Numbered from the stretch's first letter, positions 1-46,902 are shown. The stretch is 46,902 nt of DNA from Candidatus Omnitrophota bacterium (GCA_030649895.1 JAUSEX010000025.1:1-46902), one strand, 5' to 3'. Translations and numbers: made by a program. Notes: generated from the sequence alone by a model not told the origin.

Positions 1-131
1 GCCCTCAAGAGGGAACTGGGTTGGGATTATCAGTGACAAGAAATATACTTCATATGCATAGTGGGCTTATTGAAATAGAGAGCGAAGAGAATAAAGGCAC
101 CAAAGTTATCATTACCTTAAAGATAGTATGA
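1..131 (+). CDS. Sensor histidine kinase, C-terminal fragment
   Basis: Only the last ~42 codons lie in the window; the reading frame begins at base 3 and ends with TGA at 129-131. The translation carries the G2 ATP-lid motif GTGLGLS followed by a typical kinase tail (HSGLIEIESEENKGTKVIITL), the end of a HATPase_c domain. It is therefore the catalytic end of a two-component kinase that autophosphorylates a histidine. The lone receiver-domain protein that begins 23 nt downstream is the natural candidate partner. Sensor domain, membrane topology and true length cannot be seen. Confidence 0.85.
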   Translation, partial: PQEGTGLGLSVTRNILHMHSGLIEIESEENKGTKVIITLKIV

Positions 132-154
132 ACAAAATAAACGAGGAGGCTTAG

Positions 155-523
155 ATGGAGAAGAAAAGAATATTGATCGTGGATGATGAAGAAAATTTTA
201 CAAAAATAGTGAAATTAAATCTTGAGGAAACAGGAGAATATACGGTGAAGGTGGAAAATAATAGCAGTAATGCTTTCAAGGCTGCAAAAGAGTTTAAGCC
301 GGATTTGATTCTGTTAGATATTATGATGCCTGGCATGGATGGAGGCGACGTGGCCTCTGAATTGAAAACTGATAATGCCTTTAAAGATATTCCAGTTGTA
401 TTTTTAACTGCAATTATAAGGGAAGACGAGATAGATGGTTCTATAGGAGGCCATCCTTTTATAGCTAAGCCGGTAAGCGCAGAGGATCTTATAAAGCATA
501 TTAAAGAGCATATCGCTAAGTAA
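155..523 (+). CDS. Single-domain response regulator (CheY-like receiver)
   Basis: 122 aa, essentially one receiver domain and no output domain. Acidic pocket residues are at 10-11 (ILIVDDEE), the phospho-acceptor is Asp55 in LLDIMMPG, a Thr follows in VVFLTAI, and the conserved Lys is in FIAKPVS near 106. A good Shine-Dalgarno (GAGGAGG) lies about 6 nt before the ATG. The gene follows the histidine-kinase end by 23 nt, so the two probably form a cotranscribed kinase/receiver pair. Without an output domain it must act by protein-protein contact or as a phosphorelay intermediate; the target is not visible here. Confidence 0.9.
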   Translation: MEKKRILIVDDEENFTKIVKLNLEETGEYTVKVENNSSNAFKAAKEFKPDLILLDIMMPGMDGGDVASELKTDNAFKDIPVVFLTAIIREDEIDGSIGGHPFIAKPVSAEDLIKHIKEHIAK

Positions 524-533
524 AATTATTGTA

Positions 534-561
534 TTGCAAAAAAAGTTTTTTGTGATATAAT
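534..561 (+). promoter_or_regulatory. Sigma-70-type promoter for the secreted DUF5666-like gene
   Basis: TTGCAA (534-539), a 16-nt spacer, then a perfect TATAAT (556-561), followed 37 nt later by the ATG at 599 with a strong AAAGGAGG site between. This gives the secreted-protein gene its own transcript, apart from the kinase/receiver pair. Confidence 0.65.
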
Positions 562-598
562 TAATTTTGTTTGAAACTTGAAAAAGGAGGAAGAGAGT

Positions 599-1084
599 AT
601 GGTTAAGAAATTGGTAGTGGCGGTTTTTTTACTTGGGCTTGTAATGTTGTTATCAGCCCCTCTTTTTGCAGAGGAAGACGCAACGGTAAACCCGACTGAT
701 ACTTCTGCTCAGGAGGTTGCTCCGAAAAATGACGCTATGCTTGCAGATGAAGAAACGCTTCCTGCGGAAGAGGGCGTAGGCGAAGGAGTGGTTACGGGAG
801 AGATTACGGTTTTAGATGCATCTGCAGGTTCTATAAGCGTAAAAGGCGCTGATGGCGCAGAAAAGGCTTTTAGCGTGATAGACGGAGAGACTATACTTTG
901 GAAAGGCATAGAGGATATAAAATTATCTGATGTTAAAAAAGGCGATAAGGCAGAGGTTGGTTATTATACCGATGATGCTGGAAAACTTGTTGCGAGTTGG
1001 GTGGATGTTATAGTTCCGGAACAACCTGCTACTACAGATGCTCAAACTGCTCCGGCAGCGCCTGCGATATCTGATGAAGACTAA
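599..1084 (+). CDS. Secreted DUF5666-like protein
   Basis: I start at ATG 599 (161 aa), not at the in-frame TTG 578, because AAAGGAGG lies just before 599 and the protein then opens with a clean Sec signal (MVKKLVVAVFLLGLVMLLSAPLFA). The mature part has a low-complexity acidic N-terminus rich in Thr/Glu/Pro, one compact beta-rich module around residues 55-130 (VTGEITVLDASAGSISVKGADGAEK ... LSDVKKGDKAEVGYY) that resembles the DUF5666/OB-like repeats of exported proteins, and an Ala/Pro-rich tail. No catalytic residues are evident. Probably periplasmic; function unknown. It has its own promoter, and pdaD starts 6 nt after its stop. Confidence 0.7.
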   Translation: MVKKLVVAVFLLGLVMLLSAPLFAEEDATVNPTDTSAQEVAPKNDAMLADEETLPAEEGVGEGVVTGEITVLDASAGSISVKGADGAEKAFSVIDGETILWKGIEDIKLSDVKKGDKAEVGYYTDDAGKLVASWVDVIVPEQPATTDAQTAPAAPAISDED

Positions 1085-1090
1085 TAAAGT

Positions 1091-1702
1091 ATGAATGGAC
1101 AACCACCACCAGTATCTCCGGCAGTTTTATCGCCTCAGCAAGCTCAGTTATATAAGTTAGTGCCCACGAAGGTATTTTTCACAAAAGGCGTAGGGACGCA
1201 TAAAGAAGAATTGCGTTCATATGAGCTGGCCCTTAGAGACGCCGGCATTGAAAAATGCAATCTGGTGCATGTTTCCAGCATTTTCCCACCAGGGTGCAAA
1301 ATTCTTCCTAGAAATGAAGGCATAAAAGAGCTTATTCCAGGCATGATAACCTATTGTGTCATTGCCAAGTGCAGTTCTAATGAGCCGAGGCGCCTCATAG
1401 CGTCTTCTGTCGGCACTGCAATACCTGCGGACGAAAATATGTACGGCTACATGAGCGAACATCACGCCTATGGGCAGACAGACGAGTTTGCTGGCGATTA
1501 CGCGGAAGACTTGGCGGCAAAGATGCTTGCCTCCACAATGGGTTTTCCTGATTTCGATGATTCCAAAGACTGGGATGAGATAAAAAAGGTATATCAGGTT
1601 AAGGATAAGATCGTCAAGACTATGAATATGACCCAGTCTACTATAATCGATTCCAACGGGAACTGGTCTACGGTAGTATCGGCAGCCGTATTTTTATTTT
1701 AA
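1091..1702 (+). CDS. pdaD: Pyruvoyl-dependent arginine decarboxylase
   Basis: 203 aa, matching the PvlArgDC family: [15 protein letters not shown] near the N-terminus, the self-cleavage segment HVSSIFPPG around residue 60, and the conserved C-terminal block [21 protein letters not shown]. Family knowledge: the proenzyme cleaves itself between two serines, turning the second into a pyruvoyl group, and the alpha/beta enzyme decarboxylates L-arginine to agmatine, the entry to polyamine synthesis in many anaerobes. No agmatinase or agmatine deiminase gene is in this window. It lies 6 nt after the secreted-protein gene with no convincing Shine-Dalgarno, so it may be translationally coupled. A good terminator follows. 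The first ~20 residues are Pro/Gln-rich and not part of the conserved fold. Confidence 0.92.
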
Positions 1703-1724
1703 ATCATATAGTTTTTAATATACG

Positions 1725-1767
1725 CCCGTATCTTTTCAATCCGGAGAGATGCGGGATTTTTTATTTT
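1725..1767 (+). terminator. Rho-independent terminator after pdaD
   Basis: A 9-bp stem CCCGTATCT / AGATGCGGG (one T-G wobble; arms 1725-1733 and 1747-1755) is followed by ATTTTTTATTTT. It ends the 599-1702 transcript. Confidence 0.75.
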
Positions 1768-1922
1768 CCGGTATTTATTTTAGCGGGGCGGATCCAGCTG
1801 AAAAAAGCAGGCGTTTTTCTACGGCGATATTTGTAACGGGAGAAGAGAGGCCTTAACCTGACGAAATCCGTTAAAGATGCAAAAGTTCCGACGATTAAAT
1901 AATACGGCAGGCTAATTTTATA
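1768..1922. other. Intergenic stretch with no recognised feature
   Basis: About 155 nt between the pdaD terminator and the tRNA promoter. I see no ORF with a start signal, no convincing hairpin and no riboswitch family I can recognise. It may be decayed sequence. Confidence 0.4.
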
Positions 1923-1950
1923 TTGACATAATAGGAGGGTTTGTTAAAAT
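1923..1950 (+). promoter_or_regulatory. Promoter for tRNA-Phe
   Basis: Consensus -35 TTGACA (1923-1928), 16-nt spacer, -10 TAAAAT (1945-1950), ending 17 nt before the first base of the tRNA. The downstream protein gene (2063) probably shares the transcript. Confidence 0.7.
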
Positions 1951-1967
1951 AGGATAAATCTTTAAAT

Positions 1968-2042
1968 GCCGAGGTAGCTCATTGGTAGAGCGCGGCCCTG
2001 AAAAGGCCGGCGTAGGAAGTTCGATTCTTCTCCTCGGCACCA
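1968..2042 (+). tRNA. tRNA-Phe (anticodon GAA)
   Basis: A full cloverleaf folds by hand. The acceptor stem GCCGAGG/CCTCGGC is followed by encoded ACCA. The D arm is GCTC/GAGC. The anticodon stem CGGCC/GGCCG encloses loop CTGAAAA with GAA at 2000-2002. The T arm GGAAG/CTTCT encloses TTCGATT. The CCA end is encoded in the gene (2040-2042). Confidence 0.95.
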
Positions 2043-2062
2043 TTTAAAAAAGGAGGCAGTAA

Positions 2063-2779
2063 ATGAGAAAAATCCGCATAGGATTATTTATAATAATCGG
2101 AATATTATGTTTCACTGCTCTGACATATGCTGCTATACCTCGCGTTATTAACTATCAGGGAAGACTAACCGATAAAGACGACAATCCTTTAACAGGCAAT
2201 TTTTTGGTCACGTTTAAATTTTATGATGTAGAAAAAGCAGGCGTGCCTATCTGGGAAGAAGGCCATATACTCAACATGAAAAACGGCATGTTTAATGTGC
2301 TTATGGGGTCGGTCAAGCCTCTGGAGTTAGATTTCAATAGAGACATGTGGCTAGGCATGGAGGTTTCCAGCGACGGAGAAATGACGCCGCGCATAAAACT
2401 TGCAAGTTCTGTCTACGCCCTTAATGCCAAGGCTATCGATATGATAAGCTCAAGCCAGTTGTTGAGAAATGATATAGATTCAGCTATGTCAGGGTCGCTT
2501 ACCATAGGGAAAGACCTGATTTTAAAAGGCGATGCAACAGGTCAAAGCAAGATTGTTATGAGCGATATCCAGGGCAGGGAATATTACCTGTGGGTAGACA
2601 CTATGGGCAATCTCAGGCTAAAACAAGGCGCGCCTGTCTCTAATACAGACGGCGCTGTGATAATAAAAGAAAAAGAAGGCCCGTTATCAACCCACTTTAT
2701 ACAAAACATAACCTTGTTGTTGCTTCTCGTAGCAATCTTTATACTCGCGTTAATCCTGTATTCTTCTAGAAAAAAATAG
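2063..2779 (+). CDS. Secreted, C-terminally membrane-anchored protein of unknown function
   Basis: 238 aa with a strong RBS (AAAGGAGG) before the ATG. It has an N-terminal Sec signal (~residues 1-24, ending ALTYAA), then IPRVINYQGRLTDKDDNPLTG, a motif I associate with exported fibre- or adhesin-like proteins of Omnitrophota, Bdellovibrio and relatives. A beta-rich region FKFYD...IWEE...GMFNVLMGS follows, then ASSVYALNAKAID. The C-terminus is one hydrophobic helix (ITLLLLLVAIFILALILY) ending in SSRKK, so the protein could be held in the inner membrane facing the periplasm. It lies 20 nt after tRNA-Phe and probably shares its promoter. No enzyme motif is visible. Confidence 0.7.
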   Translation: MRKIRIGLFIIIGILCFTALTYAAIPRVINYQGRLTDKDDNPLTGNFLVTFKFYDVEKAGVPIWEEGHILNMKNGMFNVLMGSVKPLELDFNRDMWLGMEVSSDGEMTPRIKLASSVYALNAKAIDMISSSQLLRNDIDSAMSGSLTIGKDLILKGDATGQSKIVMSDIQGREYYLWVDTMGNLRLKQGAPVSNTDGAVIIKEKEGPLSTHFIQNITLLLLLVAIFILALILYSSRKK

Positions 2780-2790
2780 GTATTTGAGAT

Positions 2791-2830
2791 ACACTTCGTA
2801 AGTGGGTCAGCTGGCCTACTTACGAAGTGT
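2791..2830 (+). terminator. Long perfect hairpin downstream of the anchored protein
   Basis: Arms ACACTTCGTAAGT (2791-2803) and ACTTACGAAGTGT (2818-2830) pair perfectly over 13 bp and extend by three more pairs inward, with loop TCAGCTGG. No T-run follows, so it may be a bidirectional or processing hairpin rather than a classical terminator. Confidence 0.5.
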
Positions 2831-3053
2831 AATTATTAAAAACTAGCAGCAAACCATAGCGCGCGGCGAAACTATCTCTGCGCCCAAGCTAAGGGCGCTA
2901 CGCCTGGCAACCGAGCGCCCTTAGGCAAAACCTTCAGGGCTGCGCAAGTCCCGAGCGAAGCGAGGGGCGTCTTTTCGAAAGCCTGCCAAGACCGGCGATT
3001 GCGTAATGTGTTAGATAACTATTCAAACAGTACATTAGCGCCTGTATTTTTCA
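2831..3053. repeat. GC-rich intergenic palindromic sequence before purB
   Basis: A gene-free stretch. It holds an 11-bp perfect inverted repeat CTAAGGGCGCT (2889-2899) / AGCGCCCTTAG (2914-2924) and, downstream, the string CCCGAGCGAAGC that recurs in the repeat at 14444-14535. It looks like degenerate members of the dispersed intergenic repeats found elsewhere in the window. No ORF with coding character is seen. Confidence 0.5.
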
Positions 3054-3083
3054 TTGACGCATATAATCTATATATGGTATATT
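3054..3083 (+). promoter_or_regulatory. Promoter of the purine cluster
   Basis: TTGACG (3054-3059), an 18-nt spacer and TATATT (3078-3083); a second TATAAT overlaps at 3083-3088. The predicted start of transcription falls at or within a few bases of the purB ATG (3093), so the mRNA would be leaderless or nearly so, consistent with the absence of a Shine-Dalgarno. Confidence 0.5.
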
Positions 3084-3092
3084 ATAATCCTT

Positions 3093-4385
3093 ATGATACC
3101 AAGGTACTCGCTTCCCAGGATGTCCGCCATATGGTCTGATGAGAATAAATTCCAGAAGATGCTGGATGTAGAAATTCTCGCCTGCGAAGCCCTGGCCAAT
3201 CTCGGGAAAATACCGAAAAAAGAGCTTAAAAAAATAAAATCCAAAGCGAGATTTAACGTAAAGCGCATAGAAGAACTGGAAAAAACCACCCGCCACGATG
3301 TAATAGCGTTTCTACACAATATAGCGGAATATATAGGCAATTCTTCAAGGTTCGTGCACCAGGGCCTCACCTCAAGCGATGTCCTGGATACGGGCCTGTC
3401 AGTTATGATGAAAGAGGCGGCTGATATTATTCTGGATGACCTGAAAATATTAAAAGAAGAATTGAGAAAAAAGGCTAAAAAATATAAGTATACTGTTATG
3501 GTAGGAAGGAGCCATGGGGTGCACGCTGAGCCTACTACCTTTGGCTTAAAAGCAGCGTTATTTTTTGACGAGATAAATAGGTGCATCGTCAGGATTGAAA
3601 GAGCCAGAGATATTATAGCCGTAGGCAAAATTTCAGGGCCTGTGGGCACTTATTCAAATATCGAGCCTTATGTCGAAAGCTATGTTTGCAAAAAATTAGG
3701 CCTTAAGGCCGCTAATATATCTACGCAGATTCTCCAGAGAGACAGGCACGCAGAATATTTATCAGAGATAGCTATTGTGGGGGCTACTCTTGAGAAGATA
3801 GCTACGGAATTCAGAAATCTTCAGAAGACAGAAGTCAGAGAGGTTGAAGAGCCTTTCGGAAAAGGCCAAAAAGGCTCCAGCGCAATGCCGCACAAGAGAA
3901 ATCCTGTTATGTGCGAAAGGATTACAGGGCTGGCGAGAGTCTTGCGCGCAAATGCAATGGTCGCGATGGAAAACGTGGCATTATGGCACGAAAGAGACAT
4001 AAGCCATTCTTCGGCAGAGCGCGTCATTATACCGGATAGCGCTATATTGCTGGATTACATGCTGAATCAGATGATAGAAATTGTAAGAGGGCTATTGGTA
4101 TATCCTGAAAATATGGAGAGTAATCTCAACAAAACAAAAGGCCTTGTGTTTTCCGCCAGGATACTTGTGGAGCTTGAAAAAAGAGGCGTTGAGCGGAGAA
4201 AGGCGTATGATATTATCCAGAGATGCGCTATGAAGGTGTGGGAGAAAGATATTAATTTTAAAGATGCGTTGCTAGATGACAACGATTTCACAAAATTTGT
4301 AAGATCCAAAGACATGGATAGTCTGTTTGACAGGGCGTATTACGTAAAACATGTAAAGGCTATTTTCAAAAAAGTCGGCATCTAA
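3093..4385 (+). CDS. purB: Adenylosuccinate lyase
   Basis: I start at ATG 3093 (430 aa). The conserved family N-terminus ([14 protein letters not shown]) begins there, and the 13 codons upstream overlap the promoter. The signature loop [11 protein letters not shown] lies near residue 260, the TSSDVLDT block near 92 and [15 protein letters not shown] near 140, and the length is normal for PurB. The enzyme removes fumarate from SAICAR and from adenylosuccinate in the cytosol, acting twice in purine synthesis. It is the first gene of a long same-strand purine run, with purC 20 nt downstream. No Shine-Dalgarno is visible. Confidence 0.96.
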
Positions 4386-4405
4386 ACAGCCAAGGAAGGA
4401 ACGTT

Positions 4406-5110
4406 ATGGAAAAAGGAAAGAAGATATACGAGGGTAAGGCGAAAATTTTGTACGATACGGATAATCCTGATTTAATTATACAGGAATTCAAGGACGACGC
4501 CACAGCCTTTGACGCTACTAAAAAAGGTACGATAAAAGAAAAAGGCGTTATAAACAACGAAATATCCTGCGCGGTTTTCCAGCTTCTGGAATCAAAAGGC
4601 ATACCTACGCATTTTGTGAAAAAACTTAGCGACAGGGATATGCTTGTCAAAAGACTGAAAATAGTGATGGTGGAGGTGACCATAAGAAATATTTCAGCCG
4701 GCGGGCTTTCGAAATCGCTTGGTATACCGGAAGGGATTGTTTTAAAAGCGCCTGTCCTGGAATATCATTATAAAGACGACTCGCTTCACGACCCGCTGAT
4801 AAACGATTATCACATAGAGGTCCTGAAGCTCGCGACTCCCCAGGAGATGAAAAAGATAAAGGATTATTCATTCAGCGTAAACCAGATTATGAAGGACTTT
4901 TTTGACAAGGTAAACCTGAAACTCGTTGATTTTAAACTGGAATTCGGGCGGCACAAAGGCAAAATTTTACTCGGAGACGAAGTCTCTCCTGACACTTGCA
5001 GGTTATGGGATAAGGTTACGAACGAAAAGCTGGACAAGGATCGTTTCAGACGGGATTTAGGAAGAATTGAAGAAGCCTACCAGGAAGTTCTTAAAAGAAT
5101 AAAAACATAA
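4406..5110 (+). CDS. purC: SAICAR synthase (phosphoribosylaminoimidazole-succinocarboxamide synthase)
   Basis: 234 aa, the standard bacterial length. N-terminal [20 protein letters not shown] binds ATP; the central [22 protein letters not shown] and C-terminal [14 protein letters not shown] are diagnostic. It joins aspartate to CAIR to make SAICAR, the substrate that PurB, encoded just upstream, cleaves. AAGGAAGGA precedes the ATG. The 63-nt gap to purSL contains a small palindrome (5111-5140) and the purSL RBS. Confidence 0.96.
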
Positions 5111-5140
5111 TGCAGAGGGCAGGCATGCCCGTCCCCTGCA
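5111..5140. repeat. Intergenic palindrome between purC and purSL
   Basis: TGCAG at the start and CTGCA at the end, with a GGCATGCC core, form an imperfect hairpin. It may be another dispersed intergenic repeat or an mRNA processing hairpin; I saw no second copy in the window. Confidence 0.35.
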
Positions 5141-5173
5141 GGATTTCTCTAGTTTTATTCAGAGGGAAATAAT

Positions 5174-8095
5174 ATGGAATTCAAGATAGAGATAAGGAAC
5201 AGAAAAGGTGTTTTTGATCCTTTAGGAAACGGAATTAAAAAGAATATTAAGGACCTGGGCATTAGCGGAGTAAAAAAAGTTAATGTTAGCCGGGTCTTTA
5301 TTATTTCCGGGGATATTACCGAGGCTGATGCGGAAAGGATAGCGGGAGAATTGCTGGCAGACGCTATTACTGAAGAATATTCAACGGGCGGAGGGTGGAA
5401 GGCGGAGGGCGGAAGGATTAGGGTGGCGGAGATTGCGTATAATCCTGGCGTTATGGATCCAGTGGAAGAGAGCGCGAGAAAGGCAATAAAGGATATGGGG
5501 ATTTACGGAGTTAAATCTCTCAGGACAGAGAGAAAATATTACATAGAAGGCGGGATCACGGAAAACGACTTTAAGAATATATGCGAGAAGCTGCTTTATA
5601 ATAAGGTGATACAACATATCGTGAAGGCTCAAGGCTCAATGCCCAATGCCCAAGGCGGCGGTGGGTATAAATTTAAATTAATAACAGTGGATATGCTTGG
5701 CGCGGATGACAAGAAATTGATAAAGATCAGTAAGTCAGGCCAGTTATTTTTGAACCTGAAAGAGATGCAGGAGATAAAAACATACTTTAAAAAATTAGGC
5801 AGAAATCCTACTGATTGCGAGCTTGAGACAATTGCGCAGACATGGTCGGAACATTGCGGCCATAAGACATTCAGAGGGGTTATAGATTATGAAGAGAGGG
5901 CGGAGGGTGAAGGGTTAAAGGTGAAAAAGAGCAGGATAGATAATCTATTGAAAAGCACGGTAATGAAGGCTACGAATGAATTAAAAAAGCCCTGGTGCGT
6001 ATCTGTATTCAAAGACAACGCCGGGATTATCAGATTTGACGAAAAAGATAATATCTGCTTTAAAGTGGAGACCCATAATCATCCTTCTGCGCTTGAACCT
6101 TACGGTGGCGCAGGCACTGGGATAGGCGGGGTTATACGGGATATATTGGGCGTAGGGCTTGGGGCAAAGCCTATTATGAATACAGATATATTTTGTTTTG
6201 GTCTGCCTGACATGGCGCATAAGGACGTTCCTAAAGGCATGCTGCATCCGAAACGCATAATGAAAGGCGTTGTGAGCGGGGTCAGAGACTACGGCAACCG
6301 CATGGGTATACCCACTGCGAACGGGGCTGTGCTTTTTGACGAGCGCTATGCAGGAAATCCTCTAGTGTATTGCGGCACAGTGGGAATAATGCCGAAGGAT
6401 AAATCGTTTAAAGCCAGTCAATCCGGAGAATTGATTGTGGCGGTAGGGGGCCGCACAGGGAGAGACGGTATTCACGGCGCTACATTTTCTTCCGGGGAGC
6501 TGACTCATGAATCCGAAACCGTATCGGGAGGGGCAGTCCAGATAGGAAACCCTATTACAGAGAAAAAACTCACTGATACGCTTTTAAAAGCGCGCGATAG
6601 AAATTTATATACAGCTATCACTGACTGCGGGGCAGGAGGTTTTTCGAGCGCTGTAGGAGAAATGGGCCAGGAGCTTGGCGCAGAAGTAGACCTGGAAAAA
6701 GCGCCTTTAAAATACCAGGGTTTAAGTTATACGGAAATCTGGATATCGGAGGCTCAGGAGAGAATGGTTCTTTCGGTTCCAAGGGAAAATCTGAAAGAGT
6801 TAATGGATATTTTCAAAAAAGAGGACGTTGAAGCGGTTGTGATCGGGTGTTTCACGTCAAATAAAAGGCTTAAATTAAGATATAACGGGAATATTGTATG
6901 CGACCTGGATATGGAATTTTTGCATGACGGGATTCCTAGATTTGAGCGAAAGGCAGTCTGGACAAGGCCTGTATATAAAGAATCCGGACGGAAAAATAAA
7001 AAAGACTTTACGCAGGATCTGTTAAAGATTCTTTCAAGCTGGAATGTCTGCAGCAAGGAATGGGTTATAAGGCAGTATGACCACGAGGTCCAGGGCCAGA
7101 GCGTTTTAAAGCCTTTAGTAGGCATAAAAAATGACGGGCCTGGAGACGCCAGTATCATAAGGCCGAAGTTTGATTCCAAGAAAGGGATTATAATTTCAAA
7201 CGGGATAAATCCAAGGTATGGGTTGATAGACCCTTATTGGATGGCTGCTTCCTGCATAGACGAGGCGCTCAGGCAGATAATAGCAGTGGGCGGGTCTTTA
7301 AAGAAGACGGCGATCCTGGATAATTTTTGCTGGGGCAATACCGATAAACCTGACAGGCTTGGAAGTTTGGTGAGGGCGAGTTTTGGTTGTTATGATATTG
7401 CGAAGGCTTACGGTGTCCCGTTTATTTCCGGCAAAGACAGCCTGAACAATGAATATTCCGTGCACGGCGAATCGATTTCTATCCCAGGCACGCTTTTAAT
7501 TTCAGCGATATCGGTTATGAACGATGTGACAAAAGCCGTTACCATGGATTTTAAAGAAAAAGGGGATCTTGTATATATTATAGGCGAGACAAAAGATGAA
7601 ATGGGAGGCTCGCATTATAATCTTATCAATAATTCAGTAGGCAATAATGCGCCGACCGTAGACGCTAAATCCGGCCTGAAGATTTTAAATAAGATAAATA
7701 AAGCGGCAGGGTTGGGGTTATTAAGAGCCTGCCATGACCTATCAGAAGGCGGCATAGCTGTTGCATTGGCTGAAATGGCATTCGCGGGAGGATTAGGCGT
7801 AAATGCAAGTATTAAAAAAGTGCCATATGCAGCTCAATGCTCAGGGCTGAAGGCTGAAGGGGGAAAGAAAGACGAGGTGATTTTATTTTCGGAATCCAAT
7901 ACAAGGTTTATTGCGGAAGTAAGGAAAGAAAATAAAAAGAAATTCGAAGGCCTGATGAAGGGCGTCGCGATCGGAATGATTGGAGAGGTGTCCGGCGAAA
8001 AAGATTTTGAGATTTATGGGATTGACGGCAGAGAGATAGTCAACGTTGGTATAGATAAATTAAAAGAGGCGTGGCAGAAGCCGCTAAGATGGTAA
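5174..8095 (+). CDS. purL: FGAM synthase: two tandem PurS domains fused to PurL
   Basis: 973 aa. Residues ~1-70 (MEFKIEIRNRKGVFDPLGNG) and ~80-150 (NPGVMDPVEESARKAIKDMG) are two PurS-like modules with the same 'D P x G/E ... I K .. LG I .. V' pattern. PurL follows from ~165, with the catalytic-histidine segment WSEHCGHKTF near 228, ETHNHPSALEPYGGAGTG near 300 and the second AIRS-like half with FISGKDSLNNE. With PurQ it converts FGAR to FGAM using glutamine and ATP. Fusing PurS to small PurL is known; the duplicated PurS is worth noting. Four tracts of 7-nt tandem repeat lie in-frame (5386-5427, 5625-5652, 5898-5925, 7831-7866), all in linkers or loops. RBS GAGGGAAA precedes the ATG. Confidence 0.93.
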   Translation: MEFKIEIRNRKGVFDPLGNGIKKNIKDLGISGVKKVNVSRVFIISGDITEADAERIAGELLADAITEEYSTGGGWKAEGGRIRVAEIAYNPGVMDPVEESARKAIKDMGIYGVKSLRTERKYYIEGGITENDFKNICEKLLYNKVIQHIVKAQGSMPNAQGGGGYKFKLITVDMLGADDKKLIKISKSGQLFLNLKEMQEIKTYFKKLGRNPTDCELETIAQTWSEHCGHKTFRGVIDYEERAEGEGLKVKKSRIDNLLKSTVMKATNELKKPWCVSVFKDNAGIIRFDEKDNICFKVETHNHPSALEPYGGAGTGIGGVIRDILGVGLGAKPIMNTDIFCFGLPDMAHKDVPKGMLHPKRIMKGVVSGVRDYGNRMGIPTANGAVLFDERYAGNPLVYCGTVGIMPKDKSFKASQSGELIVAVGGRTGRDGIHGATFSSGELTHESETVSGGAVQIGNPITEKKLTDTLLKARDRNLYTAITDCGAGGFSSAVGEMGQELGAEVDLEKAPLKYQGLSYTEIWISEAQERMVLSVPRENLKELMDIFKKEDVEAVVIGCFTSNKRLKLRYNGNIVCDLDMEFLHDGIPRFERKAVWTRPVYKESGRKNKKDFTQDLLKILSSWNVCSKEWVIRQYDHEVQGQSVLKPLVGIKNDGPGDASIIRPKFDSKKGIIISNGINPRYGLIDPYWMAASCIDEALRQIIAVGGSLKKTAILDNFCWGNTDKPDRLGSLVRASFGCYDIAKAYGVPFISGKDSLNNEYSVHGESISIPGTLLISAISVMNDVTKAVTMDFKEKGDLVYIIGETKDEMGGSHYNLINNSVGNNAPTVDAKSGLKILNKINKAAGLGLLRACHDLSEGGIAVALAEMAFAGGLGVNASIKKVPYAAQCSGLKAEGGKKDEVILFSESNTRFIAEVRKENKKKFEGLMKGVAIGMIGEVSGEKDFEIYGIDGREIVNVGIDKLKEAWQKPLRW
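5386..5427 (+). repeat. Heptanucleotide tandem repeat in the PurS1-PurS2 linker
   Basis: Six consecutive 7-nt units: gggcgga, gggtgga, aggcgga, gggcgga, aggatta, gggtggc. It encodes a Gly/Lys/Glu-rich linker (GGGWKAEGGRIRV) between the two PurS modules. Confidence 0.75.
5625..5652 (+). repeat. Heptanucleotide tandem repeat at the PurS2-PurL junction
   Basis: Four exact 7-nt units in a two-by-two pattern: aggctca, aggctca, atgccca, atgccca, followed by aggcggc. In-frame, it encodes AQGSMPNAQG between the second PurS module and PurL. Confidence 0.85.
5898..5925 (+). repeat. Heptanucleotide tandem repeat in a PurL loop
   Basis: Four 7-nt units: gggcgga, gggtgaa, gggttaa, aggtgaa. It encodes the charged stretch ERAEGEGLKVKK in a variable loop shortly after the WSEHCGHKTF active-site segment. 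Confidence 0.7.
7831..7866 (+). repeat. Heptanucleotide tandem repeat near the PurL C-terminus
   Basis: Units agctca (one base short), atgctca, gggctga, aggctga, aggggga. It encodes AQCSGLKAEGGK, a loop just before the conserved LFSESNTRF strand. Confidence 0.75.
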
Positions 8096-8110
8096 TAAAA
8101 TATTGAGAAG

Positions 8111-8168
8111 TTCTCGACTCGGCCTTCGGCCTCGCTCGAACAATATTCTTCTGGCAAAGTCGAGAAGA
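8111..8168. repeat. Palindromic intergenic repeat, family A, copy 1
   Basis: Terminal inverted arms TTCTCGACT and AGTCGAGAA enclose an inner GGCC-TTC-GGCC hairpin and the core CTCGCTCGAACAATATTCTTC. Related copies are at 14444-14535, 25381-25442 (opposite orientation) and 28224-28307. The right arm supplies the purine run GAGAAG 8 nt before the purQ ATG. Confidence 0.75.
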
Positions 8169-8175
8169 AAAAGAT

Positions 8176-8925
8176 ATGAAAAAACCAAGGACGATAGTTT
8201 TAAGGACTGCCGGAACAAATTGCGATAACGAGACGCACGCTGCATTTAAAATGGCAGGCGCTGTTTCAGAGCTGGTGCACATAAATGAGCTGGCAAGAGG
8301 AGAAAAATTTTTAAAGGATTTCCAGATCCTAGCTATACCCGGAGGGTTTACATATGGGGATGACATTGCGTCTGGAAAAATTCTTGCCAACGAGATCAGA
8401 TATAAACTTAACGAAGACCTTAAGAATTTTATAAATAGCGGGAAGCTTGTTATAGGGATATGCAACGGCTTCCAGGTGCTTGTGAAGGCTGGGATTTTGC
8501 CCGGCATAAATACGGGCGCCATAGAAGCCACCCTTAGTTTTAATGATTCCGGGAATTTTATTGATAAATGGGTGGAACTCAAGGCAGAGGGCGTATGCGT
8601 GTGGACGAGAGGTTTGGAAGAAAAAATATATCTTCCGATAGCGCACGGAGAAGGAAAATTTATTCCAAGAGATAAAGAGGTTTTGAAAAATCTTAAAAAG
8701 AACAATCAAGTGGTTTTTAGATATACTGAGAATCCCAATGGTTCAATTGATGATATTGCAGGTATATGCGATACAACAGGCAGGGTTCTGGGGCTGATGC
8801 CTCATCCCGAAAGGCATATTCTCGGGACGCAGCATCCGAGCTGGACAAGGAGCGGATTAAAAGAGCACGGGGACGGCTTTATGATTTTTAAAAATAGCGT
8901 AGATTACGTAAAGGAGAAATTATGA
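8176..8925 (+). CDS. purQ: FGAM synthase glutaminase subunit
   Basis: 249 aa class-I glutamine amidotransferase. The nucleophile is Cys ~96 in GICNGFQVL, the His/Glu pair is in LMPHPERHI near the C-terminus, and the ending HPSWTRSGLKEHGDG is typical of the longer PurQ forms. It releases ammonia from glutamine for PurL; the PurS modules needed for the complex are fused to PurL upstream. The only ribosome-binding candidate is GAGAAG from the right arm of the family A repeat. It overlaps purM by 4 nt (ATGA), so the two are translationally coupled. Confidence 0.95.
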   Translation: MKKPRTIVLRTAGTNCDNETHAAFKMAGAVSELVHINELARGEKFLKDFQILAIPGGFTYGDDIASGKILANEIRYKLNEDLKNFINSGKLVIGICNGFQVLVKAGILPGINTGAIEATLSFNDSGNFIDKWVELKAEGVCVWTRGLEEKIYLPIAHGEGKFIPRDKEVLKNLKKNNQVVFRYTENPNGSIDDIAGICDTTGRVLGLMPHPERHILGTQHPSWTRSGLKEHGDGFMIFKNSVDYVKEKL

Positions 8926-9911
8926 TCGATTACAAGAAATCAGGCGTTGATATAGATAGGGCGAACGATTTTGTGGATAATATAGGCCGCATGGCCAAAT
9001 CTACAAGGCGCAAAGAGGTGATCTGCGATATAGGAGGCTTTAGTGCTCTTACGAGTATCCCGAAAAAATATAAAGAGCCTATACTTGTATCATCTACGGA
9101 CGGCGTTGGAACGAAATTAAAAGTGGCTGATGTCATGAATAAGCACGACACAATAGGCGTGGATCTTGTGGCGATGTCTGTGAATGACGTAGTGGTCACA
9201 GGCGCGGAGCCGCTTTTATTTCTAGATTATTTTGCGACAGGAAAATTAAACAATAAAAAGGCAGCTAGTATAATGAAAGGCATCGTTGAAGGCTGTAAAC
9301 AGGCCGGATGCGCTCTCGTGGGAGGAGAGACGGCAGAGATGCCCAGCATGTATAATGGCGAAGAATATGATCTGGCGGGATTTTGCGTTGGTATAGCTGA
9401 AAAGAATAAAATTATAGACGGAAAAGCTGTTAATAAAGGCGATATAGTTATAGGCATAGGTTCAAGCGGCCCTCATTCGAACGGTTTTAGCTTGATAAGA
9501 AGGTTGTTTTCTAAAAGCGAATTGAAAGGCAAATTCGGTAAAATACTTTTGACGCCTACGATAATTTACGTGAAGCCTATTTTAAAATTAATGGAAAAGG
9601 TGAAGATAAAATCCATTGCCCATATTACAGGCGGAGGTTTTTACGACAATATTCCGAGGGTTGTGCCTGGCGATTTATCTGTTTTAATATACAAGGAACT
9701 GTGGGAAGTCCCTGAGATATTCAGCATTATCCAGAAAAGGGCAAGGATAACCGACAGGGATATGTACAGGACTTTTAACATGGGCGTAGGCATGGTGATA
9801 GTCGTAAGCAGGCCGGATGTTAAAAAAGCCCACGCGGCGCTGAAGAGATTCAGATTAAAGTCCTGGACCATCGGAGAAGTCATCGAAGGCAACGGAGAAG
9901 TTATAATGTGA
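8922..9911 (+). CDS. purM: AIR synthase (phosphoribosylformylglycinamidine cyclo-ligase)
   Basis: 329 aa. The diagnostic blocks are STDGVGTKLKVA near residue 60, AMSVNDVVVTGAEPLLFLDYFA near 90, GCALVGGETAEMPSMY near 127 and GSSGPHSNGFSLIRR near 180. It closes the imidazole ring (FGAM to AIR) with ATP. The start codon overlaps the purQ stop by 4 nt, and GGAGAAA lies before it. A family B palindrome separates it from purD. Confidence 0.96.
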   Translation: MIDYKKSGVDIDRANDFVDNIGRMAKSTRRKEVICDIGGFSALTSIPKKYKEPILVSSTDGVGTKLKVADVMNKHDTIGVDLVAMSVNDVVVTGAEPLLFLDYFATGKLNNKKAASIMKGIVEGCKQAGCALVGGETAEMPSMYNGEEYDLAGFCVGIAEKNKIIDGKAVNKGDIVIGIGSSGPHSNGFSLIRRLFSKSELKGKFGKILLTPTIIYVKPILKLMEKVKIKSIAHITGGGFYDNIPRVVPGDLSVLIYKELWEVPEIFSIIQKRARITDRDMYRTFNMGVGMVIVVSRPDVKKAHAALKRFRLKSWTIGEVIEGNGEVIM

Positions 9912-9915
9912 TTAT

Positions 9916-9934
9916 TCCCGATCGTCGATCGGGA
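9916..9934. repeat. Palindromic intergenic repeat, family B, copy 1 (purM-purD)
   Basis: TCCCGATC GTC GATCGGGA type palindrome, 19 nt. It shares the GATCGG core with the copies at 11651-11690 and 29611-29627. Confidence 0.65.
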
Positions 9935-9951
9935 CAAAGGTCAAAGATGAT

Positions 9952-11223
9952 ATGAAAATTTTAGTAGTAGGTTCCGGGGGAAGGGAACACGCGATAGCGT
10001 GGAAGCTGTCCCAAAGTAAAAAAGTGGAGAAGATTTTCTGCGCGCCCGGAAATGGCGGGATAAAAGAGATAGCGGAGCTGGTGGATATAAAATCAGACGA
10101 TATCCCGGGGCTTTTAGATTTCGCTAAAAAAAATAAAATAGATTTGACCGTGGTTGGGCCCGAGGCGCCGTTAGTAAAAGGCATAGTTGATATATTCCGC
10201 AAAAACGGTTTGAAGGCATTCGGGCCTTTTAAAGACGTCGCAATGCTGGAAGGTAGCAAGGTCTTTTCAAAAAATGTAATGAAAAGATTCAGCCTAGCCA
10301 CAGCGGGTTTCAAGGTCTTTGATAATTCCCTGGACGCAAAAAAATATCTAAAGGAAACCGGGGTTCCTATTGTAATAAAGGCAGATGGCCTTGCCGCCGG
10401 TAAAGGCGTGATAATACCAAAGACGATAGAAGAAGGCTTGAAGGCGATAGATTCTATAATGGTGGAGAAGATCTTCGGAGATAGCGGAAGCAAGGTAATC
10501 ATAGAAGACTGCCTGGATGGCGAAGAGGCTTCGCTGCTGGTTTTTACGGACGGGAAAACTATCGTGCCTCTGGAATCTTCGCAGGACCATAAAAGGATCT
10601 TTGACAGCGATAAAGGCCCTAATACGGGCGGCATGGGAGCTTATTCTCCAGCGCCCGTTGTTACAAAAGATATAATGGAAGAGGCGATAAAGAATGTCTT
10701 CAGGCCTGTAATAGACGGGCTTAGGAAAGAAGGGAAAATTTATAAGGGCGTTTTATACGCAGGTTTAATGATGACCAGGAAAGGCCCGATGGTCCTGGAG
10801 TTCAACGTAAGATTCGGAGACCCGGAGACTCAGGCAATACTGCCGAGATTAAAATCAGATCTTGCGGATATTATGATGGCTTGCGTAGACGGGACGCTTG
10901 ATAAAATAGATGTTAAATGGGAAAAGTTTTACTGCATTTCTGTAGTATGCGCCTCAAAAGGGTATCCTGACGAATACGAAAAAAATAAAGAGATATCCGG
11001 GCTGAAAGAAGCAGGGGAAATAAAGGATATAATTGTTTTTCACGCCGGCACAAAGGCTGAAAACGGAAAGGTCCTTACGAGTGGCGGCAGGGTGCTGGGC
11101 GTTACCAGCCTGGGCAAAGACATAAAGTCAGCGAAAGCCAATGCGTATAAAGCAATAGGGCGCATAACGTTCGAAGGCATGCAGTACAGAAAAGATATCG
11201 GAGACAAAGCAATAGGGAGGTAA
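9952..11223 (+). CDS. purD: Phosphoribosylamine-glycine ligase (GAR synthetase)
   Basis: 423 aa, standard length. The N-terminus MKILVVGSGGREHAIAWKL is the PurD signature. ATP-grasp segments follow: KADGLAAGKGV (~145), FSSQDHKR-type ESSQDHKRIFDSDKGPNTGGMGAYSPAP (~205-232) and LEFNVRFGDPETQ (~285). It ligates glycine to phosphoribosylamine; glyA further down the cluster can supply the glycine. purE begins one base after its stop. Confidence 0.96.
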   Translation: MKILVVGSGGREHAIAWKLSQSKKVEKIFCAPGNGGIKEIAELVDIKSDDIPGLLDFAKKNKIDLTVVGPEAPLVKGIVDIFRKNGLKAFGPFKDVAMLEGSKVFSKNVMKRFSLATAGFKVFDNSLDAKKYLKETGVPIVIKADGLAAGKGVIIPKTIEEGLKAIDSIMVEKIFGDSGSKVIIEDCLDGEEASLLVFTDGKTIVPLESSQDHKRIFDSDKGPNTGGMGAYSPAPVVTKDIMEEAIKNVFRPVIDGLRKEGKIYKGVLYAGLMMTRKGPMVLEFNVRFGDPETQAILPRLKSDLADIMMACVDGTLDKIDVKWEKFYCISVVCASKGYPDEYEKNKEISGLKEAGEIKDIIVFHAGTKAENGKVLTSGGRVLGVTSLGKDIKSAKANAYKAIGRITFEGMQYRKDIGDKAIGR

Positions 11224-11224
11224 T

Positions 11225-11644
11225 ATGGTTGACAAGAAAAAAGTTCTGGTCGGGATACTGATGGGCAGTGTTTCAGACGCTGAAACAATGACTGAGACAG
11301 AAAAAATATTAAAAGGAAACAAGATCCCTTACGAGATAAACGTGCTTTCAGCTCACAGAAATCCGGACGAGGTAAGTAAGTACGCTAAATCCGCTGAAAG
11401 AAGGGGACTGAAGGTTCTTATCTGCGGGGCGGGCATGTCTGCTGCGCTGGCGGGCGTGGTGAGCGCTCACACAAAACTGCCTGTTATAGGAGTGCCTATG
11501 GAATCAGGCTCTCTAAAAGGCATGGACGCGCTTCTTTCTACTGTCCAAATGCCGGGCGGGGTACCTGTTGCGTGCATGGCTATAGGCAAGGCAGGCGCTA
11601 AAAACGCCGGAGAATTTGCAATAAGAATCCTAAAGTTGCTATAA
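11225..11644 (+). CDS. purE: N5-CAIR mutase, class I type
   Basis: 139 aa. MGSVSDAETM, LSAHRNPDEV and MPGGVPVACMAIGKAGAKNAG are the PurE core, with the catalytic His in SAHR. The MPGGVPVA segment and overall spacing fit the bacterial class I enzyme, which normally works on N5-CAIR made by PurK. No purK is present in this window, so it is either elsewhere or the enzyme uses CO2 and AIR directly (class II chemistry); sequence alone does not settle this. The RBS GGGAGG overlaps the purD end. Confidence 0.93.
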   Translation: MVDKKKVLVGILMGSVSDAETMTETEKILKGNKIPYEINVLSAHRNPDEVSKYAKSAERRGLKVLICGAGMSAALAGVVSAHTKLPVIGVPMESGSLKGMDALLSTVQMPGGVPVACMAIGKAGAKNAGEFAIRILKLL

Positions 11645-11650
11645 CCGTTG

Positions 11651-11690
11651 TCCGATCTCCGATCGGGTAAATTCCCGATCGGAGATCGGA
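11651..11690. repeat. Palindromic intergenic repeat, family B, copy 2 (perfect 17-bp hairpin)
   Basis: TCCGATCTCCGATCGGG and CCCGATCGGAGATCGGA pair without mismatch across a 6-nt TAAATT loop. It sits between purE and the TsaC fusion and leaves that gene without a normal Shine-Dalgarno. There is no T-run, so I treat it as a repeat rather than a terminator. Confidence 0.8.
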
Positions 11691-11703
11691 TTTGGTAGAA
11701 ATC

Positions 11704-12753
11704 ATGAAAACAAGAGTAATAAAGCTAAACCCTGATTTTCCAGAGGAAAAGCTTATTAATGAGGCAGCAGGTGTTTTGAAAAACGGCGGGCTAGTGGTGT
11801 TTCCTACCGAGACAGTCTATGGTATAGCTGCGAATGCCTTAAACAAAGATACCTTAAGCAGGCTGTATGAAATAAAAAAAAGGCCGCAGGATAAACCGTT
11901 CAGCGTGCATATAGCGGATTTTGATTCATTGAAGCAGTTGGAAATAAACCTTTCAAAAGACGCTGAAAGGGTTGCCATGAGATTCTGGCCCGGCCCACTG
12001 ACTTTAGTGGCGCTTAACAGTAGAAAAGAAAAGATAGGCCTGAGGATGCCTGATAATACGATAGCGTTGTTATTGATAAAAAAAGCAGGCGTTCCTGTGG
12101 TTGCCCCCAGCGCGAATCTATCAGGCAGCAAGCCTCCTGTTTCAGTTGAGGAGGTATTGTCGGAAATGGACGGCTGCGTGGATATGATACTGGATGGCGG
12201 AAGGGTAAGGATAGGCATTGAATCAACTGTCATGGACGTGACAGAGAGGCCTTTTAAGATATTGAGGCAGGGCGCAATACCGCAGAAAGAGGCGTTGACG
12301 GATTATACCCTGCTTTTTGTCTGCACGGGAAATAGCTGCAGGAGCGTGATGGCCAAAGGCCTGATGGAAAAATTTGTAAAAGAAGCTGCTCTCGCTGAAA
12401 AGGTGCATATTGATTCAGGGGGGACTTCTACATTTGCGGGCATAGGAGCCGCGCCTAATACTGTAGCTGTAATGAGGGAAGAAGAGGTAGATGTCTCAAA
12501 CCATATAGGAAAAAATATCAATAAGGACATCCTGAAAAGGTCGGATATTGTATTTGTAATGGAAAAAAGACACAAGGATTTTATCGTAAACCTAATGCCG
12601 GAAATAAAAGATAAAATAAGGCTTTTAAGGGAAGGCCAGGATATACCTGACCCTATAGGCAGATCCTTGGAAGAATACAGGAATGTCAAAAATGTTATAA
12701 AGGGAGAGATTCAGGATATATTTTTGGAGATATTTAAAGAGGAGAAAAAATAG
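11704..12753 (+). CDS. Fusion of a YrdC/Sua5 (TsaC) domain with a low-molecular-weight phosphatase domain
   Basis: I start at ATG 11704 (349 aa); an in-frame TTG at 11692 is possible. Residues ~1-195 are YrdC/TsaC: VFPTETVYGIAANA, KKRPQDKPF, FWPGPLTLV, PSANLSG and IESTVMD. In the family this makes threonylcarbamoyl-AMP for the t6A37 modification of tRNA. Residues ~200-345 are a LMW protein-tyrosine-phosphatase/arsenate-reductase fold with the P-loop CTGNSCRS (Cys ~207) and the acid loop DIPDPIG. Both active sites look intact, so the protein should be bifunctional. The pairing recalls the wzb-like genes linked to Sua5, but the phosphatase substrate is unknown. rpiB starts immediately after its stop. 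Confidence 0.88.
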   Translation: MKTRVIKLNPDFPEEKLINEAAGVLKNGGLVVFPTETVYGIAANALNKDTLSRLYEIKKRPQDKPFSVHIADFDSLKQLEINLSKDAERVAMRFWPGPLTLVALNSRKEKIGLRMPDNTIALLLIKKAGVPVVAPSANLSGSKPPVSVEEVLSEMDGCVDMILDGGRVRIGIESTVMDVTERPFKILRQGAIPQKEALTDYTLLFVCTGNSCRSVMAKGLMEKFVKEAALAEKVHIDSGGTSTFAGIGAAPNTVAVMREEEVDVSNHIGKNINKDILKRSDIVFVMEKRHKDFIVNLMPEIKDKIRLLREGQDIPDPIGRSLEEYRNVKNVIKGEIQDIFLEIFKEEKK

Positions 12754-13224
12754 ATGAAGATAGTAATAGGGACAGACCACGGCGGGTTTAAATTAAAAGA
12801 AGCGCTCGTAAAATTTCTAAAATCAAAAGGTCATGCGGTAAAAGACATAGGAACTTTTTCAGAGGAGGCCTGCGATTATCCTGTTATAGGCTATAAAGCG
12901 GCGAAGCTTGTAGCGGCCAAGGCTTATTCAAGAGGCGTTCTTATCTGCAAGACCGGCATAGGGATGTCTATGACTGCAAATAAGGTAAGGGGTGTAAGGG
13001 CTGCTCTCTGCGACAGGGAGGATATCGCGGTCTCGAGCAGAGAACATAATGATTCCAATGTCCTTGTTTTTGCGGCAAACATAGTTACGCCCAGCAAAGC
13101 AAAGAAAATTTTAAGCTCATGGCTAAAGGCAAGGCATCTTGGCGGCCGCCATGCCAGAAGAGTAAAACAGATTAGACAAATAGAGGGCTCGGAATATGAA
13201 GGCGCTAAAAAAAGCAGATCCTGA
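12754..13224 (+). CDS. rpiB: Ribose-5-phosphate isomerase B
   Basis: 156 aa RpiB/LacAB family: [12 protein letters not shown], active-site Cys in [17 protein letters not shown], and [25 protein letters not shown]. The family usually has CGTGIGM; here a Lys replaces the first Gly. It interconverts ribulose-5-P and ribose-5-P, which feeds PRPP and the purine cluster just upstream. The GAGGAG before it overlaps the upstream gene's end. Its 3' end overlaps glyA by 29 nt in another frame, and the extra C-terminal ~14 residues (EGAKKSRS) lie in that overlap. Confidence 0.94.
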
Positions 13225-14443
13225 GATTTACAGCGTAATACACAAAGAGCTTGAGCGGCAACAGAATAATATAGAGCTGATCGCGAGCGAAAATTTTACC
13301 AGCCTTGCTGTCCTTGAGGCAGCGGGTTCTGTATTGACAAATAAGTATGCGGAAGGATATCCCTCTAAAAGGTGGTATGGCGGGTGCGAATATGTGGATA
13401 ACGCAGAGAGCCTTGCCATAGAAAGAGCGAAGAAGATATTCGGCGCAGAACATGCGAATGTGCAGCCGCACTCAGGAAGCCAGGCGAATATGGCTGTATA
13501 TTTCGCGCTTCTGGAGCCCGGAGATACGGTTCTTGCGATGGACCTTGCGTGCGGGGGCCATCTTACGCATGGCCTTAAACATAATTTTTCAGGAAGGCTT
13601 TTCAATATGATCCCGTACGGCCTGGATAAAGATACGGAGATGCTGGATTACGACGAGATAGAGTCATTGGCTAAAAAACACAAGCCAAGAATGATACTCG
13701 CGGGAGCGTCTGCTTATTCCCGCATAATGGATTTCAAAAGATTCAGAGAGATAGCGGACAAGACAGGCGCGTATCTTTTTGTGGATATGGCGCATATAGC
13801 GGGTCTTGTGGCGGCAGGCCTTCACCCCAACCCTGTCGAGTACGCCCATGTAGTAAGCACCACTACTCACAAGACATTGAGAGGGCCGCGCGGCGGCATG
13901 ATACTCTGCAAACAGGAATTTGCTAAAAAAATAGACCTGGAGGTCTTTCCGGGCGAGCAGGGCGGGCCTTTGATGCATATCATAGCTGCAAAAGCAGTTG
14001 CGCTGAAAGAGGCAGATACTGAGGAGTTCAGGCAATACCAGCGTCAGATTATAAAAAATGCTAAGTCTCTGGCGAGTGCATTGAATAAATCAGGATACAG
14101 GATAGTTTCCGGCGGGACAGATAATCATCTGTTTCTCGTGGACCTTACTTCAAAGAATATAACAGGCAAAGACGCAAGCGAACTTTTGGATAAGATCCAT
14201 ATAACCGTTAATAAAAACTTGATACCTTTTGATAAAAACTCCTCGAGCCTTACGAGCGGTATAAGGCTTGGCGTGCCAGCGGTCACCACTAGAGGCATGA
14301 AAGAGATTGACATGGAAAAGATAGCCCAGATTATCAATAAAGCCATTAAATACAGGGATTGCCAGGATAAGCTATGCGAATGCGCTGAGGGCGTAGCAAA
14401 GTTAATAAAGAAATTTCCATTATATTCAAAGTTAACGTATTAG
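13196..14443 (+). CDS. glyA: Serine hydroxymethyltransferase
   Basis: 415 aa, standard length. IELIASENF at the start, [18 protein letters not shown] near 50 and the PLP-lysine segment [14 protein letters not shown] near 225 are diagnostic. It converts serine plus THF to glycine and methylene-THF, giving glycine to PurD and one-carbon units to purine and thymidylate synthesis. The start overlaps rpiB by 29 nt, which implies coupling; no strong Shine-Dalgarno is seen. A family A palindrome follows the stop. Confidence 0.96.
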
Positions 14444-14535
14444 TTCTCGACTCGCGGAGTTTATCCCGAGCGAAGCCCATGGCCTCGTTAGAACAATAAT
14501 ATTCTTCGAGTGAGGCCAAAGGCCGAATCGAGAAG
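14444..14535. repeat. Palindromic intergenic repeat, family A, copy 2 (glyA-nrdR)
   Basis: It begins TTCTCGACTC and ends GAATCGAGAAG, with an inner CCCGAGCGAAGC, then AACAATAATATTCTTCGAG and an AGGCC-AAA-GGCC hairpin. It is longer than copy 1 but has the same ends and core. Confidence 0.75.
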
Positions 14536-14555
14536 ATAGAAGACAGGGGGATGCC

Positions 14556-15014
14556 ATGAAATGCCCATTTTGCGGACATAACGAAGACAAGGTTATTGAT
14601 TCCCGCTCCAGCGAAGAAGGCCGTTCTATAAGGAGGCGAAGGGAATGTCTTAATTGCCAGCGGCGCTTTACGACGTACGAGCATATAGAAGAGACTACGC
14701 TGATGATCGTAAAAAAAGACGGGAGACGCGAGCCTTTTGACAGAAAAAAAATATTAAGCGGGCTTACAAAGGCGTGCGAAAAAAGGCCGATAGGGGCAGA
14801 GCAGCTTGAAGCCCTGGCTGATAAAATAGAATATACGCTTCAGAGTAAATTTGAAAAAGAGGCGCCATCCGGGGAGGTAGGTGAATTATTGATGGAGCTT
14901 CTATACAAGCTTGACGAAGTCGCTTATGTGAGATTTGCTTCTGTGTACCGTCAGTTTAAAGATATAAATCAATTCATGAAGGAGCTGAAGGACCTGCTGA
15001 GCCACGAAAGGTAG
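14556..15014 (+). CDS. nrdR: Transcriptional repressor NrdR
   Basis: 152 aa. The N-terminal zinc ribbon is MKCPFCGH...[12 protein letters not shown] (four Cys), then the ATP-cone ~50-140 beginning [18 protein letters not shown]. Family role: it senses ATP/dATP and represses ribonucleotide reductase genes. GGGGGATG precedes the ATG; the ATG 5 nt earlier hits a stop at once. It converges with the minus-strand foldase gene, with only 3 nt between the stops. No nrd structural genes are in the window. Confidence 0.95.
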
Positions 15015-15017
15015 GGT

Positions 15018-16430
15018 TTATTTTTCTGTATAGCTTATAAAACCAGCCTTTTTTACTGTATCCTGAAAATACCTGTTAAATTCCTCTTCTTTTTTATTTG
15101 CTAAAAGATTTTCTTGGAATTTTTCTTTTTCCTCTATAAATTTTAACTCGTCTATGGGCTTGATTTCAACGGGTTTTAATATTACCCAGCCTTGCAGGGT
15201 TTTTAAAGGTTTCGATATGAAGCCTATTTTTATAGACGCCGCTGTATCCACAAATTCCGCGGCAGGGCCTATTTCTGGTATATAGCCATCCCGCGCTATG
15301 AAGTCAGTTTCTTTTGCCTGAAGGCCGTATTTTTTTATAGTGTCTTCAAATGTTTCGCTCGCGCTGTTTGTTATATCCAGGCATATCTTCTCCGATTTCT
15401 TCTGCGATAGCTTTATAGACAGGTCTCTTATGAACGCTTTTTTAACGCTGTCTTTGATCTCAGAGTAACCAGGCACGTACGGAGCTTTCTTTTTTCCCCG
15501 CTGTATGATGTAAAAAGCTTTATCTGTTTTTACCAGCATGTTATTTATCTGGTTTTCCTGCAGCTCAAAACTTGCATTGGCGAAATCGTAAGACCAGCCT
15601 ATATTAGGTATTTCCCCGTCTGCGGAGAAGAACCCGGTTTCTTTGATATCCAGTGAATTTGTCTTCGCGGGTTCTTCCAGATTTTTTTTGACGTTTATCT
15701 GGTCCAGGACTTTATAGGCGAGCTCTTCCGCGCCAGGATCAGAGAGAGGGATTTCCAGGTATTTTACGTTTACCTGTTCGTTTTTCTTGAAGGCTTCTTT
15801 ATTCTGCGCGTAGAAATCTTCCAGGTCAATGTCGGTATACTGCGCGTCTTTTTCAGAATCGGCAAAGGTAATGAGCGTGTAAGAAGATTTTATCTTTTCG
15901 TGTGTTTTTTTGTACTCACCTTGAACTTCCTGGTCGCTTACCTTGACGCCGGACGTGGCCCTGTCTTTTAGTTTAGATATCAGGATGTCGTCCCTCAGTT
16001 TCTCCTCGAATGACCTGGCTTTGTCCTGCAGCATTGATTTGTAAAGCCTTTTGTCAAAAGAACCGTTCCTCTGGAAAGCAGGGTAAGAAGCCAGTCTTTC
16101 TACAACCTCTTTATCGGACACGTCTAATCTTTCTCTTTTCGCCTCTTCGATCAGTATTATGCGGCTCCACGCCATCTGGCTTATGACTTCCACAGGCACG
16201 TTATTTCCGAATGATTTAATGGCGTAGTCTCTAGTCACGTTCCACATGTTATGATAGTTGTCGTAGGAGATCTTTTTGCCGAACAGTTTTCCGGCGTAAT
16301 CAGGCTTATTGCTCTTGTCTTTGGCGGATGTGCCTGCGCCCCATATGACAAAGGCCGGGATTATAAGTATTGCAAGGCCCCACATGATGCGCTTCATATT
16401 TTTACGTTTGCGTAAGAACTTTAACAGCAC
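15018..16430 (-). CDS. Membrane-anchored SurA/PpiD-like periplasmic foldase
   Basis: I start at GTG 16430 (470 aa) because AAGGAG (16442-16437) sits 6 nt before it; the upstream GTG 16448 overlaps that site. One N-terminal membrane helix (IMWGLAILIIPAFVIWGAG) anchors a long periplasmic part. The first ~170 residues look like the SurA_N helical chaperone domain (LFGKKISYDNY...SQMAWSRIILIEEAKRERLDVSDKEV...FQRNGSFDKRLYKSML). Two repeated PPIC-like regions follow (ETGFFSADGEIPNIGW and ETDFIARDGYIPEIGP). Such proteins help outer-membrane and exported proteins fold. It is the only core gene on the minus strand here, divergent from polX. Whether the parvulin domains keep isomerase activity is not clear. 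Confidence 0.8.
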   Translation of the reverse strand: MLLKFLRKRKNMKRIMWGLAILIIPAFVIWGAGTSAKDKSNKPDYAGKLFGKKISYDNYHNMWNVTRDYAIKSFGNNVPVEVISQMAWSRIILIEEAKRERLDVSDKEVVERLASYPAFQRNGSFDKRLYKSMLQDKARSFEEKLRDDILISKLKDRATSGVKVSDQEVQGEYKKTHEKIKSSYTLITFADSEKDAQYTDIDLEDFYAQNKEAFKKNEQVNVKYLEIPLSDPGAEELAYKVLDQINVKKNLEEPAKTNSLDIKETGFFSADGEIPNIGWSYDFANASFELQENQINNMLVKTDKAFYIIQRGKKKAPYVPGYSEIKDSVKKAFIRDLSIKLSQKKSEKICLDITNSASETFEDTIKKYGLQAKETDFIARDGYIPEIGPAAEFVDTAASIKIGFISKPLKTLQGWVILKPVEIKPIDELKFIEEKEKFQENLLANKKEEEFNRYFQDTVKKAGFISYTEK

Positions 16431-16447
16431 AATAAACTCCTTGTCCA

Positions 16448-16483
16448 CTTGACAGGCGATCTAGAATTGGCTCACCTGTCAAG
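16448..16483. promoter_or_regulatory. Inverted repeat between the foldase gene and polX
   Basis: CTTGACAGG (16448-16456) and CCTGTCAAG (16475-16483) pair perfectly over 9 bp with an 18-nt gap, in the divergent region. It could be an operator or a 5'-leader hairpin of the minus-strand gene. No bound factor can be named. Confidence 0.4.
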
Positions 16484-16538
16484 AGGATAATATTATAACC
16501 TTTATGTATAAAAAAATCTATGATAAAATAATTATACT

Positions 16539-18257
16539 ATGAAAAAGGCACTTATTGCTAAGATTTTCAGGGACATTGCAGAGATGCTGGAGATCAAGGG
16601 TGAAAATTTTTTCAGGGTCAGGGCGTATGAAAAGGCGGCGCAGAACGTGGAATCGCTTCCGGATGACATAGAGGCGTTTGCAAAAGAAGATAGGCTGAAG
16701 GATATCCCGGGCGTGGGTAAGGACCTGGAGGAAAAGATAAAGGAAATCATTTCCACGGGGAAACTTAAATACCTGGAGGAATTAAAAAAAGATATACCAG
16801 AGGGCTTGCTTGATATGCTGAATGTCCCTGGCGTAGGCCCCAAGACAGCGAAGCTGTTATATGAAAAATTAGATATACAGGACGTGGTAATGCTCGAGAG
16901 GATGGCGCACGCTGGAAAGATAAGAGGCCTTCCCGGCATGGGAGAAAAGACGGAAGAGAATATATTGGCAGGCATAGAGCTTTTTAAAAAAGGCAGGGAA
17001 AGGCTGGATTTAAAAACAGCGCAAGATGTAGCCGATGGCTTCATAACCAGGCTCAAAAAATTAAAAGACGTGAAAAAAATAAACCCCGCCGGAAGCCTGA
17101 GGAGGATGAAAGAGAGCGTAAAGGATATAGATATCCTCATTTCTTCGGCTAAGCCTGAAAAGATAATACAGGCGTTTACAGAATTAGAGGATGTAAGAGA
17201 TGTGATTGCGAAAGGGCCCACGAAATCCTCGGTGCTGACAAAAGACGGCATACAGGTAGACGTGAGGGTGGTGGATGGATCGTCTTACGGCGCCGCTCTT
17301 TTGTATTTCACGGGCTCCAAAGAGCACAATATAAAGCTCAGGCGGCTCGCTATTAAAAAAGGCTTGAAATTGAATGAATATGGCGTATTTAAAGGCGAAA
17401 AAATGATAGCCGGAAAAACTGAAGACAGGATGTATAAGGCAATGGGCCTTTCATACATAGAGCCTGAATTGCGGGAAGACAGGGGAGAATTTGAAGCGAG
17501 CCTTAAAGGGGAATTGCCGAATTTAGTAAATATAGGCGACATAAAAGGCGACCTTCACATGCATTCAACTTGGTCTGACGGAGGGAGTTCCATAGAGGAG
17601 ATGGTGATAAGGTCCAGGGAGCTGGGTTATGAATATATAGCTATCACTGACCATTCTCAGGGCCTGAAGATAGCGGGGGGCTTGAATATCCGCGAGCTTG
17701 ACCTTAAAAGAAAAGAAATAGAAAGGATGAATAAAAAATATAAGGATATAAAGATCCTTTTCGGCTCAGAGGTTGATATTGACTCAGACGGCAACCTGGA
17801 TTATCCGGACAGCGTGCTTAAGGAAATGGATATTGTAATAGGCGCGATACATGCGGGCTTTAAACAGCCGGGCGCAATTATTACAAAGCGCATTATACGG
17901 GCGTGCCAGAATAAATACGTAAGTATTATCGCGCACCCTACAGGCAGGTTGTGGGGTTCAAGGAATGCGTATGATGTGGATCTTGAAGAGGTTTTTAAGG
18001 CAGCCGGGGACACTAACACAGCGTTTGAGATAAACAGTTTTCCCCAGAGGCTGGACCTGAACGATATAAATTCCAGGATGGCAAAGGCCTCGGGCGTGAA
18101 GATCGTCATAAATACGGATTCTCATGTTGCGGGGCATCTGGATATGATGAGGTTCGGGGTAGCCGTAGCGAGGAGAGGATGGCTTGAGAAAAAAGACGTG
18201 TTAAATACAGCGGCTTTTGATAAATTAACGTTAAAAAACTTGGGGTTGACTGGATAG
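16539..18257 (+). CDS. polX: DNA polymerase X family protein with PHP exonuclease domain
   Basis: 572 aa, normal for bacterial PolX. N-terminal helix-hairpin-helix segments (IPGVGKDLEEKI near 57, VPGVGPKTAKLLYE near 99, LPGMGEKTEENI near 130) bind DNA. The polymerase palm follows with DIDILI near 195 and VDVRVV near 243. The C-terminal PHP domain starts at GDLHMHSTWSDGG (~338), with further metal ligands in ITDHS, GSEVDI, GAIHAG, AHPTGR and NTDSH. Family role: gap filling and 3'-5' or AP-site trimming in base-excision repair. No strong RBS is present. Confidence 0.94.
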   Translation: MKKALIAKIFRDIAEMLEIKGENFFRVRAYEKAAQNVESLPDDIEAFAKEDRLKDIPGVGKDLEEKIKEIISTGKLKYLEELKKDIPEGLLDMLNVPGVGPKTAKLLYEKLDIQDVVMLERMAHAGKIRGLPGMGEKTEENILAGIELFKKGRERLDLKTAQDVADGFITRLKKLKDVKKINPAGSLRRMKESVKDIDILISSAKPEKIIQAFTELEDVRDVIAKGPTKSSVLTKDGIQVDVRVVDGSSYGAALLYFTGSKEHNIKLRRLAIKKGLKLNEYGVFKGEKMIAGKTEDRMYKAMGLSYIEPELREDRGEFEASLKGELPNLVNIGDIKGDLHMHSTWSDGGSSIEEMVIRSRELGYEYIAITDHSQGLKIAGGLNIRELDLKRKEIERMNKKYKDIKILFGSEVDIDSDGNLDYPDSVLKEMDIVIGAIHAGFKQPGAIITKRIIRACQNKYVSIIAHPTGRLWGSRNAYDVDLEEVFKAAGDTNTAFEINSFPQRLDLNDINSRMAKASGVKIVINTDSHVAGHLDMMRFGVAVARRGWLEKKDVLNTAAFDKLTLKNLGLTG

Positions 18258-18274
18258 CGCGGGTTTGCTATAAT
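18246..18274 (+). promoter_or_regulatory. Promoter for the small exported protein / ccdA run
   Basis: TTGACT (18246-18251), exactly 17 nt, then TATAAT (18269-18274). The -35 box overlaps the last codons of polX. It drives the 18302 gene and probably the ccdA-tlpA genes. Confidence 0.75.
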
Positions 18275-18301
18275 AAACACTTGGAAAAGAGGTAATTAAC
18301 A

Positions 18302-18529
18302 ATGAGAAAGATCTGGATTTTATCGCTACTAGCAGCGATTCTTGTGTCTCTGAGCGTATTTACGATGAGCACCTTTGGCAAGGAAGATATCTCTGGCGCA
18401 AAGAATGACGTAACAAAGCTCGCAGAGAAGATAGACAGAATTTTAAAAAATCAGGAAGACATAATCGCACGGCTCACTGACATAAGGCAGGAGCTGGATG
18501 TTGTAAAGATAAGGGCTTCGCGCAGGTAA
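18302..18529 (+). CDS. Small exported coiled-coil protein
   Basis: 75 aa with AAGAGGTAA 6-7 nt before the ATG. The N-terminal hydrophobic segment (IWILSLLAAILVSLSVFTM) is a signal peptide or membrane anchor. The rest is a heptad-patterned helix (VTKLAEKIDRILKNQEDIIARLTDIRQELDVVKI) likely to form a coiled coil in the periplasm. It starts 28 nt after a near-consensus promoter and is followed 15 nt later by ccdA, so it may be structurally linked to the thiol-redox genes. No known family recognised. Confidence 0.7.
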   Translation: MRKIWILSLLAAILVSLSVFTMSTFGKEDISGAKNDVTKLAEKIDRILKNQEDIIARLTDIRQELDVVKIRASRR

Positions 18530-18544
18530 CCTAACGGAGGATGT

Positions 18545-19261
18545 ATGGTTTCTGGAAGCGAAGTCTCTGTGCTTGTAGCTTTTTCTGCGGGTGTTTTATC
18601 TTTTCTTTCTCCGTGTATCTTACCGCTTTTCCCGTCTTACATCGCTTACATTACAGGCAGATCTTTCGATGACATAAAGTCCTCCAGGAGATCCTCTGAC
18701 ATAACAAGGCTTACTGTAATCAATTCCTTATTTTTTATTTTAGGATTTTCTATAGTTTTTATATTAATGGGCGTGGCGCTGTCGTATTTTGGAAGTTTTC
18801 TGGGAATAAAGAGGATATGGCTTGAAAGGATAGGCGGGGTAGTAATAATTTTATTCGGCCTTGATATAATAGGCATATTAAAAACAAGGTTTCTAAGCCA
18901 TGGCAAAGGGATTGTTTTAAAAAGAAAAAATTTCGGTTATCTTGGCTCTTTACTGGTGGGCGTAGCGTTTGCATTCGGATGGACCCCGTGCGTGGGGCCT
19001 ATATTAGCGAGTATTCTTATATACGCCTCTACGCTTGAAAGTCTGTCTAAAGCCGTAACTCTTTTATTGGCCTATTCTATGGGGCTGGGGCTGCCGTTTT
19101 TGATAGCGGGCTTTGCGATAAACAAATTTCTGTTTCTTTTCGCGAAGTTCAAGAATTTTATGCGTTTTGCTCCCCTGGTATCAGGAGCATTCTTGATAGT
19201 TATGGGTATAATATTGTTTTCAGGGCAGTTTTCAAGGATAACGGGCTTATTAACAAGATAG
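18545..19261 (+). CDS. ccdA: CcdA-type thiol-disulfide transmembrane reductase
   Basis: 238 aa with about six membrane helices. FSAGVLSFLSPCILPLFPSYIAYITG (first redox Cys in the SPCxLP motif) and FAFGWTPCVGPILASIL (second Cys) are the CcdA/DsbD hallmark. It carries electrons from cytoplasmic thioredoxin across the inner membrane to periplasmic thiol proteins. The next gene, a TlpA/ResA thioredoxin 8 nt downstream, is its obvious electron acceptor. GGAGG lies before the ATG. Confidence 0.92.
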   Translation: MVSGSEVSVLVAFSAGVLSFLSPCILPLFPSYIAYITGRSFDDIKSSRRSSDITRLTVINSLFFILGFSIVFILMGVALSYFGSFLGIKRIWLERIGGVVIILFGLDIIGILKTRFLSHGKGIVLKRKNFGYLGSLLVGVAFAFGWTPCVGPILASILIYASTLESLSKAVTLLLAYSMGLGLPFLIAGFAINKFLFLFAKFKNFMRFAPLVSGAFLIVMGIILFSGQFSRITGLLTR

Positions 19262-19269
19262 GAGAAAAG

Positions 19270-19824
19270 ATGAATAGAATCGCGCTTTTTATAATGGGAA
19301 CGCTGGCGTTGATTATAATAGCAATGGTAGCTATAAGGCCGCTGGCTGAACCTAAAAAAATCATCTCGCCCAAAGAAATTCCGCAGAAAGCAGTATCTGC
19401 CACAAGACCCGGATCTAATCTGGCGCCTGAATTTTCGCTGAAGGACGCGGGCGGAGGCGAAAAGAAGCTGTCTGATTTTAAAGGCAGCGTTGTGATTATT
19501 GATTTCTGGGCTACCTGGTGCCCTCCGTGCAGGCAGGAGATACCGCATTTTGTAGATCTTTATAGTCAGTATAAAGACCAGGGCCTGGAAATAATCGGGG
19601 TGTCAATGGACCAGAGCCCTGAAAAGGTTATCCCCGATTTTATAGAGAAAAATAATATAAATTATACTATTCTATTCGGAGAAGATAATGTTTATGATTT
19701 ATACGGCGGAATCAACGCTATCCCGACCACATTTTTAGTGGATAAAGAGGGCAATATAAGGAAAAAATATATAGGGTATAATGGAAAAGAGGTTTTTGAA
19801 AAAGACATAAAGGAGCTTTTATAA
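19270..19824 (+). CDS. TlpA/ResA-like membrane-anchored thioredoxin
   Basis: 184 aa: one N-terminal anchor helix (ALFIMGTLALIIIAMVAI), a ~35-residue linker, then a thioredoxin fold with the active site WCPPC near residue 81 (IDFWATWCPPCRQEIPHF), the cis-Pro loop INAIPTTFLVD and the C-terminal strand. It reduces periplasmic disulfides using electrons from CcdA, encoded immediately upstream. In the family this serves cytochrome c maturation, but no cytochrome genes are in the window, so the client proteins are unknown. Confidence 0.92.
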   Translation: MNRIALFIMGTLALIIIAMVAIRPLAEPKKIISPKEIPQKAVSATRPGSNLAPEFSLKDAGGGEKKLSDFKGSVVIIDFWATWCPPCRQEIPHFVDLYSQYKDQGLEIIGVSMDQSPEKVIPDFIEKNNINYTILFGEDNVYDLYGGINAIPTTFLVDKEGNIRKKYIGYNGKEVFEKDIKELL

Positions 19825-19825
19825 C

Positions 19826-20479
19826 ATGATAGTGACCATAAAAAAACCTATTGAGGAAGTGTTAAAGGCGCTTGGCCCTGCGCTAAAAGTTTTTATAATA
19901 GGATGCGGGGATTGCGCAGCTACGTGTAAGACGGGAGGAGAAAAAGAAATATTAGAAATAAAGGCCAGTCTTGAGGCAAACGGGAAAAGCGTTACAGGAT
20001 GGGCCATACCTGATTCCCCATGCGTGGCCAGCCAGGCAAAGCTCCATTTTGCAAAAAACAAGAAAATGGTGGATGAGGCGGAAGCCTTCCTGGTGCTTTC
20101 TTGTGGCCTGGGAGCGCAGTCAGTCCTTGAAAACGACAGGAAGAAAAGGCCTGTCTATATAGGCTGCGACACCATATTCGGGTCTATACTGGATGCGACA
20201 GGTAATGGATTTTTTGAAAGATGCGCTATGTGCGGGGAATGCGTTTTAAATGTAACAGCTGGCGTATGTCCCGTGACAAGGTGCGCAAAAGGCCTTTTGA
20301 ACGGGCCGTGCGGAGGCTCTAATAAAGGCAAGTGCGAGGTAGACAAGAATAAAGACTGCGCGTGGATATTGATTTACAACAGGCTGAAAGATCTGAATAA
20401 ACTGGATAGTCTGAAAAGCGTAAAGCCTGCGAAAGACTATTCTAAAGTGAATAGGCCGAGAGAAATCACTCTCGGGTAG
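19826..20479 (+). CDS. MetV-like zinc protein (methylene-THF reductase C-terminal domain family)
   Basis: 217 aa. Cys-rich motifs include FIIGCGDCAATCKTGGEKE near 30, the C-terminal zinc/cluster-binding block CAMCGECVLNVTAGVCPVTRCAKGLLNGPCGGSNKGKCE (~132-170) and DCAWILIYNRLK. This is the MTHFR_C / MetV signature. In acetogens MetV pairs with MetF in the methyl branch of the Wood-Ljungdahl pathway. No metF lies next to it here, but folate genes do (5-formyl-THF cyclo-ligase two genes downstream, glyA further up). It begins one base after the thioredoxin stop. Confidence 0.82.
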   Translation: MIVTIKKPIEEVLKALGPALKVFIIGCGDCAATCKTGGEKEILEIKASLEANGKSVTGWAIPDSPCVASQAKLHFAKNKKMVDEAEAFLVLSCGLGAQSVLENDRKKRPVYIGCDTIFGSILDATGNGFFERCAMCGECVLNVTAGVCPVTRCAKGLLNGPCGGSNKGKCEVDKNKDCAWILIYNRLKDLNKLDSLKSVKPAKDYSKVNRPREITLG

Positions 20480-20499
20480 TAAAAAAAAGGAGAGCGGTT

Positions 20500-20889
20500 A
20501 TGGAAAGTTTTCACACACAATACAGCGAAAAGGTAATGGATCATTTTAGAAACCCCAGGAATGTGGGGGAAATTCCTGATGCAGATGGGATCGGGAATGT
20601 GGGAAATCCTGTATGCGGGGACATAATGAGGCTTTATATCAAAGTAAAGGACAACAATATTGTAGACGCGAAGTTTAAGACGTTCGGGTGCGGGGCGGCT
20701 ATTGCTACAAGCAGCATGGTCACGGAGATTGTTAAAGGCAAAAGCATAGACGATGCGTTGAAGATTTCCAACAAGGCTGTAGCTGAGGCCCTGGGCGGGC
20801 TTCCAAAGATAAAGATGCATTGTTCGGTGTTGGCGGAAGAGGCCCTCAAGTCAGCTATAGACGATTATTTAAAAAAGAATAAGAAATGA
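20500..20889 (+). CDS. IscU/NifU-type iron-sulfur cluster scaffold
   Basis: 129 aa, the NifU_N/IscU domain alone. It begins YSEKVMDHFRNPRNVGEI, with ligands Cys39 (GNPVCGD, with Asp41), Cys64 (FKTFGCGAAIA) and Cys108 (KMHCSVLAEEAL). It assembles [2Fe-2S]/[4Fe-4S] clusters from a cysteine desulfurase. No iscS/nifS is adjacent, but many Fe-S clients are nearby (ferredoxin oxidoreductase, MetV-like protein). AAAGGAGAG precedes the ATG. Confidence 0.93.
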   Translation: MESFHTQYSEKVMDHFRNPRNVGEIPDADGIGNVGNPVCGDIMRLYIKVKDNNIVDAKFKTFGCGAAIATSSMVTEIVKGKSIDDALKISNKAVAEALGGLPKIKMHCSVLAEEALKSAIDDYLKKNKK

Positions 20890-20902
20890 GCGTCGGGTTA
20901 TT

Positions 20903-21460
20903 ATGGAATCAAAAAAAGCGTTAAGAAGAAAAATGAAACTGAGAATAGAAAGCCAAAAAGTATCGGAAAGGAGACAAAGAAGCGGGGCAGTACACAAAAA
21001 ATTATTTTCCAATGAAAGTTTTTTAAAGTCTAAATGTTTAATGCTTTATTGTTCCAGGGGGACTGGCGAAGTGGAGACAGGCCCCATAATAAAACAGGCC
21101 CTTACGAAGGGCAAAAAAGTAGTTTTACCGGTTACATTGGTGAAAGACAAAGATATAAAACCAGTATATCTAAGGGATATCAAGAGATTGAAGAAAGGGC
21201 TGTACGGCATTTATGAGCCAAGTGGGCCCTTGAATAAAAAACCTGCGAAGTTGAAAAATATAGACCTGGTAATAGTGCCTGGGCTTGCCTTTGACATGGA
21301 AAATAACCGCATAGGCAGGGGGAAGGGCTATTACGATAATTTTCTGAGACGCCTTCCGAAAGGTAAGTCAAAGATAGGCCTTGGCTTCAGTTTTCAACTG
21401 CTCGATAAGGTGCCTGCCACAAAAAGAGATATCCCTCTCACTGGTGTTATAACCGACTAA
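20903..21460 (+). CDS. 5-formyltetrahydrofolate cyclo-ligase
   Basis: 185 aa. It begins with a basic helix (KKALRRKMKLRIE), has YCSRGTGEVETGPII and VVLPVT in the middle, and the diagnostic substrate loop GRGKGYYDNFL near 138. It converts 5-formyl-THF to 5,10-methenyl-THF with ATP, returning folate to the pool used by purine synthesis. It lies 13 nt after the scaffold gene with a weak RBS. Confidence 0.93.
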   Translation: MESKKALRRKMKLRIESQKVSERRQRSGAVHKKLFSNESFLKSKCLMLYCSRGTGEVETGPIIKQALTKGKKVVLPVTLVKDKDIKPVYLRDIKRLKKGLYGIYEPSGPLNKKPAKLKNIDLVIVPGLAFDMENNRIGRGKGYYDNFLRRLPKGKSKIGLGFSFQLLDKVPATKRDIPLTGVITD

Positions 21461-21497
21461 CGCTGCCTTTACATAAAATAGCGGGGAGGTGCTGGAT

Positions 21498-23069
21498 ATG
21501 AATTCGAATATTAAAACAATAATTTACGCAATAGAAGTGGTTGTTTTTATCCTGATATTTTTCGCCGGATATTATATAAGGAAATTTTTCGGAGAAAAAC
21601 ATCTGAAGGATATGGAGGACAGGGCTAAAAAAAGCCTGGAAGAATCCAGGAAGGAATTTGAAAACAGGAAAAAAGAAGTAGAGCTGGAAGTAAAAGACGC
21701 GAAGTTCAAAATGCAGTCGGACTTTGAGCAGACTACGAAAGACAAGCGCCAGGAACTGGCGAATGTGGAAAAAAGGCTGGTGCAAAAGGAAGAAAATATA
21801 GACAGGAAAGTCGATATCCTTGACAGAAAAGAAAAGGATATAGGGAAGAGGGAAGGCCTTTTAGTGGACAAGGAAAAATCCCTTGAATCAAGGCATAACG
21901 AGCTTTTAAGGCTTATTGAAGAAGAAAAGGTGAAGCTCCAGAGGATATCCGGGTTAAGCGTCGAGGAGGCTAAAAAGCTTTTTCTGCAGAGGGTGGAGAT
22001 GGATGCTCAGAGAGAAGCGCAGATACTCTTTAAAACTATAGAGGATAGGGCAAGGGAGTCTGCGGATAAAAAGGCCAAAGAGATCCTTTCTATCAGCATG
22101 CAGAAGTGCGCCGCAGAGCATGTTACCAATACCACTGTATCTGTTGTAAATCTTCCAAACGACGAAATGAAAGGGAGGATCATAGGAAGGGAAGGCCGCA
22201 ATATACGCGCCCTGGAAGTGGCCACGGGAGTGGACGTGATTATTGACGATACCCCGGAAGCCGTGATTCTTTCGGGTTTCGATATTGTTAAGCGGGAGAT
22301 AGCGAGGATAAGCCTTGAGAGGCTTTTGCAGGACGGCAGGATCCATCCGGGCCGCATCGAAGAAGTTGTTAACAAAGTAAAGCAGGAAATGGAGACCAAT
22401 ATCAAGGAAGAAGGGGAGCACACGATCTTTGAATTAGGGCTTCAGAAAGTGCATCCTGAGATAGTAAGGCTCGTAGGCAGGCTGAAATACAGGACCAGCT
22501 ATGGCCAGAACGCGCTGCAGCACATGAAAGAGGTAAGCGTTATTATGGGCGTTATAGCAGGAGAGCTTAAGCTCGACGTGACCCTCGCAAAAAGGATAGG
22601 GCTTCTGCATGATATAGGAAAGGCTGTGACCCACGAAGTCGAAGGCCCGCACGCAACTATAGGTGCAGAGCTCGCCAAGAAATACGGAGAGTCTCCAGAA
22701 ATTATAAACGCGATAGCGTCTCATCACGAAGAAGTGGCGCCGAGCTCTATTTATGCGGTTCTTCTGCAGGCTGCGGACGCAGTAAGCGCTACAAGGCCCG
22801 GGGCAAGGCGCGAGTCCCTGGAAAATTATATAAAACGGCTTGAGAAACTAGAGGCTATCGCAGATTCATTTAAGGGCGTTGAAAAAGCGTTTGCGATACA
22901 GGCCGGAAGAGAGATAAGGGTTATTGTGCAGCCTGACAGGATAAGCGACCTTCAGGCAATGGGTTTAGCGAGAGAGATAACCAAAAAAATAGAAGAAGGC
23001 CTTGAATACCCGGGGCAGATAAGAGTTACAGTGATACGCGAAACAAGAGCGGTGGAGTACGCTAAGTAA
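21498..23069 (+). CDS. rny: Ribonuclease Y
   Basis: I start at ATG 21498 (523 aa) because GGGGAGG ends 8 nt before it; the in-frame GTG 21489 overlaps that site. Order: N-terminal membrane helix ([21 protein letters not shown]), a long coiled coil (~35-170), a KH domain ([26 protein letters not shown] near 215), then an HD domain with [12 protein letters not shown] near 372. It is the membrane-bound endoribonuclease that starts mRNA decay in many bacteria without RNase E. ymdB follows, an arrangement also known in Firmicutes. Confidence 0.96.
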
Positions 23070-23084
23070 AAACAGGAGCCTTAG

Positions 23085-23139
23085 GCCGTCAGTCGTCAGC
23101 TTTCAGCAGCTGACAGCTGACATCTGAAAGCTGAAAGCT
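23085..23139. repeat. Heptanucleotide tandem repeat and hairpin before ymdB
   Basis: About eight 7-nt units (cgtcagt, cgtcagc, tttcagc, agctgac, agctgac, atctgaa, agctgaa, agct) form an array with inverted symmetry: AGCTTTCAG (23098-23106) pairs with CTGAAAGCT (23124-23132). A stranded AACAGGAG lies just upstream at 23070-23077, far from the ymdB ATG. Confidence 0.8.
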
Positions 23140-23140
23140 A

Positions 23141-23932
23141 ATGAGAATTCTAGTAATAGGCGATATAGTCGCGAGCCCAGGCAGAGACGCTGTTAAGAAG
23201 ATAGTGCCAAGGCTGCGCAGGGAAAAGTCCATTGATTTTGTAATTGCCAACGCGGAAAATGTCGCCGGAGGCTCAGGCCTGACCCCAGAGACTATCGATG
23301 AGTTGCTAGGGAACAAGGTAGACGTTATAACTTCAGGAGACCACGTCTGGAAGAAAAAGGAACTATATGACCGGCTTTCAAAAGACAACCGTATCTTAAG
23401 GCCTGCGAATTATCCCAAGACTTCTCCGGGGTCAGGCATGGGGATATTTTCCCTGTCCAACGGGAAAAAAATAGCGGTAATTAATCTATTGGGCAGGGTT
23501 TTTATGGACCCTGTTGACTGCCCATTCCAGGCAGCTGAAAGAGAGATAGAAAAAATCAACAGGGCCACAAAAATAATTCTAGTGGATATGCACGCAGAGG
23601 CTACGAGCGAAAAAATAGCCATGGGAAGATTTCTGGACTCAAGGGTAAGCGCTGTATTCGGCACCCACACTCATGTTCAGACGGCGGATGAAAAGATATT
23701 TCCGGGCGGCACAGGATATATCACTGATCTGGGAATGACCGGGCCGCATGATTCGGTAATAGGCAGGAGAGTGGATGCGATAGTAGAGCATTTTTTGACG
23801 CTCATGCCTAAAAAATTCGAAGTAGCTGACAGGGATATCGAGTTGCAGGGGGCTATAGTAAATATAGACGACGACAGCGGCAGGGCGCTTTCGATAGAGA
23901 GGGTGAAAGAAAAATTGGACAATTACCGCTAG
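23141..23932 (+). CDS. ymdB: YmdB-family metallophosphoesterase
   Basis: 263 aa, TIGR00282 family. Metal-site motifs are MRILVIGDIVASPGRDA, ANAENVAGG, TSGDHVWKKKE, DMHAEATSEK and GTHTHVQTAD, with ITDLGMTGPHDSVIG near the end. The family hydrolyses 2',3'-cyclic nucleotides, and in Bacillus it works with RNase Y, the gene directly upstream here. The start lacks a normal Shine-Dalgarno: a ~55-nt heptanucleotide array sits between an AGGAG motif and the ATG. xseA begins one base after the stop. Confidence 0.94.
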   Translation: MRILVIGDIVASPGRDAVKKIVPRLRREKSIDFVIANAENVAGGSGLTPETIDELLGNKVDVITSGDHVWKKKELYDRLSKDNRILRPANYPKTSPGSGMGIFSLSNGKKIAVINLLGRVFMDPVDCPFQAAEREIEKINRATKIILVDMHAEATSEKIAMGRFLDSRVSAVFGTHTHVQTADEKIFPGGTGYITDLGMTGPHDSVIGRRVDAIVEHFLTLMPKKFEVADRDIELQGAIVNIDDDSGRALSIERVKEKLDNYR

Positions 23933-23933
23933 C

Positions 23934-25058
23934 ATGAAAGATGATGGAAAATATATTTATACGGTAAGCCAGCTTACCTCCAGTATAAAGATAATCCTCG
24001 AAGACTCTTTTAAAAGTATATGGGTTGACGGGGAGATATCTAATTTTAAGGCCTCGGGGGGCCATTTTTATTTTACGTTGAAAGACGGAAAAAGCGAACT
24101 GAAGTGCGTATTCTTCAGAAGCAGCAATGAGAAGGTAAAATTTGAGATTAAAGATGGCATGCAGGTTTTATGCTGCGGAAAAATAAGCATCTATGAACAA
24201 AGGGGCGTTTATCAGCTGTATGTGGCGAAGATGGAGCCGAAAGGCGTAGGCGAGTTGCAGCTAGCGTTCGAGCAGCTTAAAGAAAGGCTTTTCAAGGAAG
24301 GGCTTTTTGACGAGGCGCATAAAAAAGATATCCCGCTTATCCCTGAAAAAATAGGGATAGTCACTTCCGTTACAGGCGCCGCTATAAGAGATATCCTTCA
24401 AGTTTTAAATAAAAGATTTTCCAATATAGAAGTGATTATAAGCCCTGTGAGGGTTCAGGGAGATGGCGCAAAAGAAGATATAGCGGCTGCGATAGAGGAA
24501 TTTAACAGGCTGAAAAACGTGGATGTGCTGATAGTCGGGAGAGGCGGAGGAAGCCTGGAAGATTTATGGGCTTTTAATGAAGAGATAGTGGCGAGGGCGA
24601 TATATAATTCAAAGATACCTGTAATAAGCGCTGTGGGCCATGAGATAGACTGGACGATAAGTGATTTCGCAGCGGATAAAAGGGCGCCGACTCCTTCAGT
24701 GGCAGCGGAAATGGTGATAGCTAAAAAGAGCGAACTTTCAGACAGGCTGGACGAGATAGAAAAAAAGATCAGGGATTTTCCGATGGACATGGTTATGGAA
24801 TACGAGCAAAGGCTTGACGACATAGAAGATAACATGGCTTTAAGGTTCAGCCATTATATTGAATTAAAGGAAGGGGATTTCAGATTACTTTTAGAAAAAT
24901 TACAGATATTAAGCCCTGTGGGTATCCTGGATAGAGGGTACAGCATAAGCTTCAGGCTGCCGGACAGGAAAATAATAAAGAGCGCAAAGGACCTTAAAGC
25001 TGGCGATTTCGTGGAGACAAAGGTTTCAAAAGGGAGTTTTAAAAGCAGGATAGAATAA
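23934..25058 (+). CDS. xseA: Exodeoxyribonuclease VII large subunit
   Basis: 374 aa, shorter than the ~450-aa Proteobacterial form, with the C-terminal coiled coil reduced. The N-terminal OB fold is IWVDGEISNFKASGGHFYFTLKD; the catalytic domain has IGIVTSVTGAAIRDIL near 140, VGRGGGSLEDLWAFNEE near 200, SAVGHEIDWTISDFAADKRAPTPSVAAE near 235, and the C-terminal GILDRGYSI. It degrades single-stranded DNA and forms the enzyme with XseB, encoded next. No RBS is apparent. Confidence 0.95.
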   Translation: MKDDGKYIYTVSQLTSSIKIILEDSFKSIWVDGEISNFKASGGHFYFTLKDGKSELKCVFFRSSNEKVKFEIKDGMQVLCCGKISIYEQRGVYQLYVAKMEPKGVGELQLAFEQLKERLFKEGLFDEAHKKDIPLIPEKIGIVTSVTGAAIRDILQVLNKRFSNIEVIISPVRVQGDGAKEDIAAAIEEFNRLKNVDVLIVGRGGGSLEDLWAFNEEIVARAIYNSKIPVISAVGHEIDWTISDFAADKRAPTPSVAAEMVIAKKSELSDRLDEIEKKIRDFPMDMVMEYEQRLDDIEDNMALRFSHYIELKEGDFRLLLEKLQILSPVGILDRGYSISFRLPDRKIIKSAKDLKAGDFVETKVSKGSFKSRIE

Positions 25059-25071
25059 GTAAAGGTCCTTC

Positions 25072-25140
25072 GGCACCTATGATGCTCGCTACTCGTTCGC
25101 ATTGCTTAACGGTGCCTCAGGATAGAATTTGTTTCGCAAA
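25072..25140. repeat. Intergenic palindrome between xseA and xseB
   Basis: GGCACC (near 25072) and GGTGCC (near 25112) form the ends of an imperfect hairpin, followed by AATTTG-TTTCG-CAAATT directly before the xseB GGAGG site. It probably belongs to the dispersed intergenic repeats; the second hairpin could modulate access to the RBS. Confidence 0.4.
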
Positions 25141-25152
25141 TTTGGAGGATAT

Positions 25153-25374
25153 ATGGCGAAAGAATTAAAGTTTGAAGAGATGATGAAAAAACTGGAAGAG
25201 ATCGTAAGCGAACTTGAAAGCGGGGACATGCCGCTCGAAGAATCATTGAAAAAATATGAAGAAGGCATGAAATTTATTCAGGCGTGCAGAAAAAAACTTG
25301 ATGAAACAAAGCGCAAGGTAGAGGTGCTTGTTAAAAAAGACGGCAAGTCTACTCTGGAGCCTTTTAAAGAATAG
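25153..25374 (+). CDS. xseB: Exodeoxyribonuclease VII small subunit
   Basis: Start at ATG 25153 (73 aa), 5 nt after GGAGG; an upstream in-frame ATG-equivalent at 25129 lies in the intergenic palindrome. KFEEMMKKLEEIVSELESGDMPLEESLKKYEEGM is the XseB signature helix pair. It binds the C-terminal coiled coil of XseA, encoded just upstream. Length is normal. Confidence 0.95.
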   Translation: MAKELKFEEMMKKLEEIVSELESGDMPLEESLKKYEEGMKFIQACRKKLDETKRKVEVLVKKDGKSTLEPFKE

Positions 25375-25380
25375 CGCTAA

Positions 25381-25442
25381 TACTGTTCGAGCGAGGCGGA
25401 AAATTTCTTGAATCGGCCTTTGGCCTTACTCGAAGAATATTT
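25381..25442. repeat. Palindromic intergenic repeat, family A, copy 3 (opposite orientation)
   Basis: Its reverse complement reads AAATATTCTTCGAGTAAGGCC-AAA-GGCCGATTCAAGAAA, closely matching the right half of the copy at 14444-14535, then CCTCGCTCGAACAGTATT. It fills the gap from xseB to ispA and leaves ispA without a Shine-Dalgarno. Confidence 0.7.
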
Positions 25443-25445
25443 TTT

Positions 25446-26249
25446 ATGGATATTCAAAAATACATAATAGCCAGGAAAAAAATAATAGATAAAGCCCTGG
25501 ATAAATATCTTCCCCCGGGTTCCCTCAAGCCGCAGATTGTACACAGGGCCATGAGATATTCTGTATTTCCTGGCGGCAAGCGGATAAGACCTATATTTAC
25601 TATCGCGGCATTTGAGGCGTGCGGCGGGAAAGGCGGATCAGCCATACCTGTTGCGTGTGGAATAGAATTGATACATTCTTATACGCTTGTGCATGATGAT
25701 ATGCCGTGCATGGATAACGATGATTTCAGGCGCGGCAAGAAAACGTGCCATAAAAAATTCGGGGAAGATATCGCGCTTCTTGCAGGAGACGGGCTTCTTA
25801 CCCTTGCGTTTCAAGTGATAGCGGAATCAGGGAAAGCGGAAGCGATAAAAGAGATATCGAAAGCAGCTGGGACCTGCGGGGTGATAGGCGGACAGGTAGA
25901 GGATATATTGGCCAAAGGCTCAGGGCCCAGGGCTCAAAGAAAACATATCGAATACATAAATCTTAATAAGACAGCAAAGCTGTTTGAAGTTGCAGTTAGA
26001 TCAGGAGGCATAGTTAAAGGCGCGAGTAAGCGGGAAATAAATGCGCTTGGAAATTTCGGGAGAGATATCGGCCTTACTTTTCAGCTTATGGATGATCTGA
26101 AAGACAGAGATGGCTATGTGAGATCACACGGGGCGTCTCGCGCAAAAGGAAAAGCGGAAATTCTTGCAAAGAGGGCAAAGGATAGCTTGAATATTTTTGG
26201 CAAAAGAGCGGGCCCTCTTTTAAAATTAGCGGATCTCATTAACAGCTAG
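25446..26249 (+). CDS. ispA: Polyprenyl (farnesyl/geranylgeranyl) diphosphate synthase
   Basis: 267 aa, ~25 residues shorter than typical IspA. Motifs are PGGKRIRP, the first aspartate-rich region DDMPCMDNDDFRRG near 90, GGQVEDI near 152, KTAKLFEVAVRSG and the second aspartate motif LMDDLKDRDG near 215. Between GGQVEDI and the KTA helix, three 7-nt units (25917-25937) encode KGSGPRAQ in a loop. It condenses DMAPP/GPP with IPP; dxs follows, making a small isoprenoid pair. The residues before the first DDxxxxD (LVH) do not let me fix the product chain length. No RBS is seen. Confidence 0.9.
   Translation: MDIQKYIIARKKIIDKALDKYLPPGSLKPQIVHRAMRYSVFPGGKRIRPIFTIAAFEACGGKGGSAIPVACGIELIHSYTLVHDDMPCMDNDDFRRGKKTCHKKFGEDIALLAGDGLLTLAFQVIAESGKAEAIKEISKAAGTCGVIGGQVEDILAKGSGPRAQRKHIEYINLNKTAKLFEVAVRSGGIVKGASKREINALGNFGRDIGLTFQLMDDLKDRDGYVRSHGASRAKGKAEILAKRAKDSLNIFGKRAGPLLKLADLINS
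25917..25937 (+). repeat. Heptanucleotide tandem repeat inside ispA
   Basis: Units aggctca, gggccca, gggctca. Exactly 21 nt, so it adds seven codons in frame in a variable loop. Confidence 0.7.
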
Positions 26250-26302
26250 AAACTCGACAATGTCGTTTTTCCGGTTATTTGAGGTAAATAAGGGTAAAGG
26301 TT

Positions 26303-28270
26303 ATGGCGGAAAGATTGTTGGATAATATAAATAGCCTGCTGGATTTGAAAAAGCTGGGCGTTAATCAGCTGCCTGATTTAGCGCAGGAGATCCGGGAGGT
26401 TATTATAAACACCGTAGCTTCTTCCGGCGGGCACTTAGCGTCTAGCCTGGGGGCGGTGGAACTGATAATAGGGGTGCATTACTGCCTGAACGCCCCGGAA
26501 GATGTCATTATCTGGGACGTGGGGCATCAGGCGTATGCCCATAAGATCTTAACGGGAAGAAAAAATAATTTTGCCACGCTTCGTAAGACTGGAGGCCTGA
26601 GCGGTTTTCCAAATAAATACGAAAGCGAGTACGACGTGTTTACAACGGGCCATGGCTCAACCTCTATTTCCACTGCTTTGGGCATAGCGGCGGCGAGAGA
26701 CCTGGAGCAGAAAGATTATAAAGTGGTGGCGGTGATAGGCGACGCATCTCTTGGTGGAGGAATGGCGCTGGAGGCGTTGAATCACGCGGGCCATCTGCAT
26801 AAAAATATGCTGGTTATCCTGAATGATAACAAGATGAGCATATCCAGAAGCGTGGGCGCGCTGAGCAAATATTTGAACAGGATAATCACAGCGCCCGCGT
26901 ACAACAAGATAAAAAAAGACGTAGAGGGCCTTCTTTTAAGGATCCCTCGTTTTGGTTTCAGGGCTATACGTTCAGCGAGAAGATTGGAAGAAGGGCTTAA
27001 AAATCTGCTTGTGCCTGGCATGCTTTTTGAAGAGCTCGGGTTCAGGTATTTTGGTCCTATCGATGGAAACGATGTCGCTACGGTTATAAATACTTTGAAG
27101 AATGTCGTAAACCTGAGCAGCCCTATTTTATTACATGTGGTTACAAAGAAGGGAAAAGGCTATGGTTTCGCGGAAAAAGGCCCTGAAAAATTTCACGGCG
27201 TATCTTCTTTTAATGTGAATACAGGCGAAAAGATGGCGATCGCCGCTAATATGGAAGACGAAGACGTTAAACAGGAAAAAGATTTCACAAAAGCGTTCGG
27301 CGATAAAATAGTAGAAATGGCCAAAGACGATAAAAGGATAGTGGCCATAACAGCTGCCATGCCGGAAGGCACAGGCCTTGATAAATTTGCGAATATTTTT
27401 CCTGATAGATTCTTTGACGTAGGAATGGCTGAGCAGCACGCAGTGGGTTTCGCGGCGGGACTGGCCAGAAAAGGGCTGAAACCCCTGGTCGCTATATACT
27501 CGACGTTTTTACAGCGCTCTTACGACCAGATATTTCATGATGTATGCCTTCAAAATCTCAATGTGGTATTTATGCTGGACCGCTCCGGCTTAGTGGGCGA
27601 AGACGGGCCCACGCATCACGGCGTGTTTGATATAAGCTATATAAGAAATTTTCCGAATATCGTGTCTATGGCGCCGAGAGATGAAGAGGAACTGGACGAT
27701 ATGCTGAGCTGGGCTATGTCTTACGATAAAGGCCCTGTCGCAATAAGATATCCGCGCGGCGCCAGCTACAAATATTGTTCCAGCGAAGTCTCGACGCCAA
27801 AGATAGCGGACAAATCGAAAGCTCCAATAAGCCTGGGCAAAGGAGAATTATTAAAACAGGGCAAAGACGTCACAATAGTAAGCGCAGGCTATATGTCTAA
27901 CGTCGCGCTGGAGGCGTCGGAGTTCTTAGCGAATGAAGGCGTAGACTGCGAAGTCGTAAACGCGAGATTCATTAAACCCATAGACGTAGATTTAATAATG
28001 GGGTCTATTTTAAAAACTGGAAAACTTTTTACGGTGGAAGAAGGCGTTATTGGGGGAGGTTTTGGCTCAGGGGTTTTAGAATTAATTATTGATAAAGTCG
28101 GAAAACATATTATAATTAAAAATATAGCTCTGCCCGATAAGTTTATTGAACATGGAAAGAGAGCTTTATTATTAGATAAGTACGGGCTGTCTAGTCAGAA
28201 GATCAAAGAAACTATAAAGAAGGTTCTCGACTCTTCGCCTGCTGCGGAGCGCTTGAACAACATGTCCTGA
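26303..28270 (+). CDS. dxs: 1-deoxy-D-xylulose-5-phosphate synthase
   Basis: 655 aa. TPP-binding segments are GGHLASSLGAVEL near 40, WDVGHQAYAHKILTGR near 74 and VIGDASLGGGMALEALNHAG near 148; transketolase-like SHGRS-type LDRSGLVGEDGPTHHGVFD near 428 and the C-terminal transketolase domain (KQGKDVTIVSAGYMSNVALEA) follow. It makes DXP from pyruvate and glyceraldehyde-3-P, the first step of the MEP pathway. The last ~15 codons (from LDSSPAAERLNNMS) are encoded by the family A repeat at 28224-28307, so the natural C-terminus has been replaced or extended. Confidence 0.96.
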   Translation: MAERLLDNINSLLDLKKLGVNQLPDLAQEIREVIINTVASSGGHLASSLGAVELIIGVHYCLNAPEDVIIWDVGHQAYAHKILTGRKNNFATLRKTGGLSGFPNKYESEYDVFTTGHGSTSISTALGIAAARDLEQKDYKVVAVIGDASLGGGMALEALNHAGHLHKNMLVILNDNKMSISRSVGALSKYLNRIITAPAYNKIKKDVEGLLLRIPRFGFRAIRSARRLEEGLKNLLVPGMLFEELGFRYFGPIDGNDVATVINTLKNVVNLSSPILLHVVTKKGKGYGFAEKGPEKFHGVSSFNVNTGEKMAIAANMEDEDVKQEKDFTKAFGDKIVEMAKDDKRIVAITAAMPEGTGLDKFANIFPDRFFDVGMAEQHAVGFAAGLARKGLKPLVAIYSTFLQRSYDQIFHDVCLQNLNVVFMLDRSGLVGEDGPTHHGVFDISYIRNFPNIVSMAPRDEEELDDMLSWAMSYDKGPVAIRYPRGASYKYCSSEVSTPKIADKSKAPISLGKGELLKQGKDVTIVSAGYMSNVALEASEFLANEGVDCEVVNARFIKPIDVDLIMGSILKTGKLFTVEEGVIGGGFGSGVLELIIDKVGKHIIIKNIALPDKFIEHGKRALLLDKYGLSSQKIKETIKKVLDSSPAAERLNNMS

Positions 28271-28307
28271 ACTTGTCTAAGGATATTCTTAGAGCGTAGT
28301 CGAGAAG
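28224..28307. repeat. Palindromic repeat, family A, copy 4, overlapping the dxs 3' end
   Basis: It begins TTCTCGACT and ends AGTCGAGAAG, with AACAACATG...GGATATTCTTAGAGCG in the middle. The first ~47 nt are read as the dxs C-terminus. The right arm places GAGAAG exactly 8 nt before the next ATG (28316), the same distance as at purQ. Confidence 0.75.
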
Positions 28308-28315
28308 AATTAGTT

Positions 28316-28519
28316 ATGCCGAAAATAAAAATTGATCCTGAAAAATGCAAAGGATGCGGGCTTTGTGTTTTATATTGCCAGAAAGGCTGCATAAAACAGT
28401 CCAAGCTGCTCAATAAAAAAGGCGCGTATCCTGTTGAAATTATAGAGAAAGACGGATGCACAGGGTGTTCTTTTTGCGCAATCATATGCCCGGATCTATG
28501 CATAACAGTGTATAAATAG
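28316..28519 (+). CDS. 2-oxoacid:ferredoxin oxidoreductase, delta (ferredoxin) subunit
   Basis: 67 aa with two [4Fe-4S] motifs: CKGCGLCVLYCQKGC near residue 10-24 and CTGCSFCAIICPDLC near 46-60. This is the small 8Fe ferredoxin subunit of the four-subunit Kor/Vor type enzymes; the alpha, beta and gamma genes follow in order. It moves electrons from the TPP subunit to an external ferredoxin. Its ribosome-binding candidate is GAGAAG from the family A repeat. Confidence 0.93.
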   Translation: MPKIKIDPEKCKGCGLCVLYCQKGCIKQSKLLNKKGAYPVEIIEKDGCTGCSFCAIICPDLCITVYK

Positions 28520-28554
28520 GATTTTGCCGCCTCGTAGGTGGCAAAGGCGATATT

Positions 28555-29637
28555 ATGGCGAAAAAAGTTTTAATGTGCGGGAATGAAGCGTTAGCAGAGG
28601 CAGCTATAATAGCAGGCTGCAGGTTTTACGCAGGCTATCCAATCACGCCTCAGAATGAAATACCGGCTTACATGTCGAAGCGCATGCTTGAAGCAGGAGG
28701 GGTTTTTCTGCAATCCGAAAGCGAGCTCGCGGCCATAAATATGGTGTTTGGCTCCTCTCTTACAGGCGCCAGGGCGATGACGTCTTCTTCGAGTCCAGGG
28801 ATAAGCTTAAAGCAGGAAGGGATATCTTATCTTGCAGCGTGCGAGCTTCCAGCTGTTATTGTAAATATTATGAGAGGCGGGCCAGGATTAGGCAATATTG
28901 CGCCAAGCCAAAGCGATTATTTTCAGGCTGTTAAAGGCGGAGGCCATGGCGATTATCACCAGATAGTCATTGCGCCTGCGTCTGTGCAGGAGATGGCTGA
29001 TCTTACAATGCTTTCATTTGACCTGGCGGATAAATACAGGATGCCGGTTATGATACTGGGCGATGGAATATTAGGCCAGATGATGGAGCCAGTAGAATTC
29101 AGCCTTCAGCCTTCAGCCTTCAGCCTTCAGCCTAAAGATTGGATACTGGACGGGTGTAAGGGAAGAAAACCCAGGGTTATAAAATCGCTTATTTTGAACG
29201 AGACTGAGCTTGAAAACTTTAATCTGAAATTACAGAAAAGATATAGAGAGATAAAAGATAAAGAGCAGAGGTGCGAAGTTCTGTACGGAGAAGATAGCGA
29301 GATCATGCTTGTTGCTTACGGCACTACGAGCAGGGTTGCTAGAAGCGTTGTGGAAAAACTCCGCAAAATCGGGAAAAAGATCGGTATAATAAGGCCTATA
29401 ACATTATGGCCGTTTCCTGAGAGGACGTTTAAAAAGCTGGAAAAAAGCGTTAAGTCATTTTTAGTTGTAGAAATGAGCTGCGGCCAGATGATAGAGGATG
29501 TAAAACTGGCCATAGATTGCGCGAAGCCTGTGCATTTTTATGGCCGCACAGGCGGGAAAATACCGGATGAAGACGAGATAATAAAAGAGCTTGATGCCAT
29601 TTCCGGTTTTTCCGATCGGAGATCGGATAGAGGTTAA
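28555..29637 (+). CDS. 2-oxoacid:ferredoxin oxidoreductase, alpha subunit (VorB/KorA type)
   Basis: 360 aa. It begins [30 protein letters not shown], then [34 protein letters not shown] and [20 protein letters not shown], standard for the pyrimidine-binding domain of KorA/VorB. The substrate (2-oxoglutarate or branched 2-oxoacids) cannot be fixed by eye. Two repeat insertions modify it: five TTCAGCC units at 29098-29132 encode [12 protein letters not shown] between the two domains, and the family B palindrome (29611-29627) encodes the terminal SDRRSDRG. The beta subunit starts one base after its stop. Confidence 0.92.
29098..29132 (+). repeat. Perfect heptanucleotide repeat (TTCAGCC x5) within the alpha-subunit gene
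   Basis: Five identical copies in a row, 35 nt. The reverse complement unit is ggctgaa, the same family as the tracts in purL, ispA and before ymdB. Because 7 is not a multiple of 3, loss or gain of one unit would shift the frame. Confidence 0.9.
29611..29627. repeat. Palindromic repeat, family B, copy 3, at the alpha-subunit 3' end
   Basis: TCCGATC GGA GATCGGA. It shares the TCCGATC and GGAGATCGGA pieces with the perfect hairpin at 11651-11690 and is translated as the last residues of the alpha subunit. Confidence 0.7.
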
Positions 29638-29638
29638 A

Positions 29639-30367
29639 ATGGATAAAATTTTTGAAAAACCTGAAAGCATCAGAGATAAAGAAACGCACTATTGCCCGGG
29701 ATGTGGCCATGGGATCGTGCATCGCGTTATATGCGAAGTCGTGGATGATCTTGGTATAAGAGAAAAACTTATAGGCATAGCGCCGGTAGGGTGCGCTGTC
29801 ATAGCGTACGATTACTGGGATTTTGACGTAACAGAGGCGGCGCATGGAAGGGTCCCTGCGGTAGCTACCGGCATAAAGCGGTCGCTTCCTGACAGGATAG
29901 TGTTTGGTTATCAGGGAGACGGAGATCTCGGGGCCATAGGCACGGCTGAGATAATACACGCGGCAAATAGAGGCGAAAATATTACGATCATATTCGTAAA
30001 TAACACTGTATATGGCATGACAGGCGGCCAGATGGCGCCCACTACTTTAATAAAGCAGAAAACCGCTACTACGCCTTCAGGCAGGGAACAGAAGACGCAC
30101 GGCTTTCCTTTAAAGGTATGCGAATTATTATCCGTATTGCCCGGCGTTGCGTACGCAGAAAGGGTTTCTGTTCATAACCCGCAGAATGTTTTAAAGGCCA
30201 AAAAGGCGATAAAAAAGGCGTTTGAAAATCAGATAAAAGGCCTTGGTTTTTCAATTGTGGAGGTGCTTTCTCCGTGCCCTACATATCTTGGGCTTTCTTC
30301 GAAGGATGCGGTAAAATGGGTTGGGGAAGAATTGGTTAAGGAATATCCTCTAGGCGTATTTAGATAA
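29639..30367 (+). CDS. 2-oxoacid:ferredoxin oxidoreductase, beta (TPP) subunit
   Basis: Start at ATG 29639 (242 aa) preceded by AGAGG; in-frame codons upstream lie in the alpha gene. [13 protein letters not shown] near 17 (CPGCGH motif), [18 protein letters not shown], and the TPP-binding [47 protein letters not shown] are diagnostic. It carries out the decarboxylation with the alpha subunit. C-terminal [15 protein letters not shown] is typical. Confidence 0.94.
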
Positions 30368-30393
30368 TAACCGGCGCGCAGCGCTATTCACTT

Positions 30394-30933
30394 ATGAGAG
30401 AAGAAATAGTTTTTGCAGGTTTTGGCGGCCAGGGCATCATGTTTATGGGCAAAGCCATTGCTTACGCAGCTATGAATGAAGGTAAGCACGTTACATGGAT
30501 ACCTTCTTATGGCGCAGAGGTAAGGGGCGGCACAGCGTACGCTATGGTGATCATCTCTGACGAGGCTATCGCGTCCCCTCTTATAAAGGAGCCTACGATA
30601 TGCGTTGCCATGAACGGCCCGTCTCTCAGGAAATATGAAATAAAGGTAAAGGCAAAAGGGCTTCTCATAATCAATAAGTCTATCGCGGACAGCGAGGCCA
30701 AAAGAAAAGATATAGAGATTTTAAATATTCCTATTACTGAGCTGGCCCAGGAAGCAGGCGATCACAGGATAGGCAACATGGTTGCCTTGGGCGCTCTTTT
30801 GGGGAGAAAAAAGATTATCTCCCTGGAGTCATTAATAAGCGGGCTTGAAGATATTGTTTCCAGCGCTTATCATAATCTTCTGCCTGTCAATGAAAGAGCG
30901 ATAAGAAAGGGTTTTGAATATGGTTCGCGTTAG
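30394..30933 (+). CDS. 2-oxoacid:ferredoxin oxidoreductase, gamma subunit
   Basis: 179 aa. FAGFGGQGIMFMGKAIAYAAMNEGKHVTWIPSYGAEVRGGTAYAMVIIS is the POR/KOR gamma signature (residues 7-55), and GNMVALGALLG lies near 130. It completes the D-A-B-C operon. No clear RBS. Its last 14 nt overlap gltX. Confidence 0.94.
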   Translation: MREEIVFAGFGGQGIMFMGKAIAYAAMNEGKHVTWIPSYGAEVRGGTAYAMVIISDEAIASPLIKEPTICVAMNGPSLRKYEIKVKAKGLLIINKSIADSEAKRKDIEILNIPITELAQEAGDHRIGNMVALGALLGRKKIISLESLISGLEDIVSSAYHNLLPVNERAIRKGFEYGSR

Positions 30934-32200
30934 GTTTGCGCCAAGTCCAACAGGGTACTTACATATAGGAAGCGCAAGGACCGCTCTTTTTAACTGGCTT
31001 TACGCGAGGTCTCAGGGCGGGGTATTTATTTTAAGGATAGAAGACACCGACCAGAAGCGCTCTAGCGATGTTTTTATGGAAGGAATAATTGCGGATATGA
31101 AATGGCTTGGGCTGAACTGGGACGAAGGCCCGTTTTTTCAGACAAAAAGATTTGACGCTTACAGAGCTTGCGCCCATGAATTACTCGAGAAAGGCCTGGC
31201 GTATAAAGACGGGGAAGCCATTATATTCAAAATACCTGATGTAAAGGTAAAGATACATGATCTCGTGCATGGCGAGATAGAGATGGACAATACCCTTATA
31301 GACGATCTTGTGTTAATGAAATCAGACGGAAGCCCTGCGTATAATTTTGCGTGCGTTGTGGATGACATAGAAATGCAGATAACGCACGTGATCAGAGGCG
31401 ACGATCATATTTCAAATACCAATAAGCAAGTGGCGCTTTATGATGCGCTTGGGATAAGGCCCCCGAAATTCGCGCACATGCCTTTGATACTCGGGCCTGA
31501 CAAGGCGCCCCTGTCAAAGCGTTTTGGAGCGGTTTCAATAACTGATTACCGCGCAATGGGCTATCTTCCGCAGGCGTTGGTGAATTATCTTTCGCTTTTA
31601 GGCTGGTCGCCCGGGGACAATAAAGAATTTATGGGCGCAGAAGAAATCATAAAAAAATTCAGCCTGAAGCGCATAAATAAAACAGGGGCTGAGTTCAATC
31701 TGGATAAATTAAGATGGATCAACGGGGAACACATAAGAAAATTCACCCTGGATGAATTCGTAAAGGCAGGCATGGATTTTATTAAGCCTGAATGCGGCGA
31801 AGCGTGGTTCAGGAAATTCGCAGGGCTTTATCATTCCAGGGTAAAGACCCTGGTAGAATTGAAAGAAGAGTTTGGTATATTTATGTCAGATGATGTGCGG
31901 TATAATGATGATGCGGTGGAAAAGTTTTTGAAAAAAGACAAGGTTTCGGATATACTAAGCGTAACAAGAGAGCGGCTTGAAAAAGTAGACCCTTTCACTC
32001 AAGAAAACATAGAAAAAGAGGCAAGGGCTCTTGTGGCGGAGCTTAAGATAGAAAGCGCTGACCTGATACATCCTCTAAGAGTGGCTGTTACAGGCAAAGC
32101 TGTTTCAGCGGGCGTGTTTGAAGTCCTGGCTCTTTTGGGCAAGGATAAGGTAATAAAAAGACTGGAAAAGGTCATAGGCGCTGGCTATGGAAGAAAATAG
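30920..32200 (+). CDS. gltX: Glutamyl-tRNA synthetase
   Basis: Start at ATG 30920 (426 aa); the upstream TTG 30914 is unneeded. HIGH-type VRFAPSPTGYLHIGSARTALFNWLYAR at the N-terminus, IEDTDQKRS, FACVVDDIEMQITHVIRGDDHISNT near 150, and the KMSKS-type LSKRFGAVS near 200. It charges tRNA-Glu; a non-discriminating form would also charge tRNA-Gln for later amidation. A tRNA-Gln gene lies ~350 nt downstream on the same strand and no glnS is seen. It is ~45 residues shorter than E. coli GltX, mainly in the C-terminal anticodon-binding part. Confidence 0.95.
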   Translation: MVRVRFAPSPTGYLHIGSARTALFNWLYARSQGGVFILRIEDTDQKRSSDVFMEGIIADMKWLGLNWDEGPFFQTKRFDAYRACAHELLEKGLAYKDGEAIIFKIPDVKVKIHDLVHGEIEMDNTLIDDLVLMKSDGSPAYNFACVVDDIEMQITHVIRGDDHISNTNKQVALYDALGIRPPKFAHMPLILGPDKAPLSKRFGAVSITDYRAMGYLPQALVNYLSLLGWSPGDNKEFMGAEEIIKKFSLKRINKTGAEFNLDKLRWINGEHIRKFTLDEFVKAGMDFIKPECGEAWFRKFAGLYHSRVKTLVELKEEFGIFMSDDVRYNDDAVEKFLKKDKVSDILSVTRERLEKVDPFTQENIEKEARALVAELKIESADLIHPLRVAVTGKAVSAGVFEVLALLGKDKVIKRLEKVIGAGYGRK

Positions 32201-32543
32201 AAAATTTGTAAGGATTGAATGGCCGGTTATAATAAAATATAAAACCATAGAAGAGCCTCATATTCAGGATCACATTGTAAGTAAAGATATAAGCGAAGGC
32301 GGCGCCAGATTTATAGTTTACGAACGCCTTATGAAAGGCACAAGATTAGACATTCAGCTCGAAGTGCCTTTTGATTCACTGCCCATATTCGCAAAAGGAG
32401 AAGTTGCCTGGATAAAAAAAGCGGGCGATGAAGATTCAAAGGCTTTTGAGATAGGTGTCGTATTCACAAATGTTGATTCAAAGGAACAAAAGCGCCTCAA
32501 GATGTATATTGAAAGTGAAATAAAGGACAGAAGAAAGACTTAA
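32187..32543 (+). CDS. PilZ domain protein
   Basis: 118 aa. RKFVRIEWPVIIKY near the N-terminus and KDISEGGARF near 33 are the two halves of a PilZ c-di-GMP-binding site (RxxxR-like and D/NxSxxG), then LDIQLEVP, FAKGEVAWIKK and FEIGVVFTNVD complete the barrel. The first motif (RKFVR) has the RxxxR spacing. It overlaps gltX by 14 nt, so it is cotranslated. A diguanylate cyclase that could make its ligand lies in the accessory region at 44466. Confidence 0.88.
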   Translation: MEENRKFVRIEWPVIIKYKTIEEPHIQDHIVSKDISEGGARFIVYERLMKGTRLDIQLEVPFDSLPIFAKGEVAWIKKAGDEDSKAFEIGVVFTNVDSKEQKRLKMYIESEIKDRRKT

Positions 32544-32552
32544 GAGTTTAAC

Positions 32553-32626
32553 TGCCCTCTAGTGCAATGGTAGCACGGCTGGCTCTGGACCAGTTGATTG
32601 TGGTTCGAATCCACAGGGGGCAGCCA
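32553..32626 (+). tRNA. tRNA-Gln (anticodon CTG)
   Basis: Folded by hand. Acceptor TGCCCTC/GGGGGCA is followed by G and an encoded CCA. The D arm is GTGC/GCAC. The anticodon stem GCTGG/CCAGT encloses loop CTCTGGA with CTG at 32585-32587. The T arm TGTGG/CCACA encloses TTCGAAT. It lies 9 nt after the PilZ stop and probably shares the gltX transcript. Its 3' end is the attachment site of the island. Confidence 0.95.
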
Positions 32627-32846
32627 CAGTAATCTCTCGAATTCCAGATGGAGAGATAGTAGAGACCCTGATTAGCGATGCTAGTCAGGGTATTTTTTAT
32701 GTCGCGATGTGTCAAAGAGTTAGGGAAAATATTTTCGCACTGTCATTGCGAGGAGCACCGAAGGCGCAACGAAGCAATCTTTTTCGTTTAAAATAGCCGG
32801 ATAAATCTCGCTATCCTATCTCTTTATCTCCATATCGCGGTTTAGT
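32620..32846. repeat. Left copy of the 227-nt direct repeat (attL)
   Basis: It begins within the tRNA-Gln acceptor stem (GCAGCCA) and runs 227 nt. A gapless match occurs exactly 8,445 nt downstream at 41065-41291; I count about 37 mismatches, with only one in the first 39 nt. It contains a terminator (32665-32698) and a 'cattgcgaggag...cgaagcaatct' palindrome of a type often seen between genes in environmental genomes. Confidence 0.9.
32665..32698 (+). terminator. Rho-independent terminator after tRNA-Gln
   Basis: 12-bp stem (32665-32676 with 32680-32691, one T-G wobble), GAT loop, then ATTTTTT. It ends the gltX/pilZ/tRNA-Gln transcript. The right repeat copy has the same stem with compensating base changes. 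Confidence 0.85.
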
Positions 32847-32915
32847 AAAGGCGTCGTAGTAAATGATTATTAAGGGAGATTATCGCGAGATTATAGCGGA
32901 CTATTTTGGCATTTA

Positions 32916-34565
32916 CTAGGATAAGGCTTGTTCTTTGGCATTCTGCCAGATTATAGCCTGTTTATTCCAGTCAAATTGAGCGGCAAGAGAACGGATTTTG
33001 TATTCTGGAATGAGATCAATTGTTTGGTTATTACCAGTCAATATTTCTGTCTGAATAGCTGGAGAGAGAAGTAGTAAGGTTAAGATATGATCAAGGCGTG
33101 ATTGGCTCATGTTTAGCCATTCAGAGGCTTGTTTAAGGCTAGTTATTTTACCTTCATCAAAGAGTTTTTGTAGTTGGTGGGAGAGAATTAAATTTTTTCT
33201 GGCCTTTGGCTCCTTTTCGATCTCTATTTCTTTGTGCCACTTATTTAAAGGACGTACCTGTTTAAAATCTACGTCAAACTCAAGCCGTAGATCGCTGCCA
33301 TTAAGCGTAATCACAAGCTTTTTGTTAGTCGCGCTATAATCAACCTCTTTGACTAATGCCTTAAGAATACGCCGTTTTTCCTGGGGATAAAGTGTATCCC
33401 AGATAGGAGAGAGAAGGACTTCAATTTCCTGCTTATTTTTCTGATCGTTTTTCTTGTGATTATCGGAAAAGATTCTTTTTAAGCAATCAACAGTGGTATC
33501 TTCAATTGCCTGCGCATTGATGGATTTTGTGGGGCAAGAAACATACCCACGTTTCTGGGCATTTGAACAAACATAATAGCGATATTTATGAGTTTCGTTC
33601 TTTAATGTATAGGTATGAAACATAAAGGTTCCGCAGGCCTTGCAATGTAATAGATGACTTAAGAGCCCAGTGCAATCTGTATTCTTTGTGGCTTTTCGTT
33701 CCATGCGATTGTGTTTAAGAGTTTCTTGCGCTTTTTTAAATGTTTCTTCGTCTATAATTCCTTCCTGTTCACCTTCATAGATTTGGTCTTCATATCTTAT
33801 CTTACCAATATATAGAGGATTCTTAATCATTGATTGTATGTGGGTAATCCCGAACTTTTTACCGCCAAAGGTCTTTCCAGATTTAATAGTAATAGATTTA
33901 GACCTATAACCTTTATCATTAAGTATTTTAGCTACTTTTAGCAGAGAATTACCTTTTAAATAAAGATCAAAGATTTCTTTGATTAATTTTGCTTCAATCT
34001 TATTTATAATGAGTTTTTTATTTTCTTTGTCCAAATCATAACCTAAAGCAGCCCATCCTCCGGTCCATTGGCCTCTTTTACGCGCTGCGCTCATTTTGTC
34101 TTTGGTTCTCTCGGAGATTAACTGCCTTTCGAACTCGGCAAAGGAAGACAAAATATGTAGCATGAGTTTGCCTGTAGAAGTACTTGTATCGATTGGTTGA
34201 GTAATAGAGGCAAAGGCTACGTCGTGTTCTTCAAAAAACTTAAGGATCTGGACAAAATCAACGAGTGAACGGCTAAGGCGGTCTAATTTATAGACAACGA
34301 CCATATTAACTTTACCTTCCTTGATATCATTGATTAATTTCTGGAGAGAAGGGCGGTTTATATTTGATCCTGTGAATCCGTTATCGTCATATCTTTCAGA
34401 TAAAGCCACCCAACCTTCATGTTTATGGTTTGCGATGAAGCTTAGGATGGATTCGTGCTGGTTTTCAATAGATCCGAAAGTTTCATCTGCGCGTTCCTCT
34501 ATTGATTTACGACAATAAGCTGCGCAGTAGACTCGTTTCTTAGTTTGTTTTACCTCATTATCCAT
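32916..34565 (-). CDS. Large serine recombinase (site-specific integrase)
   Basis: I start at ATG 34565 (549 aa): AAGGA lies 6 nt before it and directly abuts the alternative ATG 34571. N-terminal resolvase domain with catalytic Ser21 in YCRKSIEE, then VVVYKLDRLSRSLVDFV, FASITQPIDTSTSTGKLMLHILSSFAEFERQLISERTK. The 'recombinase' domain follows (~175-290: GYDLDKENKKLIINKIEAKLI, LYIGKIRY), then a zinc ribbon (LHCKACGTF ... YYVCSNAQKRGYVSC). It lies ~290 nt inside the left end of the island and is the likely integrase. The C-terminal ~150 residues include an HTH-like WLNMSQSRLDHIL. Confidence 0.93.
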   Translation of the reverse strand: MDNEVKQTKKRVYCAAYCRKSIEERADETFGSIENQHESILSFIANHKHEGWVALSERYDDNGFTGSNINRPSLQKLINDIKEGKVNMVVVYKLDRLSRSLVDFVQILKFFEEHDVAFASITQPIDTSTSTGKLMLHILSSFAEFERQLISERTKDKMSAARKRGQWTGGWAALGYDLDKENKKLIINKIEAKLIKEIFDLYLKGNSLLKVAKILNDKGYRSKSITIKSGKTFGGKKFGITHIQSMIKNPLYIGKIRYEDQIYEGEQEGIIDEETFKKAQETLKHNRMERKATKNTDCTGLLSHLLHCKACGTFMFHTYTLKNETHKYRYYVCSNAQKRGYVSCPTKSINAQAIEDTTVDCLKRIFSDNHKKNDQKNKQEIEVLLSPIWDTLYPQEKRRILKALVKEVDYSATNKKLVITLNGSDLRLEFDVDFKQVRPLNKWHKEIEIEKEPKARKNLILSHQLQKLFDEGKITSLKQASEWLNMSQSRLDHILTLLLLSPAIQTEILTGNNQTIDLIPEYKIRSLAAQFDWNKQAIIWQNAKEQALS

Positions 34566-34574
34566 AGCCATTCC

Positions 34575-35045
34575 TTACAGGTTAAAGAATAAATAGCCGT
34601 TCCAATGCGCCCCAGTTACTTCTTTAGCAATGGCAGTTAGGCTTTTATAAGTCTTATTATTATATTCGAAGCCAGAATCTAGAGTTTTAACTTGAAGCTT
34701 GATGCCCTTATATTCCTTGGTAATCACGGTTCCTGGAATAGGAAGGCGTTTATCCCTGGAGAAGGTGCCTTTTTTACTGCGCTCAGGAAACGTGTTATCA
34801 GGGCGCAAAGCTTTATTATTTACCGGGTCATATTTCTGGATAAATTCTTCAATTTTACCCTGAGCTTCGGAAGAAAGCCCGCCATGCTCAAGTTCCTGGA
34901 TGCGATAGGCAATCTTGCGCCATAGGTATACCTTATTGTTAGATGGTGCTTTTTTGCCATCAAAGACCTCCTCGTATTTTTTCTCTAACTCGCCAAGCGA
35001 CAGCTCTTTTAATGCCATTATTTCGGTTATCGTATTATCGCCCAT
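34575..35045 (-). CDS. DUF2924 protein
   Basis: Start at ATG 35045 (156 aa) with AAAGGA 8 nt before it; in-frame codons upstream lack any signal. The N-terminal helical part (LSLGELEKKYEEVFDGKKAPSNNKVYLWRKIAYRIQELEHGGL) and the C-terminal part (RLPIPGTVITKEYKGIKLQVKTLDSGFEYNNKTYKSLTAIAKEVTGAHWNGYLFFNL) match the DUF2924 pattern. From memory this family sits next to serine recombinases in many elements. Here it lies upstream of the recombinase with 9 nt between genes, so they are cotranscribed; it may be a recombination accessory factor. Function is not established. Confidence 0.85.
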   Translation of the reverse strand: MGDNTITEIMALKELSLGELEKKYEEVFDGKKAPSNNKVYLWRKIAYRIQELEHGGLSSEAQGKIEEFIQKYDPVNNKALRPDNTFPERSKKGTFSRDKRLPIPGTVITKEYKGIKLQVKTLDSGFEYNNKTYKSLTAIAKEVTGAHWNGYLFFNL

Positions 35046-35137
35046 ATTTGGTGTCCTTTCGTCAGTACACATATAGCCATACAAGTTGGGATATATCAAG
35101 TAGAATAGAGAGGTATTTTTAGCTAGCTTGGTATACG

Positions 35138-35166
35138 TTGTTTTATAGTGAAAAATATGATATACT
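35138..35166 (+). promoter_or_regulatory. Promoter of the metal-efflux operon
   Basis: TTGTTT (35138-35143), exactly 17 nt, then TATACT (35161-35166). The predicted start of transcription coincides with the ATG at 35173, so the first gene would be read from a leaderless mRNA; no Shine-Dalgarno is seen before it. Confidence 0.55.
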
Positions 35167-35172
35167 TATTAC

Positions 35173-35427
35173 ATGAAGAAATTACTAGTATTAATTATTA
35201 TAGCTATATGTGCACTGCCTTCACTCGCGCCTTGTGATGCTTTGTCAGCAATGGACGATAACGAGCATTGTAATCCCGGTTGTAGTTTTAATTGTTGTAG
35301 TATCGCGCTACTACAGAGTATATCAATAAGTGCACCTTCTATTATTACCTTTAATACCTTTTCTATCAGTTACGTACCGCATCAAGAACCCTTCATTTCC
35401 GGCATCGAACGTCCTCCGAACTTCTAA
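35173..35427 (+). CDS. Small Cys-rich exported protein at the head of the metal-efflux operon
   Basis: 84 aa. A Sec-type signal (KKLLVLIIIAICALPSLAPCDA) is followed by EHCNPGCSFNCC (one His and four Cys within 11 residues), then a Ser/Ile-rich stretch and the C-terminal PHQEPFISGIERPPNF. I do not recognise a named family, but small exported proteins ending in a similar 'EPFxxGIxRPP' motif precede cation-efflux operons in other bacteria as I remember. The clustered Cys/His suggests periplasmic metal capture or sensing. The efflux genes follow on the same strand ~100 nt later. Confidence 0.65.
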   Translation: MKKLLVLIIIAICALPSLAPCDALSAMDDNEHCNPGCSFNCCSIALLQSISISAPSIITFNTFSISYVPHQEPFISGIERPPNF

Positions 35428-35524
35428 TTTAGCTCTCCGCTGGCATTTTTGATTCTACGAATTTGCGTCAGATATGCCATGTTTCTTTTTCTATCAATGC
35501 TTTACTCGAAGGAGCGATATTAAT

Positions 35525-36775
35525 ATGAAAATCAAAGTAAATATTTATGCTATTATATTTTTTCAGTGTCTTGTCCTTGGTTTTGCAAATGCCGGGGAAA
35601 ATCTTTCCTTAGATAAAGCGCTTATGGCTGCCTATGACAATAATCCCAGGATGATTGAAGCAAGAAAACTCGTTAACGTTGCCAAAGGGGATCTCATAAC
35701 CGCAAGAACGCTTCCTAATCCTGAAGTGGATTTTGAAATAGGCGGTTTGAAAGAGAATGAGAAAGGTAAGCGAAAAGGGGAATTAAATAATATCGCAGTA
35801 CGCCAGGATTTAGGGTTTCCTGGATCAAGGCTGTTTGATGGTAAAATCTCCAAAAATCAAGTTTTGTCTCAAGAAGAGTCATTTAAAACAGTATGGTCGG
35901 ATATATATTTAGAGGTAAGACAAATCTATGCGAAGATTATGTTGGATAAAAAGGGAATAGAGCTTGCGCAGGGGAATCTTGATATCTTAAGGAGCTTTTT
36001 TAGCCGCGTCCAGCTTCGTTTTCAATCAGGGCAAGCTCTCAAAAACGATGTCCAACGCGCCATGATAGAGCTCCTTAAGGCGGAAAATAGCTGTTTCATT
36101 GCCGAAAAAGAACTAAAAATAGATAAGGCAAAGTTAAACCTGCTCTTAGGCAGATCTTTTGATGTTTCTTTTGATATTGAAAGCGAGTTAAAAGAAGAGA
36201 GCGTTGAATTAAATTTTAAAGAACTAAGCGAAAAAGCTCTTTTGCTACGGCCTGATTTAAAAACAGAGAAATTGCAGCTCGATTCCGCTAACAAGAAGTT
36301 AATAAAAGAACAACTTAACCGCCTACCTGCCCCTTTTATAGGTTTTCAGAGAACAACAGAGGATTATGAAAATGATTCGGCGGTAGTTGTGGGGCTAAGC
36401 GTGCCTCTATGGAACCTTAACCAAGGGGAGGTAAAAAAAGCAAAGGCTCAAAAAGAAGCGCAGCAGGTAAGAGTGGATGCCGTTAAAAGAGAGGTTGTTT
36501 TTGAGGTCTATGAAGCGTATGCAGAAGCGGAACTGGCAGAAAAACAGCTTAATCTAGCTAAGAAATCCATAGAAGAAGCCAACGAGCTTTTACGCTTAGC
36601 AAATCTTCGTTATAGCGAAGGCGCTGTAGATTTTATAAATTACCTTGATCAAGTAAAAGCTGTTACGGAATCGCGAGTCGGTTATTACGAGTTTTTGTTT
36701 AAGCTTAATGATGCGGTGAGCAATATGGAAAAGACAATATACGAATCGCTGCGAGGGGAGGGGTATTTAAAATGA
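35525..36775 (+). CDS. Outer membrane factor of a metal efflux pump (TolC/CusC/CzcC family)
   Basis: Start at ATG 35525 (416 aa) behind AAGGAG; the in-frame codons from 35474 lack a signal. Signal peptide (NIYAIIFFQCLVLGFANA), then two TolC-type halves rich in helical heptads, with the recurring patterns LSLDKALMAAYDNNPRM, SEKALLLRPDLKTEKLQL, LSVPLWNLNQGEVKKAKAQ and LLRLANLRYSEGAVDFINYLDQV. It forms the outer-membrane channel of the tripartite pump with the two genes downstream. It overlaps the adaptor gene by 4 nt. Confidence 0.92.
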   Translation: MKIKVNIYAIIFFQCLVLGFANAGENLSLDKALMAAYDNNPRMIEARKLVNVAKGDLITARTLPNPEVDFEIGGLKENEKGKRKGELNNIAVRQDLGFPGSRLFDGKISKNQVLSQEESFKTVWSDIYLEVRQIYAKIMLDKKGIELAQGNLDILRSFFSRVQLRFQSGQALKNDVQRAMIELLKAENSCFIAEKELKIDKAKLNLLLGRSFDVSFDIESELKEESVELNFKELSEKALLLRPDLKTEKLQLDSANKKLIKEQLNRLPAPFIGFQRTTEDYENDSAVVVGLSVPLWNLNQGEVKKAKAQKEAQQVRVDAVKREVVFEVYEAYAEAELAEKQLNLAKKSIEEANELLRLANLRYSEGAVDFINYLDQVKAVTESRVGYYEFLFKLNDAVSNMEKTIYESLRGEGYLK

Positions 36776-37731
36776 AATACGCAAAGTTAATTACAGTAAT
36801 TATCATTTCCTTTGCGCTGGGAATAATCGTTTCACAAACGATTATTAAGCGCGAAAAAACGCTCACCCATTCTGAAAAGGAAGAAAACTGTCTTGAATGC
36901 GAAGACAAGATTAAATTAAGCCTGGCTTCCCAGAAGGCTATTGGCATTGAGACGATTGCGGCAAAACGCTCGCATTTTGTGGAGAAAATACCGGTTACGG
37001 GTAAAATCTCGCAGGATGCTGAAGAGATTGTCCATATAGTTCCTCCGGAAACGGGAGTCATTGTTGAGTGTAAGGTAAAAATGGGCGATTTGGTCAAAAA
37101 AGATGATACGCTTTGCGTCATAAAGCACAATGGTTCGGAAACGCTTATTGAGGTAAAGACTCCTATCGCAGGTGTAGTAATCTCTGATTTTGCAAAGGAA
37201 GGCGAAAAAGCCGATGCAGCATCAGCGCTTCATACTGTGGCAAATCTAACTACACTGCTGGCTGCTTTTGATGTCTATGAAAAGGATATCTCGCAGATAC
37301 TGTTAGGGCAGAAAATCATTATTCGTTCCGTCGCTTATCCGCAGGAAGCATTCGAAGGCGAAGTTACGTTTATTTCTCCGCGCGTTGACGAAGACACTCA
37401 TACCATTAAAATACGCGCAGCAGTGAAGAATCCGCACAATCTCCTTAAATTCGGGATGTTCGTGAACGCTGAAATAATGGCTGAGTCATCGGAAGAATTT
37501 ATCATTCTTCCGCAGGACGCTGTTCACCACTTATCAGGCAAACGGATAGTATTTGTTAAAGCCGGAGACAATGATTTTCAGGTTAGAGAAGTGGTTGTTA
37601 CAAAAGAATCCAAGGAAAGTGTTGCTATCGAAGATGGCATAAAAGAAGGGGAAATAGTAGTTACTAAAGACGGTTTTCTTCTCAAATCGGAATTATTAAA
37701 GGCAAAAATGGGTGAAGGATGCGCCGAATAA
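36772..37731 (+). CDS. RND efflux periplasmic adaptor (CusB/CzcB family)
   Basis: 319 aa. N-terminal anchor (LITVIIISFALGIIVSQTII), a short acidic/Cys stretch ENCLECEDKIKLS, then a membrane-fusion fold: biotinyl-lipoyl halves (VHIVPPETGVIVECKVKMGDLVKKDDTLCVI and IEVKTPIAGVVISDFAKEGEKAD) and beta barrel (FEGEVTFISPRVDEDTHTIKIRAAVKNPHNLLKFGMFVNAEI). It lacks a long helical hairpin, so it is a compact CzcB type. The CLEC pair is a possible extra metal ligand. ATGA overlap with the gene upstream. Confidence 0.92.
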   Translation: MKYAKLITVIIISFALGIIVSQTIIKREKTLTHSEKEENCLECEDKIKLSLASQKAIGIETIAAKRSHFVEKIPVTGKISQDAEEIVHIVPPETGVIVECKVKMGDLVKKDDTLCVIKHNGSETLIEVKTPIAGVVISDFAKEGEKADAASALHTVANLTTLLAAFDVYEKDISQILLGQKIIIRSVAYPQEAFEGEVTFISPRVDEDTHTIKIRAAVKNPHNLLKFGMFVNAEIMAESSEEFIILPQDAVHHLSGKRIVFVKAGDNDFQVREVVVTKESKESVAIEDGIKEGEIVVTKDGFLLKSELLKAKMGEGCAE

Positions 37732-37749
37732 TTATAAGGAGTTGATTAT

Positions 37750-40700
37750 ATGGACAAATTAGTAGCTTTTATTTTTAAGCAGCGAGCCTTAGTTATTTTT
37801 GCGACTCTGATTATAGGTGTTGCCGGGGTATTGGCGTGGATAAAACTTCCGATAGATGCGTTTCCGGACGTTACAAATGTTCAGACGATGATTTTAACTG
37901 AGGCCGCAGGATTGGCGCCATCTGAGGTAGAACGTTTAATTTCATACCCTATTGAAATTGAAATGCAGGGGTTGCCTCAGGTTAAGCTGGTGCGCTCGCT
38001 TTCAAAAGCAGGGCTTTCGCAGGTGGTGGTTATTTTTGAGGATAATGTTGATACGTATTTTGCCAGGCAGATTGTTTTTGAGCGGCTTTCTGTGGCAAAG
38101 GGGAATCTGCCTCCAGGGATTGAGCCGGAGCTTGGGCCTATCAGTACTGGATTAGGAGAAATATATCAGTATACGTTAGAGGCTTCTTTGAGCAAAACAA
38201 AATATGACCTTACGAGTTTACGGACTATGCAAGACTGGATTATTAAGCCGCAGATACGCTCTGTGTCAGGCGTAACGGAGGTAAACTCTTTTGGCGGGTT
38301 TGCGAAGCAGTATCAGGTAGTCGTTGATCCGGAGAAACTATCCAAATATAAAATTGCTCTCAGGGAAGTTGCTGAAGCATTAGAGAAGAATAATGCTTCA
38401 GCTCCGGCCAATTTTATTATCAAGGGGCGGGAGCAAATTATCGCAAGAAGCACAGGGCTTATTAAATCAATAGAAGATATTGAGAATATTATTGTGGCTA
38501 AGCGTGAGTCCTTTCCAGTCTATCTTAGAGATATCGCCTCAATACAAATAGGCCATCAAGTGCGCCAAGGCGCTGTGACGCGCGACGGGAAGGGAGAGGT
38601 TGTCTGTGGTATGGCTATTATGCTTAAGGGGGCAAACTCCAGAACAGTGATGGATCGCGTGAAAGTTAAGGTCGCCCAAATTCAGCGCCAGCTTCCAAAA
38701 GGTGTAAAGATCAACGCATTTTATGACCGCACCGAATTGATTCAGGCTTGCATAAAGACTATATCCAACGCCCTTATTCAGGGAGGGGCGCTGGTTATCG
38801 CAGTTCTTTTTTTGCTCTTGGGCTGCGTTCGGTTGAGCGCGATTGTATGTTTATCCCTACCCTTATCCGCACTCATTTGTTTTATCGCTATGAAAATGAC
38901 AGGGGTGTCGGCGAACCTTATGTCGCTTGGGGGATTGGCAGTGGCTCTGGGTATGGTTGTCGATGCTAATATTGTTGTCGGTGAGAATATTTTCCGGCAC
39001 TTATCCGAGAAAAAAACGCTGAAAGATAAAATAGGCGTTTGTTTTGAGTCGACAAAAGAGGTTGCCGCACCGATTTTATTTGCTGTTTTAATCATCATAG
39101 TAGTTTTTTTACCGCTCTTTAGTCTCCAGGCTGTAGAAGGAAAAATGTTTAAACCGCTGGCCTTAACGATTATATTCGCTATGTTTGGTTCGCTTCTTGT
39201 TGCTTTAACAGTTACGCCAGTCCTCTGTCTCTACTTTCTTAAGCCAGCCAAGATCAAAGAAGATAACTTTTGGATAAAGCAGGTAAAAAAGTTTTATTTG
39301 CCAATATTAGATAAAGTATTAAAACGTAAATATGCCGTCGCGATTATTTCAGTGATTATGTTTATTGCCGCAATAATAGGTTTTAAGTTTATAGGCACAG
39401 AATTCCTGCCGTATTTAGATGAAGGTTCAATAGTTATTAATATCGTTAAGTTTCCTACAGCTTCCTTAGAAGAGTCGAAGCATGTTGGCGAGCTAGCGGA
39501 AAAAATGCTTTTAGAATTTTCCGAGGTAAAAACAGTGGTTACAAAGACTGGCCGGGCTGAGATTGCGGAAGACCCTATGGGGCCGGAACAGAATGACGTT
39601 TTTATTATACTGAAACCCAAAAAATATTGGAAGGCGCGTTCTAAGCAGGAGTTAATCGAGCAGATAGACAAGAAGTTAAGCGTTATCCCTGGGATAAAAC
39701 TTAATTTTTCTCAGCCGATAGCTTTAAGGGTCAATGAGCTTATTTCAGGCGTAAAATCAGATGTAGCAGTAAAGATTTTCGGATATGACCTAGAGTTGTT
39801 AGGCGAGAAGGCAGAAGAGATAGAACATGTCATTTCCAGCATCAAGGGAGCAGCGGATGTGAAATTAGAGCAGATAGCCGGATTCCTTCAGCTTGATATA
39901 GAGATAGACCGCAAGGCTATTGCCAGGTATGGCATCAATGTCAGTGATATCAATGAAGTTGTGGAAATAGCTATCGGGGGGAAAGTTGCCACAACGCTCT
40001 TTGAAGAAGATAAGCGGTTTGGCATTTTGGTGAGATTTCCAGAGGAAAAGAGAGCGGATGAGAAGAGTATCGGCAATATACTGATCTCTTCTCCTTCCGG
40101 AGAGAAGATACCTCTGGCGCAATTGGCAAAAATTTCCATCAATGAAGTTCCTGCGCAAATAAGCCGTGAGAACGGAAGCCGAAGGGTGGTCGTTGAGTGT
40201 AATGTAAGGGGCAGAGATATTGGCAGTTTTGTTAAAGAGGCTAAGGAAAAGATAGCCAGCATAGAAAAAAATCTTCCTCCGGACTACTTTTTAATGTGGG
40301 GCGGCCAGTTTGAAAACCAGGAAAGAGCGATGAAGACGTTTACGGTTATTGTGCCGATTGTTATCTTGGTGATTTTCGTTATGCTTTTTTTGGCTTTTGG
40401 CTCATTCAGGCCGGCGCTTTTGGTTATTCTTAATTTACCATTTGCGCTTGTTGGGGGAATATTTTTTGTTCTGTTATTTAAAATAACGTTGAGTGTTTCA
40501 GCTGTTGTCGGATTCATCGCTCTTTTTGGAGCCGCGGTTGCGAATGGAATTGTTTTGGTTACATTTTTTTCTCAATTAAGGAAAGAAGGATTAGGGTTGA
40601 ATGAAGCAATTAAGAAAGGGTGTGAATTGCGATTAAGACCACTTCTTTTAACGACACTGACTACCATGTTTGGGTTAATTCCTCTTATATGGGCAAGCGG

Positions 40701-40827
40701 GCCGGGGGCAGAAATACAGAAGCCTTTAGCGGTTGTTATATTGGGCGGACTCATATCATCTTGGTGTCTTACCTTACTAGTTCTGCCTGCCCTATACGGC
40801 TGGTTCGAAAAAGAAGAGCTTAAATAA
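37750..40827 (+). CDS. Heavy-metal RND efflux pump (CzcA/CusA family)
   Basis: 1025 aa with the 12-helix RND layout and two large periplasmic loops. It starts IFKQRALVIFATLIIGVAG, has LPIDAFPDVTNVQ (HME family mark) near 35 and SLGGLAVALGMVVDANIVVGEN in helix 4 (~390-412). The helix keeps one Asp and the Glu but has Ala-Leu-Gly where Czc-type pumps have Asp-Phe-Gly. The pore loop reads TGRAEIAEDPMGPEQNDVFIILKP, closer to CzcA (divalent) than to CusA with its methionine. Substrate is therefore unresolved (Co/Zn/Cd/Ni or Cu/Ag). RBS TAAGGAG. It is the last gene of the operon. Confidence 0.94.
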   Translation: MDKLVAFIFKQRALVIFATLIIGVAGVLAWIKLPIDAFPDVTNVQTMILTEAAGLAPSEVERLISYPIEIEMQGLPQVKLVRSLSKAGLSQVVVIFEDNVDTYFARQIVFERLSVAKGNLPPGIEPELGPISTGLGEIYQYTLEASLSKTKYDLTSLRTMQDWIIKPQIRSVSGVTEVNSFGGFAKQYQVVVDPEKLSKYKIALREVAEALEKNNASAPANFIIKGREQIIARSTGLIKSIEDIENIIVAKRESFPVYLRDIASIQIGHQVRQGAVTRDGKGEVVCGMAIMLKGANSRTVMDRVKVKVAQIQRQLPKGVKINAFYDRTELIQACIKTISNALIQGGALVIAVLFLLLGCVRLSAIVCLSLPLSALICFIAMKMTGVSANLMSLGGLAVALGMVVDANIVVGENIFRHLSEKKTLKDKIGVCFESTKEVAAPILFAVLIIIVVFLPLFSLQAVEGKMFKPLALTIIFAMFGSLLVALTVTPVLCLYFLKPAKIKEDNFWIKQVKKFYLPILDKVLKRKYAVAIISVIMFIAAIIGFKFIGTEFLPYLDEGSIVINIVKFPTASLEESKHVGELAEKMLLEFSEVKTVVTKTGRAEIAEDPMGPEQNDVFIILKPKKYWKARSKQELIEQIDKKLSVIPGIKLNFSQPIALRVNELISGVKSDVAVKIFGYDLELLGEKAEEIEHVISSIKGAADVKLEQIAGFLQLDIEIDRKAIARYGINVSDINEVVEIAIGGKVATTLFEEDKRFGILVRFPEEKRADEKSIGNILISSPSGEKIPLAQLAKISINEVPAQISRENGSRRVVVECNVRGRDIGSFVKEAKEKIASIEKNLPPDYFLMWGGQFENQERAMKTFTVIVPIVILVIFVMLFLAFGSFRPALLVILNLPFALVGGIFFVLLFKITLSVSAVVGFIALFGAAVANGIVLVTFFSQLRKEGLGLNEAIKKGCELRLRPLLLTTLTTMFGLIPLIWASGPGAEIQKPLAVVILGGLISSWCLTLLVLPALYGWFEKEELK

Positions 40828-40988
40828 GAAGCACTTAATAAAGCTCATATATAGCAAATGTCCGGGTTCTTATATAAGACATTGTTTATCTCTTTATATA
40901 CCATAGGGTTAGAAATATTATAACCAAAAAATAGCGGACAAATTGGACAAATTCTAGCTATAACTTTATCTCTGATTTGCCAATTTTC
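40828..40988. other. AT-rich spacer at the island's right end
   Basis: No gene, tRNA or hairpin with a T-run is visible between the pump stop and the promoter at 40989. It reads as AT-rich spacer. Confidence 0.4.
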
Positions 40989-41017
40989 TTGATATTTGGC
41001 GTTATATGCTATACAAT
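40989..41017 (+). promoter_or_regulatory. Promoter facing the right repeat, with no ORF behind it
   Basis: TTGATA (40989-40994), 17 nt, TACAAT (41012-41017). The transcript would start near 41024 and hit the terminator at 41110-41143. Confidence 0.5.
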
Positions 41018-41023
41018 AGACGT

Positions 41024-41143
41024 GCTTGCGTTAAGAGATAGAGTTATAACGTACACAGCTTAGCGCAGCCACAGTAATCTCTCAAATTCCAGATGGAGAG
41101 ATAAAGATAACCCTGGTTAGCATTGCTGATCAGGGTATTTTTT
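41024..41143 (+). ncRNA. Candidate ~120-nt small RNA across the attR site
   Basis: Defined only by a good promoter (40989-41017) and a strong terminator (41110-41143) with no start codon/RBS pair between. The RNA would include the tRNA-Gln 3'-end mimic GCAGCCA. It could equally be a leftover toxin-antitoxin promoter firing into a terminator. Confidence 0.35.
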
Positions 41144-41291
41144 ATGTAGCGATGTGTCAAAGGGTTAGGGAAAATATTTGCGCACCGTCATTGCGAGGAA
41201 CGCCGAAGGCGTTACGAAGCAATCTTTTTTGTTTAAAATAGCCAAAAAAATCTCATCGAACCATCTCTTTATCTCTGAATCGGCATTTAGT
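41065..41291. repeat. Right copy of the 227-nt direct repeat (attR)
   Basis: Gapless match to 32620-32846 at an exact offset of 8,445 nt. It starts with GCAGCCACAGTAATCTCTC, 19 nt identical to the left copy and including the last 7 nt of tRNA-Gln, but no other part of a tRNA. Confidence 0.9.
41110..41143 (+). terminator. Rho-independent terminator in the right repeat
   Basis: 12-bp stem with ATT loop and ATTTTTT. Relative to the left copy, bases changed on both arms yet every pair is kept (two T-G wobbles). Confidence 0.8.
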
Positions 41292-41420
41292 TTCTCAAGC
41301 TTAGTGTCGCAGTTATTTGGCCATATAAGAGGCTTATTTATGCTAAAAATAGGAGAGAAACTGAAAAAGGGCATATATTCTCTCTATCTTAACTCTTATT
41401 TAAAGAGAGATAAAAACTTC

Positions 41421-41460
41421 TTGACATCCTAAAGTATTTGGCATACAATTGTATATACAA
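41421..41460 (+). promoter_or_regulatory. Promoter and overlapping palindromic operator of the toxin-antitoxin pair
   Basis: Consensus TTGACA (41421-41426), 17 nt, TACAAT (41444-41449). Two overlapping perfect 12-nt palindromes, ATACAATTGTAT (41443-41454) and TTGTATATACAA (41449-41460), cover the -10 and start region, as expected for autoregulation by a ribbon-helix-helix antitoxin. Confidence 0.75.
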
Positions 41461-41472
41461 ATACGAGGCTGA

Positions 41473-41733
41473 ATGAAAGATATACGCTGGAGCCAGTTAA
41501 AGAGCGAGAGACTTAAAAGAATAAGAGGTGTTTCTTTCGAAGAGATTATCTCTTCGCAGTTAATCGCTGTTAAAAGCCATCCCAAAAGATCGGATCAAAA
41601 CATTATGCTCTTTAATCTTAAGGGCTATATTTGGATTGTTCCGTATGTTGAAGAAAAGGATTATATATTTTTAAAGACACTATACCCCAGTAGGAAGTTC
41701 ACGAAACTTTACAAAAAAGGAGAACTAAAATGA
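41473..41733 (+). CDS. BrnT-like toxin
   Basis: 86 aa. IRWSQLKSERLKRIRGVSFEEII near the start and IWIVPYVEEKDYIFLKTLYPSRKFTKLYKKGE near the end follow the BrnT/DUF4258-type RNase toxin pattern (a W...K/R...RGISFE...E helix, then a VPF/YVE...FLKTIxPSRK strand). It precedes and overlaps by 4 nt a CopG/BrnA-like antitoxin gene, the order known for this family. Likely an mRNA-cleaving toxin. It has no strong RBS; the promoter carries the operator described at 41421-41460. Confidence 0.8.
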   Translation: MKDIRWSQLKSERLKRIRGVSFEEIISSQLIAVKSHPKRSDQNIMLFNLKGYIWIVPYVEEKDYIFLKTLYPSRKFTKLYKKGELK

Positions 41734-41984
41734 GAAAGATTAACCTAACCAGACAAGAAAAAGCCATTGAAGATAGCCTTTTAAAAGGCGAATATATCAA
41801 CGTTAGTAAGACTAACTTCGCAGCTATTGCTGAAAGTATTGCTGCAAGAAAAAAAGACGCTGTTTTGAATGTCCGTGTAAATAGCCACGACCTGGCTACT
41901 ATTAAACAAAGGGCCCAGAAACTTGGGATTAAATACCAGACTTTTGTCTCCGAGGTTATACATAGGATTGCCCAGGCGCATTAA
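41730..41984 (+). CDS. Ribbon-helix-helix antitoxin (CopG/BrnA-like)
   Basis: 84 aa. The C-terminal half LNVRVNSHDLATIKQRAQKLGIKYQTFVSEVIHRIAQ is a ribbon-helix-helix DNA-binding domain; the N-terminal half (KAIEDSLLKGEYINVSKTNFAAIAESIAARKK) would wrap the toxin. The ATG overlaps the toxin stop by 4 nt and AAAGGAG precedes it, so it should be made in excess. It probably represses its own promoter at 41443-41460. Confidence 0.82.
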   Translation: MRKINLTRQEKAIEDSLLKGEYINVSKTNFAAIAESIAARKKDAVLNVRVNSHDLATIKQRAQKLGIKYQTFVSEVIHRIAQAH

Positions 41985-42188
41985 GAAGCGATAATAGAAA
42001 AAGTTCGAATCCAAGTAGCGATGCCGTAGAGATATAGTTATACGAATCTATCTCGGTCAGCCAATTTAATCACTTTGCCCAAAAAAGCAGGCATTACTTC
42101 TTTCCAATGCTAATTTCTTCTCAATCGCTTCAAAGATAAAAATTTCCTACGCTAGGCCGTAAAATCTTACGATTATACCTAGGTGCAA
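41985..42188. other. Gene-free AT-rich spacer
   Basis: I see no ORF with a start signal. There is an imperfect hairpin (GAGATA...TATCTC near 42030-42057) and an isolated GTTCGAATCC string resembling a tRNA T-loop near 42004, without the rest of a tRNA. Confidence 0.4.
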
Positions 42189-42217
42189 TTGATTCCCTTT
42201 TTGAATACCCCTATAAT
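42189..42217 (+). promoter_or_regulatory. Promoter for the small lipoprotein
   Basis: TTGATT (42189-42194), exactly 17 nt, TATAAT (42212-42217), leaving a ~77-nt leader before the ATG at 42301 with AAGGGAG as RBS. Confidence 0.7.
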
Positions 42218-42300
42218 AGCATTGTAAAGCTAGAGAAATTTTTTAGCGTTGCGCCGGATAACCGTTTTAATCGTTACGAACTTTAAGGGAGAAGTCTATA

Positions 42301-42534
42301 ATGAAAAAGCTAACAGGTATATTTCTTATGTTAATATTTTTGAGCGGCTGTATAATTACCGCATCTTCCGGTACGCGGACCGAGTATGAAGATAAAATGA
42401 AAATAATAGAGAAAGACTACAAAGAAAAGAAAATAACTAAGGAAGAGTATATCCAGCTTAAGAATCAAGCGAGTCAGGAGGGAGAAGTTGGCCAGGAAAA
42501 TGGCTCAACGGGTTCTGGTCAAAGATATCCTTAG
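42301..42534 (+). CDS. Small lipoprotein with SHOCT-like segment
   Basis: 77 aa. The lipobox LSGC puts the lipidated Cys at residue 17. The mature part has a short helix pair KIIEKDYKEKKITKEEYIQLKNQ that resembles SHOCT-type oligomerisation segments, then a Gly/Gln/Ser-rich tail. It has its own promoter and a clear RBS, so expression is probable. Function unknown. Confidence 0.65.
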   Translation: MKKLTGIFLMLIFLSGCIITASSGTRTEYEDKMKIIEKDYKEKKITKEEYIQLKNQASQEGEVGQENGSTGSGQRYP

Positions 42535-42677
42535 ACAGCACATCACTAATAAAAGCGATCTATTATACTTTGGTACAATAGACAAATTTTATCCTTCATG
42601 CTCTAATAGTATAAAGCATTTCTGAACTAAATTACCTGGGAGTTTTTCCTATATAACAGTATTCATTAAGGAGCTCT

Positions 42678-43067
42678 GTGATTTTGAAAAAGAATAAAGT
42701 TTATATTTTGGATGACGATGAGTCGGTTTGTCGCGCTATTAAGATTCTTTTAATGACTTTTGATTTTGAGGCAGAAACATTTAATTCTGCGAAAAGTTTC
42801 TTTGACGGCGTTTCTAATGATGATCATGGTTGCTTACTTCTCGACATTCATATGCCGGAATTTGACGGCTGGGCGGTGCAAAAAAGAATTATGGACTCTG
42901 GATCGAAACGCCCGGTTATTTTTATTTCTGCAGAGAACACAGACATTATCGAAAATCGTGTTTTGAAAACGGGGGCCGTGGGTTTCTTTCAAAAACCAAT
43001 TAATTACCAGAAGTTGGTCAATCTTATTAATACTGCGTCAGAAGATGCGTACGGTATGGTTAAATGA
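42678..43067 (+). CDS. FixJ-type receiver protein (no output domain)
   Basis: 129 aa, GTG start 4 nt after AAGGAG (TTG 42684 is possible). Receiver features: YILDDDESV (Asp12-14), phospho-acceptor Asp56 in LLLDIHMPEFDG, VIFISAE and the Lys in FFQKPIN near 103. The 'DDDESVCRAI' opening is typical of FixJ/NodW receivers, but it ends after the receiver domain with no LuxR HTH. It overlaps the following kinase gene by 4 nt, so the pair is coupled. Confidence 0.88.
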   Translation: MILKKNKVYILDDDESVCRAIKILLMTFDFEAETFNSAKSFFDGVSNDDHGCLLLDIHMPEFDGWAVQKRIMDSGSKRPVIFISAENTDIIENRVLKTGAVGFFQKPINYQKLVNLINTASEDAYGMVK

Positions 43068-44365
43068 AAACAATTGCCAAAGCAAATCAAGCGAAAGAGC
43101 CTCTGTTGAGAAAAGTAATCCATAACAACCTGGAAGAGCAGATCCGTCAGCTAACGGATGAGTTAGAAATTAGAAAAAGGCAATTAAAGCAAGGAGTCGA
43201 TAGAGAAAAGCTAGGAGCCGATAGGGAGAAGCAAGGGGCCGATAGGGAGAAACTCGCGGAAGAGCAAATATATATTCGAACCAAGGCTATGGAATCCACA
43301 GTGGATGGGATTTTTATTATCGATGCCACGAAGCCTGATTTCCTTATCATTTATGCCAATCCGGCTTTTTATAGTCTTACTGGGTATACAAAAAACGAAG
43401 TCATTGGAAAAAGTTATTTCTTACTTCATGGATTTGATGTCAACATGCGTGTCGCTGAAGAAATAAAACAAGCTCTGCGCCAAGGGAAATCTTTTAATGG
43501 AGAGATGCTAAACTCCAAAAAGAACGGCGAAAAGTTTTCGAGTTCACTTCGCATTGCTCCGGTACGCGATACAAATGGCGCCATCACTCATTATGTGGGG
43601 AGTAAAACCGATACTACATTGATGAAGCAGAGAGATTTAGAGCTTGAGGAGCAGCGCGAGGAGCTTTTGCATGTCACGAGGGTGGGAAAGCTCGCTGAAT
43701 TTGTTTCGTCTTTAGCGCATGAAATCAGCCAGCCCCTTACGGCCATTCTTGCTTATGCTCAAGCGGCTCAGCGGATGTTCGCAGACAGGGAGCCTAAACT
43801 GCAGGAAATCTTGCAGTACATTATTAGTGATGATCAGCGGGCCGCTGAGGTCATTCGGCGGCTACGGGCACTGTTAAAAAAGAACAAGCCCACATTCGAG
43901 TCTCTCGATATCAATGTCGTTATTAATGATACAGTTGCGCTTATTATGACGCATATCACTGTAAGGAATAAAGTTATTAAATTTGAATTGGATAAGGATC
44001 TCCCGCGCATCCAGGGTGATCGCATACAACTGCAACAGGTGCTCTTGAATCTTATCAGTAATAGTTTAGAAGCGATGGATGAGCGCAGTGATTCCCGTGA
44101 ACTGTTGATCAGGACATCGCGCAAAGATAACGACATTATCATGGTGGATGTAACGGATTCGGGATGCGGCATTTCAGCGGAAAATATGAACAAGCTCTTC
44201 TTCCATTTTTTTACCAGCAAGGCCGATGGTTTGGGTATGGGATTATCTATTAGCCGCTCCATTGTGGAGGATCATGGCGGTCATTTGGAGGCAAAGAATA
44301 ATTCTGATCGTGGCGCAACCTTTTATTTCACGCTTCCTGTTAATATGAAGAATGACCAGGAATAA
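43064..44365 (+). CDS. PAS-containing FixL-like histidine kinase
   Basis: 433 aa, cytosolic (no membrane helix). N-terminal coiled coil with near-exact 7-residue repeats (QGVDREK, LGADREK, QGADREK) at ~45-65, then a PAS domain ~75-190 (VDGIFIIDATKPDFLIIYANPAFYSLTGYTKNEVIGKSYF ... GEMLNSKKNGEKFSSSLRIAPV). HisKA follows with His219 in LAHEISQPL, N-box VLLNLISNSLEAM, G1 DSGCGI, G2 GLGMGLSISRSIVEDHGG. I see no haem-binding His environment I can confirm in the PAS. The cognate receiver is encoded just upstream. A near-duplicate transmitter lies in the kinase at 45281. Confidence 0.92.
   Translation: MKTIAKANQAKEPLLRKVIHNNLEEQIRQLTDELEIRKRQLKQGVDREKLGADREKQGADREKLAEEQIYIRTKAMESTVDGIFIIDATKPDFLIIYANPAFYSLTGYTKNEVIGKSYFLLHGFDVNMRVAEEIKQALRQGKSFNGEMLNSKKNGEKFSSSLRIAPVRDTNGAITHYVGSKTDTTLMKQRDLELEEQREELLHVTRVGKLAEFVSSLAHEISQPLTAILAYAQAAQRMFADREPKLQEILQYIISDDQRAAEVIRRLRALLKKNKPTFESLDINVVINDTVALIMTHITVRNKVIKFELDKDLPRIQGDRIQLQQVLLNLISNSLEAMDERSDSRELLIRTSRKDNDIIMVDVTDSGCGISAENMNKLFFHFFTSKADGLGMGLSISRSIVEDHGGHLEAKNNSDRGATFYFTLPVNMKNDQE
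43177..43256 (+). repeat. 21-nt tandem repeat in the kinase linker
   Basis: About three imperfect 21-nt units (ending in cgatagagaa, cgatagggag, cgatagggag) encode QGVDREK, LGADREK, QGADREK, a heptad coiled coil that may vary in length. Confidence 0.7.
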
Positions 44366-44413
44366 TAAAGATGGCTCTATTTAATTTCCACTTTAGCGGA
44401 GCCATTAATGATG

Positions 44414-44448
44414 ATTCAGTCTATCTTTATAGATAGGCTGAATTTTTT
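44414..44448 (+). terminator. Rho-independent terminator after the FixL-like kinase
   Basis: 12-bp stem ATTCAGTCTATC (44414-44425) with GATAGGCTGAAT (44432-44443), one T-G wobble, TTTATA loop, then a T6 run. A second inverted repeat ATGGCTC...GAGCCAT precedes it. Confidence 0.85.
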
Positions 44449-44465
44449 GTTTTATAACTATAATA

Positions 44466-45203
44466 ATGATGAATATATTAAAGCCGGATAATTTTAAAAA
44501 AGAACATTCACCGTTTAAATTGCTCCTCATATTAATATTGTCGATATTAATATGTGAATTAGTCATTAAGTATTTATTCATGCGTCTATCCGCATCAGGC
44601 TCGCCAAGCCTACCATTTATAGATTCAGTAATGTTTATCATAATATTGTCACCCGTACTTTATTTATTCTTCTATAGACCACTGGCTATGCAGTTTGACA
44701 AGTTAAAAAAAGCAGAAATTATACAAAGAGAGCTCGCGCTCATTGACGAGCTTACGGGATTATATAACAGAAGAGGTTTTTTATCATACGCAAGCCACCT
44801 TTTGAAATTGTCCAACCGCACACAAAGAGGGCTGATACTTATTTACGCAGATTTGGACGGCCTAAAACAGATTAATGATGACTTTGGGCATGAGGGCGGG
44901 GATAAAGCGATCATACGAACAACAAAAGTACTTCAGGAGACATTCCGTAGCTCGGATGTAATTGGTCGAATAGGGGGCGATGAGTTCGCAATATTTGCTT
45001 TAGAGGCAAAAGCAGAAAGTTTAGATATGCTCCGTAATCGTCTAAAGGAGAATCTCAAATTAGCCTCGCGTAACTCTGATTCCAAATGTAAACTCGCATT
45101 GAGCCTTGGCATTATATACTATAATCCGGAAAAACCGCAGACTATTGAAGAATTACTTAATAGAGCAGATACGTTAATGTATGAAGAAAAGGGCTCCAAA
45201 TAA
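44466..45203 (+). CDS. Membrane-bound diguanylate cyclase (GGDEF)
   Basis: 245 aa; two in-frame ATGs at 44466 and 44469. Two membrane helices (LLLILILSILICELVIKYLF and VMFIIILSPVLYLFFYRPL) flank a short periplasmic loop. The GGDEF domain runs from ELALIDELTGLYNRRGFL (~90) through LIYADLDGLKQINDDFGHEGGD to the intact active site RIGGDEFAIFA near 168. No RxxD inhibitory site is visible five residues before GGDEF (SSDVIGRIGGDEF has S-S-x-D, not R-x-x-D). It makes c-di-GMP; the PilZ protein at 32187 is a possible receptor. It sits right after a terminator with no clear promoter of its own. Confidence 0.92.
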   Translation: MMNILKPDNFKKEHSPFKLLLILILSILICELVIKYLFMRLSASGSPSLPFIDSVMFIIILSPVLYLFFYRPLAMQFDKLKKAEIIQRELALIDELTGLYNRRGFLSYASHLLKLSNRTQRGLILIYADLDGLKQINDDFGHEGGDKAIIRTTKVLQETFRSSDVIGRIGGDEFAIFALEAKAESLDMLRNRLKENLKLASRNSDSKCKLALSLGIIYYNPEKPQTIEELLNRADTLMYEEKGSK

Positions 45204-45216
45204 TTTTAGAAAGTTA

Positions 45217-45246
45217 TTGACAAGTTTTTCTGTTTTTTAGTAAAAT
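45217..45246 (+). promoter_or_regulatory. Promoter for the second FixL-like kinase
   Basis: TTGACA (45217-45222), 18-nt spacer, TAAAAT (45241-45246), 34 nt before the ATG at 45281. Confidence 0.65.
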
Positions 45247-45280
45247 AAATGCTAGAAAGCGTTTAGCCACAGAAAATAAA

Positions 45281-46267
45281 ATGATAAAGAAAAAACAATC
45301 CAAGCTCAAGCTAAAACCGCGGAAAAAGCTCTTATCGGGAAATAGAGTCCGAAACGGAAAGCGCGTGCGTCTTAAAGGATTAGTTGCTGGTTTACGTAAA
45401 GATCGCAGCTGTTTGAAACATAAAATTCAACAGCAAACCGATGAGTTGAAAGTAAAGAATGGGGAATTAAAAAATGGGGCAGAGAAGCAGATAAGGTCAG
45501 AAACGCAGATCCAGATAGATACTGCCTTAATACTGGAAAAAGATATAGAGATTATTAAGCAGCGCGAGGAGCTTTTGCATGTCACTAGGGTAGGAAAACT
45601 CGCAGAATTCGTTTCGTCCTTGGCTCATGAAATTAGCCAGCCTCTTGCGGCTATTCTTTCTTACGCTCAAGCTGCCCAACGGATGCTCTTAAACAGGGAA
45701 CCAGAAATACAGAAGATTCTTTCGTACATCGTTAATGATGATAAACGGGCGACCGAGGTCATTCAGCGATTGCGATCACTCTTAAAGAAAAGCGCACCTG
45801 AAATAAAACCGCTAGACATAAATGCCCTTATTAATGAAACTATTATGCTTATTGCTACTGATGCCGCTGTAAGAAGCAGTGTCATTAAAACTGAGTTGGA
45901 CACTAATCTTCCACTTGTCCGTGGCGATAAAATACAGCTGCAGCAGGTTCTTCTTAATCTTATTAGCAATAGTTTCGATGCCTTGGAGAGTAGTCAAAAT
46001 TCCAGAGAAATATTAATTTGCACATCGCGTAAAGATACGGACACTATTATCGTAGCGGTAAAGGATTCCGGATGCGGAATCCCTGCGCAAAATATGCCTA
46101 AGCTCTTCACTCATTTTTTTACGAGTAAACCAGATGGTTTGGGCATGGGGTTGTCTATCAGTCGTTCCATTGTTGAATCGCATGGTGGACGATTAGATGC
46201 AGAAAATAATCCTGATCGTGGCGCAACTTTTTATTTCACTCTTCCTATTGATATAAAGGATGTTTAA
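45281..46267 (+). CDS. FixL-like histidine kinase without a PAS domain
   Basis: 328 aa. A very basic N-terminus (KKKQSKLKLKPRKK) and a coiled coil (~45-95) replace the PAS of its neighbour. From ~92 on it is a near duplicate of the kinase at 43064: KQREELLHVTRVGKLAEFVSSLAHEISQPL, with His116, N-box VLLNLISNSFDAL, DSGCGI and GLGMGLSISRSIVESHGG. The stretch 'gcagcgcgaggagcttttgcatgtcac' is also shared at DNA level. A receiver gene begins at the next base after its stop but is broken after ~17 codons by an IS. No RBS is evident. Confidence 0.9.
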   Translation: MIKKKQSKLKLKPRKKLLSGNRVRNGKRVRLKGLVAGLRKDRSCLKHKIQQQTDELKVKNGELKNGAEKQIRSETQIQIDTALILEKDIEIIKQREELLHVTRVGKLAEFVSSLAHEISQPLAAILSYAQAAQRMLLNREPEIQKILSYIVNDDKRATEVIQRLRSLLKKSAPEIKPLDINALINETIMLIATDAAVRSSVIKTELDTNLPLVRGDKIQLQQVLLNLISNSFDALESSQNSREILICTSRKDTDTIIVAVKDSGCGIPAQNMPKLFTHFFTSKPDGLGMGLSISRSIVESHGGRLDAENNPDRGATFYFTLPIDIKDV

Positions 46268-46320
46268 GTGAATAATCCCAGACATACTATCTATATCGTT
46301 GATGACGATGTTTCTGTGTG
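46268..46320 (+). pseudogene. Response regulator truncated by IS insertion
   Basis: GTG 46268 immediately follows the kinase stop with AAGGA 8 nt upstream. It reads VNNPRHTIYIVDDDVSVC, the opening of a FixJ-like receiver (compare VYILDDDESVCRA at 42678), then enters IS sequence and stops. The phospho-acceptor region is missing from this side. Confidence 0.8.
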
Positions 46321-46375
46321 CCCGTTTTTTCAGCGACAGTGACCTCAAACAGAAGGTTTAATTAACTTTAAGTGT

Positions 46376-46398
46376 ATTATACCTAAAAAGAGTATAAT
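46376..46398 (+). promoter_or_regulatory. Inverted repeat and -10 element of the IS
   Basis: ATTATAC (46376-46382) and GTATAAT (46392-46398) form an inverted repeat, and GTATAAT contains a perfect -10 hexamer (46393-46398). AAAGGAGG follows at 46403-46410. The -35 is poor, so the promoter may be weak or need a flanking box. Confidence 0.4.
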
Positions 46399-46415
46399 GC
46401 TCAAAGGAGGTCACA

Positions 46416-46742
46416 TTGGAACTTATGAATATAAAGAAAGAACGCATAAAACTTACGCCGGAACAACTCTTCAACGTCTACCTGGAATGCAATGCGCCAG
46501 GCGCTCCGATAAAGCCAATCCTGGAACGCTACGGGCTCAGGCCATGGGATCTGGTTGCTATACGCAAGAAAGTCAAACTAGCAGCCATAGAATCCCTTGC
46601 CAATCCGGGAAGACAGGGCCGAAAACGCCAGGCTATACCCGTAGAACAGTACCAAAGAGTATTCAAAGAGCTCGGCGAAACCAAAGACGCGCTTTGTGCC
46701 GTGGGGCACGAGCTATCCTTGTTAAAAAAAAGGACGAATTAG
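46416..46742 (+). CDS. IS transposase OrfA (DNA-binding)
   Basis: 108 aa; TTG start 5 nt after AAAGGAGG (ATG 46425 is possible but farther). HTH region LTPEQLFNVYLECNAPGAPIKPILERYGLRPWDLVAIRKKV, then a leucine-rich coiled coil at the end (YQRVFKELGETKDALCAVGHELSLLKK), the layout of OrfA in IS3-type elements. Its last codons run through an A8 tract (46724-46731) where ribosomes could slip into the orfB frame. I cannot name the IS subgroup. Confidence 0.65.
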   Translation: MELMNIKKERIKLTPEQLFNVYLECNAPGAPIKPILERYGLRPWDLVAIRKKVKLAAIESLANPGRQGRKRQAIPVEQYQRVFKELGETKDALCAVGHELSLLKKRTN

Positions 46743-46902
46743 CTCTTAAAGGGCCGCTAAACGGTCATTTTAAACAAGAGGTTAAACAAGCTGTGGTTAC
46801 TGTCATAAATAACTCTGTCGCTCAAGGCCTTACTCAGAAACAATCCTGCGAAATATTCGGTATTCTTCCCAGGAAGTTCCGCAGGTGGCTGAATCCAAAG
46901 CC
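46724..46902 (+). CDS. IS transposase OrfB, N-terminal part (runs off the window)
   Basis: The frame is -1 relative to orfA. It reads KKKDELALKGPLNGHFKQEVKQAVVTVINNSVAQGLTQKQSCEIFGILPRKFRRWLNPK, an HTH-like segment (GLTQKQSCEIFGILPRKFRRW) as found before the DDE integrase domain of OrfB. It could be made by -1 frameshifting at A AAA AAA (46724-46730), or from a TTG around 46694. The catalytic domain is outside the window. Confidence 0.55.

Follow-up and report, generated by a model that had tools for sequence, protein, structure and literature searches.

A probable tandem stack of integrative elements with a large serine recombinase at the 3′ end of a tRNA-Gln gene in an Omnitrophota bacterium

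The SCC elements of staphylococci, with their Ccr large serine recombinases, insert into the 3′ terminus of a gene without disrupting it, and build up tandem stacks in which each joint carries an att repeat and some units lack ccr genes. In CIME/ICE tandems, recombinase-less modules with att ends lie beside an integrase-bearing element (PMC5704250). The Islander definition limits the class of tDNA islands to tyrosine integrases (PMC4383910), and insertion at tRNA genes by serine recombinases has been called rare, with phiRSM1 and eight Mycobacterium AICEs as the examples (PMC3218068). Serine recombinases insert the filamentous phiRSM phages at tRNA-Ser (PMC4471427), the Mycobacterium AICEs at tRNA-Leu (PMC3218068) and the Paracoccus phage Pami6 at tRNA-Met (PMC6536676), and the Acidithiobacillus phage AcaML1 is tabulated with a 10-bp direct repeat and 'srrA' as its attB (PMC3826726).

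The window analysed here, a 46,902-nt stretch of DNA that forms contig C51 of a 1.68-Mb genome from a bacterium of the little-known phylum Candidatus Omnitrophota, likely carries, judging from its sequence, integrative elements stacked in tandem at the tRNA-Gln(CTG) 3′ end, the stack having arisen by way of the large serine recombinase (LSR) of the first element. The tRNA gene (32553–32626, + strand; ARAGORN, Rfam RF00005) encodes its CCA, and its end would supply the attB half-site. Two direct repeat copies, at 32620–32846 and 41065–41291, match over 227 nt without an indel at a spacing of 8,445 nt; 190 of the 227 positions are identical (83.7%), and the first 39 nt differ at one base, repeat position 20, all in agreement with a preliminary description of this DNA. 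A gapless match of this length and identity is far beyond chance. The sequences upstream of the two copies, the tRNA body and TACACAGCTTAGC, are unrelated, so the tRNA share of the repeat is only GCAGCCA (~7 nt; 32620–32626, + strand), the putative att core and the sole tRNA sequence common to both copies. The other ~220 nt are a terminator-bearing left end, termed the tail. The 227-nt copies are not an att duplication; they are a 7-nt core followed by the homologous left ends of two adjacent elements. The repeat had been described as starting in tRNA-Gln and as an att site, which can apply to these seven nucleotides and not to the remainder; it had also been held that deleting one unit would restore the tRNA, which is in fact already intact with both units present. 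Inside the 227-nt repeat lies a dispersed genomic repeat of 40 nt (GTCATTGCGAGG...GAAGCAATCT, 32741–32780), with many partial matches.

Element 1 (32627–41071) combines the LSR and a DUF2924 protein with CzcCBA-type metal efflux and a right end, M1. Its tail (32627–32846, + strand) begins directly after the CCA and includes an inverted repeat, ATCTCTC (32632–32638) and GAGAGAT (32652–32658), then a hairpin resembling a rho-independent terminator (32665–32691) and a T run. The LSR gene (32916–34571, − strand; 551 aa) is convergent with tRNA-Gln, its stop 290 bp away, and its product has the domains that define an LSR, all over the Pfam cut-offs (PF00239, Resolvase; PF07508, Recombinase; PF13408, Zn-ribbon), together with a YCRKS motif. 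Its DUF2924 partner (34575–35027 or 34575–35099, − strand; 150–174 aa; PF11149) has a predicted fold of two confident domains, with no PDB match at E ≤ 0.001. The cargo lies on the + strand and comprises an outer membrane efflux protein (CzcC/TolC-like, 35474–36775; PF02321), a membrane fusion protein (CzcB/CusB-like, 36772–37731; PF16576) and a CusA/CzcA heavy-metal RND efflux pump (37750–40827; TIGR00914, 1169.7 bits against a cut-off of 701); upstream of these, on the same strand, is a small Cys/His-containing ORF of 84 aa with no family match (35173–35427). No conjugation genes were found in element 1. No tyrosine integrase was found inside the island, and the whole genome has this one LSR and two tyrosine recombinases of ~295 aa, the size of XerC/D; the Pfam domains and PF11149 bear out the earlier statement that the sole integrase inside is an LSR with a DUF2924 partner. 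M1 (40988–41071, + strand), 3′ of the pump gene, contains a predicted outward promoter, TTGATA (40989–40994) and TACAAT (41012–41017) separated by 17 bp, a conserved leader, AAGAGATAGAGTTATA, and a terminal GCAGCCA. An Rfam search of the window returned tRNA only, with M1 and the corresponding M2 of the second element matching no known RNA. Two other readings of M1 were rejected: as an independent tRNA-like RNA, its acceptor-like pairing (TGCGTTA/TAGCGCA, found by eye) does not hold in several copies, and folding of the alignment lends support chiefly to the hairpin and terminator of the tail; as a plain tRNA-Leu promoter, its promoter half resembles the native tRNA-Leu(GAG) promoters of the genus, whereas the 35-nt leader and the CCA junction do not.

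Element 2 (41072 to ~42064) has no recombinase and holds only a BrnT/BrnA-like pair between its tail and M2. The second repeat copy (41065–41291, + strand) is, from the repeat comparison, the GCAGCCA core plus the left end of this element, whose tail likewise has an inverted repeat (41077–41083 and 41096–41102) and a terminator-like hairpin (41110–41136). The pair is weakly assigned to BrnT/BrnA: the BrnT-like toxin candidate (41473–41733, + strand; 86 aa) by its size, position and partner, with no match to Pfam, NCBIfam or toxin models, and the CopG/BrnA-like antitoxin (41730–41984, + strand; 84 aa) by PF12441 just above its cut-off, the BrnA model scoring 16.4 bits against a cut-off of 60. 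M2 (41997–42064, + strand; GTTCGAATCC ... AGAGATATAGTTATA ... CAGCCA), which recurs in the related genomes G048, G005, G002 and G014, resembles M1 in its AGAGATATAGTTATA-like sequence and in its CAGCCA end. Possessing att-type ends and neither recombinase nor transfer genes, as a CIME does, element 2 behaves like a cis-mobilisable module that uses the same kind of ends as element 1. Two related tandem elements with a common left-end region had been proposed before, and element 2 indeed has its own right end, M2, after the BrnTA-like pair; the span given for them, 32620–41291, takes in both repeats but stops short of that right end, the array reaching ~42064.

Compared with the described systems, the stack is like SCC in its insertion at a gene end and its tandem units, some without a recombinase. 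It differs in its target, the CCA end of a tRNA rather than rlmH, in the DUF2924 partner and in the terminator- and promoter-bearing ends. The best NCBIfam matches of the LSR are CcrB, CcrC and CcrA, at 138.9–190.8 bits against cut-offs of 700–900, which places it outside the ccrA/B/C genes that define SCC. CIME/ICE accretion at tRNA genes depends on tyrosine integrases, whereas here the recombinase is of the serine type and element 1 is devoid of conjugation genes; by analogy, the stack would be a work-alike of SCC or CIME stacking. As in a tDNA island, an integrase lies beside an intact tRNA 3′ end with a tRNA-derived repeat at the far end, but the integrase is not of the tyrosine family that Islander requires. 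The phiRSM enzyme is of the resolvase/invertase type, and the phiRSM, AICE and Pami6 papers report neither DUF2924 nor a clade across many isoacceptors. In the open-licence literature, DUF2924 occurs in three papers, each of them on Wolbachia. AcaML1 has the same DUF2924–LSR pair; its record shows terminal CCACCATTTA followed by a terminator, a convergent LSR and, at the right end, a piece resembling a tRNA, and its attB 'srrA' is read here, from the table name, as ssrA (tmRNA). It differs in being a phage of Acidithiobacillus and in having extra small ORFs between the LSR and att.

Relatives were searched, as the preliminary description had suggested, for the tRNA-Gln with and without the island; the data are MAG contigs, which often break at these repeats. 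The order gltX-pilZ-tRNA-Gln is conserved across the genus, and the content downstream varies. In the congener G006 both modules are absent and the tRNA-Gln CCA is joined straight to a homologue of the window from 42112 onwards (sequence compared over 42112–42384), giving the insert-free site expected of a tDNA island save for 47 nt extra in the window (42065–42111). Behind tRNA-Gln, the window has LSR-Czc, M1, brnTA and M2, whereas G048 has tail, transporter genes and M1, then brnTA and M2, then tail and LSR, and in G005 the brnTA-M2 module stands directly behind the tRNA. A tail with LSR, 72% identical, follows tRNA-Gln in G013; in G011 a tail follows it but the next 10 kb contain no LSR; the tails of G010 and G004 belong to a second class. 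Between the window and G048, the LSR end is 98.7% and brnTA 93.4% identical, against 81–82% for the gltX and pilZ genes of these contigs; modules that are closer than the chromosome support their horizontal movement and, taken with the variable module order, fit repeated site-specific gain and accretion rather than duplication. The changes in order suggest that an element next to element 2 may mobilise it. In the window, tRNA-Gln itself is of an allele foreign to the genus, which a stack of this kind leaves unexplained.

Beyond the genus, a PF11149 search of 285 Omnitrophota genomes found DUF2924 in 44. Proximity was counted wherever the sequence continues for at least 600 bp past the LSR stop, a convergent tRNA 3′ end being scored at −130 to +500 bp. 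Among the 40 LSRs paired with DUF2924, 25 have such an end within 500 bp (His 6, Gln 6, Lys 3, Asn 3, Ser 3, Glu 2, Leu 1, Asp 1); 7 of the remaining 15 have one at 610–1546 bp. The count for LSRs without DUF2924 is 11 of 34, the majority of these overlapping the tRNA in antisense by 11–86 nt. Neither group has a co-oriented tRNA beside the LSR, whereas control ORFs of at least 200 aa at the same loci gave 5 convergent and 35 co-oriented cases among 452 (LSR against control, Fisher P ~1e-29, a value overstated because the sequences are related). This phylum-wide link, with GCAGCCA at both 32620 and 41065, agrees with the original reading of a serine-recombinase island at tRNA-Gln. The convergent LSR–tRNA distance is near constant, 240–410 bp, over many isotypes. 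In the recombinase tree, the LSRs with a DUF2924 partner fall into a single clade (43 rows, support 100) and the target isotype follows the branching, with 12 isotype changes against 21 expected from shuffles (none of 300 as low); the spread of isotypes over separate branches speaks for many events. The window LSR clusters with elements at tRNA-Gln and tRNA-Asn, tRNAs that end in AGCCA or ACCA. Three genomes of a tRNA-Lys group with the LSR beside tRNA-Lys (G066, G107 and G076) have a tail that is absent from relatives with no such LSR at that place; comparison with those relatives found no Lys-type right end within 16 kb. Matching of tRNA suffixes found a far-end att for the window and the tRNA-His element L141 only, and a promoter-pattern search added a second tRNA-His element, L126; both have the same right-end plan, with 53–54 nt from the −10 box to the CCA end. 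In most cases, a search of the 14–16 kb fetched for the other isotypes revealed no right end. Of 66 viral DUF2924 loci, 57 have an adjacent LSR and a single one has a tRNA close to that gene; they cannot serve as a control because host tRNAs are absent from the genomes of free phages. Four plasmid-borne loci had no tRNA nearby.

Other origins for the locus were weighed against these data. A segmental duplication or dispersed repeat, with the LSR an unrelated neighbour, would fit the 40-nt dispersed repeat within the 227-nt copy and the tail-like pieces elsewhere in the window's own genome (G000:C45 and C7). However, all 15 full-length tails, relatives included, start exactly after a CCA end (tRNA-Gln 6, M1 5, M2 2, others 2), several of them join M1 or M2 right ends conserved in other genomes, and LSR–tRNA convergence is far above control. 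The preliminary description had held that occurrence in many unrelated places would mark a dispersed repeat; full-length tails do occur elsewhere, always at a CCA end, and it is the inner 32741–32780 that is dispersed. The confinement of full-length copies to CCA ends largely refutes duplication for the left-end part, and this origin is very unlikely.

Alternatively, M1 and M2 could be attC-like sites of an integron-like cassette array, toxin-antitoxin cassettes being typical of integrons and the junctions lying in the same orientation right after the last gene of each module. Against this, neither an IntI-type integrase nor attC sites were identified in the island, the genome's tyrosine recombinases being the XerC/D-sized pair; the junction falls at the tRNA CCA, no GTTRRRY-type site is present at the CCA joints, and M1 spacing reaches 20 kb (G008:C122), all of which makes such an array barely credible. 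A tyrosine integrase, since lost or encoded elsewhere, might instead have made the insertion in the classical tDNA manner with the LSR as cargo, tRNA 3′ ends being the classic target of these enzymes (PMC4383910). That the island contains none, that LSR placement is near constant over isotypes and that the LSR tree tracks isotype render this improbable.

In the LSR-built stack that we favour, the recombinase would join attP, where M1 (...GCAGCCA) meets the tail, to attB, where the tRNA (...GCAGCCA) meets its flank, and would catalyse excision, with DUF2924 as its probable accessory factor. The tRNA including CCA would remain whole after integration; the tail would replace its terminator with a new one directly behind the tRNA, and M1 would bring a strong outward promoter; the element ends look made to keep the tRNA working. 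In G006 and G008, M1 ends 22–30 bp before the next gene, tRNA-Leu(GAG), and in G018 it leads directly into it, which makes M1 the nearest promoter there; the presence of M1 copies beside tRNA-Leu(GAG) is also counted against this explanation. Recombinase-less modules with the same ends may act like CIMEs, and the DUF2924-paired LSR clade of the Omnitrophota, strongly tied to tRNA 3′ ends, would have shifted between isoacceptors. More tentatively, DUF2924-partnered LSRs at large could be a lineage of integrases dedicated to tDNA/tmRNA targets and able to switch from one isoacceptor to another, with terminator and promoter ends that keep the split tRNA operon expressed and recombinase-less modules that pile up at the same site.

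In conclusion, serine-recombinase insertion at tRNA or tmRNA genes is rare but precedented, and a phylum-wide, tRNA-associated LSR clade whose stacked modules include recombinase-less ones seems to be a fresh form of an already known type. Other papers give scattered exceptions only, whereas a phylogenetically coherent set of LSRs next to the 3′ ends of no fewer than eight tRNA isotypes contradicts the rule that serine recombinases seldom use tRNA genes. The set offers a natural series for the study of how a serine integrase changes target, as well as enzymes that are candidates for use at a conserved landing site, and the end-borne terminator and promoter provide a testable account of how insertions may spare tRNA operons.

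The tRNA-Gln(CTG) gene of the window (32553-32626) is an allele reading TGCCCTC...GGGGGCAGCCA, which differs from the allele TGGAGGA...TCCTCCAGCCA carried by all congeners read at this locus; the genome of the window lacks the latter. In contrast to the tRNA-Gln allele, the adjoining gltX and pilZ genes are native. Two relatives carry an ORF for a LAGLIDADG-like endonuclease between pilZ and tRNA-Gln (L067:147-719 in genome G008 and L059:1058-1630 in G048), and in a third, G002, tRNA-Gln is preceded by this same upstream sequence.

Sequences related to the element ends were also encountered elsewhere. Behind a tRNA-Lys gene (L377:1-360, contig G073:C8), a tail (element left end) is present twice, the copies lying about 200 nt apart and matching the end of the contig that bears the large serine recombinase (LSR) of that genome. 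The genome of the window itself holds a partial tail ~70 nt downstream of tRNA-Gln(TTG) (L063:7651-7862, contig G000:C45); that locus has no LSR, since the window holds the single LSR of this genome. In five genomes, right ends of the M1 type, named for the promoter-bearing right end of element 1, are located upstream of tRNA-Leu(GAG) (L236:10939-11130, L243:23-223, L251:6337-6497, L249:130-464 and L084:4505-4839), within 30 bp in three of the five. A ~40-nt palindrome-like repeat at 32741-32780, GTCATTGCGAGGAGC...GAAGCAATCT, is dispersed across genomes of the class.

Some LSR genes that lack the DUF2924 partner overlap the 3' end of a tRNA gene in antisense with their own 3' coding end, by 11-86 nt (L161, L167, L171, L175, L179, L186, L190, L191, L193, L197 and L200), and the tRNAs concerned are of the Asn, Ser, Gln, Arg, Pro and His isotypes. 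In the Acidithiobacillus phage AcaML1 (L363, L364), the DUF2924-LSR module is flanked at the ends of the record by CCACCATTTA, together with a terminator and a piece resembling a tRNA.

Right of the array, a histidine-kinase region occurs as two diverged direct copies (43610-44354 and 45518-46262; 73-77% identity) 1,908 nt apart. A response-regulator/histidine-kinase block at 42550-44365 is 97.9% identical to contig G005:C25, where it comes after an M1 site, whereas gltX is only 83% identical between the same two genomes; judging from this disparity in sequence identity, the block may likewise have been mobile in the past.
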